Shown here: in pieces, positions 1-64,000 of the stretch
Layout: every line of letters starts with the position of its first letter
How positions within the stretch are numbered: the first letter of the stretch is position 1
DNA from: Citrus sinensis
Lineage: Eukaryota > Streptophyta > Magnoliopsida > Sapindales > Rutaceae
Length of the DNA: 64,000 nt
Assembly (NCBI RefSeq): GCF_022201045.2
Contig: NC_068558.1
Location: forward strand, 40,815,501-40,879,500
Reading direction: 5' to 3'
Notes under the pieces: generated by a model
The model's database searches: none
What the model was told of the DNA's origin: nothing
The model's input: the letters and a program-made list of their open reading frames with translations, nothing else
Translations under genes and position numbers: made by a program

Positions 1-381
1 GCACCCTTCTGAAAATCATTGATCATGTTAATCCAAGCCTCAGCAGAAGCCTGTCTTGCCGGAGCACTCCCTCCTCCAGTCAAAACACTCCCTGCCGAAA
101 ACTTAAAATTATTTAAAAACTTCTTTAGACATATTCATCAATCATCAATCTGTTAGCGTTGCTTGCTTACCTATGAAGTATTTCTTCATCACCTCAGCTG
201 AAGCAACACCACGTTCAATCTGTGTCATTTGGCCTATCTTTTCCTCCAAAGTCATCCTGCTAACCAGATCGTTCACTCGGACATGTAATGGCTGCTTGGG
301 ATCTTTATATTTCAGGTATTCTGCTTCTGCCAAGCAACACAAGAGCAGAAGCCCCATCAAGGAGATGAGAGTTCTAGCCAT
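1..381 (-). CDS. GH3 beta-glucosidase, N-terminal exons (partial, runs off left edge)
   Basis: Start of a secreted glycoside hydrolase family 3 enzyme of the plant beta-glucosidase / exo-beta-glucanase type, which trims beta-linked glucose from cell-wall glucans or glucosides. Coding exon 1 is 381-171. It begins MARTL, then has a hydrophobic signal peptide (LMGLLLLCCLAEA) and the GH3 opening block RMTLEEKIGQMTQIER. It ends at a clean donor (TAG|GTAAGC). The next exon, 91-1, follows a CAG acceptor and reads GSVLTGGGSAPARQASAEAW, the expected continuation, joined in phase across a glycine codon. The catalytic Asp and the C-terminal domain lie outside the window. The start at 381 is preferred because no upstream in-frame ATG exists; the acceptor of a 5'UTR intron lies 24 bases upstream. 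A 3' paralog, truncated at its 5' end, lies at 23611-25992. The family call is firm; the substrate is unknown. Confidence 0.93.
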
Positions 382-405
382 ATTTTCGTAAACCAACCTT
401 CAAAG

Positions 406-1067
406 CTGAAAAAAACCGGAAATGTCCATTAAATTCCCATTTGAGACAAGACAAAAAAAAAAATGTAAAATTTGTTCTCTACATTGAAGACTAATTAATT
501 ATAAGTGATTAAAATAAAAAACAAAGAGACTGGCTAATTAACAAACGGAGACAGAATATTATGAGGAACATAAGAATATATGAATGGGCGCATACACAAA
601 CACAGAAACCATAAAACGTAAAATTGAAAATTCAAAGCTGTGTACATCCAAACAAAAGTGAGAGAATATCTTTAGGTGACCACTGTATTCGGCTTTCGTA
701 ATAATGAAGCTTGATTATTATTATTCTTATCATTATTATAATTATTTGAACAAAAAAGAGTCATAGGGGACTCATATGAATGAACCGCGTCAGCCTTTAA
801 GCAACAGAGGTTTCTTGTTTTCCTACATTTTTCTCAGAAAACAAACAGAGGATTAACTGAAAGCAGCAGTGCATACACGGGAAGTTCAAGAAAAATGCGA
901 GAAATGAAAAGAAAGATTACAACTTACATTGAAATAAAGATACCCAAAAGATTAGTCTGTTTGCTCTGTCTCAGTTTCACAAATGGAGACTCAAGAAAAT
1001 TTGTCTCCTTGAAATGGGAAGCAGCAGTTTGTACGACAATGCTGCAGAGCTTGAGCTGGTATTTATA
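406..1067 (-). promoter_or_regulatory. Promoter TATA box, 5'UTR exon and 5'UTR intron of the GH3 gene
   Basis: On the minus strand a TATAAATA box lies at 1067-1060. A plausible transcript would start near 1030. The leader exon ends at 928 with a good donor (AAT|GTAAGTT). An intron of 522 bp runs 927-406 and ends in a T-rich tract plus CAG, followed by 24 bases of leader and the ATG at 381. Intron-containing leaders are common in plant genes. The TATA box and both splice sites are seen directly; their use is inferred. Confidence 0.7.
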
Positions 1068-1099
1068 GAAACTTGCTCCTTAATTTACTTTTTCTTAAC

Positions 1100-4000
1100 A
1101 ACATTGTTGTTACGTGGAAGGATGAAATTCAGTTGTGCTAGTGTACACTAAGGGTCAACAAATATATATCTAGACAATAAAATGATCCAATTCTTCCGAG
1201 GTAATAGGTTGTTCAAACTTCCTCTTGCATAGATGAAGAATCTTGAATCTAACTTAAATTCAATTCTTAATTTCAATATTACAGTGTAATTTTATTGATA
1301 TTACAATTAAAAGTCCATCACTGACTAGGCTTGATCCCCCACAATGACAAAAAAATATTTGAAAATAACCCTTGATTAGCACAACAATGACGAATAAAGT
1401 AACTGGAAAAACTGTCCCAAAATCACAGGAAACTACTCGAAATATGATGAAAAAAATAAAAAGAAAGCATTCACATTTTGATGATTGAACCTGAAGAAAA
1501 GAACGTGATTGAATTCAGGGTAATTCACGCAAGCCCGACCGGAGTGGATAGGGTTTATTACAATTCAAAGTTGGATAAGATACACAAATTCTACAACTGC
1601 AACAAAACAATAATCAAACTCACGTCATCGTGCTATGTCGAGTTTCAACTGAGTTTATTGATTTTATCCGCACAAACAACTTTTTCAACTCGGTCGGTTT
1701 GATTTGTTTTCCTTAAAATCTTTCAAAATAATCGCCTGTCAGTTTTTCTTGAGCATTTCTTACAATCCAAGGTATAAGATCGGTGTGACAAGCACTCTTT
1801 TTTTTTTTTCTGATGATAATTTGATTAATTAAAAATTAAAAAATTGGCAACTTGTGCGTTGGGTACTTTTTTTTTTTTAAAAAAAAAAAAATAAAGGTTG
1901 TTGTTTTAAACACGTCCGTTAAGTGAACTGTTCTTCCAATACTACCTGTCAAACGAAATAGTGGTCTGCTTATTGCTTGTTGCCTGGCTAGCTTTCACCA
2001 AATCGATATTATTATATACGCCCAATTACTTCTGTTAAAAATATTCAAAAGGCATGGTTTGTCCAGCTTAGCATTGCATATTTGCATTAATTATAAATCA
2101 ATTAGGAGTTGACGTATGAATTATTTTATCATCTCTTGTCCGAATTGAACACCCAATTTAGCGTAAAACGTCATTTTGATCCTTAAGGTTTAGTTCTTGT
2201 TTGGTATTCTTTATTTAATAACTATAAGTACTTATTTGATCTCAAAAGTTCTTATCATAATTTTTGTTGTTGTTTGGTTATTTTTCTAATAAAGCTTTTG
2301 AAGTTTAAATAAGTTATTTTGCCTCTACTAACAAAAACTCAAATTTTGGACTTTTGCGAGTAAATATTGAAAAACTTTTTTTAAATATTAAAATATTAAA
2401 ATATCGATTATCTACTTATTTGACAATCTTATTTTATTTTTTTTATAACATAACTTTACAAAACTTGTCTATTAAAGTAATTTCATAAACTTTTAATAAA
2501 AGTTCTTACTAACAACCAAACAACTAAAAATTTTTGATAAAAACTCCATTTGTAAAACTCTACTAACAAAAGTTTTATTTAAATAAGATTTACTTGAAAA
2601 ATTGTATCAAATGGAGCCTTTGTCTAATTACTTTACCTAAAATATCTATACTTCACAACTTTTATAGATGTTAAATCTGACTTTTTTAAGGATATAATAA
2701 AAGAATTTTTTTTATTTGATTTAAATTAAAATTCGAACAGATGTGACAACCAATAAGTAAAAAGTAGATAAGAATCAAATAGATTTCCATAGAGTATTTC
2801 GAGTAATTTTGAAAAATAAAAAACTTAATTAAGTAATTAACTCAAACCTTTGGGACCAGAGAAGCATATCCTCATCCAACATTTTTTTGTTATTATTATT
2901 TAATACATCACGTGCCATTTGGAAATCAAATTGGATAATGTCGTCGAGTTAATAATATTCTGTTCTATATGAAATACACACGTACGTACTGCGGTATAAA
3001 CATGAGATACATGCACAATTAATGATCTTGTAGCTTTTGTTGATATAGATGACACGATGGACCGACGTGGCTAATAATCTTAAGATTATGGTTAATTAAT
3101 AAGAGTGTCAATACATACCCAGAATTGCTTATCCATCCATTACACAAGAATACAATTCTAACTCTAGTTGTGTTCAGTTGAATTATACACAATGCAAATA
3201 TTCAACATAAGTGTTGATGATGAAGAGATGTGAAGCCCCGAAGTGTCTCATACGATTATATATGCATTGATTGTTTAAGATGGAAGCAGTTTAGACCACG
3301 TTATATGAGTGTTATATGCATATACACATATTTTAGGTCGTCAATCACTTTCTATATCTATACTCTAATTAGAGACGTAAAATGGATGGTATAAAATAGG
3401 TTAATGCTAATCTTTCCTTTATCATATTGGATTCTTATTATATTGATTAATTGTATTGGGGTCTTTATTAATTAATTATTATTATTATTGTTTGTTTGTT
3501 TGTTTGTTTATTTTTGACTTATCCGTTGCTTGTTGCAAAGGTAAGTTTGGTTTGATGCATGCTAGACGACGAAGACGTCACCTGCATATCAAATCCACCA
3601 ATGTTTTTTTAAAGATTAATATGTTAAAAGTGAAAAAATTGACCTTTTGGCAAGCATCGAGCCCTTGTTGCAGTCACATGTGAATACTGTGTGCTCCCAT
3701 CATGAATATTTGAAATTTGTTTTGTTTAGTTCGCGTATTGACTGATTCAACTGCTTTGTACAATTTTGAGTTAAAAGAATTTAAAAATCAAATTAGACCA
3801 GAATTTAGTTTAGTTTCTATCTATCATTTATAAAGGATTCAGTATAATTTTATATTGTGTCTTATGGACCCATTTAAATTTTTCCGAGGTGGACATTACC
3901 CAAAAAAAATGAAGATATATAATATAAGATAATGAATGATGATGGTGATTTTTTAAGATATTGTTGAATAATGAAAAACTATAAATTAATTTTATTTATA

Positions 4001-4300
4001 TATAAAAAAACATAAGACGTGGATAGGACTACTGAGTAAATCTAGCTAACTAATTAGATTTGTTGCAGACTGGGATACAAGTTCTAGAACTTTAATATAT
4101 GATAATTAAATTGATCTTTTTTCATTCTCAACGCTATGATTTTCAGTTTATTATTTTTGATATAAAAGAGATGTGGTGTATACATGTCATCGCCAATCTC
4201 CAATACGAATTCTCCAAAATTGAAACGAAGAAAGTTGATATTGATTCATTAGTTTTAAGAATTTGAAAATTTTGGGTAATGATTTGGCCGCTATAGAGCT
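1100..4300. other. AT-rich intergenic DNA, no gene recognised
   Basis: Only short ORFs without recognisable domains occur here. Homopolymer runs lie near 1798-1811 and 1867-1892. A stretch at about 2190-2622 looks like a degraded MITE: its right border reads, in reverse complement, GGCTCCATTTGATAC, with a weak partner on the left. Its termini and target duplication could not be fixed. Confidence 0.5.
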
Positions 4301-4960
4301 AAAATCTGAGTAAATATACTTGTTTTAGCTTTTAAGAACCAGTCTATTATATGATATGATGACACTGAAGAAACCAAATTTCTTGTTTGGAATGCTCTTT
4401 GATACCACGATCACTCAAATAAAAATAATTTTTTTTTAAAGAAAAAAATATTAAAATGTGACAAACTATTGATTCAATCAACAAAGTCTGTCACAAATAT
4501 AACATTAGATTAATTTTGCATTTTGGGCCTGTGTCATGGGGATTGCTAGTTAATGACAGCATTACCTAACAACTTTTACTAAATTACAAGATCTACCATT
4601 TATTTAGTTGTTAAAGGAAAGCTGTTGTCTGTTTTTTTTTCTAGTCGTGGCCTACTTCTGTCATGTCAAAATTCAGTTTGGTTTAGTTAATGCACGTGGA
4701 CTACCAAATCTGTGAAGTAAAATTGCCACAAAGAAATACCCACCCGGCATCTCCACCATCTATGCTAGCTTTCTGAAATCGAAATTTCTAGCTAGCCAAT
4801 CGTTCATTCACCATCAGGCCCAATCTTTGCTACATTAATATTGACATTTGATAACAGTAGTACATGCTTAGCTTAGCAGGTTTTGTACGTCACTTTTCTT
4901 CAATTAGCTATAACTTTTTTCACTCGTCTTCACAAATCACAACTGCATGACACTTGCCAT
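4300..4960. repeat. Family P segmental duplication, copy 1
   Basis: Diverged intergenic DNA also found at about 25880-26560 and 59400-62900. Shared landmarks include the stretch near 4380-4500 (GAATGCTCTTTGATACC, then CTATTGATTCAATCAAC), the GGATTGCTAGTTAATGACAGC region near 4540, and GCTTAGCTTAGCAGG at about 4866-4880, which recurs near 62758. No coding sequence is seen. This is the most diverged of the three copies. Confidence 0.65.
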
Positions 4961-5160
4961 AACCATTTTTCAAAATCGTTAAAAGGAATTTTAGTGTCCT
5001 TTATTAAAAATTCAGAGATCTACATAACTATTTTTCCAAATTGTGTAGATATCATTTTTCCTTTTTATTTTGACATTCCGTTTGATTGAATTTTTTGTAA
5101 TACCTTGACTTATGTGTATATAAGTCATTATGTTAAGAATATATAAGTTAATTATTTTTT

Positions 5161-5230
5161 TGGGCCTAAACTAATTCAAAGCCCAAACTAACAGTTAAAA
5201 AAAGCTGAGCCTAATAGCCTTTTTGTACAT
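5161..5230 (+). repeat. Direct repeat flanking the MULE, left copy
   Basis: About 70 bp (TGGGCCTAAACTAATTC ... AATAGCCT) that recurs in the same orientation at 15001-15067, outside the MULE and outside its target-site duplication. If the MULE and one TSD are removed, the two copies would sit about 98 bp apart, so the MULE appears to have landed in a pre-existing short tandem duplication. Confidence 0.8.
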
Positions 5231-5235
5231 CACTA

Positions 5236-5245
5236 TAAAAAAAAA
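5236..5245. repeat. 10-bp target-site duplication of the MULE, left copy
   Basis: T followed by nine A, immediately before the left terminal inverted repeat. The identical 10 bases follow the right terminus at 14978-14987. Mutator-like elements usually make 9-bp duplications (range about 8-11). The low complexity weakens the match somewhat, but both copies abut the TIR ends exactly. Confidence 0.8.
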
Positions 5246-5365
5246 GGGTAATTTTCATAAACCTCCCCTGAGGTTTGATATAATTTCACTTAGATGGTGA
5301 ATTTGATTGTATTCTCACTTACCTCCCCTGCCGTCAGTATACATACGGTTTGACCGTTAGTTGAC
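5246..5365 (+). repeat. MULE left terminal inverted repeat
   Basis: 120 bp from GGGTAATTTTCATAAACC to GACCGTTAGTTGAC. It pairs with 14858-14977 in inverted orientation at roughly 94 percent identity by eye; similarity stops abruptly on the inner side. Confidence 0.93.
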
Positions 5366-6094
5366 TTGTAAAATTACTAAAATATCCAAACCACTTAAAA
5401 CCAAGCCTAGGATTTGGCGCCAACAACTTTATACGGATTCTTTTACCAATGAGTGTGTTTATGGACAAAAATATGGTGATATACACTTACCTCATCTTCT
5501 CTCCAAATTGAACTTAGGTTTGCTCTCCCCATTTTGGCCGAATTTTTCAGAAAGTTGCAGCTCTTGGTACTATGACTCTCCTCCATCTATATATTCTACA
5601 CACACTACACAATACTTGCTTCCCCCCATCATCCATTAATCAATTAATTTATATGTTTTTTATTTTATCTTTTAATTTAACAGGAAAGGAACAAACATTT
5701 TCTCAAGCCCAGCTGGTCTTTTAATTAATTACTACTGTAAGTACTCAATATTTAGGCTAAAAAGTTGGATTCAACCCATCTCCTTATTCCTTTTATATAA
5801 ATCATTTTTCTTTTTCTTTTTTAACCATATTTATTTATATCGAAATGAAATGAAATGATATTGATAGCTAGATGAGTGTAAGATTGACTATAGATGAGTA
5901 TTAGGATTAATTAAATTCGTAGGTAAAAAATGGCACATGAGGTGTTCGACAAAATACCTCTTACGGTTTATTTGTCTCATTTTAAGTAAATTAAGTAGAA
6001 TGACACATTGATGGGAAGACAAAATTTGTAAGCTCATCATGCAACACAACAAATCTGCGAAAAAACGAGACAAAAACACATTTACAAAGTTTGC
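5366..6094. other. MULE left subterminal region, noncoding
   Basis: Sequence between the left TIR and the first palindrome cluster. It is AT-rich with short ORFs only and no recognisable domain. It would be the upstream region of the peptidase gene; no convincing TATA element was assigned. Confidence 0.5.
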
Positions 6095-6550
6095 AGCATT
6101 GTCGCGCGCGACAAGCAGTCATCGCGCGCGCGTGCCTGCGCCCGTCGCGCGCGACGAGTGCTTGTCGCGCGCGCGACGCGTGCTTGTCTCGCGCGTGACG
6201 CTTGCTTGTCGCGCGACGCGTGCTTGTCTCGCGCGCGACGCGTGCTTGTCGCGCGCGCGACAGTGCCATTGCGCGGGCGACGAGTGCTTGTCGCGCGGGC
6301 GACGAGTGCTTGTCGCGCGGGCGACGAGTGTCCATTAGGCGCGCTTTGCTTTGCTGTCCCGCGTGCCCCATTTTATGTTGCCATTGCGCCCGTGACATGC
6401 ATCCATTTAATTTTAATTTTTTATTTAAGTTTCTTCTCAAGGAACATGCGGTGATGACTTTTATTGGTAGTATTTTTATTTGTCCCATGAAATTGCTCTG
6501 TAATGTTAAGCGACAAGTTCTTGTCTCCCGTGCGACAATCTTGTCTTACA
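6095..6550. repeat. Palindrome cluster I in MULE (GC-rich GTGCTTGTCGCGCG array)
   Basis: From 6101 to 6330 a degenerate tandem array of about 20-28 bp units reads variations of GACGAGTGCTTGTCGCGCG and its complement, very GC-rich against an AT-rich background. A further inverted pair (GCGACAAGTTCTTGTC, GTGCGACAATCTTGTC) lies at 6509-6545. It shares the core GCGACAA / TTGTCGC with clusters at 10050 and 13684. Arg/Ala-rich frames cross it on both strands but are by-products of the repeat. Confidence 0.85.
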
Positions 6551-6638
6551 AAATTGTTGAAAGATGTTTATGTGTTTATTTGTAATATTTTGAGCTATGA
6601 TTTTGATTAATGAATAAAAAATTAGATTTGCAGATATA

Positions 6639-9600
6639 ATGGCCAAGAAACCGCGGTCTAAGCGTAATCCACCCGGTCCAAGAAAGAAACCAGGCAGGAT
6701 GAAGATTCCGGCATCGGAACATTTCCCCGGGCGTATTACAAATACCTCTAAATTTGGAAATGTCATGGAAGCCATCAAAAGGAAGTTGACGAGACAACAA
6801 TTAAGATTATTCAAGAAAGACATTTTTGGCCAGTTCGCAAAAATGGATGCCTATGTCTTCAGTGGCGCAATTGTGCACAACGCATTACTTAGGCAAGTAG
6901 CACATGATAAGCATGATGAAGATCAGATGTGGTTTGAATTCTGTGGCCAATTAGCACGATTATCAATCGGTGAGTGGTGTTTAGTTACCGGACTTAAGTA
7001 TGGTGTATATGACATACACAGAAAAGCAAAGGTTGGGGTACAACACAGGTTACGTGATTTGTATTTTGATGGGGATCTAGGAGCGACCCTTAAAGAATTT
7101 GACGCAAGATTTGAGGCTTTGAACTTTAATGACGTGGACGATGTTGATGCGCTAAAGATCGCGCTGTATTATTTTGCGGATAGAGTGCTCAATGGAAGAA
7201 AAGATGAGCGTAAACCAAATTCAAAGTTGCTATACGAAGTCGATGATCTTGAGTACTTTAGAAGTCTTCCATGGGGTCGTTCCTCTTGGCAAACTGTATA
7301 CGACAGTTTGGATACCGTACTAAATAAAAAATCAGAGCTTTTCCAGGATTTTAGTCTTAAAGAAGTGAAGTACAATATTTATGGTTTTTCTCCTAGGATG
7401 CAGGTACGTTGATATCTGATAAAAAGTTATGCTTGTTTTGTTATGTACTTTTTAATCATTAAGGTTGTTTTGCTTCCGAAATTTATATTTTCACTTGGTA
7501 TAGGCTTGGTTGTTCGAAGTATGTGAAGGGTTTGTAAACGAAAAGTGGGCCATCAAAACCAAAAAGAAGACTCCGCGTATATTGAAGTGGGAAGGTGTTT
7601 CATCCACAAGAATATGTTTTACTGAGGTCTATAAGTTTTTCAACGACAAGACTCGTATTGTAAGTATTACATATATTTTTACATTGGTTGTGAGATTTAG
7701 TAAATTATAGATACTTCGGTTTACAAGAAATTTCAATTTCTTTATGCACAGGGAGTTGTTAAACAAACTCTCAATCCAACCACGCACGAGAAGGACACGC
7801 TATTGTGGAAAAGCGTGCAGGATTACATGAAACAAATCCCACAATGGGTGTATAATGTAATAAAATTATTCAACTTAGTTATAACATTATGTTACCAATG
7901 TCCAACTGTTGCAAGTTGTATAATTTGTTTTCGTTGCAGCATCAGCCCAACATGTGCGTGCCGCCCATCGAAGAGGACAAAAATAAGACACCAGTTGGTG
8001 ATGAATATGAAGTAGATGCTGAGCCACCTGTTCACGACAAATATAAAGCCAACGACTCGCATGAGGTTATATGTTATTTTCGGCATTTTAACTATTTGTT
8101 TCACGAAAGTGTAAGATTTAATAAATTATACATAAAGTTTTTTTTTCTCTATGATCACAGACAAAAGCAAAGGTTTCCCATGATGATGTCATCTATCGAA
8201 TAGAGAGGATTGATAATTCCATTATTGACATGAAAGAAATGATGAATACGATGTTGTCCGAAGCTACGGCTGAGCGTAAGGAGCAGAGACAATTTAGAAA
8301 AGAACAGAGAGAGTTTAGACAAGAGCAGAGACAGTTTGCGAAATCTGTTACGGAGTTTATTAATTCATATACCGGTAATTCATTCAATCGCTCCTACAGT
8401 GATACCCCAATGAGTAACTCTTACACGGTGAGCTATTTAAATAGTTGTTCCTTTTGGTTGACTACATTGTAACTAGAGTACTTGACAATAACAGTTTTTT
8501 ATTGTTGACAGGTCCCTAACGATGTTGGAGATCAATATGAGCACACCCCGATGTCATTGAGTTTATATGGGGACTTAAACGATGACAGCGTGCAAATCCT
8601 GAAGGAAGCACATCCCGGCATTAGCAAATTTGGCCGTCCATATAGGACGTCACATGTCCTTAGAAGTCCATACTTACATACTTACAAGCGAGTAAGGGCC
8701 ATTAAGAGTCTCCCCACCGCAGAGGCAACGAATGACGAGATTGACGAAAGGATGATTGTCGATATCAATCCACTTAGAGGATTGGATGATCCGACACTAT
8801 TTCATGAGTTTGAGCAATGGCTTGCTGGTAACGTTGCAGTTGATCGTGAGATCCATCAATCGATGCAATTTTATAGAACATTGTTGGGGAAAGACTCAAT
8901 GGGGTGGCTAGGTGATGAGGTAATTATTGTTAATCTTTATTTAATTTACTTATGATTAAATTAAGTTGGTTGTTTGACATATGTATTTGCCACGTTCAGC
9001 ATATCCATGAATACTACCGGTTGATAAGTGAAAAGCAGCAGCAATATCCAAATGCCTTGTATCAACGTTGCACGCATACAGATGTCTTTTTTTGGGTAAG
9101 AGACTTGCAGTTCCAATCATCAATTTACTACCCTGTACTAAAATATAATATTGAAATATTTGATTGCGATGAATTCAATAGGTTTTTTTGAAGGCTCAAT
9201 GGAATAACGGTGATTGTGATCTACATTCATTAGATTATACCAGGCTGAACACTTACATTGTCGGTCGGGAAGACACGAAATCAAAACTGTTTGCGGACGT
9301 TGATATGGTGTGTGTTCCTACATGGTTCAATATAGTTCTGATAAAAATAATTAGTTGATTTTATGATTTCTTCACATTGGATACGAATTCTTATGGCCAT
9401 CTACAGATTTTAATTCCAATTAACTTGGAAGACAACCATTGGGTTGTAGCCCGGGTAGACTTCCAGCGCAAGCAGATAGAGATCTATGACTCAATGAAGG
9501 AGTTTCGCGAGGACAAAACGTATGGTCAGTTTTTGAAGCCACTTCAAGTTATCTTTCCCCAATGGCTTGAATATGTTGGGTTTTATGACAACCGGCCAAA

Positions 9601-9805
9601 CTTACGTAGTGCGGAACCCTGGAAACTGGTGAGCGTTGATGATGTGCCTTAACAACAGCCTGGAAGCGGCGATTGTGGGGTTTTTATGTTAATGTTTACA
9701 ATGTACTTAATGTTCAAGCTACAATTTAATTTTGACAGTTGGCATGGACATTATTTTAGAAGGAAGATTGCCATTGACATATTTAACGGTGATATTATGT
9801 TATAA
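6639..9805 (+). pseudogene. Ulp1-like cysteine peptidase gene of the MULE, premature stop before the catalytic Cys
   Basis: A transposon-borne C48 (Ulp1/SENP-like) peptidase gene. Predicted exons with canonical borders: 6639-7403, 7504-7659, 7752-7856, 7940-8065, 8161-8427, 8512-8919, 9000-9095, 9182-9307 and 9407-9805. The start MAKKPRSKRN is basic. Residues about 60-125 match the DUF1985-type N-domain (KMDAYVFSGAIVHNALL, LSIGEWCLVTGLKYG). Exon 5 encodes a charged coiled coil with repeated KEQR-F units. The C-terminus has the catalytic His in EDNHWVVARVDF and Asp in IEIYDSM. A TAA at 9650-9652 interrupts the frame within VDDVP*QQPGSGDCGVF, just before the catalytic Cys; the frame then continues cleanly to 9805. 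As it stands the product lacks the nucleophile. All other exons are open, so the stop looks recent. MULE Ulp1 proteins are proposed to act in transposition or SUMO removal, but their role is unproven. Confidence 0.88.
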
Positions 9806-10938
9806 ATGATATATTACTCTTTTATATTAATTATTGAATCTTGTGTCGACCGAACTGAAAATTCATATATTGAAGATTGTTATTATATCTGTTTTGATAC
9901 CTTGTGTTAATGAGTTGATTGTTGAGATGTTGGTTGGTGAGAATCTGAGTTCTGTTACAGGTTGATAGCAGCTTGTGTCAAATATTAGTGGTTTGGTCTT
10001 TGTAGCAAAATTGAATCCGTTGATCATGAGAGAAGCAAACATCCTATAATTTAGGGAGACAATGTTTATCTCCCGGGAGACGAGCAGTCGTCGCTCCAAC
10101 TTTTTGGATACAAGCATTTTGAATTTTGGGGAGACAGATTTGTCGCTCGGGAGACAACAGCTTGTCTCCCAAAATTTCAGAATGCTTGTATCGACATTGC
10201 AAAAACAAGCATTTTGAAATTTGGGGAGACAAGCTGTTGTCTCCCGAGCGACAATTTTGTCTCCCCAAAATTCAGAATGCTTGTTTTTTGAAATATCGAA
10301 ACAAGAATTCTGAAATTTGGGGTGACAAGCATTGTCGCACGGGAGATAACAGCTTGGCTCCCCAAATTTCAGAATGCTTGTTTTTGCAATGTCGATACAA
10401 GCATTCTGAAATTTGGGGAGACAAGCTGTGTCTCCCGTGCGACAATGCTTGTCACCCCAAAATTCAGAATTTTTGCCTGGATGTGAAATAAAAAACTACA
10501 AAAACTTAATTTACTTCTCTCAGCAATAGACTATACTCTCCATCAAGTTGTTTGTCACCCAACCGACAATACAAATAACAAACATTTTAATTTATGCTGA
10601 AACCTAAAAAACATTAATATCAGTTAATTAAATAACAGGAACATGTGCATTTCCGCAGCTTACAGTTGATCACAATAACAATTTGACTGAATTTCATCAG
10701 CCTATACATTTAGCAGTCGCCCATATATACAAAAAGAACAAAAATAATAACTACAGTAACAGTGTGCCATGATAGATAGTTGAGTTATACTTTATACATG
10801 GCATTGTCACTATGTTAGTATAACATTTATACAAAATATACAAAAACTCAATCTTGTGCCTATGACTGAGTACAAAAAGATGATACGACATCTCAATTGC
10901 CTTGCTCGTACTGAAAATGTGTTGTATCATCAGATCCC
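9806..10938. other. Inter-gene region of the MULE
   Basis: Noncoding sequence between the ends of the two convergent MULE genes. It contains palindrome cluster II (listed separately) and AT-rich DNA at 10470-10938, where 3' ends and polyadenylation signals for both genes would be expected. Confidence 0.5.
10050..10465. repeat. Palindrome cluster II in MULE (nested inverted-repeat units)
   Basis: About four head-to-head units of roughly 95-100 bp. Each half-unit reads CAAGCATTCTGAAATTTGGG, then GAGACAAGC, and the mirrored half follows directly (GCTTGTCTCCC..CCAAATTTCAGAATGCTTG). Variants of TTGTCGCACGGGAGA lie at the dyad centres. The array could fold into long imperfect hairpins. It lies between the 3' ends of the two MULE genes. 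Confidence 0.88.
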
Positions 10939-13486
10939 TCAAAAGAATGTATTGTATGGGATGAGTTCGGGTGCTGCTATCTTTACAAAAAATAAGACAT
11001 TTGTGCTACTGACATGCTGCTGAATGCACTGTACTTTAAACTTGTTACTCTTCAGTTAATTGTCCTTCAATTGTAAATATAGATAATTAGAAGATTATCT
11101 AATAATTAAGTATATATTATTTCATCATTGTAAACAAAATATAAATGAGATTATTAGGATAATACCATGTCCAATGACACTGGACTGAGTTGACACCATA
11201 TTTTCAGTAGATGCAGCATTTGAAGCAATGCCATCATCAGCATACTTTGAACCGGAGCAACGACCTTTTCCCTATATATATATATTAGTGGTTGGTATGT
11301 TGGAGGATAAATAGTAATGCATAAAAATAAACAACAAAATTGTAATAACTCACCTTTGCTGAATTTCGCTTCAGTTCCGCTTTCTTCAACTTCAAACACT
11401 GCATAGGTGCCTTACAACCCCTCTTATTGTGGCCCCATTGACCACATCTCGAACATTTCACACTCGAACTCCTTTTGAAGGACTTTGCTTCACCAAATTC
11501 TTTCTTTCTCTTGGTCTGAGGCCTACCAGCACATCTACTGATAATTGGTGGTTGAAGATTATTATGCAAAAGTAGAGGCCATTTACTCTCATCAGGCACT
11601 GGATATAATTGGTGCGAATAAGTGTTCTGAAATGATATTTTCTTCAACAATGGGTGGACATAGTCATTCATGTTGAACCTCATGGCATCAATGCAACAAA
11701 TTGCATGTTTGCAAGGCAGCCCTGATATGTCCCACTCATTGCAATCACAATGTTTTCCTAACAAATCTACAACAGTCCTCTTGGACACATCTTCCATGAC
11801 CTCAAATGTCTGGTTGTGACCAAATATCACAGTCAATGATCTAGCCGCCTCCTTTTCTCTCGTAACTCGCCTCCTGACAACTGGAGGCAACTCATCCTGC
11901 CAAGCGAGAACTTCTTGTTGTCTCGTGTGAATGAGTGTCATCAATTTCCTCCTAATTTCTTCAAGCATTCGGAGGATCGGCATGCCTCTATAATTTTTTA
12001 TCCAGTTGTTGAAAGACTCGGACATGTTATTGGTGACATGGTTACTTTTAGTATGGGCAGGGAAACAATGCTTCGCCCAACAAACTACGGGTATTTGCAT
12101 CAACCAATCATGTCCAGCGGGACTGATTTCATTCAACTCAACCATATGTCTCCTGAAATCAGAAACATTTGCACTTCTACACGCTTGCCAAAATGGTTTC
12201 TTAAGCAAAACACCGGGAAATTTTTCCTTGAAGTTAGCATAAATGTGTCTGCAACAGTATCTCTTCAAAGCATGAGGAAATACCTTGTCTAATGCATTTA
12301 GTATCCCCTTCTGTCTGTCACTCATAAAACACAAACCTTCCCCATAATTGCAGCCTATTTGTTCATATAATTTCTCCAGAAAATACACCCAAGACTTTGT
12401 GTTTTCATTTTCTACTACACACACAGCCAATGGGTAAATACCATAATTGGCATCCACACTAACTGCAGACAACAACACTCCCTTATAGGGTCCTTTTAGA
12501 AAACAACCATCAATGCCTATGAATTGCCTACAACCCCCAAAGAATCCCTTTCTGTTTGCATCAAAGAACACAAAGAATCTCCTAAAATAAGGATCCACGC
12601 CACCTCCTAACCAATCTTCATCTAATGATACAGTGGATCCAAGATTCGAAGCAAGTATGGCATGCATATACCTGAATAGTTTGGTGTAGCTTGCTTTATG
12701 GTCTTGTCCCAACAGTTCTAATGCTTTGTTTCTTGCTCGATATAGCCTTTGATTGCAGCAAGTTATTCCATATCTTCTGAACAGTTCTGATGCAATGACA
12801 TCAATTGGCAGTTGAGTATTAGCCCTGAACAGATGAAGAAAGGAAATAACTATCCATGTTGATGTTGCTTCGTAATTCTCGGTGTTTCTTACACAAGTAT
12901 GCTCTGAACAGTATGTCTTGATCTGAAAATGACCTTTATTCCAGTTAGGACTAGCATGTAGCCTCCAAGTACATCCTGTAGTAGCACACCTAAGTGTAAC
13001 TCTTGACTTTTCATTCTTTACTCTTTCTAATCTGAATGCATTCTTTATTGCATACACCTTCACAACCTTCCTGAATTCATCTACATCCTTAAACAACTGA
13101 CCTGGTTTAAGTACAATATTTTCACCATTGGCTGTAAACTCAAAACCACCTGAGTTTCGCTCATATCGATAACAAGCTTCGTTCGCAGCCTCATCATCAG
13201 TTTCATCCAAATTACAACCACTATCATCACCAGATTGGTAGTCATCCAACCCATTATCAAGCACAGCGTCAACAACTTCATTAACCTCTCCTTCGCTATC
13301 AGCATGAGGTAAATCATTTTCAATATTATTTTCTGTACATTCATCTGCAAAGACATCTCTATCGTCATTTGTTGCCATCATCTCAACCAAATCTTCTATT
13401 GCCGTCCCTTGCTCAACTTCATTAACCTCATCATTGAAATTAGAGAGAGCAAACTCATTCTGATCCGCTAAATCAAAGCAGTCCAT
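10939..13486 (-). CDS. MURA: MuDR-type (MURA) transposase of the MULE, apparently intact
   Basis: Cut-and-paste transposase of the Mutator superfamily. The main exon 13486-11354 encodes 711 residues without a stop, beginning MDCFDLADQN. An acidic N-terminal region is followed by a MuDR DNA-binding zinc domain (CATTGCTWRLHASPN, then YCSEHTC). The MULE DDE core follows: first D in FIGIDGCFLKGPYKG, second D in CFMSDRQKGI, E in NNMSESFNNWI. A SWIM zinc finger (CDCNEW..LPCKHAICC) and a CCHC zinc knuckle (CSRCGQWGHNKRGC) end the protein. The donor AAAG|GTGAG leads to a second exon, 11271-11166. A probable third exon, 10973-10939, ends in TGA; total length is then 757 residues in consistent phase. 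The first intron ends after TATATATAG. The ATG at 13486 is preferred over an open frame extending to 13582, whose extra residues are hydrophobic and unlike the family. Exon 3 is the least certain part. Confidence 0.92.
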
Positions 13487-13683
13487 TTCAACTGGCCTTT
13501 CGTCTCTATCATATGTGAATAAGCACACGTTAATAAGTGAAAGTAAAGCAATAATTATGAATAATAATAATAATAATGACATTGCTAAACAACAACAACA
13601 ACAGTTACAATAATAAAGAAAAATGATAATAATAATACATTTTAAATTTTTTCATGTCACAGAACAAACAAAAACTAAGTACG

Positions 13684-14145
13684 TGCGACAATCTTGTCGC
13701 ACGGGAGACAACCATGTCGCCCAAAAATACAGATTTTTTTATGTGACACAAGAGCATGTCACCACACAGAACACAAAAACATTGTTTCACTAGTCGCCCA
13801 AAAATCCTATTTGTCGCCTACAAAAACAGAAATTGCGTTCGTGCGACACACAATTGTCACACGGGAGACACAAAACTTTCGCCCAAAAACACAAAATGTA
13901 TGTGCGACAAGAGGATATCGCCACAAAACAGACAAAAACACTGTTTTTGTGCGACAAGACTTGTCCCCCGTGCGACAATACTATCGCCTTAAAACACAGA
14001 AACGCATTACGGGCGACAGCAGTTCATCGCACGTGCGACACCATTGTCACCCAAAAACTCAGTCTGTATTAGTGCGACTATGTCTTGTCGCACAGGAGAT
14101 AAACTTGTCACCCAAAAACGCAGAAACTGTGTTTCTGCGACGGGC
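13684..14145. repeat. Palindrome cluster III in MULE (GTGCGACAA / TTGTCGCAC array)
   Basis: Irregular units of about 75-80 bp combine GTGCGACAA..TTGTCGCACGGGAGACAA dyads with TGTCGCCCAAAAACACAGA spacers. The cluster begins about 200 bp upstream of the transposase start codon and ends about 710 bp from the right TIR. It could be a regulatory or transposase-binding region; this is inference from position and repetition only. Confidence 0.85.
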
Positions 14146-14857
14146 GCACACAAACACTGCAAATTCATAAACATATCAACTTAAGCAAACTTTGGCGGGA
14201 AAAATAAAAATTGTAGCTAAGACTACTTCTATTTTACACACCCATTTGCATAACAATAACAAATTTTTGGCTTTGTAGCCTTATTACACTATGTATGGTG
14301 TAAATCACAAACATAAAATAACTAATAATTAAATTTTTTCAACTCATGGCCACATATGGCTAAACTCATTTTCCTTTTAATCAATTTTTCCACCACCAAC
14401 CCATGAACAAGACAAATAAAACACAACCAACAACCACTTATAAAACTCCAAAAACAAGAAAACCAAAGGTATTTATAAATTTTAGACTTTCATCAAGTAA
14501 CTAACCTCTTACAAACTCCAATAACAGTGGCATCTTCCGATCGCCGTTGATCGTCACCGGTCGGTGGCCTTCTCCGACCACCTATGTTTTTCTTCTTCAT
14601 GGGTTATATATGTTCTTGATGTGTATTTCTTTTTGTTCCAGTAGATGAGAGTAGGTGAGTGGAGTGAAAATGGTGAGAAATTGACAACCATTGCTTTTTT
14701 GTGCTGGGGAAAGAGAAGAGAAAGAGAAAAATACTCTTTTACACAATGGATATTGTGTCTAATCGGTTAATACAATTGTCCAATAGATTTTGAACAATTT
14801 TTTTATTGTTATTTGATTTTTTTATAATTTCACCTTGTCTTTTACATATTTACCCTC
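14146..14857. other. MULE right subterminal region, noncoding
   Basis: AT-rich DNA between cluster III and the right TIR. It would hold the transposase promoter and leader. Only short unrecognised ORFs occur. Confidence 0.45.
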
Positions 14858-14977
14858 GTCAACTAACGGTCAAACCGTATGTATACTAACAGCAGGGGAG
14901 GTAAGTGAGAATATAATCAAACTCGCCATCTAAGTGAAATTATATCAAACCTCATGGGAGGTTTCTGAAAATTACCC
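14858..14977 (-). repeat. MULE right terminal inverted repeat
   Basis: Inverted match to 5246-5365 over 120 bp, ending GAAAATTACCC at 14977, directly followed by the right 10-bp TSD (14978-14987). Confidence 0.93.
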
Positions 14978-14987
14978 TAAAAAAAAA
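14978..14987. repeat. 10-bp target-site duplication of the MULE, right copy
   Basis: T plus nine A, identical to 5236-5245. Confidence 0.8.
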
Positions 14988-15000
14988 TCTATTATTCTGT

Positions 15001-15067
15001 TGGGCCTGAACTAATTCGAAGCCCAAACTAATACTAGAAAAAGCCGAGCGCAATAGCCTTTATACAT
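15001..15067 (+). repeat. Direct repeat flanking the MULE, right copy
   Basis: TGGGCCTGAACTAATTCG ... AATAGCCTT, the direct counterpart of 5161-5230 outside the element. Confidence 0.8.
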
Positions 15068-15089
15068 TTGGCATTTACACACACACACA

Positions 15090-17770
15090 CACGTATGGGG
15101 GCAGATCAGCAGCTTCCTAAAAATTATATCTATTTTTATACTAATTTATAACCATTAGATTTAATATATACCAACGGTCAAGATTTTGAAAAATTAGTAA
15201 CATAAATACTTAATAACAACAGTAATTAATGTACTTTCTCTCTAATCATCAGTTTCCTTGAAAAACATGATTTATTCTCCTAAGTTTTCTCAGTATTTTT
15301 TTTTTCTTTTTTCAGTTTTTCTCTTCTCATGACTAAGCCAATCACCATGAAACAAACCACACCCATTTCCAATATTGGGTTAAACGAATATTGATCCTTA
15401 ATTGTAATATATATAAAAGAAATATTATCATATTCCAATAGTCAAATTAAGAGATTCCATAATCTAAAAAGAAATATTAGATATAATACAGGAAGTTCTA
15501 TTTGCACCCATACTTTTAAAAAATATTTTTTGTTGCTAATATATCCCAAATAAAAATTACGATTTTAGACGTTAGACAAGACAAATAAAACTAAAGAAAA
15601 TAATTTTAATTCATATGCTCTTACTTCAAGTTTCAACAGCCGCTTATAGTGTGCTTTCAATCTCGATTCATGAAGCCAAACAAAAGAATAATGTTTATTG
15701 TTAGGCACTTTGAGACAACCTTCAATCAATGCGAAGAAGATCATTAAGCATCAAGTAGATTACAAATTGAAGTTCGTCTGCAAAAATAAATTTCCCACCA
15801 AGACAAGGTGATGTATGGCTACTAAGTACATGTAACCAACAAAAAATCATTTCCAGCAAAGATTTTTTTTTTATATTAACTATGATATTTACTTTTTACA
15901 GGTTTTTTATTTTGATTTTGGTTCTGATTTGTTATGAACGCAGACAAATTGACAATGACTAGAGGCATGTAAATAGGCGATTTATTCAAACTCGGGTGGA
16001 TGTATTGCAAACGATAAACTCTTTAAATCGAATTTGTTAATTTTTGTGATTGATTCCAATCAACTACCTGTTTAGATGATTGATACTGATCCATAATCTT
16101 TTTATATTAATAAATTAGTTTGTATTTGAAGGAAATCAATGGGTGTATTAGTTGGTGTATATATGTGTTTAAAATAATCTGAAGGCATATTTGGTATTGA
16201 GGCGGGTGAATAAAATAAAATCTTAATTTTCATATTTTAAAAGTGAATTTTTTTTTTATAAATAAGTTCATAAAGTATGTTAATGGTTTCAAATAATTTC
16301 ACCCTTTAATATATTATTAGATATTAAATCAACTGAATTAGAAATTAAAAGCATAATTGATATGGTATAAACATGTATACATAATATTAAAAGCTATAAC
16401 TGCATCGAGCTATTGCTTGTGAATTGACAGTATAGGTCTAATGCCGTTGCTTCGGCCCTTAAAAACGAATACAAAATTATGTATGTGAACTAATAAAATT
16501 ATATGTGAAATTAATACTCATTTTTTCATTAAGTCACGGAATGGGAACAGGGAATAGTTGAAAGCGCCACGTGTATAGTATAAAAAGCAAATCTTGGTTT
16601 TCAAAGGGAAAAAGATGAAAATGAAATATTATTGCATGTACAAGAGTCTCAAGCATGATACTTGACGAAACTTAACTTGTATACGTTAATAATATTGTTT
16701 TTGGTAAGATTATTTTGTAGTATGAAAAGACATATGTACAAAATTCGGTTTCATGTCGAAAATAAAAAGCTTACAGCCACACATAGGCCCGAAAATCAAA
16801 GTTCAAATCAATTGCCGTGTCTTCCTCTTCTTTGGCATGCACTTGCGAGCTGCAGCCATTAATATTAGCTAAAATTTCAAAGACTTTTGAGCTAAAAAAT
16901 CTATCAGAATCTTTCAAGGCATAAAGTTGTGGACAATATTAATGAATTGGGTCCGCTTAACTTACAGTTAATGTAACTTATGATTGTCTTGTAAAAATTC
17001 ATTAAGTCTCTATATTATATATTATTTACAATTTATTGAGAAGAATTATAAACTTTTTTAGATTGTAAACTTTGTTTAGGTCCTTGTACTCTGTTTTATC
17101 CTAATATCTTAAGGCTTCGGATTGTAGCACCCATAAACATAATTGCACCAAATACCAGATTTTGACAAAGTTGCCATATCTTAAGGCCATCGGGTGAAGT
17201 CTATAGCGTGCGTTTGACGCGCTTTCGGGGCGTGGGACTAAGGTAAGCCGTTATCGCATATTCGCTTCTCTCAAATGAAAGGGATGGGAACACGGAATAG
17301 TTGAAAGCGCCACGTGTATACTATAAAAAGCAAGGTATAGACTGATAGTTGTTGCACCATGCATGCATGGTAGGGAGCACCACGTACTCGGTCTCACAAA
17401 AAAAAAAAAAAAAAATCAAAATATTGTATTTTGTAATATAAAATTTTATCTTAAAATAAATTTATATCCTCCTTTTTTTTTTTATTAGAAATTAACGCAT
17501 GAGATCATTACATTAAAATCTCCGTAAACAAATACTCAATAAGTTAATAATCATGATAATAAAATCTTTTGGTCTCCTCTTAGGCTGATATATTAAATTA
17601 ATAATATGGCTAAATACATAGATAATAATTAATAATTAGTCAAATAAAAATTATTAATAAAAAATAATATATATAATTCATAATATTAACAGGTCTATTC
17701 TTGAGAACTTCCAATTTCTCAAATCAACTCTTTTTCAGAATATACTCCTTGCGATTTGAAACCAAAAATA
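15090..17770. repeat. Family ABC segmental duplication, copy A (left part)
   Basis: Homologous in the same orientation to 46130-48200 (copy C). The interval from about 17195 on also matches copy B at 26590-26724 plus 34678-35230. Shared landmarks are GGGGCAGATCAGCAGC (about 15098), TTTCAACAGCCGCTTATA (about 15633), the GC-rich block GCGTGCGTTTGACGCGC (17207), the CCACGTG box (17311) and TAGAAATTAACGCATGAG-like sequence (about 17486). Copy A has about 660 bp (16530-17195) not seen in C. No gene is recognised. Confidence 0.8.
16947..17112 (+). repeat. Solo arm of a foldback element
   Basis: GGGTCCGCTTAACTTACAG and the following ~150 bp resemble the left arm of the palindromic elements at 18387, 42381 and 54125 (compare GTCCTTGTACTCTGTTTTAT with the same landmark in those arms). 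The opposite arm is absent, so this is a deleted relic. Confidence 0.6.
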
Positions 17771-18099
17771 AAACTAATTAGCGATGTATTTATAGAATTT
17801 ATGTTCTATGTAATTTAAGCATCTAAAACGCATTGCCTTCTTTGGCATTTTATTTGAAGAGTGCATACTTTTGGCCAGAATAATTATTAATCTTTGTGCG
17901 TTGTTAAGAGTCTGAGCATACTTTTGAGCATGCATGCCGGTAATTTTTTTCGCCTTCGATCAAGCAATTAGATCTGGACCCACGTATTTAGGATTAAGGC
18001 AGGATTAAAGCAGTTCTTCGAATAGTGGATTTAATTTCTTCATACAATGATTAAGATTTTTTGCTTCCAATTTTTTTAATACAATATAATATAATATGA

Positions 18100-18266
18100 T
18101 CACAACTGAACTTTTCAGTTCCTTATATTTTTTTTCATTCTATAATATTTATGCTTGTCGTCATTTATGTATGATCGTATTATATTGTATTACTTTAACC
18201 TGATGGTCGACTTTAGAATGAAAAAAAATTACAATATAATGTGTCAACTGAAAAGTTCAGTTGTGA
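18100..18266. repeat. Hairpin with perfect 21-bp ends (MITE-like)
   Basis: The 21 bases at 18100-18120 (CACAACTGAACTTTTCAGTT core) are perfectly inverted at 18246-18266. Within them, T-rich CATTCTA at about 18140 and TAGAATG at about 18216 also pair. The whole 167-bp unit can fold. No target duplication was identified. Confidence 0.65.
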
Positions 18267-18386
18267 TAAACTGAATTTCAATCTGTCGAAGATAGGAGGA
18301 GAATTTGAACATATGTGGGACCCACAATCAAGTTTGTGAGATAGCTGTAACTTGCAGAATAAGTTAGTAAGCTCCGGTTGTATTTG

Positions 18387-19818
18387 GGGTCCGCCTGACT
18401 CACGGTCGGCTTGTGAAATTTCATCAAACCTCCTACTCTCTATGTTATTTATATTTTATTCATGAATATTATAAACATTTTGAATTATAAAATTTTGTTT
18501 AACCCCTTATGCTCAATTTTATTTTATTAAAACCCTAGAGTATGAATTCGCTCCCATAATTTTAAATTTTCAAAATAACCTCTATTTAATTAAAAGATAT
18601 AATTATTGTTAAATGAATTATAATTATAATTATAATTTTATTATAATCATAAATATAATTATATTTTTTAAATAGATTATTGTTATTATTAATAACAAGG
18701 ATAAAAAGCATTATAATTAATTAATTAATCTATTAACAATAATTAATAATAAATTTTATTAAATTGTTAATAATAATTAATCATAATTATTATTAATAAT
18801 TAAATTTTGAATAATAATAATAATTCAAAATAATAATTATGATAAAAATTAATTAAGGATTTTATAGCAATTGGTTTACAATTTAACTCATTCTGATTTT
18901 GATTCTAAGACAAAATAAACAAATAAATGGTAATACAACTCATTCTAATTACGATTTCTTCAATTCAAGTAAATAAATTATAATGTTATTTTGTTTATTT
19001 ATTTATTTTTCTCCGAAACATTTTCTAGAGAGAGAGAGAGAGTAGATTTTTTTAACTTTTGAAAATCTTACGATAGAATAAGATGTAGATCAATTTTAAC
19101 TCGATCAAAATATATTGGCTGTTAGAAAAAAATTAAATTAAAAATAAATATTTGAGAAGATATATTATTAAATGAATAATAATAATTATTATTATTATTA
19201 TTTTAATTTATTTACTTAAACTGAAGAAATCATAATTAGAATGAGTTGTATTATTATTTATGTGTTTATTTTGTCTTAGAATCAAAATCAGAATGAGTTA
19301 AATTATAAACCAATTGTTATAAAATCCTTAATTAATTTTTATCATAATTATTATTTTGTATTTTAATTATTTTTATTGTTATTATTATTCAAAAATTAAT
19401 TATTAATAATAACAATCATTAATTATTATTATTATTAACAATTTAATAAAAAATATTATTAATTATTGTTAATAGATTAATTAATTATAATGCTTTATTT
19501 ATTTATTTATATTAATAATAACAATAATCTATTTAAAAATATAATTATATTTATGATTATAGTAAAATAATAATAATAATTATAATTAATTTAACAACAA
19601 TTATATTTTTTAATTAAATGGAGGTTATTTTGAGAATTTAAAATTATGGGGGCGAATTCATACTCTAGGGTTTCAATAAAATAAAATTGAGTATAAGGGA
19701 TTAAACGAAAGTTTACAATTCAAAAAGTTTATGATATTCATGAATAAAATACAAATAACATAGAGTATATGGGGCTAAATGAAATTGCACAGGCTGACCG
19801 TAAGTTACAGGCGGACCA
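18387..19818. mobile_element. 1.43-kb foldback element with ~0.6-kb arms
   Basis: A near-complete palindrome. The left arm starts GGGTCCGCCTGACTCACGG; the right arm in reverse complement starts TGGTCCGCCTGTAACTTACGG. The arms match for roughly 620-650 bp (shared landmark ACCCTAGAGTATGAATTCGC), with a core near 19000-19190 containing an AG microsatellite. It is flanked by the 9-bp TSD TTGTATTTG (18378-18386 and 19819-19827). The paralogous empty site, one copy of TTGTATTTG followed by ACGAATGAG, lies at 22233. No coding capacity; a 9-bp TSD fits a MULE-mobilised nonautonomous element. Confidence 0.88.
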
Positions 19819-20399
19819 TTGTATTTGACGAATGAGAAAAAGAATTACCGCCGACAAAGGAAACAATTATCTACAGACAATCTTTTAGGAGAACGTGTTG
19901 GAGTACAATGTAAGGTACTGGGACCCACAGCCTTGTGAGAGGCCAATCTTCAACACTCCTCCAAAGTCCAAACTCTGAAAAAACACTTTCCAAGTCTTTG
20001 GAAATTGAGGATAAGAAAACTGATATTGATCACCTGACTAAAATTTCCAAAGGAAAAAAAAAAAAAAAAAGAGAAAAAGAAAAGCACTGAACTGTGACGA
20101 ATTATTGGATTCGATCAACAGAGTCTATGGCAATAACAAAAAGTGGTTATTTTATTTTTATAAATATTAAATAAAATATATTTTTTTAAGATAACCATCA
20201 AAAGAAATTTTAACAGGCCCCAGGTGGTCCTATGCCAGCTACGCCCGTGGTGACTTGAGACTATATTTTCATATTAACACTTTCATATACAAACGCTCTG
20301 AGTTCGCACAAGAAGAGAAAAGCAGTTTTTAAGTATTTGAACACAAAGGTTAGATGGCATCTGACTTAAAAATAATTAATAAGTGATGGATATAAAGTT

Positions 20400-22325
20400 G
20401 TTGCCAGTGAAAGGTCGGTACAGGTGTTCAATTCTTTGAAAAGCCAGCGCTTGCTGGCGGTGGTCCCAGGTATCTAATATTAAAATATATTTGCCTCAAA
20501 TCTCAATCCTATAAACCAATCCCTCTCTGTAAGCAAATACACATCGCATGCTGAAAATGGGAAAAACTAATGAAAAGCTTCTGTTCTCAAAGACTCTCAC
20601 CAAGACAGACATTAACAACAAATTTTCGGTGAAAAGCAAGAGCCTTGCATCCTTCCCTCCCTTTGGAGCTCAAACGTATGCTCAGGATTTTAACGCAGAG
20701 GATGAAGAAGGGAAGAAATGGCTGTTTCGCTTGATAATTCGTAAGGGAAAGCACAAGAAGCCTGTTATATCTGCTGGTTGGCGCAGCTTTGTTCGGCAGA
20801 AGAAGCTTAAAATTGATGACAAAGTTTTGTTTTTTGAAGAACAAAACGAAGCAGAGATTGCAACTGGAGGCAAGTACAAGATCAAAGTGCAGAAAGCAGT
20901 CAAGGTGTTTAAAGCTATTGCAGGCTACGTACCATGCATGGGTTAGGAAATATTTTTATATTTTATCTTAATAAAGTTGTCATTCTATTTTACAGGGGTC
21001 TATAAGGGCATGTTTGGCACGTTTGGATTATATATTTCTTTAAGTTGTAATTCTATTTTACGGGGTCTATAAGGGAATGTTTGGCACGTTTGGATTATAT
21101 AGTATTAAAATCCTATATAGTATTAAATTTATACTATCTCATGTTTGGTGGTAAAATCGCTTTTTATTACTCCTCATAAATTTATTATTCCAATACACTT
21201 AAACCCGCATAAATTTTTCATTACTTTTTATGTTGAAGCATGTCTTTTTCTTTCTGGGTTTGAATATTCTCTTTTCTTTTCTTTTGCTGCTGCTGTTGTG
21301 GGTAGCTACTAATTTTGTGAGTACTTTTTCGTTGACTTCATGAGTTGTTGTTATATTTTTACTTGCAATTAAATCTTGTTCAAAATCTGAACAAATAGAG
21401 TGGAGGTAGGATTTGGAACATGAGTGTGGAAATTTTACTGCAAAGTACTGATTGACTTTCTCATGTTTTGAATTGATAGATCACTTGAAGACTTTTAGTT
21501 TTCTAGCTTTTTGGACTCTCATATCCTTGTGTTGTTGACATTATTCCCAGGTTTTTTTGTAGTTTTGGACTTGCATAGAGGCTTAGGGTGCGATTGGAAT
21601 CATTTTTTTTATTGAGCGTTTTTCGTTTTATAAAAATTATAAAATAGAAAATGCGTTTGGCCGGGCGTTTCGTAACTATAATGGGAAAGTATGGAGAATA
21701 AAATATTTTCATTCTCTAACTTTGCTTAACAAATGCAGAAAAAATAATAATATTTGCGTTCTGAATTTTGTTTTCTATTCTGCATGCAATGCATTGAGTG
21801 TATGAGAACCACACTTAGGTGACTTTTTACCATAAAAACAATTATAGGCCCAAAAAAAGATATTAAATATAAACATGAAACTTTAGTTTAAAAATGATAA
21901 ATACTCAGTAAATTTTATTATGTAATATAGCCTCTGACAGCCATGTGCAGCCAGCAATTCCTTTGCTTCGGTGGACGGTGGTCACTATCACCATTGGAGC
22001 ATGTTAATGAAGAATTTCTTCCGGTCCAAGGAGCTGAGTATGGGTAGGTGAATGCAACTAGACAGATGAACAAAAGTCAAAAATAATAATAAATTACTAA
22101 AATTTAGATCATTAATGGGAATCATATAATAATAAATTACTCTGTCCGCATCATCAAAGCTAACAACTTTTTTTTTGACGACCATTTTTGGGTTAGATGT
22201 GGGAAGTTTCCAATTTCCAGTCAAATCTGTTGTTGTATTTGACGAATGAGAAAAAGGATAAAAGCCGACGAAGGAAACAATTATCTACAGATAATCTTTT
22301 AGGAGAATGTGTTAGAGAACATTAG
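20400..22325. repeat. Family ABC duplication, copy A (right part)
   Basis: Contains B3 copy 1, then sequence matching 37980-38560 and 38830-38960 (CTCATAAATTTATTATTCC, TATGTTGAAGCATGTC) and 43796-43930 (CAGCCTCTGAC, CATTGGAGCATGTTA), ending at the shared CGAATGAGAAAAAGGAT block. It lacks the LINE present in copies B and C. Confidence 0.75.
20557..20946 (+). CDS. Short B3-domain protein, copy 1
   Basis: Predicted 129-residue protein that is essentially a single plant B3 DNA-binding domain. LLFSKTLTKTDINNKFSV matches the B3 strand-1 pattern; EGKKWLFR and PVISAGWRSFVRQKKLKIDDK match the conserved W-x-FR and GW..FV..K.L..GD/DD blocks; FFEEQNEAEI follows. There is no second domain, so it resembles REM/ABI3-VP1-derived small B3 proteins. 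A CTATAAACC TATA-like box lies near 20511. I chose the ATG at 20557 over 20548 because the sister copies start at this position (GAAAATGGG). Copy 1 differs from copies 2 and 3 at about a dozen residues, e.g. LIIRKGK and VLFFEEQ, and is the oldest branch. The target genes are unknown. Confidence 0.82.
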   Translation: MGKTNEKLLFSKTLTKTDINNKFSVKSKSLASFPPFGAQTYAQDFNAEDEEGKKWLFRLIIRKGKHKKPVISAGWRSFVRQKKLKIDDKVLFFEEQNEAEIATGGKYKIKVQKAVKVFKAIAGYVPCMG

Positions 22326-22599
22326 GTCATTGTGACGGACTTGACTAGCTTACAGAATCTGTAAGCTACAGACCGCAGCATCAGCCGTTGGATGTGGTTG
22401 GATGTGGAGTGAGAAACTAGCATCAGAATCTGTAAGCTACATTCCCTTTTTAATATGTATTTTGAATTCATCTGAGTCGTCTCAAACTAAAGGATCTTAT
22501 ATACTATTCCTAGTTTTATATTGTGCTAATTAAAAATTTGTTAAACTGTATTTAGAATCTTTATCTCACGCAAGTAAAGTAGAAATTTGCATAAAACAT

Positions 22600-23030
22600 A
22601 TTTTGACGTAAAGCTAAAACGTAACGGGACATGCACTGCATGTGAAAGAAAGAATTGGGGGGGGGCCACCTTGAGCACGTAAAAGAGCCAACTAGACAGG
22701 GCAACGGTGATTTTTTTCTTTTTTGGGCGTCGAATTTGCTGACTGCTAATTCTATTGAAACACCTCATGTCAGGCGGCTACATGTTTCTGTCTTACGTGG
22801 CATGGGGAGCTTAAAGCAGAGACGACTATTATGCCACGTGTTTCGTCCATGAAAGAGCCGTGCACCACTCGGAGGGAACAACTCATCTGTCTCAGAACGT
22901 CCGAACAGAAGTGGGCCCCTTGTAACAGCTTGCTAAACTGATTCTGTCCAAATTTAGCAGAAAGGTTTTGCTCCCTTCGCCCGGAGCCCACCTTACAACT
23001 CGCATCTATTTAACCCCATCCTAAAGCATA
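22600..23030 (+). promoter_or_regulatory. Orphan promoter-like block with ACGT boxes
   Basis: A relatively GC-rich island contains TTACGTGGC (about 22793) and a G-box GCCACGTG (about 22833). CTATTTAACCCC near 23007 could act as a TATA element, but no ORF follows before the GH3 3' end at 23611. It may be the leftover promoter of a deleted gene. Low certainty. Confidence 0.35.
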
Positions 23031-23610
23031 CGTAAAATGAAAAATAAAATAAAATAGAAAGGAAAAAATCAATATACATGTGAAAAAAAAAAAAAATCTA
23101 ACATTAAGCATGGCCCGTCATCTACCCAATCGTATAATTATTCACCATTTATGTCCAATCTTACGAAAATCCTATCTGCTCTTTCCTTTCACTTTTTGAT
23201 GAAATTGAATCTTAGGTGGTAGGTGCATTGCCAACTGGAAGTAAACCTGATAGGTAGAATCAGTAATGTCTCTGTAGAAGCTAAATGTTGAATGATTAAG
23301 GTTCTATTTGACGCACCACCTGTGAAAATTTGCTATTGTTTATCCAAAAGTGCAATCAAATGCTGGAGTGTGAAATCCATGGCACTTATGTTTATAACAT
23401 GCGCATACAATAGCAGTTGCATTATAATTTGATTTGAAGTTGGCCTTATACAATCACATGTAGCCAGACTTATTTACAATCAGTATAACGAAAATCTTCT
23501 GTGTAACACTAGCAAGAATTCTTGTAATCACTCCATCTAATTTCTTTTTTATTCTATTAATCACTATAAATACCAATTTGAGGAAGTTTCTTATAACAAA
23601 CATGAAAAAA
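23030..23610. other. Intergenic DNA / 3' flank of GH3 copy 2
   Basis: AT-rich DNA after the GH3 stop codon (minus strand), where its 3'UTR should lie. Nothing else recognised. Confidence 0.5.
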
Positions 23611-25992
23611 CTAGCTTGTCTGTCTAGACTTGGTAGTGAGGCCAAATCCAAATGGGAAGAGAGGATCATAATGTGGATCCCCAACATTCATTGGTAGCTG
23701 ATCAACAGTCTTGAACCATGTACGCGGAAGCTTGCCAGTGAAATCGTAGTCACCAAACAGAACATCAGCAACACCTTGACCCTCAGTTCCAGGGAGCCAA
23801 GCTGCAACAAGAGCATCAATGTATGAAAGATACGGTTGGACCACAACAGGACGGCCAGAGATTACGACAACAACACATTCCACAGCTCCACAAACGTTTG
23901 TGATGGTGTTAGGACCAGGGTCGGCAATATTCAGGTTCATGCTGTCGCCGTTTGTCTCTGCATATGGGTGCTCTCCAACTACTACAATGGCATATGAAAA
24001 GTTGTTGGACTTCAGAAAGTTGGCATCTGGATTCTCCTGATAGACAACTTCAGTTTGTTGATCAACAGTATTTTTAATGGCATCGAGTATTGTAGTACCT
24101 GCGCATTAGACGGACCATGTTAGTTGGTCTTACCCATAATAACTTGTTATATAAAAGTTCTTATCAGCAACATTAGCCATCTATTTTACCTCTAGTGAGG
24201 TCGTTGCCACTAAGTCCCTGCCACTCAATTGTCCAGCCACCACACTGATAACCCAGATTGTCAGCATGGCTGCCAGCAACTAGTATCTTTGATGTTTTTT
24301 TAGGAAGGGGTAGTGTCTTTGATGTCTTTTTAGGAAGAGGTAGTAATGGAACCCCAGTTGAATCACCATTCTTTAGCAGCACAAGTGATTTTCTTACAGC
24401 TTCCCAAGCCAGTTCTCTATGCTCCTGCTTCGGTAACAAGACGAATGAGAATGCTTTTGAGACCCGTGCAACATAAAGGTAAAATAGTAGTTTAGTAACT
24501 AACCTGACTTCCCAGCTGATCAACCAGGCTATCATCAGCCAATGGATTCTCGAATAAACCCATCACAAATTTGACTCGCAAAATTCTCCTCACTGCATCA
24601 TCAATTCTGCTCATAGGTATGATGTTATTCTTCACTTGGAAGGTCAGATCATCTATGAATTCTATATAGTTATAGGGGACCATGACCTGGGGCACGTTCA
24701 AAACAAAGAATTAAAATAGACTTGATGAAAATTTATAAAAGTTTTGTTATAGCACCTAAGGCAAAGACTATGAACTGACCATGTCAATGCCAGCCTTGAT
24801 TCCTACTTCAACGGAATATGAGTAGTTAGCATGAGGTGGAGATGTGATCCTGTCTAGACCTTCCCAATCTGTGATGACAAAACCCTGAAGAAAATTTTCC
24901 GCAGTCAGTCATCAATTCAGTTGCTTCCGTTTCAAGTAAAATAAAAATACAGAGATGTCCGTAGGATGTGTCAAAAGAACGAATTTTTTACCCTGAATTG
25001 AAGAGTATTTTTCAGAAAATCAGTGACAAGTTCCCGATTAGCATGCATTTTAATTCCATTCCAGCTAGAGTAGGAGACCATGACAGTTGAGACACCCTTG
25101 ATAATTGAGTTGTAGTATGCAGGCATGTGTATTGCGAGCAAACCATGTCTGTCTATGATAGTGTTGTTCTCATTTATTCCATTTATTGTCCCACCATCAC
25201 CTACAAAGTGCTTAGCACAAGCTGCAACCTTTGTTCTGTTGCAAAACAATCAAATCATCATTTCGTTATGCCCATTCTATATGAATCTCTTTGATCGTAT
25301 CTGTCATTTGAGAAAGGAAGAAGATAAATAATATGCAAAAAACATCTGCAAATTAGAGATGGTGCTTCTAAATAGCTTACTTTCCAGCAACATAGGGGAC
25401 ACCCTTTGGGGACCCAGCAGGAATGTCCCCCTGGAGTCCAGGTATAAGCTCAGTCATTGCCTGGACGATCTTGGGGTCTTCGCTGTAGCTTTCGTAGCAT
25501 CGACCCCATCTTGGATCCCTGCAGACCTGAACAAACAAAACAAATATAAGGAATCGCCATTTGCACAGATGGATTTTCATTTTCTTTTATGTAAATCAGT
25601 ACTTAAATCTGATAGGTACCGCAATACAAGGTGCAAAAGTATATGGAATGCCTGTAGCTCGAACTTCAAGTGCAGTTGCAGCTCCAATCCTTTTAACAAG
25701 ATCGGGGTCCCTGGATGAATCAACAGAATGTTAACTCATGTCGGATTTACAAAACCAAGTTTAAAGAGAACAATATCATCCACAGAGCTACATCCACTTG
25801 CCTTGTAGCTCCAAGGCCTATATTGTGAGGAAAAATTGTAGCGTTGTAAACATTGTTATGACCATGAACATTCTGTTGAATTAAAGCACTGAATTTTGTG
25901 ACGAACTGTTGGATTCGATCAATAATAGAGTCTATTGCAATAACAAAAAGTTTCCAGCTTAAAATCCACTCGCATTCGAGGTGCAAAACCAA
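23611..25992 (-). pseudogene. GH3 beta-glucosidase copy 2, 5'-truncated with chimeric first exon
   Basis: Exons on the minus strand: ~25873-25802 ([16 protein letters not shown]), 25710-25620, 25526-25381 ([17 protein letters not shown]), 25235-24992 (KHFVGDGG), 24884-24780 (catalytic-nucleophile exon, [17 protein letters not shown] with Asp in SDW/TDW position), 24686-24504, 24424-24190, 24098-23611 (ends GFGLTTK). All borders are in phase. The first intron has a GC donor in the consensus context AAG|GCAAGT. The ~100 N-terminal residues and signal peptide are absent. Upstream of ~25876 is family-P repeat DNA, though it happens to stay open in frame to an ATG at 25992. A 30-bp in-frame tandem duplication (24286-24345) repeats LPLPKKTSK. 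Without a signal peptide and the N-terminal barrel start it is probably non-functional, although most of the coding region is undamaged, so truncation seems recent. Confidence 0.88.
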
Positions 25993-26565
25993 ACTTCAGT
26001 ATTCTATTTGGGGAGTTTGGTTACCAAGAGAGTGAGAAAATTTAGCAGTTTTGGATCGAAAATTCTCCAAGAGTTAATAGAGTAGCTTTAATACAGTTAT
26101 TTATTTATTTTTTTTTTTTAATGACATGATATAATATCAACGAAGGCCCTTCTGCAATTTTATATTTTGGGCGGATTGCTAACTTGCTAGTGATAATGTC
26201 AGCATGACCTATCAATTTTAGCAATCTACAAAATCTACCTTTTATGAGTTGTTTAAGCTATTGTTTTTTTTTTTTTTTTTCTCTCTCTCTCCAATGTTTA
26301 GATTTTTTTTAATCATGTCTTTGAATTTGTCCTATAAATTGAATTTTTAGAACAATGAAATACAATTATTCCCTCCCATTCGTCTTTTCTCCATAACTGC
26401 ATCCATCCATCATAAAGAACAATAAAAACTGACACCGCATCAACCATCAACGTCCACATCAGTGAATTCACTGATGTGGTTCATTTATTGCCCCCAAGGA
26501 ACACAAAGTTGCTCCCCAACACTTTTTCTCTCTAGAATCGAAATTTCTTGCTTGCGGACCAAATA
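25880..26565. repeat. Family P segmental duplication, copy 2
   Basis: Matches 59565-62700 without the two insertions found there: TTTTGTGACGAACT (25895), GTTTGGTTACCAAGAGAGTG (26017), GACATGATATAATATC (26122), GCTAACTTGCTAGTGATAATG (26177) and GCCCCCAAGGAACACAAAG (26490). It joins GH3 coding DNA at ~25876 and family ABC DNA at ~26565, so both ends are recombination junctions. Confidence 0.82.
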
Positions 26566-26724
26566 TGTCGATCGTAGTTCGCTCCTGAATCTTGACTCTT
26601 GTGAAGTCGATAGCGTGCGTTTGACGCGCATTCGGAGCGTGAGACTAAGGTAATCCCTTATCGCGCGTTCGCTTATCTCAACTGAAAGGGACGGGAACGC
26701 GGAATAGTTAAAAGCACCACATGC
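26565..26724. repeat. Family ABC duplication, copy B, fragment left of the inserted element
   Basis: AATATGTCGATCGTAGTTCG through GCGTGCGTTTGACGCGCATT to the ACCACATGC target site; continues at 34669 beyond the inserted 7.9-kb element. Confidence 0.85.
26716..26724. repeat. 9-bp TSD ACCACATGC, left copy
   Basis: Perfect duplicate of 34669-34677, immediately outside the GGACACGG termini. Confidence 0.92.
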
Positions 26725-26950
26725 GGACACGGCTACCATGCAGGGCATAAAATCCCTGTATGGTACAGGGGCTGCCCTTGAGCCGTTGGATTCAGCTTAT
26801 TTGAATCCAATGGCTGGGGTTTTAGTTTGAAAAAAAAAAGAAAAAAATGAATAAAAGTAGAAAAAAATATGGCAACCGGTTCAACGGGGGTAGTTACAGT
26901 ACGTAGAAAATTACCGTTGGATTGAATAGAGTGGATCCAATGGCTGAGAT
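26725..26950. repeat. Left-end hairpin cluster of the 7.9-kb element
   Basis: Stem 26734-26745 with 26754-26765 (TACCATGCAGGG / CCCTGTATGGTA, one mismatch). Stem 26781-26794 with 26802-26815 (AGCCGTTGGATTCA / TGAATCCAATGGCT). Stem about 26913-26925 with 26933-26945 (CCGTTGGAT / ATCCAATGG). The first stem resembles the outermost stem of the right end. Confidence 0.8.
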
Positions 26951-27119
26951 TTGTTTTATTATTCAATAATTAAAAAAATTTGAAAAAACAAACCTGTAAA
27001 ACTGAAATAAACAAAAAAAATCCCCACCACTCACTCACTCACCTCACCGTCACCACTCCCTCACCTCACACACGTCAAACACCTCACCACTCCTCACCTC
27101 ACACGCGCCTCACCACGGC

Positions 27120-27290
27120 CATCAACGGTGGCAACTGAAGGAGTTCCTAGGCAACGATCAACGGCGGCACAAGGACAGGCTGATCTCCGCCGTCGGCAAC
27201 GATCAACGAAGGCAGAAGGATGGGCTGATGTTATTCGTTGACAATGATCAACGGCGGCACAAGCACAACCCTGTTCCTCGCGCAATCCAT
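27120..27290. repeat. GC-rich tandem repeat inside the 7.9-kb element
   Basis: About three degenerate copies of a ~55-bp unit built on GGCAACGATCAACGGCGG ... GGCTGATCTCCGCCGTC. GC-rich 5' segments are typical of Pack-type elements. Short ORFs here are not supported. Confidence 0.65.
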
Positions 27291-27605
27291 CTCCAACGCT
27301 AGAATAGCTGTCGTCAAGGGCTTCGGTGGGACGCCACAACTATTGCTCAACCACCTCTGCGCTGCTACTGTACCATCATCTCCTCACCGCACGACATCAG
27401 AACTATTGTTCTAGCTTCGCCCCACATTCGCTTTACCACCAGAATCATCAAGCAAAACGTTAGTATTAGATTAGATTTTCTGAATTAATTTATAATTAGG
27501 GTTTGATTTGAACTGTATCAAGATATTATTTTGCTAATTTGTAGTTATGTGGTTTTTTTTTTGTAATTAAAGTCTTAATTTTTTCCTTCCAATGGACTTG
27601 TGCAG

Positions 27606-28437
27606 CGATGCTGACGGGTTCAACTGACCGTTCAATTCTGGCCACGGATGTGGAGACTGGAGCCACTATTGCTCGTCTTGAGGATTCTCATGAGTAAGTT
27701 CCCATATTTATTTTTTCTCAAATTATTGATCATTAATGGTCCAAGAAATATGGTTCTGATGCTCTGATATGTTATCTATTTGCAGGGATGCTATTTATAG
27801 TTTGATCAACGTGACAGAGTCAACTGTTGCCTCTGGCGATGATCAAGGTTGTATTAAGGTGGTTTTCTTCCCCAGTAGCTGCTATGAAACTGGTTTCTTC
27901 TCATTTCCTTCTCTTTGAAAGCCGTAACAGTGTTTAGGAAAGTATTGTCATAAGTATAGCGTCTAGCAAATGAATTTCCTGCAAACATAGTCCAATCAGC
28001 TATTTACATGATTGAAGTCTACTTCCAATGACATTTGGTTTTCTCCAATGGCTTTTTGCTTATTGGCTTTGAGGTTCTTTAATTATCTTCTTACTTTTGT
28101 GATCTTTGATGAATGTAAAATCATTTCTAATTACATTTTATCATTAAATGATATCTAAAGTTCATTGTTTTTATTTGAAAATATTAACATTTGTTTTTTT
28201 TATTTGTCTATTTGTTTTTTAGGATATTTAATCACTGTGCTGAATCTGTTTGAATTATTAATTTGCTTTTAAGGGTTCAATTTTTTATTCAACCCACTTA
28301 TCTTTTTGTTTGATTTTTACTGCATTGGAGGTATGAGATACCAGACAACGTACTCTCTGCAATTCTTTTGACGCTCATAAGGAATATGTTTCAGATATGA
28401 CTTTTGCAGCTGATGCAATGAAACTGCTAGGAACAAG
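27606..28437 (+). pseudogene. WDR55: Captured WD40-repeat gene fragment (WDR55-like), with introns
   Basis: Three consecutive exons with retained introns: 27606-27693 (LTGSTDRSILATDVETGA), 27786-27858 (INVTESTVASGDDQGCIK) and 28331-28437 (FDAHKEYVSDMTFAADAM). They match the first part of plant WDR55 homologs, nuclear WD40 proteins linked to ribosome biogenesis and DDB1 binding. Splice phases are conserved. The third exon opens GTA TGA GAT ACC where the family has V-W-D-T, so the tryptophan of the WD dipeptide is a stop. No 5' or later WD exons were found. The fragment is therefore a captured, dead gene piece rather than a working gene. Capture with introns shows it was acquired at DNA level, as in Pack-MULEs. 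Confidence 0.85.
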
Positions 28438-31070
28438 GTACTTTAATGCTGTTACTCTTTAATGATTCTGCTTTTTTTTCCCTTTCAATTTGAAAAGGTC
28501 TTCAGATTGTTTGCTTTCAGCTAGACATCCTGCACACAGTTCCATATATTTATGTGTTTAAATATCAGTTGTTTTGATGAAGGTTGATTTATTATCCTTT
28601 AAATGCTGGAAATTTTTTGAACCTGAGAGCTGTAACAGAGCATGATGATTGATTTGGGTTTGATTTTAATTGTTGATTTGGGTATGAATTAAATTTTTTA
28701 TTGATTTATAGTGTTGGTTTATGTCTTTCCCTTCTCAAGCTTTTGGGCAACAGTGCATGGATCAACAGCAACAAAGAGCAAGGGCTACACAGGCACAGCC
28801 TCGGCTTCAGCCTTAGCCTCAACCTGGCGATTTATCTGCTATACTCGGTGTATTCCTCACTTCCATTGCTATTGTCTCACTGGCAAATTCTCTCTTATAT
28901 CCTAATTCGTGCTTTTACGCATATTTAGTCACTTTCAATCTGGTTTATCAGTTAATGGTGACTTAAATCTTCTTTTTTTAATTGTTTGAGTTGAATCTTG
29001 TAGCTCTGTAAATATTAAGTGTTGGGTTCTCATCTGAATAAAGGGCTTTCCTTGGAGTGAAATAGTGAAATGAACAACGATTTCAATTGACTAGTTGTAA
29101 AGTTTAATTTTGTCCTAAAATGAGCAGTTCAACAATATATTATCATGGGCAGTGTTTTTACCCAGATTTTGCTTGGTTGCTTGCCTACTAGTGTGAACAC
29201 TTTATTGCTTTGAAAACTCATTTGCTATATTAATGCTTTGGTGGTAAGTTTCTTGTATGTATATCTGTAGTTATATTATTTTGATTGGAATTTTCTGTAT
29301 TCAACTCTGAAACTGACTTGCTGGATTTAAGTAATAATTAGTTATTTTAGTGAAAGTTTGAGCATTTGTGTAGGTATGAAAGTAATATTAAGTTCATTTT
29401 GAACAATAGGTTGTTTTGATGAATATAGCTTTTGAAAGAATTTTCAAATGATGTCAATGCCGAACAATAGATTGTCATTGCTTCCTGGAAGAATAGACCA
29501 ATCAAGTTACCTTGTCCTACCTGGAAATTATTCGGAGGGGGCAGAATCTGTTGGATGATGAACTTTGCTGCGGCTTTGTTGCAATTTTGTTGGCTGCAGA
29601 ATTTTAGGCTTGGCTTCAGTAAATATAGGTTGATATTTGCAAGGCAACTTTTATATGGCTTATGTAAAATTTTTCTTTTTCCATTTACATTGCTGGGTTT
29701 CGTTGTAGTTGCTGAGCAAGTGAGAGAACACATTCAATTTTATACAACAATTATAAGTATTGACCATGAGGCAGGATACTGGAAAATTGTTGTGTTATTA
29801 CCCCTCAATGGTAAAATGATTGCAATTGGTATGGTGATCACAATTGATGACTTTTGAATGAAACCATATGTTTTAATTATTTATTTATCCTGTTATTTAT
29901 TTTAATATTTCATTTGCATGGATGTTTATTTCACAAGATACTTATTTGAAAAATGTCAAAAAAAAATGTTATATTGCTAAAAAATAAATACGTTGTTAAT
30001 AAGCTGTGTTGAGCTTTTACTTTAAAACTATTTACCTTTCTTCCTTTTTTTATTTGCCGTAAATTTATGCAATATATCAATCCACTTTTTTTTCGGAGAT
30101 GGTACTTGTAATAAGGTTGGATGATGCACTTGGTGTAATGTACTAGATTTTGGTGGATTTTTAGGATGATATGTAGAAAATATTATGTTTGACATAGGAA
30201 TAGTTAATTTGATTTATTTTCATTAAATTGTGTTTCCTATAATTAGTTAAAATAAAATAAAATAAATTGATTAAATTGATTTAGCGGATCGGAAAATAAG
30301 CCTATAAATTTGTGTGGGAATTAATAGAATTAAAAATGGTTGCAAGGTTATTTATAGTGGAGATTTCGGCTATAAAAAGCGCCAGTGGAATATAAGAGCT
30401 CTTCCGAATTTATTTGTGAGGCCACTTATTGCAACCACTAGTATTTTACTCATTTTAGTTTTTTTTTTAATCAAACTTAATAGTTAAGTCATATTTTGCT
30501 TTAGCACACTTATTTCTTCACTTTAATGGTTCACTTTCACAAATTTCACTCAAATGTGAAAAATTTTAATTTCCACTATAACTTAGTTGAAAGTCATTCA
30601 TTGGGTTTACTACTTTTTCAAGCCTTAATCAACAAATTGAAGGCATACATTGCTTAACTAGAATTTCAATCATAATTACAAAAAATTAAAACAATTAGGA
30701 TTATTGATATAATAATTAACAACCAAAAATTAAATATTTATATATTCAATTGTACTTTTCTTTAATAAAAAGCGAGTGCTATATTTCAAAGATTAAAATT
30801 AAATATAAGACACTAAGAGGCTTTGATAGTTCTCCGACCAAACGAAAGATTTAAAACACTTAAAAGCAAATTCGGATTGGAATATTATTATTTTGTTGGT
30901 TACCTTTATTCATAATACAAATACTTCGAAAGTGATTATATTTATAAAAAATTAGATGAAAAATGTTTACAAAATAATATTATTGAATGTTTAAAACGAA
31001 CACTTGTAGTATAAGGTATGACTATTGAAAGATTAAAATCAGTGCACGAAATTAAAGTGACCAGAAGCTT
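28438..31070. other. Noncoding interior of the 7.9-kb element
   Basis: AT-rich, intron-like DNA. A Gln-rich frame at about 28738-28850 (CMDQQQQRARATQ) between a CTCAAG acceptor-like and a GGTGTATT donor-like site might be another captured exon; it contains a TAG. ORFs near 29347-29857 lack recognisable domains. Confidence 0.45.
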
Positions 31071-31073
31071 ACA

Positions 31074-31500
31074 AGCCGTAAACGGCTTGCCGGTTTGACT
31101 TGAACCGGAAATCCGGTTATGTTCCAGCAAGTCCTTCACTCGAATCCGGTTTTCCGGATATCACAAACCGGCTTGCCGGTTGGATCCAGAAGATAGCACG
31201 TTAAAACCGGCTTACCGGTTTCCTTAACCGGTTGGCCGAATGAATCCAGAATGCTGCCAAAGTGCAGCTCGAATCCGGATTTCCGGATTTACAGAACCGG
31301 CTATCCGGTTAAATCCAGTGAAGGCCATACGCGAATCCGGTTTTCCGGATTGATAATCCGGTTATCCGAATATTGACCCGAGAGCAACCAAAGAAAATGC
31401 GGCTCACCGATTTGAACAATCCGGTTATCCGGAATTTGTCCCGAGAGAAATCAATAAGAAAAACGGTTTTCCGGATGAGAAGAAGTGGTATACCGGTTTA
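31074..31500. repeat. Array of ~13 CCGG-type dyads
   Basis: Repeated imperfect palindromes such as AACCGGAAATCCGGTT (31101), AACCGGCTTGCCGGTT (31165), AATCCGGATTTCCGGATT (31273), AACCGGCTATCCGGTT (31297) and AATCCGGTTTTCCGGATT (31332). They are spaced about 20-65 bp apart, with partly conserved spacers containing AATCCAG. Most keep a 7-8 bp arm and a 2-4 base centre. Confidence 0.88.
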
Positions 31501-31635
31501 GACTTGGGAAATCTTTTTGTCTCTAATTGGGTAAGCTCTTATACTTGTATTACACACACCATTTTATTTTTGGCCTTTTAAAATTGCTTAATTTTAAATC
31601 ATTTTGAGATTTAAAACCTTTCAATAAGCCATTTA

Positions 31636-32437
31636 GGGTGCGTTTGGCACACTATATTGTATTATGCTGTATTGTATTATTTTAATGCTGGTATATTGTA
31701 TTATGTTGTATTGCGTTAGCATTGTATTATAACAATATTGTAGAATGTTTGATTAATTAAATTAAATAATTAAAAAATAATATATATTAATACTTAGAAA
31801 AATAATAAATATAGAAATCTTAAAATTTGTATTATAATTATGATAAAAAATTTTATAAAATTTAATATTATATGTAAATAATAAATTTAGATTATAATTA
31901 ATATTATAACTGTTAATATAAATTAATAAATTATTATTCAATAATATTAAATTATATTTTAATTTACAATATATTATTATTTTTACATTTTAATATATTA
32001 ATAAATTTTTAATTTAATATAAATAATTATAAATATTGAAATTTGCATAAATTTAAATAATATTAATTTTAAAATTAATATTAATGTAAATAATATTATA
32101 ATATTAATATATTATTTTTATATGAATCATTAATAAATAAAATAATATTATCATATAATTTATTTTTATATTTTATTCATTATATTAGTATTTAATAATA
32201 AAATAATTTATTTTTATAATATTTTAATAAAATAAATTTGCCTCAATTGAGGCAAAAAGCTTCCGCATTACGCAAACCCGAGGTTCCCTTGGGTTTGCGT
32301 AATGCGACCCCATGCCTTATTATGCTGTATTATAATGCAGTATAATGAGGTCTCAAATTTTACCAAACAACTTCTTGGTAATAAATTAATGTGAATAGTG
32401 GTATAATACCACACAATCCCATGCACTAAACGCGCCC
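31636..32437. mobile_element. 802-bp PIF/Harbinger-like MITE nested in the 7.9-kb element
   Basis: The left end GGGTGCGTTTGGCAC and the right end (reverse complement GGGCGCGTTTAGTGC) form short TIRs flanked by a TTA duplication (31633-31635, 32438-32440), the preference of PIF/Harbinger elements. The interior is extremely AT-rich with no coding. A 32270-32312 inverted repeat (GCATTACGCAAACCC / GGGTTTGCGTAATGC) sits near the right end. Confidence 0.75.
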
Positions 32438-32569
32438 TTAATGCATGAAATATAAAATCATAAAATTACAAGTATATCAAGCTATCTAATTCATGAAGCA
32501 TAAATTCATATAATAACAAACATATCAAGCCATGTAGTAAAACATAAATCAAGATGCAACATTCATCAT

Positions 32570-34290
32570 TCCAACAAACATTAAACATTTTACTTAAAAT
32601 ATGCAACAGCGAACATAAAATATGAGTACCTCCATAACAGTGAACATACAACGTCAAACATGAAACGTAGAACAGCAAACATGAAACGTGGAACGTAAAC
32701 ATGAAACGGGGGCAAAAAAGAAAAATTTCGGGGTATTTGAAAAATCAGTACATGAAACATTGCACAACCAACATGAAACATATCACTTAAAATATGCAAC
32801 AACAAACATAAAATATGAGTCCCTCCGTAACATGGAACATGAAACATAAAACATGAAACGTAGAACAACAAACATGAAACAGAGAACGTAAACATGAAAC
32901 GGGGGCAAAAAAGAAAAATTTCGGGGTATTTAAAAAATCAGTACATGAAACATTGCACAACCAACATGAAACATATCACTTAAAATATGCAACAACGAAC
33001 ATAAAATATGAGTCCCTCCGTAACAGTGAACATGAAACATAAAACATGAAACATAGAACATCAAACATGAAACATAGAACGTAAACATGAAACGGGTGCA
33101 AAAAAAAAATTTCGGGGTATTTGAAAAATCAGTACATGAAATATTGCACAACCAACATGAAACATATCACTTAAAATATGCAACAACGAACATAAAATAT
33201 GAGTCCCTCCGTAACAGTGAACATGAAACATAGAACATCAAACATGAAACATAGAACGTAAACATGAAACGGGTGCAAAAAAAAAAATTCCGGGGTATTT
33301 GAAAAATCAGTACATGAAACATTGCACAACCAACATGAAACATATCACTTAAAATATGCAACAACGAACATAAAATATGAGTCCCTCCGTAACAGTGAAC
33401 ATGAAACATAAAACATGAAACATAGAACATCAAACATGAAACATAGAACGTAAACATGAAACGGGTGCAAAAAAAAAAATTGCGGGGTATTTGAAAAATC
33501 AGTACATGAAACATTGCACAACCAACATGAAACATATCACTTAAAATATGCAACAACGAACATAAAATATGAGTCCCTCCGTAACAGTGAACATGAAACA
33601 TAAAACATGAAACATAGAACATCAAACATGAAACATAGAACGTAAACATGAAACGGGTGCAAAAAAAAAAATTGCGGGGTATTTGAAAAATCAGTACATA
33701 AAACATTGCACAACCAACATGAAACATATCACTTAAAATATGCAACAACGAACATAAAATATGAGTCCCTCCGTAACAGTGAACATGAAACATAAAACAT
33801 GAAACATAGAACATCAAACATGAAACATAGAACGTAAACATGAAACGGGTGCAAAAAAAAAAATTCCGGGGTATTTGAAAAATCAGCACATGAAACATTG
33901 CACAACCAACATGAAACATATCACTTAAAATATGCAACAACGAACATAAAATATGAGTCCCTCCGTAACAGTGAACATGAAACATAAAATATGAAACATA
34001 GAACATCAAACATGAAACATAGAACGTAAACATGAAACGGGTGCAAAAAAAAAAATTGCGGGGTATTTGAAAAATCAGTACATGAAACATTGCACAACCA
34101 ACATGAAACATATCACTTAAAATATGCAACAACAAACATAAAATATGAGTCCCTCCATAACAGTGAACATGAAACATAAAACATGAAACATAGAACATCA
34201 AACATGAAATATAGAACGTAAACATGAAACGGGTGCAAAAAAAAAAATTTTGGGGTATTTGAAAAATCAGTACATGAAACATAAAACATA
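32570..34290. repeat. Minisatellite, ~192-bp unit, about nine copies
   Basis: Each unit contains ATTGCACAACCAACATGAAA, CTTAAAATATGCAACAACG, AATATGAGTCCCTCC and GGGGTATTTGAAAAATCAG. Marker positions (GCACAACC at about 32762, 32955, 33147, 33324, 33517, 33710, 33899, 34092) give steps of mostly 190-193 bp and one of ~177. Units are themselves built from ACATGAAAC subrepeats. Since 192 is a multiple of three, a minus-strand frame (34282-33167) stays open for 371 codons; I regard it as a by-product. Confidence 0.9.
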
Positions 34291-34525
34291 AAATATGAAA
34301 CTTAAAATGTTAAACATGAGATAAATTTCATAAAAAATGAATAAAATTTTTGTCTTTTTGTTAACACACATTTTATTTTATTTTTTAAAATATTTATAAT
34401 AAAAAATATTTTTTTCATTTTTACTTTACTTGTCATTTTTTACTTATTATTATTATTATTTTTTAAATATTATTCGTTTTAAATATTTTTTATTTTAATT
34501 TATTTAAATAAAAAAAATATATTAA

Positions 34526-34660
34526 TGGCAGCAACCGGCTGTAAAACCGGTTGCTGCCAGTCAAAAAAGTTGTTTGGCTGCCAGATGGCAGCCAAACAAC
34601 AAAGGGGTCAATAAATTGACCCCCTCTATGATACAGGGACTTTGAGTCCCTGTATCATAG
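34526..34660. repeat. Right-end array of four perfect hairpins in the 7.9-kb element
   Basis: Stems: 34526-34538 with 34547-34559 (TGGCAGCAACCGG); 34569-34583 with 34586-34600 (GTTGTTTGGCTGCCA, 2-base centre); 34604-34612 with 34615-34623 (GGGGTCAAT); 34626-34641 with 34645-34660 (CTATGATACAGGGACT, 3-base loop). All four are perfectly paired and together fill ~135 bp up to the terminal CCGTGTCC. Confidence 0.93.
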
Positions 34661-34668
34661 CCGTGTCC

Positions 34669-34677
34669 ACCACATGC
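34669..34677. repeat. 9-bp TSD ACCACATGC, right copy
   Basis: Perfect match to 26716-26724. Confidence 0.92.
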
Positions 34678-35695
34678 ATACTAGAATACGCAAGGTGACA
34701 GTCGTTGCATGGCAGTCGGAGCGCTACAGATTCGGTCTCACAAAATATCAAAATTTATAGTATTTTTTTTTAATATAAAATTTAATCTTAAAAATAAATT
34801 TATATCCTCCTTTTTTTTATTAGAAATAAACGTTTGAGATCATTACATTAAAATCTCGGTAAACAAATACTCAATAAGTTAATAATTTTGATAATAAAAT
34901 CTTCTCGTCTCCTCTTAGGTTAATATATTAAATTAATAATATGGTTAAATACATAGATAATAATTAATAATTAGTCAAACAAAAATTACTAATGAGAAAT
35001 GACATATAAAATTCATAATATTAACAGGTCTATTCTTGAAAACTTTAATTTCTCAAATCAATCTTTTTCAGAATATACTTCTTATGATTTGAAACTAAAA
35101 TTAAAACTAATTACCGATACATCATTTTCTTTTTCATATTTCAAATACTTATATAAATTAAGTCTTTGTGATCATGAATTAATAAGAGTGAAATTTATGT
35201 TTTCTCAATAATTCTCAAAAGTTTTCACCATTAGTGGCGCGAGAGAGAGTTTTGTTGGACAGCACTATTAATTTTGCATATAAGAACAAACGTGTCTTTA
35301 ATTACAAAGAAAGAAAATGATAAACTTTGCTTTTAGAATCGCTTCAAATTCAGAATATCTTCTAAATATAAAGGGCAAGCAGGAAGATGCTATCTTTTTC
35401 TACTTTTAAAATGTTTGTTAAGTACAAATCTATTCCATGACCGTGCGCTTCTAACCTATTTGATTCCTAGTTCAATATTATTATGTATTTTTTTCATTCA
35501 TTAGTAGAAGAAGAATTTATGATTAAAGATGAGGAACTGCAACTCAATAAGAATTTTCGGATTCTTATTCCAATTGTCTTCTAATAAAAGTCAAAAGACA
35601 GTTGGATTTTATAAATGCCAATCAATCAAAGTTAATCAATCCAGTTTTCTCTTTTGCTAGGACCCACAGACAAATTATCGTCCCACTCTTTCAAT
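34678..35695. repeat. Family ABC duplication, copy B, continuation
   Basis: Matches copy C at ~47797-48675 (GGTCTCACAAAA, CATTAGTGGCGCGAGAGAG, GACCCACAGACAAATTATCG) and, in its left part, copy A at ~17390-17770. AT-rich and without a recognised gene. Confidence 0.85.
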
Positions 35696-36034
35696 ATTAT
35701 TTGTGTTCTGCTTATTTGAACTCTGCGACGACAAAGGGGCCCTGTCCCTTTGTCTGTCGCTTTCACTCCATTCAGTATCTGAACTCTTTGTCTATTTTGT
35801 CTATTACTTTTTTCGACATGTACGGGTCTAAGTATGACACGTACAATCGACTTAAATTGCATTTTTTTATTCCTTTTTTGAGTGTGAAGCACGCAGTATT
35901 CAATCGCGTAAGCTAATTACGACCCACCGGCCGCCACGTTGAGTTACCTCACTATCCATTTAAGAAGAAAGTTGCCTCTTCGCACCGGATGTATGACCCC
36001 GCTCGGCTCCTCCTCCTCCGCCGGTGAATCAAGC
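35696..36034 (+). promoter_or_regulatory. Upstream region of the ELF4-like gene
   Basis: About 340 bp with a GCCACGTTGAG ACGT-type motif near 35933 and CCATTTAAG near 35957. No clear TATAAA or evening element (AAAATATCT) was seen in this interval. Absent from copy C. Confidence 0.35.
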
Positions 36035-36472
36035 ATGGACAACACTTCAAACACCACCATCACTACCAACCCCACTGTCAAACACAAGCTCAAACAAGCA
36101 AGAAGAAACCCACCAATAACCTTAAACAACAAGAGAAAAAACAGCGGCTTAGAAGATGAAGAACCAGAAGAAGAATGTGAGCCGGAGGCTTGGCAGAGTT
36201 TTAACACTAGTTTCGGACAAGTTCAATCTGTTTTGGACAGGAACCGTGTATTGATTCAGCAGGTTAATGAGAATCACCAGTCTAAGATTCCTGACAATAT
36301 GGTCAAAAACGTGGGTTTGATACAAGAACTCAATGGAAACATTTCCAAAGTTGTTTCCCTTTACTCTGATTTGTCTACAAATTTTTCGAGAGCGTTCTTT
36401 TGCATTCTTTTGCATCATCTCATTTTTTCCAGGCTGCTAAAGAATATAAAAGATTCAGTAATTGAAATATAG
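36035..36472 (+). CDS. ELF4: ELF4-like circadian clock protein with altered C-terminus
   Basis: Single-exon gene of the EARLY FLOWERING 4 family, small nuclear proteins of the evening complex with ELF3 and LUX. The predicted protein is 145 residues. A basic N-terminal region (HKLKQARRN, NNKRKN) and an acidic stretch (EDEEPEEECEPE) precede the ELF4 domain at about 51-118: EAWQSFNTSFGQVQSVLDRN, LIQQVNENHQSKIPDNM, LIQELNGNISKVVSLYSDLS. After TNFS the sequence becomes hydrophobic (RAFFCILLHHLIF), unlike the short Gly-rich or polar tails I know for the family, so the 3' end may be replaced or frameshifted. An upstream in-frame ATG at 35993 would add 14 residues. The gene lies in duplication copy B; the sister copy C has lost it (~48675-48762). 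The domain is intact, so function is plausible but uncertain given the tail. Confidence 0.85.
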   Translation: MDNTSNTTITTNPTVKHKLKQARRNPPITLNNKRKNSGLEDEEPEEECEPEAWQSFNTSFGQVQSVLDRNRVLIQQVNENHQSKIPDNMVKNVGLIQELNGNISKVVSLYSDLSTNFSRAFFCILLHHLIFSRLLKNIKDSVIEI

Positions 36473-36913
36473 TGAAAAATAAAATGTAGATTCAACACCT
36501 TTAGCATAAAAACAGGTGAGTACTACATTTTAACAAACTGGGCATCAGAAAATTATAAACTTATCTACAGATAATCTAAACAATGAAGAGATTGATGCTG
36601 AATCAATACTACTCAAGCGATTATCACATCTAGCTGACGGAACTTCAACTTTTCACCTTGATACTGTTAGGCGATTTTGATGTTTTTCATTTCTGAAGAT
36701 TTATTAGATTTCCTTTCGGAATTTGACGAAATTTTGATTTTGAAAAGAGAGTAAGCGAGGTTTCACTGGGTTTGGAGAAGGAGCTCATTTAAATGAAAAA
36801 TTAATTACAAATAAATCTTGGTCATTAGATTTAATGATGCCACGTGTCAATAGATCTCTTCAAAGATAGGAACTAGAGCGTAGGTTCCCCGTATTTTAAT
36901 CTTTTGAAAGACA

Positions 36914-37259
36914 GGAACGGTGCCAATGGTCCCACCTATTTTATTGTTTAATCTGTCCCAAGTATTTTAATATTATTATATCGATTCTATGAATAAAAAG
37001 CCGTCTTTGTATGCAATACACGTTGCATACCGAAAATGGGTGGAACTAATGAAAAGCTTCTGTTCTCAAAAACTCTCACCAAGACCGGAACGGTGGCAAT
37101 GGTCCCACCTATTTTACTGTTTAATCTGTCCCAAGTATTTTAATATTATTATATCGATTCTATAAATAAAAAGCCGTCTCTGTATGCAATACACGTTGCA
37201 TACCGAAAATGGGTGGAACTAATGAAAAGCTTCTGTTCTCAAAAACTCTCACCAAGACA
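36914..37259 (+). repeat. 173-bp tandem duplication of the B3 promoter and 5' coding region
   Basis: Unit 1 is 36914-37086 and unit 2 starts at 37087, period 173 bp. Each holds GGAACGGTG, the CCCAAGTATTTTAATATT stretch, a TATA-like box (TATGAATA in unit 1, TATAAATA in unit 2 near 37162), an ATG (37036 and 37209) and codons for MGGTNEKLLFSKTLTKT. Unit 1 breaks off after 17 codons into GTVAMVPPI and a stop. Copy C has only one unit. Confidence 0.9.
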
Positions 37260-37598
37260 GACATTAACAACAAATTTTCAGTGAAATGCAAGAGCCTTGC
37301 ATCCTTCCCTCCCTCTGGAGCTCAAAAGTATTTTCAGGATTTTAACGCAGAGGATGAAAAAGGGAAGAAATGGCTGTTTCGCTTGAGAATTCGCAAGGGA
37401 AAGCACAAGAAACCTGTTACATCTGCTGGTTGGCGCCGTTTTGTTCGGCAGAAGGGGCTTAAAATTCATGACAAAGTTTCATTTTTTACAGGACACAACG
37501 AAGCAGAGATTGCAACTGGAGTCAAGTACAAGATCAAAGTGCAGAAAGCAGTCATAGTGTTGAAAGCTGTTTTAGGCCATGCACCATGCAGTGGTTAG
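37209..37598 (+). CDS. Short B3-domain protein, copy 2
   Basis: 129-residue single B3 domain, very close to copy 3 (48972) and less so to copy 1 (20557). Blocks: LLFSKTLTKTDINNKFSV, GKKWLFRLRIRKGKHKKP, AGWRRFVRQKGLKIHDKVSF. A TATAAATAAAAAGCCG box lies ~47 bp before the ATG. The preceding 173 bp are duplicated, so the gene has two tandem promoters and a decoy ATG at 37036 with a short frame. The open frame is intact. Presumed nuclear DNA-binding protein; no activation domain is visible. Confidence 0.83.
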   Translation: MGGTNEKLLFSKTLTKTDINNKFSVKCKSLASFPPSGAQKYFQDFNAEDEKGKKWLFRLRIRKGKHKKPVTSAGWRRFVRQKGLKIHDKVSFFTGHNEAEIATGVKYKIKVQKAVIVLKAVLGHAPCSG

Positions 37599-37599
37599 G

Positions 37600-39063
37600 A
37601 AATATTTTTACATGGAGGCTGCTAATTTACAACTGTTGTAAGGCGCAGCTGCTCACATAAACAGTATTTGGGTCCCCAGTATAAATAGTATTTGGGCCTG
37701 TAGTATTTTTATATTTATCTCAGTAAAGTTATAGTAGTTGCAAATTCTGTAATCTAGCCTTGTCCTAAAGTTGTAATAAACCTAAGATGAACTCAAAGTT
37801 ATATTTTATGTACTTTATACCCGCTCATATAAATAATAAGGGAGCTGAAATGTAATTTAAGGAGATCCTAAACCTAAAGTTGTAATAAAAAAGCAGTCTA
37901 AGGCGATTTAAGGCTATTATAAGCTATGTACCATGCACTGTTAAGAAATATTTTTATATTTATCTCGATAAAGTTAGTAATAAAGCATTAAATTTGTACC
38001 ATCTCAAGTATAGTGGTAAAATCGCTTTTTATTACTCCTCATAAATTTATTATTCCAATACACTTAAACCCGCATAAATTGGTTTTTGCCGTATCGCATT
38101 AGATAATTAAAACCCATAAAATCTCTCTTTTTTAATCCATCAAAACACGATCCCTCAAGCAAATCCAACATTCGTTTATTCATCACCGAGTCACCACCGA
38201 TGCCATTACCCCCATTGCTCGATGCCATCACCCCCATTGCTCGATGCCATCACCGTCGCCAACAAGTGCTTCGTCGTGCGGCGTGAGACTTCCCATCTGT
38301 TTCACCACTGACGCGCCTGCACTTTGCCGCTGAATCATCAATCAACCGGTTAGTATTTGGGTTTGATTTTTCAAATTGAACCACAATCAGTTTATTTTTC
38401 ATTACTTTTATGTTGAAGCATGTCTTTTTCTTTCTGGGTTTGAATTTTTTTTTTTTTTTGGCTGCTGTTGTTGTGGGTAGCTATTAATTTCGTCAGTACT
38501 TTTTAGTTGGCTTCATGAGTTGTTTTTATATTTTTACTTACAATTAAATCTTGTTTAAATCTGAGCAAATAGACTAATTTTGCTTTTGAGAAAATTAATT
38601 AAATAGTTAAACAAGTAATTAAAAAATTAATTAGTTGATGCGATTATACGGAGAAGAGTGGAGGGAGTAGAGATGGAGAACAGGGAATTGGAGGGGATTT
38701 GTATGTATAGTTGGATGGTAGGATTTGGAACGGTGTCGTCTACCTGTACAAATCTAAGATATTCGATGATTTTTAGGAATCAAACTTTAATCTAAACTTG
38801 CATATGAGTGTGGAAATTTTACTGCAAAGTACTGATTAACGTTCTCATGTTTTGAATTGATAGATCACTTAGACTTTTAGTTTTCTAGCATTTTGGACTA
38901 TGGTATTCTCATATGCTTGTCTCGTTGACATTATTCCCAGGTTTTTTTGGTTTTGGACTTGCATAGAGGCTTATTATATGATTTTTGGTTTTGAATTTGC
39001 ACAAAGGCTTTCTCATAGCTTATTGGTTTTGGATTTGCACAAAAGCTTTTCTCATAGCTTTTT
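37600..39063. other. 3' flank of B3 copy 2 and unrecognised repeat DNA
   Basis: Includes CACCGATGCCATTACCCCC and a 22-bp repeated TGCTCGATGCCATCACC stretch (38210-38260), then intron-like AT-rich DNA, and at 38940-39060 a ~37-bp tandem unit (TTGGTTTTGGATTTGCAC ... TTCTCATAGCTT) in which the LINE landed. No gene recognised. Confidence 0.5.
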
Positions 39064-40932
39064 TTTTTTTTTTTTGGATAAGAGAGTGAATCTTTCATTC
39101 TAAATAGGAAAGTACATCAGGAGGAAAGTTGTCCTTCCATGTGACAGATTCGGAGCTTCTCAAAGCTCTTTCAGGAAGAGATTGAGCACAACTGTTACAA
39201 CATCTTGATACATGTTGAATTGTTATCGGTTGGAACTTTTCCATGTAGCTTTGAATGTCTGAAATAGCCCACAAAATCTGCTTCCTGCTACTGGTTATAT
39301 TGTTGGCTAAGTTGACCACTTCCATACAATCTGTTTCAATAATCACTGCCGATAATCCTGCTTCTATTGCCATTTCCATCCCCCGTTTTACAGCCTCAGC
39401 TTCTGCTGCTGAAACATTCTCTTGGGGCTTTGTGTTTTTTACTGCTACTGTCGCTACAACTTGGCCTTGTGAATTTCTAATAACAACCCTGATTCCTGTA
39501 AGCTGTGCCCCTGCCTGAACAGCTGCATCCACATTGACCTTGTAATACCTGATAGGTGGAGGACACCATTGTTTTTGCTTGCTAACACCATCTCTTCTGT
39601 TTATCTGCTCCGTTTCATGCACTCTTTGATAAGCCTCTATAGTAGCTTTTGCCTTTGCAATTAATGTTACCGGGCTTAATTTTCTGCCTTCGAAAATAAA
39701 CTTGTTCCTAGCATGCCATATTTCCTTCCAGACCGTTACCACAAACTCCACCTCTCTCTTGGGCATCTATCTCAACAGGCTCAGTATAAGGCTTAGAATA
39801 TCTTCTCTCACCATTCCCTGCAATTCAGAATCATCATAATTGTATTTCCAGACCTTCGTAGCCACCTTACACTCCATAAGTGCATGAAAGACATCCTCTA
39901 CTCCTGTTTTACAGATTTGGCATGTTGGCTCCTGTTGAACTTGTTGGTACTTCAGCATTCTTGAGCTTGAGAGCTAATTGGTAACCACTTTGCACTGTCT
40001 ATATTCCTTTTTTGTCATAGTGCCATAACCATTCATCATTCTTAGGCCATCTTGGTAGGGGAATTCTCTTAATCATCTCTGAATCCTCTTTTGCAAAGTG
40101 CTTCTCAATCAAACTATTCTTCCATTGGTGATCTGCGCCTATTAAGTCTACAACTTTGGTATTTGCTGGTAGAGATGGAGCAAAAAGTGGCCTAAAAGTG
40201 GTCGGCCTAGGTATCCAGTTGCTGGCCATAACACAAATTTTATCTCCTCTTCCAACTCTCCATCTTATCCCCTGCTGCAGAATTTCTCTACCTCACAAAA
40301 TGCTTCTCCAAATAAAGGATGGATTAGAACCAACTTTGGCTTCCATAAAATCAGTTTGTCTCTAATATCTAGCTTTCAGCACTTTGGCCACTAGTGAATC
40401 AGGGTATTGTAATAATCTCCAGCCTTGCTTTGCAACTAATGACTGGTTGAAGCTTGAGAGATCTTTAAAACCTATCCCCCCTCTGATTTTAGCCTTACTA
40501 ATCTTCTCCCATTTTGCCCAGTGAATTCCTTTCTTGTCATTTGATGAACCCCACTAAAATCTCGCAATTGCTCTCTGAATGTCATTGCAAATAGCCAAAG
40601 GTATTTTGAAGACACTCATGGCATATGCAGGGACTGCCTGAGCTACAGCATTGATCAAAACCTCTTTTCCACCACTGGAGAAGAATTTATGCTGCCAATT
40701 TGATATTTTGCTCAACACTTTGAGCTTAATATCATTGAAAAAGCTGGTCCTCTTTCTTCCCACCATTGAAGGCAGTCCCTAGTACTTCTCATGTCTTGAG
40801 GCCACATTCAGCTGAAAAATGTCCTTTATTGCTGCTATTTGTCCCTGTGGGATTTTACCGCTGAAAAACATTAATGACTTGTCATAATTGAAGAGCTGGC
40901 CAGAGGCCGAAGTATAGTACTCGAAAATTGCT
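39064..40932 (-). mobile_element. 5'-truncated LINE (L1-type), copy in duplication B
   Basis: 1.87-kb insertion with a 3' poly-A (poly-T at 39064-39075 on plus) and a 15-bp TSD TTCTCATAGCTTTTT (39049-39063, 40933-40947), the marks of target-primed insertion. On the minus strand the remnant of ORF2 runs from the reverse-transcriptase end (SFFNDIKLKVLSKISNWQ, KEVLINAVAQAVPAYAMSVF; 40766-40554), through a zinc-binding RVT segment (CQICKTGVEDVFHALMEC; 39958-39767), to an RNase H domain (39766-39095). It is interrupted by stops and at least one frameshift (between 40229 and 39958). A single TAG separates the last two segments. Inactive. Confidence 0.92.
39095..39766 (-). pseudogene. RNase H domain remnant of LINE ORF2, copy B
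   Basis: 223 codons, beginning MPKREVEFVVTVWKEIWHAR; the RNase H fold has KVNVDAAVQ (first Asp), SAAEAEAVKRGMEMA (Glu) and VIIETDCMEVV (second Asp), all typical of plant LINE-type RVT_3 domains. The methionine is not a real start: the same frame continues upstream across a TAG at 39767-39769 into the zinc-binding part of ORF2. It is listed because it is the longest open piece of the LINE; it is not expected to be expressed as a separate protein. Confidence 0.85.
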
Positions 40933-40947
40933 TTCTCATAGCTTTTT

Positions 40948-42380
40948 GGTTTTGGATTTGCACAAAGGCTTTTCTCATAGCTCTTTGGCTTTGGACTTGC
41001 ACAGAGGCTTATATGCTTTTCTCATTGACATTTAGATCCAATTTCTAATTCTTTTTGGATTTACAGTGTTCGGAAAATCATACCTTTTGCTACAATATTG
41101 ATGCTGCAAATCAATCTGAAAATGCATGCTTAAGTAATTAACAATAACTTTTTTTTTAATATCATGAAATTATTTGAATATCATTACTCGGTGTGAAAAT
41201 GCATTGCTTGAGTAATTGAAAAAATATTTTTTTTTCTTTTTATTTGTTGTTTTAGATATGGACATGAGAATAGAAATTTTTTCGTCACATGGCAAACGAA
41301 ATTAAGGTTCATATTCATTGTGATGTTTTTTCTCCATGTTTACTTTATCTGCATTAAGCGATGCAGATAGTTGGCAATATGGTTCAAGCTGTAGCAACTG
41401 TGTAATGATCATCCGTGTTATTGATCCAAATATATTCATAATGATGTAGTAAGGGATTTACTTTTGTTTATGATATTGCAAACTTGATAGATGTTTGCGG
41501 GGATAGCCTTTGGAAGATATCAATTCGGGGAATTTCCTCAAGAGCCTGCAAGAGGCCTGACTATGTTAGATGAACAAGTTGAAGAAAGGATGCTTGACGT
41601 ATTTGTTTGATTTTGGGAAGATATATGATGTTAGAGATCAAATCAATAACTCTTTCAGCCAAGCAGACTGAGAACTGATGCTAGAGATGTTTCAAGAGGT
41701 TCTTACGGTTTGGAAATGGTATTATTTTCCAATGGAGGTCCTCTAATTCAGATTTGCTTACTGTTGAAATAGTTGTGGTTGATAGTTAGATCTTTTGTCC
41801 TATACAAATTCAGCAATGTGTAACTTTATCTACATGTATTGAATCTGCAACTAATTACATGTAATGAATCATTGTGTTGTAAATGATGTAAAATTTTGCT
41901 GTTTGAGAAGTGGGTGGCTGAAGCTTATGGGAGGTTTCCTTTGTGAAATTTGATGCACAAATTATTTGATTTAATGATTTGATTCGGTTTTTATTTCATA
42001 GGCTATAAATTTGAAAAATGCTGAAAAAATAAACGTTATGTTGCTGAAAATTTAAGGTCATAAGCTTTAATCTTTTTGAAGAATTATGATTTTTTTTAAT
42101 GTTTATATTAAAAAAATAATGTTAAATTTCTAAAATTTAAGATTTTTATATTTAGTGCTTTTCTAAGTACTAATAAATATTATTTTTTAATTTAAATTAA
42201 TAATCAAATAAATTAATAGAATCCAATACAAAATATAGTATAACTCAATTAATAGTAGGCTTTGGTTTATTTCAATAAAACAGATAGAGCGTACATATAT
42301 CTTCATTTTCATATTTATTCTCTACTCCTTTGTCATCGGAGAGGGATAAAGTGTCTAATAGCTGTAGCTTTAGTTAGTTC
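40948..42380. other. Unrecognised DNA between LINE and foldback, copy B
   Basis: Contains broken coding-like stretches, for example near 41491 (MFAGIAFGRYQFGEFPQEP) which stop after about 35 codons. It may be a decayed exon of an unidentified gene. The same sequence recurs at 52695-54124. Confidence 0.4.
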
Positions 42381-43757
42381 TTATAGTATTATAAAACTTT
42401 TTATATTATAAAATTTTGTTGAGCCCCTTGTACTTTGTTTTATTTCAATGAAACTCTTGGAGTACTAATTTACCCCCTATAATTTTGAATTCCCAAAATA
42501 CCCTACATTGAATTAAAAATACAATAATTATTAAATAAATTATAATTATAATTATAATAATTATTTTATTATAATTATAATTTTTAAATGGATTATTATT
42601 ATTATTAACAAGAATAAAAAATATTATAATTAATTAATCTATTATTTTTTAGTTAAAATGTTAATAATAATAATTAACAATAATTACTATTAATAATTAA
42701 ATTTTGAATAATAATAACAATAACAATAATTAAAATACAAAATAATAATTATGATAAAATTTAATGAAGGATTTTGTACTAATTTGTTACAATTTAATTT
42801 ATTCTGATTTTGATTCGAAGACAGAATAAACACATAAATGGTAATATAGTTCATTCTAATTATGATTCCTGCTGTTCAAGTAAATAAATTATTCTTATTC
42901 CAATTCCTTATTTGGATTCTAGATATTTCGATTCTGACTCATTATGTTTTCAGTTAATTTTGATTTATGTTTAGTGAATGCACTATAAAATTCATAATAC
43001 TTATTAAACATGTAAAAAAATATAGAGTGGTCTAACTAAATATAAAGTGATTTACAATTTTATAGTGCATTCACTAAAAAAGAATCGAAATTAGTTGGAA
43101 ATATAATGAGTTAGAATTGGAATAGCTAGAATTAAAATGAAAAATTAGAATCAGAATAATTTATTTACTTGAACTGCATAAATCGTAATTAGAATAAACT
43201 GTATTACCATTTATGTGTTTACTTTGTCTTAGAATAAATATTTGAATGGGTTAAATTGTAACAAATTACTATAAACCCTTAATTAATTTTATTATAATTA
43301 TTATTTTGTATTATAATTATTGTTATTGTTATTATTATTCAAAAATTAATTATTAATAGTAATTATTGTTAATAATTATTATTGACATTTTAACTAAAAA
43401 TTATTATTAATTATTGTTAATAGATTAATTAATTATAATACTTTTATTCTTGTTAATAATAATAATAATCCATTTAAAAATTATAATAAAATAACAATTA
43501 TAATTATAATCTATTTAATAATTATTATATTTTTAATTAATGGAGGGTATTTTGGAAATTTAAAATTATAGGAGGTGAATTGGTACTCTGAGGGTTTTGA
43601 TAAAATAAAACAGAGTATAAGGAAATCAACGAAATTTTACAATACTGAAAGTTTTATAATACTTATAAATAATTTGTAAATAATATAAAATATAGGAGGC
43701 TAATTGATATTTTGCTGGTCAGCCGTAATTTACGTTAAATGTAACTTAGGCGGACCC
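42381..43757. mobile_element. Foldback element, copy B (left end truncated)
   Basis: Palindromic, AT-rich. The right end is GGCGGACCC at 43757; the left arm begins at TTATAGTATTATAAAACTT without the outer ~75 bp. Arms share GAGTACTAATTTACCCCC-type landmarks. The core carries an extra inverted pair around AGTGAATGCACTATAAAATT (about 42975 and 43060). Confidence 0.82.
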
Positions 43758-46130
43758 GATTATTGCACGTTTGTTTCTTCTTTGTTTTGGCAGATATAAT
43801 ACAGCCTCTGACGGCTTTGCGCAGCCAGCAATTCCTGGCTTCCATGGTCACTGTGACCATTGGAGCATGTTATGTTAGTGGAGAATTTGTTACGGTCCAA
43901 GGAGTATTGGTAGGTGATTGAAACTAGAGTACCAAAACTAGTAGCTGGTGTTGTCTTTAACAGATGCACAAAAGTAAAAAATAGACGGAAACTTTAATAT
44001 ATGATAAATTAATCTTTTCAATTCTCAGCGGTACGACTTTATCTGTATTAGTTTTTTAATTTTGTTTTTCCTCTAATGTTTTAGGGAGAAAGTTTTTTTT
44101 TTTTCTTTTTTTATTACATTGTTGTTGTAATAAGATGAAGAAACTATATATTTTAGGCTTTGTAACTTATAGAGGTTATTTAATTTTTACAAAACATTAA
44201 ATTTCCAAAACACTCTTTTTTTGTTTCAACAATTTTACTTCAATTTTACCATCAGATAACCTGACAAATTTTGTTGCACATTAATGTTCTATTGCAGAGG
44301 CGGGTCTTAAAAAGTTGTTGCCTTTCGAGTCTCGCAAGTGGTAACGAGACAAAATAAACAGCAATGAAAATTTTCAATATTATGTAGATGTGTTTACGAT
44401 TTTATTTTCTTTTAATTTAGTAATAAGTGTATAATTAAGCATGGTGATATGTTATTGGATAATTAATGGGAAATTGGGAATCATATGGTAAATTAGTTAA
44501 TTACTCTGTCCGCATCATCTAAGCTAACAACTTTTTTTTACGACCATTTTTGGGTTAAATGTGGGAAGTTTCCAATTTCCGGTGAAATCTGTTGTATTTA
44601 ACGAATGAGAAAAAGGATTAAAGCCGACAAAGGAATCAATTATCTAGAGAAAAATGGGCGTCCCTTTAGCCTTTACCCATCACCTCTATCATTAGCCAGA
44701 TCGAACCAAAACTCTTCTAGTGGAATCACACACATGAACGCAAACAATAAAGACACACACATGCAGATGCAGCCAAACCCTACTCTAAAAGAAACCCTCG
44801 CTATCTATTGAAAGTAATAGAAAAAATCTTATTAGTATTAAAATGATCAACACAAAAGATATATATGATCGACAAGCACTTGCGCGCCTGCCTCTTGGAA
44901 CTGCCTCAAAATTCCCCAGCACTTAGTATCACGCTTCTTGCCACCGTACTCTTTAAAGAGTACCCCATCACATCTTTTCACAGTGTAGGATTAGGGCAAT
45001 GGGCACACTCCAACTCATCGCGTCTCCTTTACATTCTTTTATTTGCATCCATTAATTTACTGGCGGCCGGGCTTGCATTTTCCTGATGGGTCCAAAACTT
45101 CAATCATCATTTCACCAAGAAGAAAATTGAACACACCATTTTTTGTTGGACTAATTGAACAGACCATTCTCTTACGTTACACGACTTGACAATAACGCGA
45201 TTATTGGGAGGTGATTAGATGCCCATTTGGTTTCTGGTGCTCCACTTGTAATATAAATTCGCAAAATATAAGATGTGCTGTTTAATTTCTCCTTGCTGAA
45301 TTCTGATGTGAGAAAAGTAAATTTAATTATTTTTGAAAAAAAAGGAGAATGACATTATAATTTTTTTTTTGGTGGTTTCGAGGAATGAAGCATTGCTTCC
45401 AAAATTTGTTGCATCTGAATTTTGACCGATACTATTTTCGGGGCCCCAATAAAGTTGAGAGGTGGCGTCAACAACAACTAGCAAACCCCTGCTTGTGAAT
45501 TTCCATTTCGACGGAGATTAAATATAACCGGAAGATATTGCAATGGCTTTCAATACACTCCGTCAAATTTCACCTTTCACTACTTTGTGGATTAAGTGCA
45601 TAAAGACAACATTTACTGTAAGATTCTTAACTTTAATAACATTACAAGTCCCACATCATCTCACACCGTTTAATCGTATTATGGCTATTAGCAAACTACT
45701 ATATCAAAAAAGCTTAAAATTGATAGTTAAGAAATCAGAGATATTTCAATAAGCCCTCTCAATGAAAAGCGATCTGAGACAAGAGCGCTCAAAAAATTAA
45801 ATAGGCCAAAAGACAAAGAGCTCGCTCACGAAAATGAGGCAAATCAGAGATGAGACATTGAATCTAATGCAATATTGAAGAAACTAATAAACTGAAAATT
45901 TTAAGTAAATGTCCAACATTATTATTAAACGAATCCCTTAGCAGCTGTGGAGATGAAAGTTTATACAATAAAACTAAAAAAAATGAACATATGTGGACTA
46001 CGTGTCAGAGCCAATCTTCAATACAACTCCTCCAAACTCTGCAAATCCACTTTCAAAGTCCTTGGAAATTGAGACTAAAAAAACTGATATTGATTTGTTA
46101 CTACATATATTTATTTATTTACTTATTTAT
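43758..46130. other. Copy B tail and single-copy intergenic DNA
   Basis: 43758-44645 is shared with copy C (CAGCCTCTGACGGC, CATTGGAGCATGTTA, AGGCGGGTCTTAAAAAGTTG). From 44650 to 46130 the sequence is not repeated in the window. Short ORFs at 44605-45086 and 45543-45752 show no domains; nothing further recognised. Confidence 0.5.
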
Positions 46131-48675
46131 GTATATATGGGGATTGGGGCAGATCAGCAGCCTCCTAAAAATTATATCTATTTTTATACTAATTTATAAC
46201 CATTAGATTTAATATATATCAACAGTCAAAATTTTGAGAAATTAGTAACATAAATACTTAATAACAACAGTAATTAATGTACTTTTTCTCCCCTTATCAT
46301 TTTCCTTGAAAAACATAATTTCTTCTCCCAAGTTTTCTCAATATTTTTTTTTCCTTGTTTCAGTTTTTCTTTTCTCAATATATATATATATATATAATAT
46401 CATATTCCAATATTCAAATTAAGAGATTCCATAATCTAAAAAGAAATATTAGATTTAATATAGGGTGAGGATATTTAAACCCATTAAAGTTCTATTTGCA
46501 CCCATACTTTAAAAAATATTTTTGTTGCTAATATATCCCAAACGTAAATTATGATTTTCGACATTAGACAAGACGATAAAACTAAAGAAAACAATTTAAT
46601 TCATATGCTCTTCTTTCAAGTTTCAACAGCCGCTTATATTGTGCTTTCAATCTCAACTCATGAAGCCAAACAAAACAATAATGTTTATTGTTAGGCACTT
46701 TGAGACAACCTTCAATGTGAAGAAGAATTAAGTGTCATGTAGATTACAAATTGAAGTTCGTCTGCAAGACAAATTTCCTACCAAGACAAGATGATATCTA
46801 GTTACAAAGTACATGAAACCAACAAAAAAAAATAATTTCCAGCAAATATTTTTTTATTAACTATGATATTTTACTTTTTACAGGTTTTTTTATTTTGATC
46901 TTGGTTTTGAACACAAACAAGTTGACAATGACTAGAGGCATGTATATAGGCGATATTATTTAAACTCGTCTGGATGTATTGCAAACGAAAAATTCTTTAA
47001 ATCGAATTTGTTAGTTTCTGTGATTGATTCCAATCAAATACTTGTTTAGATGATTGATACTTATCCATAATGTTTTTATATTAATAAATTGGTTTATATT
47101 TAAAGGAAATTAACGGGTGTATTAGTTGTTATATTTATGTGTTTAAAATAATTTGAGGACATATTTGGTATTAAGGTGGGTGAATAGAGTAAAATCTTAA
47201 TTTTCATATTTTAGTAGTGAGCTTTTTTTTTTTTATAAATAAGTTTATAAAATATTTTAGCATATTCAAATAATCTCATCCTTTAATATATTATTACATA
47301 TTAAACCAACTGAATTAGAAATTAAAAGCATAGTTGTATATATAATATTAAAAGCTATACCTCAGCGAGCTATTAGCCTATTACATCTGAATTGACAGTA
47401 TAGGTCTAATGTCATTGCTTCGGCATTTAAAAAGGAAATTAAAATTATGTATGTGAACATATAAAATGAAATGTGAAAGTTAATACTTTTTTTTTTTTCA
47501 TAAGTCACGGAATGGCACATTTATAAGGGCCGCCGGCGCACCATCGAAATTTGGAACTATAGTGAAAGAAAGCAAAACTCAAAGAGGCCGAATAATAAAT
47601 ATTACATGTGCGGGGTAACAAAATAAATATGTCGATCTCAGTTCGCTCTTGACTCTTGTGAAGTCTGTAGCGTGCGTTTGACGCGCATTCGGAGCGTGGT
47701 ACTGAGGCAATCCGTAAGCGCTTATTCGCTTTTCTCAAATGAGAGGCGCAGGGGTTGTTGTTGGAGATACGGGGACAGTTGGAAGCGCCACGTGCATACT
47801 AGAATAAGCAAGGTAACAGGCGTTGCATGGCAGGGAGCGCCGCAGATTCGGTCTCACAAAAACAAAATATCAAAATATAGTATTTTTTTAAATATAAAAT
47901 TTAATCTTAAAATAAATTTATATCCTCCTTTTTTTTTTTAATTAGAAATAAACGTATGAGATCATTACATTAAAATCTCGGTAAACAAATACTCAATTAG
48001 TTAATAATATTGATAATAAAATCTTTTGGTCTCCTCTTAGGTTAATATATTAAATTAATAATATGGCTAAACACATAGATAATAGTTAATAATTAGTCAA
48101 ACAAAAATTACTAATAAGAAATAACATATAAAATTCATAATATTATCAGGTCTATTATTGAGAACTTCAATTTCTCAAATTAACTCTTTTTCAAAATATA
48201 CTTCTTATGATTTGAAACTAAAATTAAAACTAATTACCGATACATCATTTTCTTTTTCATATTTCAAATACTTATATAAATTAAGCCTTTGTGATCATAA
48301 ATAAATAAACCTTTGTGATCATGAATTAATAAGAGTGAAATTTATGTTTTCTCAATAATTCTCAAAAGTTTTCACCATTAGTGGCGCGAGAGAGAGAGTT
48401 TTGTTGGACAGCACTATTAATTTGCATATAAGAACAAACGTGTCTTTAATTACAAAGAAAGAAAATGATCAACTTTACTTTTAGAATCGCTTCAAATTCA
48501 GAATATCTTCTGAATATCTTTTTCTACTTTTAAAATGTTTTTTAAGTACAAATCTATTCCATGACCGTGCGCTTCTAACCTATTTGATTCCTATTCTTTC
48601 AATCAAAGTTAATCAATCCAGTTTTCTCTTTTGCGAGGACCCACAGACAAATTATCGTCCCACTCTTTCAATATT
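46130..48675. repeat. Family ABC duplication, copy C (left part)
   Basis: Collinear with copy A 15090-17770 and with copy B 26590-26724 plus 34678-35695. At 47785-47800 it contains the uninterrupted counterpart of the 7.9-kb element's target (GCGCCACGTGCATAC). Ends where copy B continues into the ELF4 region. Confidence 0.85.
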
Positions 48676-48762
48676 TCTTAAAAGGAAAAAAAAAAAAAAA
48701 AAAAACCTTAGCAAATAACTATAGATTTCTTAAAAGGAAAAATCTAAAATTTAAGCACAAAA
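48676..48762. other. Deletion/repair junction replacing the ELF4 region in copy C
   Basis: Between CTTTCAATATTTCT and TAATCTAAACAATGAAG the copy has about 90 bp of filler with a 20-A run and a duplicated TTTCTTAAAAGGAAAAA (about 48674 and 48728), where copy B has ~860 bp including the ELF4-like gene. Confidence 0.75.
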
Positions 48763-48971
48763 ATGTTAATAATCTAAACAATGAAGAGATTGATGCCGAA
48801 TCAAAACTACTCAAGCGATTATCACATCTAGCTGACGGAACTTCAACTTTTTCTGTCCCAAGTAATGGTTTTTTGAAAAGTTCTGTCCCCCCACAAGTAT
48901 TTTAATATTATTATATCTATTCTATAAATAACAAAGCCGTCTCTGTAAGCAATACACGTTGCATACCGAAA

Positions 48972-49352
48972 ATGGGTGAAGCTAATGAAAAGCTTCTGTT
49001 CCCAAAAACTCTCACCAAGACAGACATTAACAACAAATTTTCAGTGAAATGCAAGAGCCTTGCATCCTTCCCTCCCTTTGGAGCTCAAAACTATTTTCAA
49101 GATTTTCACGCTGAGGACGAAGAAGGGAAGAAATGGCTGTTTCGCTTGAGAATTCGCAAGGGAAAGCACAAGAAACCTGTTATATCTGCTGGTTGGCGCC
49201 GTTTTGTTCGGCAGAAGGGGCTTAAAATTCATGACAAAGTTTCATTTTTTACTGGACACAGCGAAGCAGAGATTGCAACTGGAGTCAAGTACAAGATCAA
49301 AGTGCAGAAAGCAGTCATAGTGTTTAAAGCTGTTTTAGGCCATGCACCATGA
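48972..49352 (+). CDS. Short B3-domain protein, copy 3
   Basis: 126-residue single B3 domain (MGEANEKLLFPKTLTKTDIN, EEGKKWLFRLRIRKGKHKKP, GWRRFVRQKGLKIHDKVSF). A TATAAATAACAAAGCCG box lies near 48925. An extra ATG inserted near the end (CACCATGATGCAG against CACCATGCAG) brings in a TGA three codons earlier than in copies 1 and 2, so the C-terminus is GHAP instead of GHAPCSG. Only one promoter unit is present. The frame is otherwise intact and the gene is as likely to work as copy 2. Confidence 0.83.
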   Translation: MGEANEKLLFPKTLTKTDINNKFSVKCKSLASFPPFGAQNYFQDFHAEDEEGKKWLFRLRIRKGKHKKPVISAGWRRFVRQKGLKIHDKVSFFTGHSEAEIATGVKYKIKVQKAVIVFKAVLGHAP

Positions 49353-50806
49353 TGCAGTGGTTAGGAAATATTTTTACATGGAGGCTGCTAATTTACAACT
49401 GTTGTAAGGCGCAGCCGTCACATAAACAGTATTTGGGTCCACAGTATAAATAATATTTGGGCCTGTAGTATTTTTATATTTATCTCAGTAAAGTTATAGT
49501 AGTTGCAAATTCTGCAATCTAGCCTTATCCTAAAGTTGTAATAAATCTAAGATAAATTCAAAGTTACATTTCATGTATCTTATACCTGCTCACATAAATA
49601 GTAAGTGGGCTGAAATGTGATTTAAGGGATCCTAAACCTGAAGTTGTAATAAAAAAGCAGTCAAGGCGTTTAAAGCTATTATAAGCTATGTACCATGCAC
49701 TGTTAAGAAATATTTTTATATTTATCTCGATAAAGTTAGTAATAAAGCATTAAATTTGTACCATCTCAAGTATATATAGTGGTAAAATCGCTTTTTATTA
49801 CTCCTCATAAATTTATTATTCCAATACACTTAAACCCGCATAAATTGGTTTTTGCCGTATCGCATTAGATAATTAAAACCCATAAAATCTCTCTTTTTTA
49901 TTCCATCAAAACACGATCCATCAAGCAAATCCAACATTCGTTTATTCATCACCGAGTCACCACCGATGCCATTACCCCCACTGCTCGATGCCATCACCGT
50001 CGCCAACAAGCGCTTCGTCGTCCCGCGTGAGACTTCCCATCTGTTTCACCACTGACGCGCCTGCACTTTGCCGCTGAATCATCAATCAACCGGTTAGTAT
50101 TTGGGTTTCATTTTTCAAATTGAACCACAATCAGTTTATTTTTCATTACTTTTATGTTGAAGCATGTCTTTTTCTTTCTGGGTTTGAATTTTTTTTTTTT
50201 TTGGCTGCTGTTGTTGTGGGTAGCTATTAATTTCGTCAGTACTTTTTAGTTGGCTTCATGAGTTGTTTTTATATTTTTACTTACAATTAAATCTTGTTTA
50301 AATCTGAGCAAATAGACTAATTTTGCTTTTGAGAAAATTAATTAAATGGTTAAACAAGTAATTAAAAAATTAATTAGTTGATGCGATTATACGGAGAAGA
50401 GTGGAGGGAGTAGAGATGGAGAACAGGGAATTGGAGGGGATTTGTATGTATAGTTGGATGGTAGGATTTGGAACGGTGTCGTCTACCTGTACAAATCTAA
50501 GATATTCGATGATTTTTAGGAATCAAACTTTAATCTAAACTTGCATATGAGTGTGGAAATTTTACTGCAAAGTACTGATTAACGTTCTCATGTTTTGAAT
50601 TGATAGATCACTTAGACTTTTAGTTTTCTAGCATTTTGGACTATGGTATTCTCATATGCTTGTCTCGTTGACATTATTCCCAGGTTTTTTTGGTTTTGGA
50701 CTTGCATAGAGGCTTATTATATGCTTTTTGGTTTTGAATTTGCACAAAGGCTTTCTCATAGCTTATTGGTTTTGGATTTGCACAAAAGCTTTTCTCATAG
50801 CTTTTT
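49353..50806. other. 3' flank of B3 copy 3
   Basis: Counterpart of 37600-39063, with one fewer ATGCCATCACC unit near 49980. No gene recognised. Confidence 0.5.
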
Positions 50807-52679
50807 TTTTTTTTTTTTTTTTTGATAAGAGAGTGAATCTTTTATGCAAAATAGGAAAGTACATCAGGAGGAAAGTTGTCCTTCCATGTGACAGATTTGG
50901 AGCTTCTCAAAGCTCTTTCAGCAAGAGATTGAGCACAACTGTTACAACATCTTGATACATGTTGAATTGTTATCGGTTGGAACTTTTCCATGTAGCTTTG
51001 AATGTCTGAAATAGCCCACAAAATCTCCTTCCTGCTACTGGTTATATTGTTGGCTAAGTTGACCACTTCCATACAATCTGTTTCAATAATCACTGCCGAT
51101 AATCCTGCTTCTATTGCCATTTCCATCCCCCGTTTTACAGCCTCAGCTTCTGCTGCTGAAACATTCTCTTGGGGCTTTGTGTTTTTTACTGCTACTGTCG
51201 CTACAACTTGGCCTTGTGAATTTCTAATAACAACCCTGATTCCTGTAAGCTGTGCCCCTGCCTGAACAGCTGCATCCACATTGACCTTGTAATACCCGAT
51301 AGGTGGAGGACACCATTGTTTTTGCTTGCTAACACCATCTCTTCTGTTTATCTGCTCCGTTTCATGCACTCTTTGATAAGCCTCTATAGTAGCTTTTGCC
51401 TTTGCAATTAATGTTACCGGGCTTAATTTTCTGCCTTCGAAAATAAACTTGTTCCTAGCATGCCATATTTCCTTCCAGACCGTTACCACAAACTCCACCT
51501 CTCTCTTGGGCATCTATCTCAACAGGCTCAGTATAAGGCTTAGAATATCTTCTCTCACCATTCCCTGCAATTCAGAATCACCATAATTGTATTTCCAGAC
51601 CTTCGTAGCCACCTTACACTCCATAAGTGCATGAAAGACATCCTCTACTCCTGTTTTACAGATTTGGCATGTTGGCTCCTGTTGAACTTGTTGGTACTTC
51701 AGCATACTTGAGCTTGAGAGCTAATTGGTAACCACTTCGCACTGTCTATATTCCTTTTTTGTCATAGTGCCATAACCATTCATCATTCTTAGGCCATCTT
51801 GGTAGGGGAATTCTCTTAATCATCTCTGAATCCTCTTTTGCAAAGTGCTTCTCAATCAAACTATTCTTCCATTGGTGATTTGTGCCTATTAAGTCTACAA
51901 CTTTGGTATTTGCTGGTAGAGATGGAGCAAAAATTGGCCTAAAAGTGGTCGGCCTAGGTATCCAGTTGCTGGCCATAACACAAATTTTATCTCCTCTTCC
52001 AACTCTCCATCTTATCCCCTGCTGCAGAATTTCTCTACCTCACAAAATGCTTCTCCAAATAAAGGATGGATTAGAACCAACTTTGGCTTCCATAAAATCA
52101 GTTTGTCTCTAATATCTAGCTTTCAGCACTTTGGCCACTAGTGAATCAGGGTATTGTAATAATCTCCAGCCTTGCTTTGCAACTAATGACTGGTTGAAGC
52201 TTGAGAGATCTTTAAAACCTATCCCCCCTCTGATTTTAGCCTTACTAATCTTCTCCCATTTTGCCCAGTGAATTCCTTTCTTGTCATTTGATGAACCCCA
52301 CTAAAATCTCGCAATTGCTCTCTGAATGTCATTGCAAATAGCCAAAGGTATTTTGAAGACACTCATGGCATATGCAGGGACTGCCTGAGCTACAGCCTTG
52401 ATCAAAACCTCTTTTCCACCACTGGAGAAGAATTTATGCTGCCAATTTGATATTTTGCTCAACACTTTGAGCTTAATATCATTGAAAAAGCTGGTCCTCT
52501 TTCTTCCCACCATTGAAGGCAGTCCCCAGTACTTCTCATGTCTTGAGGCCACATTCAGCTGAAAAATGTCCTTTATTGCTGCTATTTGTCCCTGTGGGAT
52601 TTTACCGCTGAAAAACATTAATGACTTGTCATAATTGAAGAGCTGGCCAGAGGCCGAAGTATAGTACTCGAAAATTGCT
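50807..52679 (-). mobile_element. 5'-truncated LINE (L1-type), copy in duplication C
   Basis: Same insertion as 39064-40932: TSD TTCTCATAGCTTTTT at 50792-50806 and 52680-52694, poly-T tail, same stops and same 5' truncation. Reverse-transcriptase end at 52618-52301 (KYWGLPSMVGRKRTSFFND), zinc segment 51705-51514, RNase H 51513-50842. Duplicated as part of the segment, not by a second transposition. Confidence 0.92.
50842..51513 (-). pseudogene. RNase H domain remnant of LINE ORF2, copy C
   Basis: 223 open codons, differing from the copy at 39095-39766 at only a few residues (e.g. IGYYKVNV for IRYYKVNV, LAERALRSSKS for LPERALRSSES). RNase H Asp/Glu residues are retained. Upstream TAG at 51514-51516 is shared with copy B. 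Confidence 0.85.
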
Positions 52680-52694
52680 TTCTCATAGCTTTTT

Positions 52695-54124
52695 GGTTTT
52701 GGATTTGCACAAAGGCTTTTCTCATAGCTCTTTGGCTTTGGACTTGCACAGAGGCTTATATGCTTTTATCATTGACATTTAGATCCAATTTCTAATTCTT
52801 TTTGGATTTACAGTGTTCGGAAAATCATACCTTTTGCTACAATATTGATGCTGCAAATCAATCTGAAAATGCATGCTTAAGTAATTAACAATAACTTTTT
52901 TTTTAATATCATGAAATTATTTGAATATCATTACTCGGTGTGAAAATGCATGCTTGAGTAATTGAAAAAATATATTTTTTTCTTTTTATTTGTTGTTTTA
53001 GATATGGACATGAGAATAGAAATTTTTTCGTCACATGGCAAACGAAATTAAGGTTCATATTCATTGTGATGTTTTTTCTCCATGTTTACTTTATCTGCAT
53101 TAAGCGATGCAGATAGTTGGCAATATGGTTCAAGCTGTAGCAACTGTGTAATGATCATCCGTGTTATTGATCCAAATATATTCATAATGATGTAGTAAGG
53201 GGTTTACTTTTGTTTATGATATTGCAAACTTGATAGATGTTTGCGGGGATAGCCTTTGGAAGATATCAATTCGGGGAATTTCCTCAAGAGCCTGCAAGAG
53301 GCCTGACTATGTTAGATGAACAAGTTGAAGAAAGGATGCTTGACGTATTTGTTTGATTTTGGGAAGATATATGATGTTAGAGATCAAATCAATAACTCTT
53401 TCAGCCAAGCAGACTGAGAACTGATGCTAGAGATGTTTCAAGAGGTTCTTACGGTTTGGAAATGGTATTATTTTCCAATGGAGGTCCTCTAATTCAGATT
53501 TGCTTACTGTTGAAATAGTTGTGGATGATAGTTAGATCTTTTGTCCTATACAAATTCAGCAATGTGTAACTTTATCTACATGTATTGAATCTGCAACTAA
53601 TTACATGTAATGAATCATTGTGTTGTAAATGATGTAAAATTTTGCTGTTTGAGAAGTGGGTGGCTGAAGCTTATGGGAGGTTTCCTTTGTGAAATTTGAT
53701 GCACAAATTATTTGATTTAATGATTTGATTCGGTTTTTATTTCATAGGCTATAAATTTGAAAAATGCTGAAAAAATAAATGTTATGTTGCTGAAAATTTA
53801 AGGTCATAAGCTTTAATCTTTTTGAAGAATTATGATTTTTTTTATGTTTATATTAAAAAAATAATGTTAAATTTCTAAAATTTAAGATTTTTATATTTAG
53901 TGCTTTTCTAAGTACTAATAAATATTATTTTTTAATTTAAATTAATAATCAAATAAATTAATACAATCCAATACAAAATATAGTATAACTCAATTAATAG
54001 TAGGCTTTGGTTTATTTCAATAAAACAGATAGAGCGTACATATATCTTCATTTTCATATTTATTCTCTACTCCTTTGTCATCGGAGAGGGATAAAGTGTC
54101 TAATAGTTGTAGCTTTAGTTAGTT
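52695..54124. other. Unrecognised DNA between LINE and foldback, copy C
   Basis: Counterpart of 40948-42380; broken coding-like stretch near 53238. Confidence 0.4.
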
Positions 54125-55505
54125 CTTATAGTATTATAAAACTTTTTATATTGTAAAATTCTGTTGAGTCCCTTGTACTTTATTTTATTTCAATGAAACT
54201 CTTAGAGTACTAATTTGCCCCCTATAATTTTGAATTCTCAAAATACCCTACATTTAATTAAAAATATAATTATTATTTAATAAATTATAATTATAATAAT
54301 TATTTTAATATAATTATAATTTTTAAATGGATTATTATTATTATTAACAAGAATAAAAAATACTATAATTAATTAAGCTATTGATTTTTTTAGTTAAAAT
54401 GTTAATAATAATAATTAACAATAATTACTATTAATAATTAAATTTTGAATAATAATAACAATAACAATAATTAAAATACAAAATAATAATTATGATAAAA
54501 TTTAATGAAGGATTTTGTACTAATTTGTTACAATTTAATTTATTCTGATTTTGATTCTAAGACAGAATAAACACATAAATGGTAATATAGTTCATTCTAA
54601 TTATGATTCATGTCGTTCAAGTAAATAAATTATTCTTATTCCAATTACTCATTTGGATTCTAGATATTTCGATTCTAACTCATTATGTTTTCAGTTAATT
54701 TTGATTTATGTTTAGTGAATGCACTATAAAATTCATAATACTTATTAAAAAATGTAAAAAAAATATAGTGGTCTAACTGAATATAAAGTAATTTACAATT
54801 TTATAGTGCATTCACTAAAAAAGAATCGAAATTAGCTGGAAATATAATGAGTTAGAATTGGAATAGCTAGAATTAAAATGAAAAATTGGAATCAGAATAA
54901 TTTATTTACTTGAACTGCATAAATCATAATTAGAATAAATTGTATTACTATTTATGTGTTTACTTTGTCTTAGAATAAATATTGGAATGGGTTAAATTGT
55001 AACAAATTACTATAAACCCTCAATTAATTTTATTATAATTATTATTTTTTATTATAATTATTGTTATTGTGATTACTATTCAAAAATTAATTATTAATAG
55101 TAATTATTGTTAATAATTATTATTGTCATTTTAACTAAAAATTATTATTAATTATAGTTAATAGATTAATTAATTATAATACTTTTTTTCTTGTTAATAA
55201 TAATAATAATAATAATCCATTTAAAAATTATAATAAAATAACAATTATAATTATAATCTATTTAATAACTATTATATTTTTAATTAAATGGAGGGTATTT
55301 TGAAAATTTAAAATTATAGGGGGCGAATTGATATTCCGAAGGTTTTGAAAAAATAAAACAGAGTATAAGGTACTCAACAAAATTTTACAATAATAAAAAT
55401 GTTATAATATTTATAAATAATTTATAAATAATATAGAATATAGGAGGTTAATTGATATTTTGTGGGTCAGCCGTAATTTACGTTAAATGTAACTTAAGCG
55501 GACCC
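54125..55505. mobile_element. Foldback element, copy C (left end truncated)
   Basis: Same element and same left truncation as 42381-43757; right end GCGGACCC at 55505. Confidence 0.82.
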
Positions 55506-55969
55506 GATTGTTGCACGTTTGTTTCTTCTTTATTTTGGCAGATATGATACAGCCTCTGACAGCTTTGTGCAGCCAGCTATTCCTGGCTTTCATGGTGACT
55601 GTGAGCATTGGAGCATGTCAGTGGAGAATTTCTTACGATCCAAGGCTTGCACATTAATGTTCTATTGCAGAGGCGGATCTTAAATAGTTGTTGCCTTTCG
55701 AGTCTCGCAACTAGTAACGAGACAAAATAAAGAGCAATGAAAATTTTCAATATTACGTAAATGTGTTTACGATTTTATTTTCTTTTAATTTAGTAATAAG
55801 TGTATAATTAAGCATGGTGGTATCATATGTTATTGGATAATTAATGGGAATCATTTATTATAATAAATCTGTTGTATTTGGCGACTGAGAAAAAGGATTA
55901 AAGCCGACAAAGGAAACAATTATCTACAGATAATCTTTTAGGAGAATGTGTTAGCAAATCTCAGGTCAT

Positions 55970-56600
55970 TGTGACATACCTACCGTATACAAACATGGGC
56001 AAAGCTATGTTGCAACATGCATTTGGTACCTCTTTCTTTTGTTTTATTTAAGGTAAATTATAATAGTGTCCTGCTATTTGTTATAAAAATAAAAATGTTA
56101 AATTTTTTTAAAAGTTTTACGCATTAGTCCTACACCTACATAGCATCATTTTTCTGATCCATTTTGCACCATCAATGACATCATTTTTCACCCATTTTAA
56201 TTAAAAGGTAATTAAAATTACTTTCCATATAGAAATAGAATAATAAAATAAAATTTTTATTCTTATTTTTTAATTAATTATAAAAAGATATTTTATATTA
56301 AAAAATATAGACAATTACTAGTGACCACTGTTTCTTATTAATCGAAAGGGGACATGAAGGGTTCCATTAGACTTGAAATTGGATAATTTACATAGAGATG
56401 GTTTCAATGCTAGCAAATGGCAATATGTAAAGTTGAATGCTCCTTCTAAAATAGCTGCAACAATAACTATACCACAAAAACACAAGGAGTTACATTACAC
56501 TACCACCTTTTTTTTTCTTTTTTTCTTTTTTTATTTAGAGACCCTCAATTTGGTTGTTAAAGGCAATGAACCTTAAAACGTGATGTAGGAAGCATATTAG
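55970..56600. other. AT-rich intergenic DNA
   Basis: No gene recognised. A T-rich tract lies at about 56509-56532. The ORF 56373-56576 has no family signal. Confidence 0.45.
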
Positions 56601-57909
56601 ATAAAAAATAAATTAGAATTTATTAGAAATTATAATATTTAGGTCAATTTAGAATTTAGTATTTTATTAAGATTTATCTTATATTTATTAAATGTATTTG
56701 AGTCATATTTATAATTCTAATTTAATTAGAATTTTAAATTATTTCTCTTATTTGAGAAAAATTAAGATTAAGTTAGCTACTATTATATATATAAATTTGT
56801 TATTCTTAATTTATGATAACAGACACAAGTTTCTCACTAATAATAATATTTAATTTCTTCGTAACTCCTCAGTGAGAACCTTTTTTTTAAGTTTCCAAGA
56901 CAAATGATATTAGAGCTTTTTTCTGTACCAGGCATAGCATTCCTGACCACCAACCGCCTTTCAATCGCATATCCTTCTTCCTCCATACATTAGTTCCATC
57001 AAGTTAAAAAAAAAAAAAAACTAGCACAACCCGAAGCTGTCCTCACATCCGCTACACACGGCAACCGACGCCACCAGTTTCTCTTCTTTTCGGTCGATCC
57101 TCTCTCCCATCCGAAAGCCCACACGCCGCCAATCATAACCCAACCCATAACACCACCATCTCGTCATTGTAGCCACCGAAAACTAGCCAAAACACCCGCT
57201 GAACCACCGTGAAAATCCGCCTCTCTATTCGTTGCAATCCACCGCGATTCATAGCCTCCACCACCACCCATTGGTCCAGCACCATCAGCTCTTTCTTTTC
57301 AGCCCACTCAGGCTACCAACCCCCGGCCGGATCGGCGAAAACCGAAACCAACCTCCACCCGCTATTTTAACTCAACTTTTTGGTCAAATCACAGCTCTTT
57401 GAGACAAACCACCACTAACATCACACTCAGCACCATCAAATCTTCCAGATCCACCTATCCTAGGCCAATTTTTCGACCACCGTCGCCGGCAACACCAACT
57501 TTTACCTATTTATAATTTTATCCCTTTACTTTTCTATACTTATACTATTGCCTATAATTTTATGTTCTTTAAAAAAAACCCAATAAACCAAACAAACTTA
57601 TAAAAAAAATAAATTAGAATTTATTAGGAATTATAATACTTGGGTCAATTTAGAATTTAGTATTTTATTAGGATTTATCTTATTTTATTAAGCTTACTTG
57701 AGTCATATTTATAATTCTAATCTAATTCGAATTTTAGATTATTTCTTTATTTGAGAAAGATAAGGATTGAGTTAGCTACTATTATATATATAGGCTTGTT
57801 ATTCTTAATTTATGATAACATACACAAGTTTCTCATTAATAATATTCAGTTTTTTCTCGATTGAAATATCTTCTCTTTGGTGAGAGTCTCTTTCTTGAGT
57901 TTTCAAGAC
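56601..57909 (+). mobile_element. TRIM-like nonautonomous LTR retrotransposon
   Basis: Two direct repeats of ~300-310 bp (56601-56902 and 57600-57909), starting ATAAAAAATAAATTAGAATT and ending CAAGACA/CAAGACG, flank ~700 bp without coding capacity. Just inside the left repeat, TGATATTAGAGC (56905-56916) resembles the initiator-Met tRNA primer-binding site TGGTATCAGAGC. The interior (56930-57530) is unusually GC-rich and C-rich for the region. The repeats have diverged visibly. The exact LTR start and TSD were not resolved. Confidence 0.7.
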
Positions 57910-59400
57910 GTATGCTAGAACGAAATCTTGTATCGCTTCGGCCTTGCGTTAAAGCGTCATCTAATCATAGGGTCTTGTTATAGTTGTTTGCATTGGAAGG
58001 CTCATCTATCGCTAGCAAATCTATTTATCCAGCAACATTGCCACCATTACATTGATCGGAGAATTTTGAATACGTTGATAGTTTTTTTTTTTTTTTCTGT
58101 TCACTCACTTCTATTTCTTAGTGATGATACCGTCATTGTTGTCATTGATGGTGCAATAATTTTTAGCAATATTATTTTGATTTTTCATTTGATTTACAAA
58201 ACTTAAATATTAAATGTAATACTCAATTTTAGTCTCATACACTTAAATATTACTAATATTCAAGTTCATGGATGGATATTGAATAAATCAAATTCAAAGT
58301 ATTTTAGATGGATACTATCCAATCTGTTTGGATCAGATACTTACACATCCAACTTGAATGTATTTGTTTGCTCTTTCTAGCTGTTAACTCGATTAATAAT
58401 TCTATTGGGTTTGGTTTTAATACTCCTAATATGATAACTCATTCATGACACAATTAATTATATTAATTGACTTCTATTTTAATTGATAGATATGTGTTGA
58501 ATTGCCATCTCTATTGTTATCCATGTGTGATGTTAGCAAGAAAGAAGAAAGAATAGAAAATACTTATTTTTAGTTTATTTTCTAAAGAAATATTTAAATT
58601 ATTTTCAAATAGAGTAATTGTTTAGAACTTTTTTACCCTTCTCTCAGATAAGTTAATAACTATTTAAACAATTGGGGTGGAGTAACAAATACCAATTTAT
58701 TTAAGTGTACAATTAAATTATTATTTTTTATTTAAGGACAAAAACTCATTGTTAAAAAAAGATTTTACAAGTTCATAAACTAACATTTTATTTTTATTAT
58801 TAGTAAATTAACATATGTTTACTATATAATTAAATAATTGATAGTATGTTTAATAAATATTATGTTACAAAAAAAAAATTAACTACATAGAATATGAAAT
58901 TAAATTTATTTTTTTATTTTGTATATTTCATCTACTTGAGATAATAAAATTTCTTGTGCTGAAACAAAAAATTATGGGTTTTGAACCTTGTTCACATAGG
59001 TGAGAGGAAATTGGTTGCCATTATATTAAATTAAAAAAGATCATATTTATACCTATCGTTAATTATGGTTAGTAAATAATATACATAGTTTAACTATATA
59101 ATAAAGTAGTTAATTTATTAATTAATAAATTTATTAATTTAAATAGATATTAATAAATGTAAGAATAAGTCATTTAATTAGAAACCTAGTTTAATAGAGT
59201 TTAAAAAAAAAGAGAATATTATAGACTTATATGTCATAATTTTAAAACTTTTGATTTTTTATTATTTTACATGAACAATAAAAATTTTTGATGTTAATAA
59301 CCCAATAATCACATTCCAGTCATTATGCAATTCTTACGTTAAATCCAACGGTAGATTTTAAAAAGACAAAAAATGGGGTACCAAACCCCATACAAGCATA
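57910..59400. other. AT-rich intergenic DNA
   Basis: No recognisable gene. The ORF 57928-58206 lacks domains. Confidence 0.45.
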
Positions 59401-59725
59401 TGTGGACTACATGTCAAAGCCAAATTGGAAACTTTAACATGATGGTAATGCGGTTCCTTTATAATTGAAAGTTGAGTAAAATATACTGGTTTTGAGAATC
59501 AGCCGGTAATCAAAATTGTTGTCTGGAATGCGCTTGGTTACCGCGATCACCTGACTAAAAAGCACCGAATTTTGTGACGAACTATTGGATTCGATCAATA
59601 CAGTCTATTGCATTCGAGGTGGAAAAGCAAACTTCAATATTCTATTTGGGGAGTTTGGTTACAAAGAGAGTGAGAAAATTTAGCAGTTTTGGATAGAAAA
59701 TTCTCCGATAGAGTGGCTTTAATGC

Positions 59726-59763
<38 letters not shown>

Positions 59764-59807
59764 ACATGATATAATATCCACGAAGGCCTCTCCTGCAATT
59801 TTATATT

Positions 59808-60535
59808 GGGAAAATGATAAACATACTCTGAACGTTTAGACAAAGGTACAAAACTCCCATAACATTTTAAAAAAAGATATTTACACTCTCATTCACTAAC
59901 GGAAACAATTACTTTTAATGGAAATAGTAATTTTAATATATAATTACCGTTATACCCTTCTAATTTGTTAATAAAATTATAAATATACCCTTATTACCCA
60001 ATTCCTCTATTTAAATTTTTACCAAATTATCTCTTCAAGCCAAATAAATTTAATCCATTATCAATTTTTATGTCTATTGGATATGTTATTTAATACAATT
60101 AAGATAAGATTTTTGTAATTATTATTGTAACCGGCCTTTTTTTATTCTTACTTTGTTGATTATACAAGTTTAAATGATTGACATGTAGAGAATTGTTATT
60201 CTTATGGCATTAATAAATAATTTGATTTATTTTCATTTTTGAGTAATTGATTAAATTTATTTGGCTTTAAGAGGGAATTTGATAAAAAATTTAAATAGAG
60301 GAATTGGGTGATGAGGGTATATTTATAATTTTATTAACAATATATGGATAAACTGGACAATTCACAATTATTTTTTATGTGCTAGAAGGGTATAACGGTA
60401 ATTATATAATAAAATTACTATTTCCGTTAAAAGCAACTGTGTCCGTTAGTGAATGAGGGTGTAAATGTTGTTTTTGAAACATTAGGAGTTTTTGTCCCTT
60501 TATCTAAACATTGAGGACGTGTTTGTCCTTTTTCC
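59808..60535. mobile_element. 728-bp MULE-type MITE
   Basis: Ends GGGAAAATGATAAACA and (reverse complement) GGAAAAAGGACAAACA, with long imperfect TIRs of about 200 bp (shared AATTACCGTTATACCC, AATTCCTCTATTTAAATTTTT). The 9-bp TSD TTTTATATT lies at 59799-59807 and 60536-60544. The empty site is visible at 26158-26166. No coding sequence. Confidence 0.9.
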
Positions 60536-60989
60536 TTTTATATTTTGGGCAGATTGCTAACTTGCTAGTGATAATGTCAGCATGACCTATCAATTTTACC
60601 AATTTACGGAATCTACCTTTTATGAGTTGTTTAAGCTATTGTTTTTTTTTTTCCTCCTTTCTTTAAAAGTTAAGGCCAACTTCTACTATGTTAAAATTTA
60701 GTTGTGGTTGAATTTATGCAAAATATAATAAAAATTAAGACTGTTATATAAGTGTAAATTTTGAAGGTAAATCCTCTTTATTTATAATGTTTTGATTTTT
60801 TTTTTATCATGTCATTGAATTTGTTCTGTAAATTGAATTTTTAGACCAATGAAATACAATTATTCCCTCCCATTCGTCTTTTTTCCAAAACTGCATCCAT
60901 CATAAAGAACAATATAACTTCACGGCATCAAAATCCTTATTAAATGTAAAAATTAGATCCTAATAGAAATTTATTGGTGTGATTCATTT

Positions 60990-62642
60990 TAGGGGTGGAC
61001 ATGGGTTGGTTTGGATTGAGTTTTAAATCAACCCAACTCACAACCATAAAAATTTGGACCCAGCCCAAACCAACTCAAATATTTTTAACCTAACCCAAAC
61101 CAAATTATTTGGGTTTGGTTTGAATTTTATAATCAAAATATTTTTTATTTTGATAAATTTAATTATACAAAATTATAATAATTACTAATAATTAATAATT
61201 AATAATTATTAAATTAATATTAAAATATAAGAAATATTGTGGATAAAAAATTAAAAGAAAGAATTAAATTAAACTCCAATAATAAACTTCCACGAATATG
61301 ACATAAACAAGCAAATTAAAAGAAAGAAAAGAAAATTCGATGATCATTTCCATCTACAGTACTTTAATCAAAAGATTCCATGATTAATTGAATCCACTCC
61401 TTCACCAATAAATAAATAACCAAAAAAGAAAAATTATGATGTTTGATCCAAACTTTGTTGTTATATTTGATAATCATAAGAATAACAACAATTCCAAGCC
61501 ATCGCCTCTGTTATTATATTTGATCCAAACTCTACATTAAATAAAAATTAATTAATTAAAAAAAAGACTAGTGATAAACAAATATATAAATTTTTTTAAC
61601 TTGTTATGATAAACAATTACCTGACATCATCGCTTCATAAAACTCAGGATCCTCCATTGTTGGTTCATCTTGTAATGGGACAAAAGTGTTACGTAACCAA
61701 TTTTATGAGCATATCAAAGCTTCCACCATCTTCGGACTTAAAGAACCACGAAATGAATCAATTATGTGTCCTCCAATACTAAACGCAGATTCCAAAGCTA
61801 TTGTAGATATTGAAATTGCAAACACATCCTTTGTAATTTGTGAAAGAACTCAATATTTTATTGAGTTCATTTTCCACCATGCCAAAATCTCAAAGTCATC
61901 ATCATCAACATGTTCACATGGCTCCAACAAATACCTCTCCACTTCATTTTTTTTATCTCAACACAATCATCTTTTCCTATTCTTTATTTGAACTTTGCAA
62001 CACTTGAAAGTTTAGAAAACCAAAACTTATGACGACTAATTCACCTTAAATTCTAAAGGAAAAAAAGGGTGTTTAGGAACCAAAACTCAAAACCTGTAAA
62101 AGCAATTTTAGCAAAGAAAATCATAATAAAAAAATGAAAGAAAGAAAAAAAAACAAGTGCCAGAATCTAAGTAATTAAATTTGATAATTCCAAGCATACC
62201 CATTAAGCAGAATCTAAGTAATTGAAAATATGTAAAACAAATTTTGGGCCACCAGAATAGAATCCAAGCATTAGAGGTCCACCACAACAGTAACAGAAGA
62301 AAAAAAAGACTGAAGCAGAACCTCACCTTAAATCATTAGGAAGATTGCAATCGAAGTGGGGGCTTTAGGAATTGATGACAATGAGAGATCCACAACGTCA
62401 CTTTTGTTGACAGAGATTGTAGAAGATGGAGAGAGATCAAAGAGATTCAAAGGTTTGTTTATTTTATTTAGTTTTGGAAATGTATTCTTGACTCATGGGT
62501 AATTCATACCCAAACTATTATGAAATGATTATATACATAAAAACTCAAATTTAATCCATTTTCATGATTTACTCAACTTAAATCATTTTATTTAGTTTAA
62601 GTTTGGGTAAACTCATGGATTGCAGATTATGGCCACCCCTAT
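60990..62642. mobile_element. Degenerate hAT transposon
   Basis: Ends TAGGGGTGGACAT and (reverse complement) AGGGGTGGCCAT, typical hAT termini; 8-bp flanks ATTCATTT (60982-60989) and ATTTATTT (62643-62650) differ at one base. The uninserted paralog reads GGTTCATTTATTGCCCC at about 26478. Contains a transposase remnant on the minus strand. Confidence 0.85.
61625..61990 (-). pseudogene. hAT transposase C-terminal (dimerisation) remnant
   Basis: Read on the minus strand this stretch gives ESAFSIGGHIIDSFRGSLSP, then KMVEALICS*NWLR, the signature of the hAT C-terminal dimerisation domain in which plant copies read roughly S-x-FSTGGR-x-LD..R-SL and V-x-LIC-x-x-WLR. Upstream, WWKMNSIKYW..LSQITKDVFAI also fits the family. 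A TAA interrupts the conserved block and no N-terminal or catalytic part remains in the 1.65-kb element. It is a dead fragment. The overlapping plus-strand frame (61686-61991) is a shadow of it. Confidence 0.82.
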
Positions 62643-62904
62643 ATTTATTTATTGCCCCCAAGGAACACAAAGTTGGTACCAACACTTTTGCTCTGTGGAA
62701 TCCAAATTTCGAGCTTACCTTCAATCACACCTTTGCCACATCAATGGTAGCATTCTTAGCTTAGCAGGCTTTGCTCATCATTTTTATTTCTTCAATTAGC
62801 TGCTTTTTTTTTTCAGTCGTTTTCACAATTACATGCCACACGCGTCCCAATCAATCCGGACGCGTCAATAAATTTTGAAGTGTGTGAAAGAGAGTTGGTG
62901 GTCA

Positions 62905-62955
62905 CTGATCACAGTGTGTGTGTGTATATACACAAACACACACACATATATAGCC
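62905..62955. repeat. GT/TA/AC microsatellite, self-complementary
   Basis: CAGTGTGTGTGTGTATATAC followed by ACAAACACACACACATATAT; the two halves can pair into a hairpin about 300 bp upstream of the MCTP promoter. Confidence 0.8.
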
Positions 62956-63199
62956 CTAATGATGAAATCTATCTTTTGACAAATTATGTATATATTACTC
63001 AATTATTATTTATATATACAAAAAAGAGATTGATATTGGGGTGACAAATTCCAAGTCGGTGTGACTCAAAAGAGTGCCATCTTTGAAAAAGCATGCTATC
63101 GCTTGCCTCTAGTTATCATCTATAATTCATGTTAAGTGTTCATGGACGGCCAAAAAGCAAAAGTCATTCATTTAAAAATAAATGAAAGAATCTTCAGTC

Positions 63200-63358
63200 T
63201 ATAAAGTAAAGTATCATCTTCACAAGCAAATGGGTGTTTAAAGCTGCTGCTTGCACACGAAGTTAAGGACTTTTAATAACCCATCACACTCAATTAACAC
63301 TACAAACTCTCCTTCTCCCTTTTCCCACCAATAATGCTGTAGGGCTTGTTAACGAAAA
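63200..63358 (+). promoter_or_regulatory. Core promoter and 5'UTR of the MCTP gene
   Basis: TATAAAG at 63200-63206 is followed by ~150 bp of leader without an upstream ATG other than AATGGGTG (63229) and ATAATGCTG (~63332), then AACGAAAATGGC at the start codon. Position fits a TATA box with transcription start near 63230. Confidence 0.6.
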
Positions 63359-64000
63359 TGGCTGCAATCCAAAAACTGATCGTTGAAGTTGTTGATGCAC
63401 GCAACCTTTTACCAAAAGATGGGCACGGGACCTCCAGTCCCTACGTCGTGATTGACTACTACGGGCAGAGAAGAAAAACCCACACAGCGGTTCGTGATTT
63501 GAACCCGACATGGAACGAAGCACTCGAGTTCAACGTTGGTAAGCCATCTCAAGTGTTCACTGACATGTTTGAACTTAACATATTTCATGATAAAGCGTAC
63601 GGTCCTACTACAAGGAATAATTTTCTTGGTAGGATTCGGTTGAGTTCAAGCCAGTTTGTTAAGAAAGGTGAAGAAGCCTTGATTTATTACCCTCTTGAAA
63701 AGAAAAGCTTGCTTAGTTGGATCCAAGGTGAAGTTGGGTTGAAAATTTATTATGTTGATATTGTTCCGACGCCGCCACCTGCGGCGCTAGCGCCAGTTCC
63801 ACAGCCAGATCCGCCTGCGAAGGAAGTGAAACCTGATCCAACTGTCGAAGCTAAAGCTGAAGCCGCGAAGCCCAATGAAGAGCCAGCCGCCGATCATGAG
63901 GCTAAAGTTGAAGCCGAGGTCGCGAAGCCCAATGAAGAGCCAGATGCCGATCATGAGGCTAAAGTTGACGCTGAAGCAGTACCAGCACCAGAAAATAAAG
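63359..64000 (+). CDS. MCTP: MCTP family protein (multiple C2 domains and transmembrane region), N-terminal part
   Basis: First 214 residues of a plant MCTP, a family of ER-plasma membrane tethers at plasmodesmata that includes QUIRKY. The N-terminal C2A domain spans about residues 5-130: KLIVEVVDARNLLPKDGHGT, SPYVVIDYYGQRRKT, RDLNPTWNEALEFNV, NNFLGRIRLSSSQF, ALIYYPLEKKSLLSWIQGEV. It is closest in my recognition to Arabidopsis MCTP15/16 types. From residue ~138 a Pro/Ala/Glu-rich linker follows (PTPPPAALAPVPQPDPPAK), with two in-frame 57-bp repeats of AKPNEEP-ADHEAKVEAEV type. The frame is open to the window edge without introns, as usual for the family. Remaining C2 domains and the C-terminal membrane region lie outside the window. 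Confidence 0.92.
63865..63978 (+). repeat. 57-bp in-frame tandem repeat in the MCTP linker
   Basis: GCGAAGCCCAATGAAGAGCC occurs at 63865 and 63922, period 57 bp (19 codons). The two units differ at a few bases (AADHEAKVEAE against DADHEAKVDAE), so they are tandem duplications of linker sequence. Confidence 0.85.

Follow-up and report, generated by a model that had tools for sequence, protein, structure and literature searches.

The window analysed here (64,000 nucleotides of the Citrus sinensis genome) contains a MULE-type element of 7944 bp whose ends carry local palindromes. The features of the locus, in window coordinates, are as follows:

26716-26724, no strand assigned: left copy of the TSD, 9 bp, ACCACATGC
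26725-34668, plus strand: non-autonomous MULE-type element
26725-26774, plus strand: left TIR, 11 bp perfect, degenerate over about 50 bp
26736-26763, no strand assigned: left hairpin H1, 10-bp stem with a G.T, CAGGG..CCCTG
26754-26770, no strand assigned: overlapping left palindrome CCCTGTA-TGG-TACAGGG, arms of 7 bp
26781-26815, no strand assigned: left hairpin 2, 14-bp stem with one mismatch and a perfect 9-bp core (26786-26810)
26913-26944, no strand assigned: imperfect second version of left hairpin 2, identified by eye
27605-27860, plus strand: WDR55-like host gene fragment (Pfam), two exon-like pieces identified by eye
32572-34282, no strand assigned: right subterminal minisatellite, 192/384-bp period
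34526-34559, no strand assigned: right hairpin H4, arms of 13 bp, loop of 8
34569-34600, no strand assigned: right hairpin H3, arms of 15 bp, loop of 2
34604-34623, no strand assigned: right hairpin H2, arms of 9 bp, loop of 2
34626-34660, no strand assigned: right hairpin H1, arms of 16 bp, loop of 3, within the right TIR
34619-34668, minus strand: right TIR, degenerate, about 50 bp
34669-34677, no strand assigned: right copy of the TSD, 9 bp, ACCACATGC

The perfect 9-bp TSD reported in the first-pass annotation is present at both flanks, and the termini GGACACGGCTA and TAGCCGTGTCC, at 26725 and 34668, match perfectly over 11 bp. The proposed genome search for these termini with 9-bp TSDs identified a mobile family of 31 complete copies, including the window copy, of which 27 have perfect TSDs (non-self flanks agree at 2.5 of 9 positions on average and at 7 at most, in 930 comparisons); this set excludes two candidates (C9:6689031-6700471 and C8:15893873-15931058). 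An orphan element is ruled out by the 31 complete copies, and chance as the source of the ends by 84 exact GGACACGGCTA sites versus 21 for the reversed pattern, with shuffles also against it.

Although the termini are perfect over the 11 bp originally described as the TIR, that figure is too short for the entire TIR, because homology between the two ends of the window copy extends across about 50 bp, with matches in 39 of 51 aligned columns. The homologous stretch is itself palindromic, and the CAGGG..CCCTG theme that had been noted at the outermost stems is real, being found at both ends because of this homology. Further in, the ends diverge, and the element does not have the foldback-type architecture of long TIRs pairing across it. 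The family's degenerate TIR of about 50 bp falls within the range given for the dicot/monocot Jittery group in the excerpted text of PMC6446971 (39-292 bp or none), and its 9-bp TSD within that given there for MULEs in general (8-11 bp), the tabulated value for the Jittery group being 8 bp or not indicated.

No transposase match was found inside the window copy (26725-34668), whereas eight of the 31 complete copies have one. The partner element that the first-pass annotation proposed to look for is represented by same-ended siblings of 10.5-12.2 kb encoding a FAR1-MULE-SWIM transposase, with a 726-codon open frame in all three copies checked (in L027:2945-5122, the Pfam domains MULE, FAR1 and SWIM score above cut-off at 1.3e-28, 8.1e-22 and 3.6e-5, respectively) and an antisense ULP1-like gene (Peptidase_C48, 2.5e-6). 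Many of the at least 120 matches listed in a similarity search with the transposase are named FAR1-RELATED SEQUENCE proteins. By its predicted transposase domains and this search, the family is of a known kind, a Jittery/FAR1-type MULE. The joined pieces of the WDR55-like fragment, common to the window copy and two of the other 30 copies, match the Pfam model at E 2.8e-13 and 50 bits, under the curated cut-off of 200. Thus, with this below-cut-off fragment between MULE ends and no transposase match, the window copy is Pack-MULE-like and non-autonomous.

The four perfect inverted repeats claimed within 135 bp of the right end are present (34526-34660, loops of 2-8), whereas dinucleotide shuffling of the terminal 140 bp (1000 replicates) gives a mean of 0.018 such stems and never more than two. 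Predicted DNA folding of 34526-34668 gives a z score of -15.4 for one strand and -13.9 for the other, with none of 200 shuffles as low, compared with -1.4 for an interior control stretch. At the left end (z -5.5; none of 200 shuffles as low), where three inverted repeats had been reported, one is perfect with arms of at least 8 bp (26786-26810, arms of 9 bp); the remaining two either have imperfect stems or overlap. The hairpins do recur across the family: 16 of the 31 copies keep all four perfect right stems. At least one is missing in the other 15, of which 13 have TSDs that are perfect or one base different. One arm of a right-end hairpin has been lost in several copies; the inner H2 arm is missing from both C6_12.89 and C8_15.81, a lesion of possibly common origin, and each of these copies has a perfect TSD. 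In copies with perfect TSDs, the array breaks may postdate insertion. All 10 copies in three clusters of at least 98% identity over at least 5 kb have four perfect stems, versus 6 of the 21 others, a cut-off length that omits the short pair C7_1.85/C9_17.13 (99.0% over 1978 bp), the second member of which has only three perfect stems.

Each of the four right palindromes appears to be inverted at its own position in one copy or more, with strong evidence for H1 (clear inversions in C3_20.91, C3_20.05, C8_14.87 and C8_15.66) and H4 (clear in C8_15.81), and evidence of two loop bases each for H2 (C9_26.74) and H3 (C3_20.05). These seven were counted as clear among 21 inversions flagged by script in 88 comparisons (22 rows by four hairpins); the other 14 were dropped, their hairpins being degraded or truncated. 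On the left-end tree, the H1 flip label needs three changes, two of them forced by well-supported branches. Such flips point to either extrusion or template switching. Small inversions in plastid DNA are likewise in-place and tied to palindromes in the portion of PMC2903610 considered here, but lie in plastid spacers, whereas the citrus flips are at nuclear transposon ends. If confirmed, the flips would be evidence for physically active short nuclear palindromes in a plant genome.

The best explanation of the whole, to which we assign a probability of about 0.7, is that the window copy is a Pack-MULE-like, non-autonomous member of a FAR1/Jittery-type MULE family, mobilised by its siblings and recognised by its TIR together with the H1 dyad. 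A sibling transposase would move it through cut and paste, recognising the GGACACGGCTA terminus and the CAGGG..CCCTG palindrome as a dyad of half-sites, presumably bound in a dimer-like manner on ordinary duplex DNA. H2-H4 would be accessory right-end sites or passengers, and the near-perfect right palindromes may occasionally extrude or template-switch, with an in-place flip or arm deletion as the outcome.

A less likely reading is that the right palindromes are passive, generated and kept perfect by replication template switching at a quasi-palindrome, and spread because they lie beside the TIR of successful source copies. The right-hairpin flips and single-arm losses in several copies agree with this, as do the 15 disrupted arrays and the covariation within the ends, which does not exceed that of shuffles: the right-end array alone has 1 compensatory pair versus 0.7 expected, and the left hairpins alone have 0 versus 1.2. 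Compensatory evolution, for which the first-pass annotation proposed aligning copies, is thereby rejected for both the right-end array and the left hairpins within the family. These counts derive from two alignments, one of right ends (21 of 22 distinct sequences, without C8_15.66, which is interrupted by other sequence) and one of left ends (25 of 31, without six that repeat given rows over the first 100 bases). Passive palindromes do not account well for the fact that, at both ends, H1 falls within the homologous TIR and has identical stem geometry, nor for the wholeness of the array in the three young clusters.

When the H1 hairpins of both ends are pooled (33 rows), the number of doubly changed cells is 30 (12.1 in shuffles) and the covariation score is 0.299 (0.201 in shuffles), neither reached by any of 500 shuffles. 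The measures least misled by relatedness, pairs with a double change (3 versus 2.0; reached by 126 of 500 shuffles) and further pair types (14 versus 13.0; reached by 127 of 500), make up the two of five pooled measures that are at shuffle level. Thus, pooling helps only on relatedness-sensitive measures; the signal comes largely from a single left/right split together with two old right ends, and template switching would yield the same pattern. In the pooled alignment, the left end is represented by 15 rows plus 1 old one, and the right end by 12 of its 22 distinct versions plus 5 old ones. Rows were omitted where H1 of the right end is missing an arm or changed (C4_20.22, C3_30.25, C3_44.53, C6_12.89, C8_15.81 and C3_20.05), where they nearly duplicate others, or where an old end lacks a full H1 (L049, L053 and L054).

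We consider it improbable that extruded hairpins (cruciforms) are themselves recognised and stand in for long TIRs, and likewise improbable that the one-sided four-palindrome array forms a structural component of the transposition signal, with extrusion in the nucleus, the flips as its fossil record, and the right end marked by the array as different from the left during assembly of the transposase complex. The shuffle-level outcome of two pooled measures slightly lowers the probability of both. Cruciform recognition would accord with the very strong folding of the right end, the common stem geometry of left and right H1 with two compensated pairs between the ends, the extrusion or template switching suggested by the flips, and the retention of four stems throughout the young clusters. 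However, the ends have a degenerate sequence TIR, H2-H4 are absent from the left end, and the robust covariation measures do not exceed shuffles; the suggestion of the first-pass annotation that hairpins may replace TIRs is not supported. The copies with broken arrays and intact TSDs also argue against it, with the reservation already made about the timing of the breaks, as do the G.T of left H1 in 25 of 25 rows and an unpaired position of left hairpin 2 in 11 of 25. More improbable still is a role in RNA, in which read-through transcripts would fold at the right end and thereby influence how element RNA is terminated, stabilised or silenced: both strands fold strongly (by DNA parameters only), but the array is also found in short copies without transposase matches.

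Within a single genome, the family provides both candidate transposase genes and naturally occurring ends in several states (intact, flipped, lacking an arm, and old), all from one transposon that spread recently. Whether the palindromes act as paired sites, as extruded structures or as neither is therefore testable.

A FAR1-type MULE with degenerate TIRs and 9-bp TSDs was already described in Citrus clementina as CitMule (PMC4334395). Like the family reported here, this Jittery relative has FAR1, SWIM and MULE transposase domains and a degenerate TIR (100% identity over 17 bp, 88% over 34 bp, 78% over 65 bp); unlike it, CitMule is 6.8-6.9 kb long with a 5-exon transcript, and no palindrome array at the ends appears in the excerpted description. 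The comparison was made through that description and one printed 18-base topoisomerase motif, whose best matches over the 31 copies have 3-7 mismatches. Jittery-like, ULP1-bearing MULEs of grapevine (PMC2528002) similarly have a ULP-like gene beside the transposase and 9-nt TSDs, and KI-MULEs, as cited there, share the gene arrangement; the words "hairpin" and "palindrom" are absent from the text of that paper. MuTAnT of Medicago (PMC4486113) resembles the citrus family in its Jittery-similar transposase, 9-nt TSD and hairpin-prone ends, but long near-identical TIRs form a foldback in MuTAnT and in FARE as cited there, whereas the citrus hairpins form locally and the left end differs from the right. 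Tm1, a Mutator/Foldback element of root-knot nematodes, also has a 9-bp TSD, composite structured ends, and both transposase-bearing and deleted forms, according to the portion of PMC3169594 considered, but its ends are built from units of 13-15 bp that vary in number, and its transposase is of the Phantom type. Among the literature matches listed, mostly open-access and exclusive of Repbase, none reports, in its title or opening abstract text, a MULE whose ends bear local hairpins in series. In sweet orange, insertions of three MULEs are the main source of the spontaneous structural changes detected (31 of 40), according to the excerpt of PMC9832951. A 17-base word of the minisatellite unit, allowing up to 3 mismatches, occurs 5-15 times per copy in all 31 copies of the citrus family.

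The element at positions 26725-34668 of the window belongs to a mobile family with defined ends, target-site duplications (TSDs) and coding siblings. The TSD ACCACATGC flanks it on either side and its 11-bp termini are perfect, as the first-pass annotation had described. The Citrus sinensis genome contains 84 exact GGACACGGCTA sites, versus 21 for the reversed pattern; inward-facing pairs among the exact sites yielded 19 copies, the window copy included, and searches with the left and right element ends yielded 12 more (additional old or partial ends in the genome lie outside this count). The 31 complete copies measure 2.5 to 13.4 kb, with a 9-bp TSD that is perfect in 27, matched at 8/9 positions in two and at 7/9 in one, and absent from one; the flanks of non-identical copies match at 2.5/9 positions on average (maximum 7, 930 comparisons). 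Among the closest pairs are the window copy and C7_3.17 (99.5% identity over 7974 bp), and C1_2.60 and C4_6.44 (99.8% over 7145 bp), and therefore the family has spread recently.

The same-ended partner that had been sought is present, with transposase matches in 8/31 copies: in six of these, FAR1, MULE and C-terminal matches are accompanied by ULP1-like matches on the opposite strand; a seventh combines FAR1 and MULE with the first part of ULP, and the eighth retains remnants of FAR1/MULE. All three copies checked (C1_19.70, C2_27.89 and C4_26.10) contain an open frame of 726 codons, with Pfam matches to FAR1, MULE and SWIM above cut-off and to a zinc knuckle below it; a C. sinensis protein named FAR1-RELATED SEQUENCE is 100% identical to this frame over 96% of the frame's length. 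C4_20.22 has a stop within the FAR1 part, and the ULP1-like piece is a Peptidase_C48 match across 25 residues. No transposase match was found in the window copy, which shares with C7_3.17 and C3_42.11 a WDR55-like fragment of two exon-like pieces (27605-27860; Pfam E 2.8e-13, under the curated cut-off of the WDR55 family). Because it combines this fragment with the absence of a transposase match, the window copy is Pack-MULE-like. The FAR1-MULE protein of its siblings would mobilise it in trans.

In the available portions of the literature, the relatives include CitMule of clementine, a Jittery-related FAR1-SWIM-MULE whose TIRs are degenerate and whose TSDs are 9 bp long (PMC4334395), Jittery-like MULEs bearing ULP in grapevine (PMC2528002), and a dicot/monocot Jittery group with N-terminal FAR1 and C-terminal SWIM or CCHC, in which TIRs are either 39-292 bp long or missing and TSDs, where indicated, are 8 bp (PMC6446971). 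MuTAnT is described there as having MULE ends prone to hairpins (PMC4486113) and Tm1 as having composite, Foldback-like ends (PMC3169594); no description of a one-sided array of local palindromes was found in these portions, nor among the titles and abstract openings listed for hairpin or palindromic MULE ends.

Four perfect palindromes lie within the right 135 bp, as originally reported:

34626-34660, right palindrome H1 (outermost), perfect
34604-34623, right palindrome H2, perfect
34569-34600, right palindrome H3, perfect
34526-34559, right palindrome H4, perfect

By chance, the last 140 bp would hold 0.018 perfect stems on average (maximum 2 in 1000 shuffles), and the DNA folding z-scores of the right end are -15.4 and -13.9, with 0/200 shuffles as low. 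The left-end hairpins stood in part: one perfect 9-bp stem is present, the others are imperfect or overlapping, and the folding z-score is -5.5. The CAGGG..CCCTG theme noted at both ends was upheld as part of a left/right alignment of about 50 bp (39/51 columns match in the window copy), which includes the terminal 11 bp and H1. A perfect 26-bp palindrome, CCACATCAGTGAATTCACTGATGTGG, is located at 26454-26479, some 250 bp beyond the left end, and three consecutive CGCGCGCGAC...GCGCGCG hairpins lie outside the element at 6103-6257.

H1 would be bound as a dyad, and H2-H4 may be accessory or passengers. The first-pass annotation proposed instead that hairpin arrays may be the recognition structures in place of long TIRs, a structural model that is possible but improbable. 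The two stem pairs of H1 that differ between left and right are both compensated. In a pooled set of 33 selected ends (left, right and old), from which right ends with a lost H1 arm were excluded, paired cells (94.9% versus 89.4 in shuffles), doubly changed cells (30 versus 12.1) and covariation score (0.299 versus 0.201) were each reached by 0/500 shuffles, measures on which related rows can beat shuffles without any structure. The measures on which related rows seldom do so were often reached: doubly changed pairs (3 versus 2.0) by 126/500 and further pair types (14 versus 13.0) by 127/500. The signal is mostly a single left/right split, with double changes contributed by two old ends, L050 and L052, of which L050 might have arisen by conversion from a left end. 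Owing to these frequent matches by shuffles, the single split and the exclusion of arm-less ends, the pooled covariation is weakly suggestive. Compensatory change within each end, the expectation of the hairpin proposal, did not exceed shuffles among 21 right rows (four hairpins) or 25 left rows.

Counted by a strict perfect-arm rule, under which a mismatch lowers the count even if the hairpin is recognisable, 16 of the 31 copies have four right stems, five have three, two have two, three have one and five have none; interior windows average 0 to 0.29 stems (maximum 3). Three clusters at least 98% identical over at least 5 kb retain four stems in 10/10 copies, versus 6/21 others, a comparison of three lineages only in which age alone could explain retention; a short young pair outside the 5-kb cut, C7_1.85/C9_17.13, includes a copy with three stems. 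When each hairpin was compared with the consensus read in both orientations, 21 of 88 comparisons were flagged as in-place inversions, 7 of them clear: H1 in C3_20.91, C3_20.05, C8_14.87 and C8_15.66, H2 in C9_26.74, H3 in C3_20.05 and H4 in C8_15.81. Several bases support the H1 and H4 flips; two loop bases each support those of H2 and H3, which could be point changes. On the left-end tree the H1 flip requires three changes, of which well-supported branches force two, for a label borne by six copies, two with disrupted H1, and to which end recombination would also add changes. Several copies have lost one hairpin arm. Palindromes that undergo template switching or are extruded as cruciforms are expected to show such flips and arm loss.

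Directly inside the right array is a minisatellite (32572-34282, 192/384-bp period), whose 17-base unit word occurs 5-15 times in 31/31 copies with up to 3 mismatches; in C8_15.66 it is separated from the right end by about 3 kb, and other sequence interrupts the end region. That the copies have it in the same place points to a cis role or to hitch-hiking. When alignments are binned by 200 bp, the stretch 32725-34525 is covered by all 30 other copies and the first 200 bp by 25/30 on average, and therefore the regions common to most copies are the left 200 bp or so and the right 1.9 kb or so; parts of the middle (27525-28525) are common to two other copies. A nested element at 31636-32437, whose ends are GGGTGCGTTTGGC / ...GCGCCC with TTA on either side, appears Harbinger/Tourist-like by eye, and its region (31640-32440) is present in 9/30 other copies. 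Within the element, an array of short CCGG-type palindromes (AATCCGG..CCGGATT) occupies 31070-31500, a region (31080-31500) present in 11/30 other copies.
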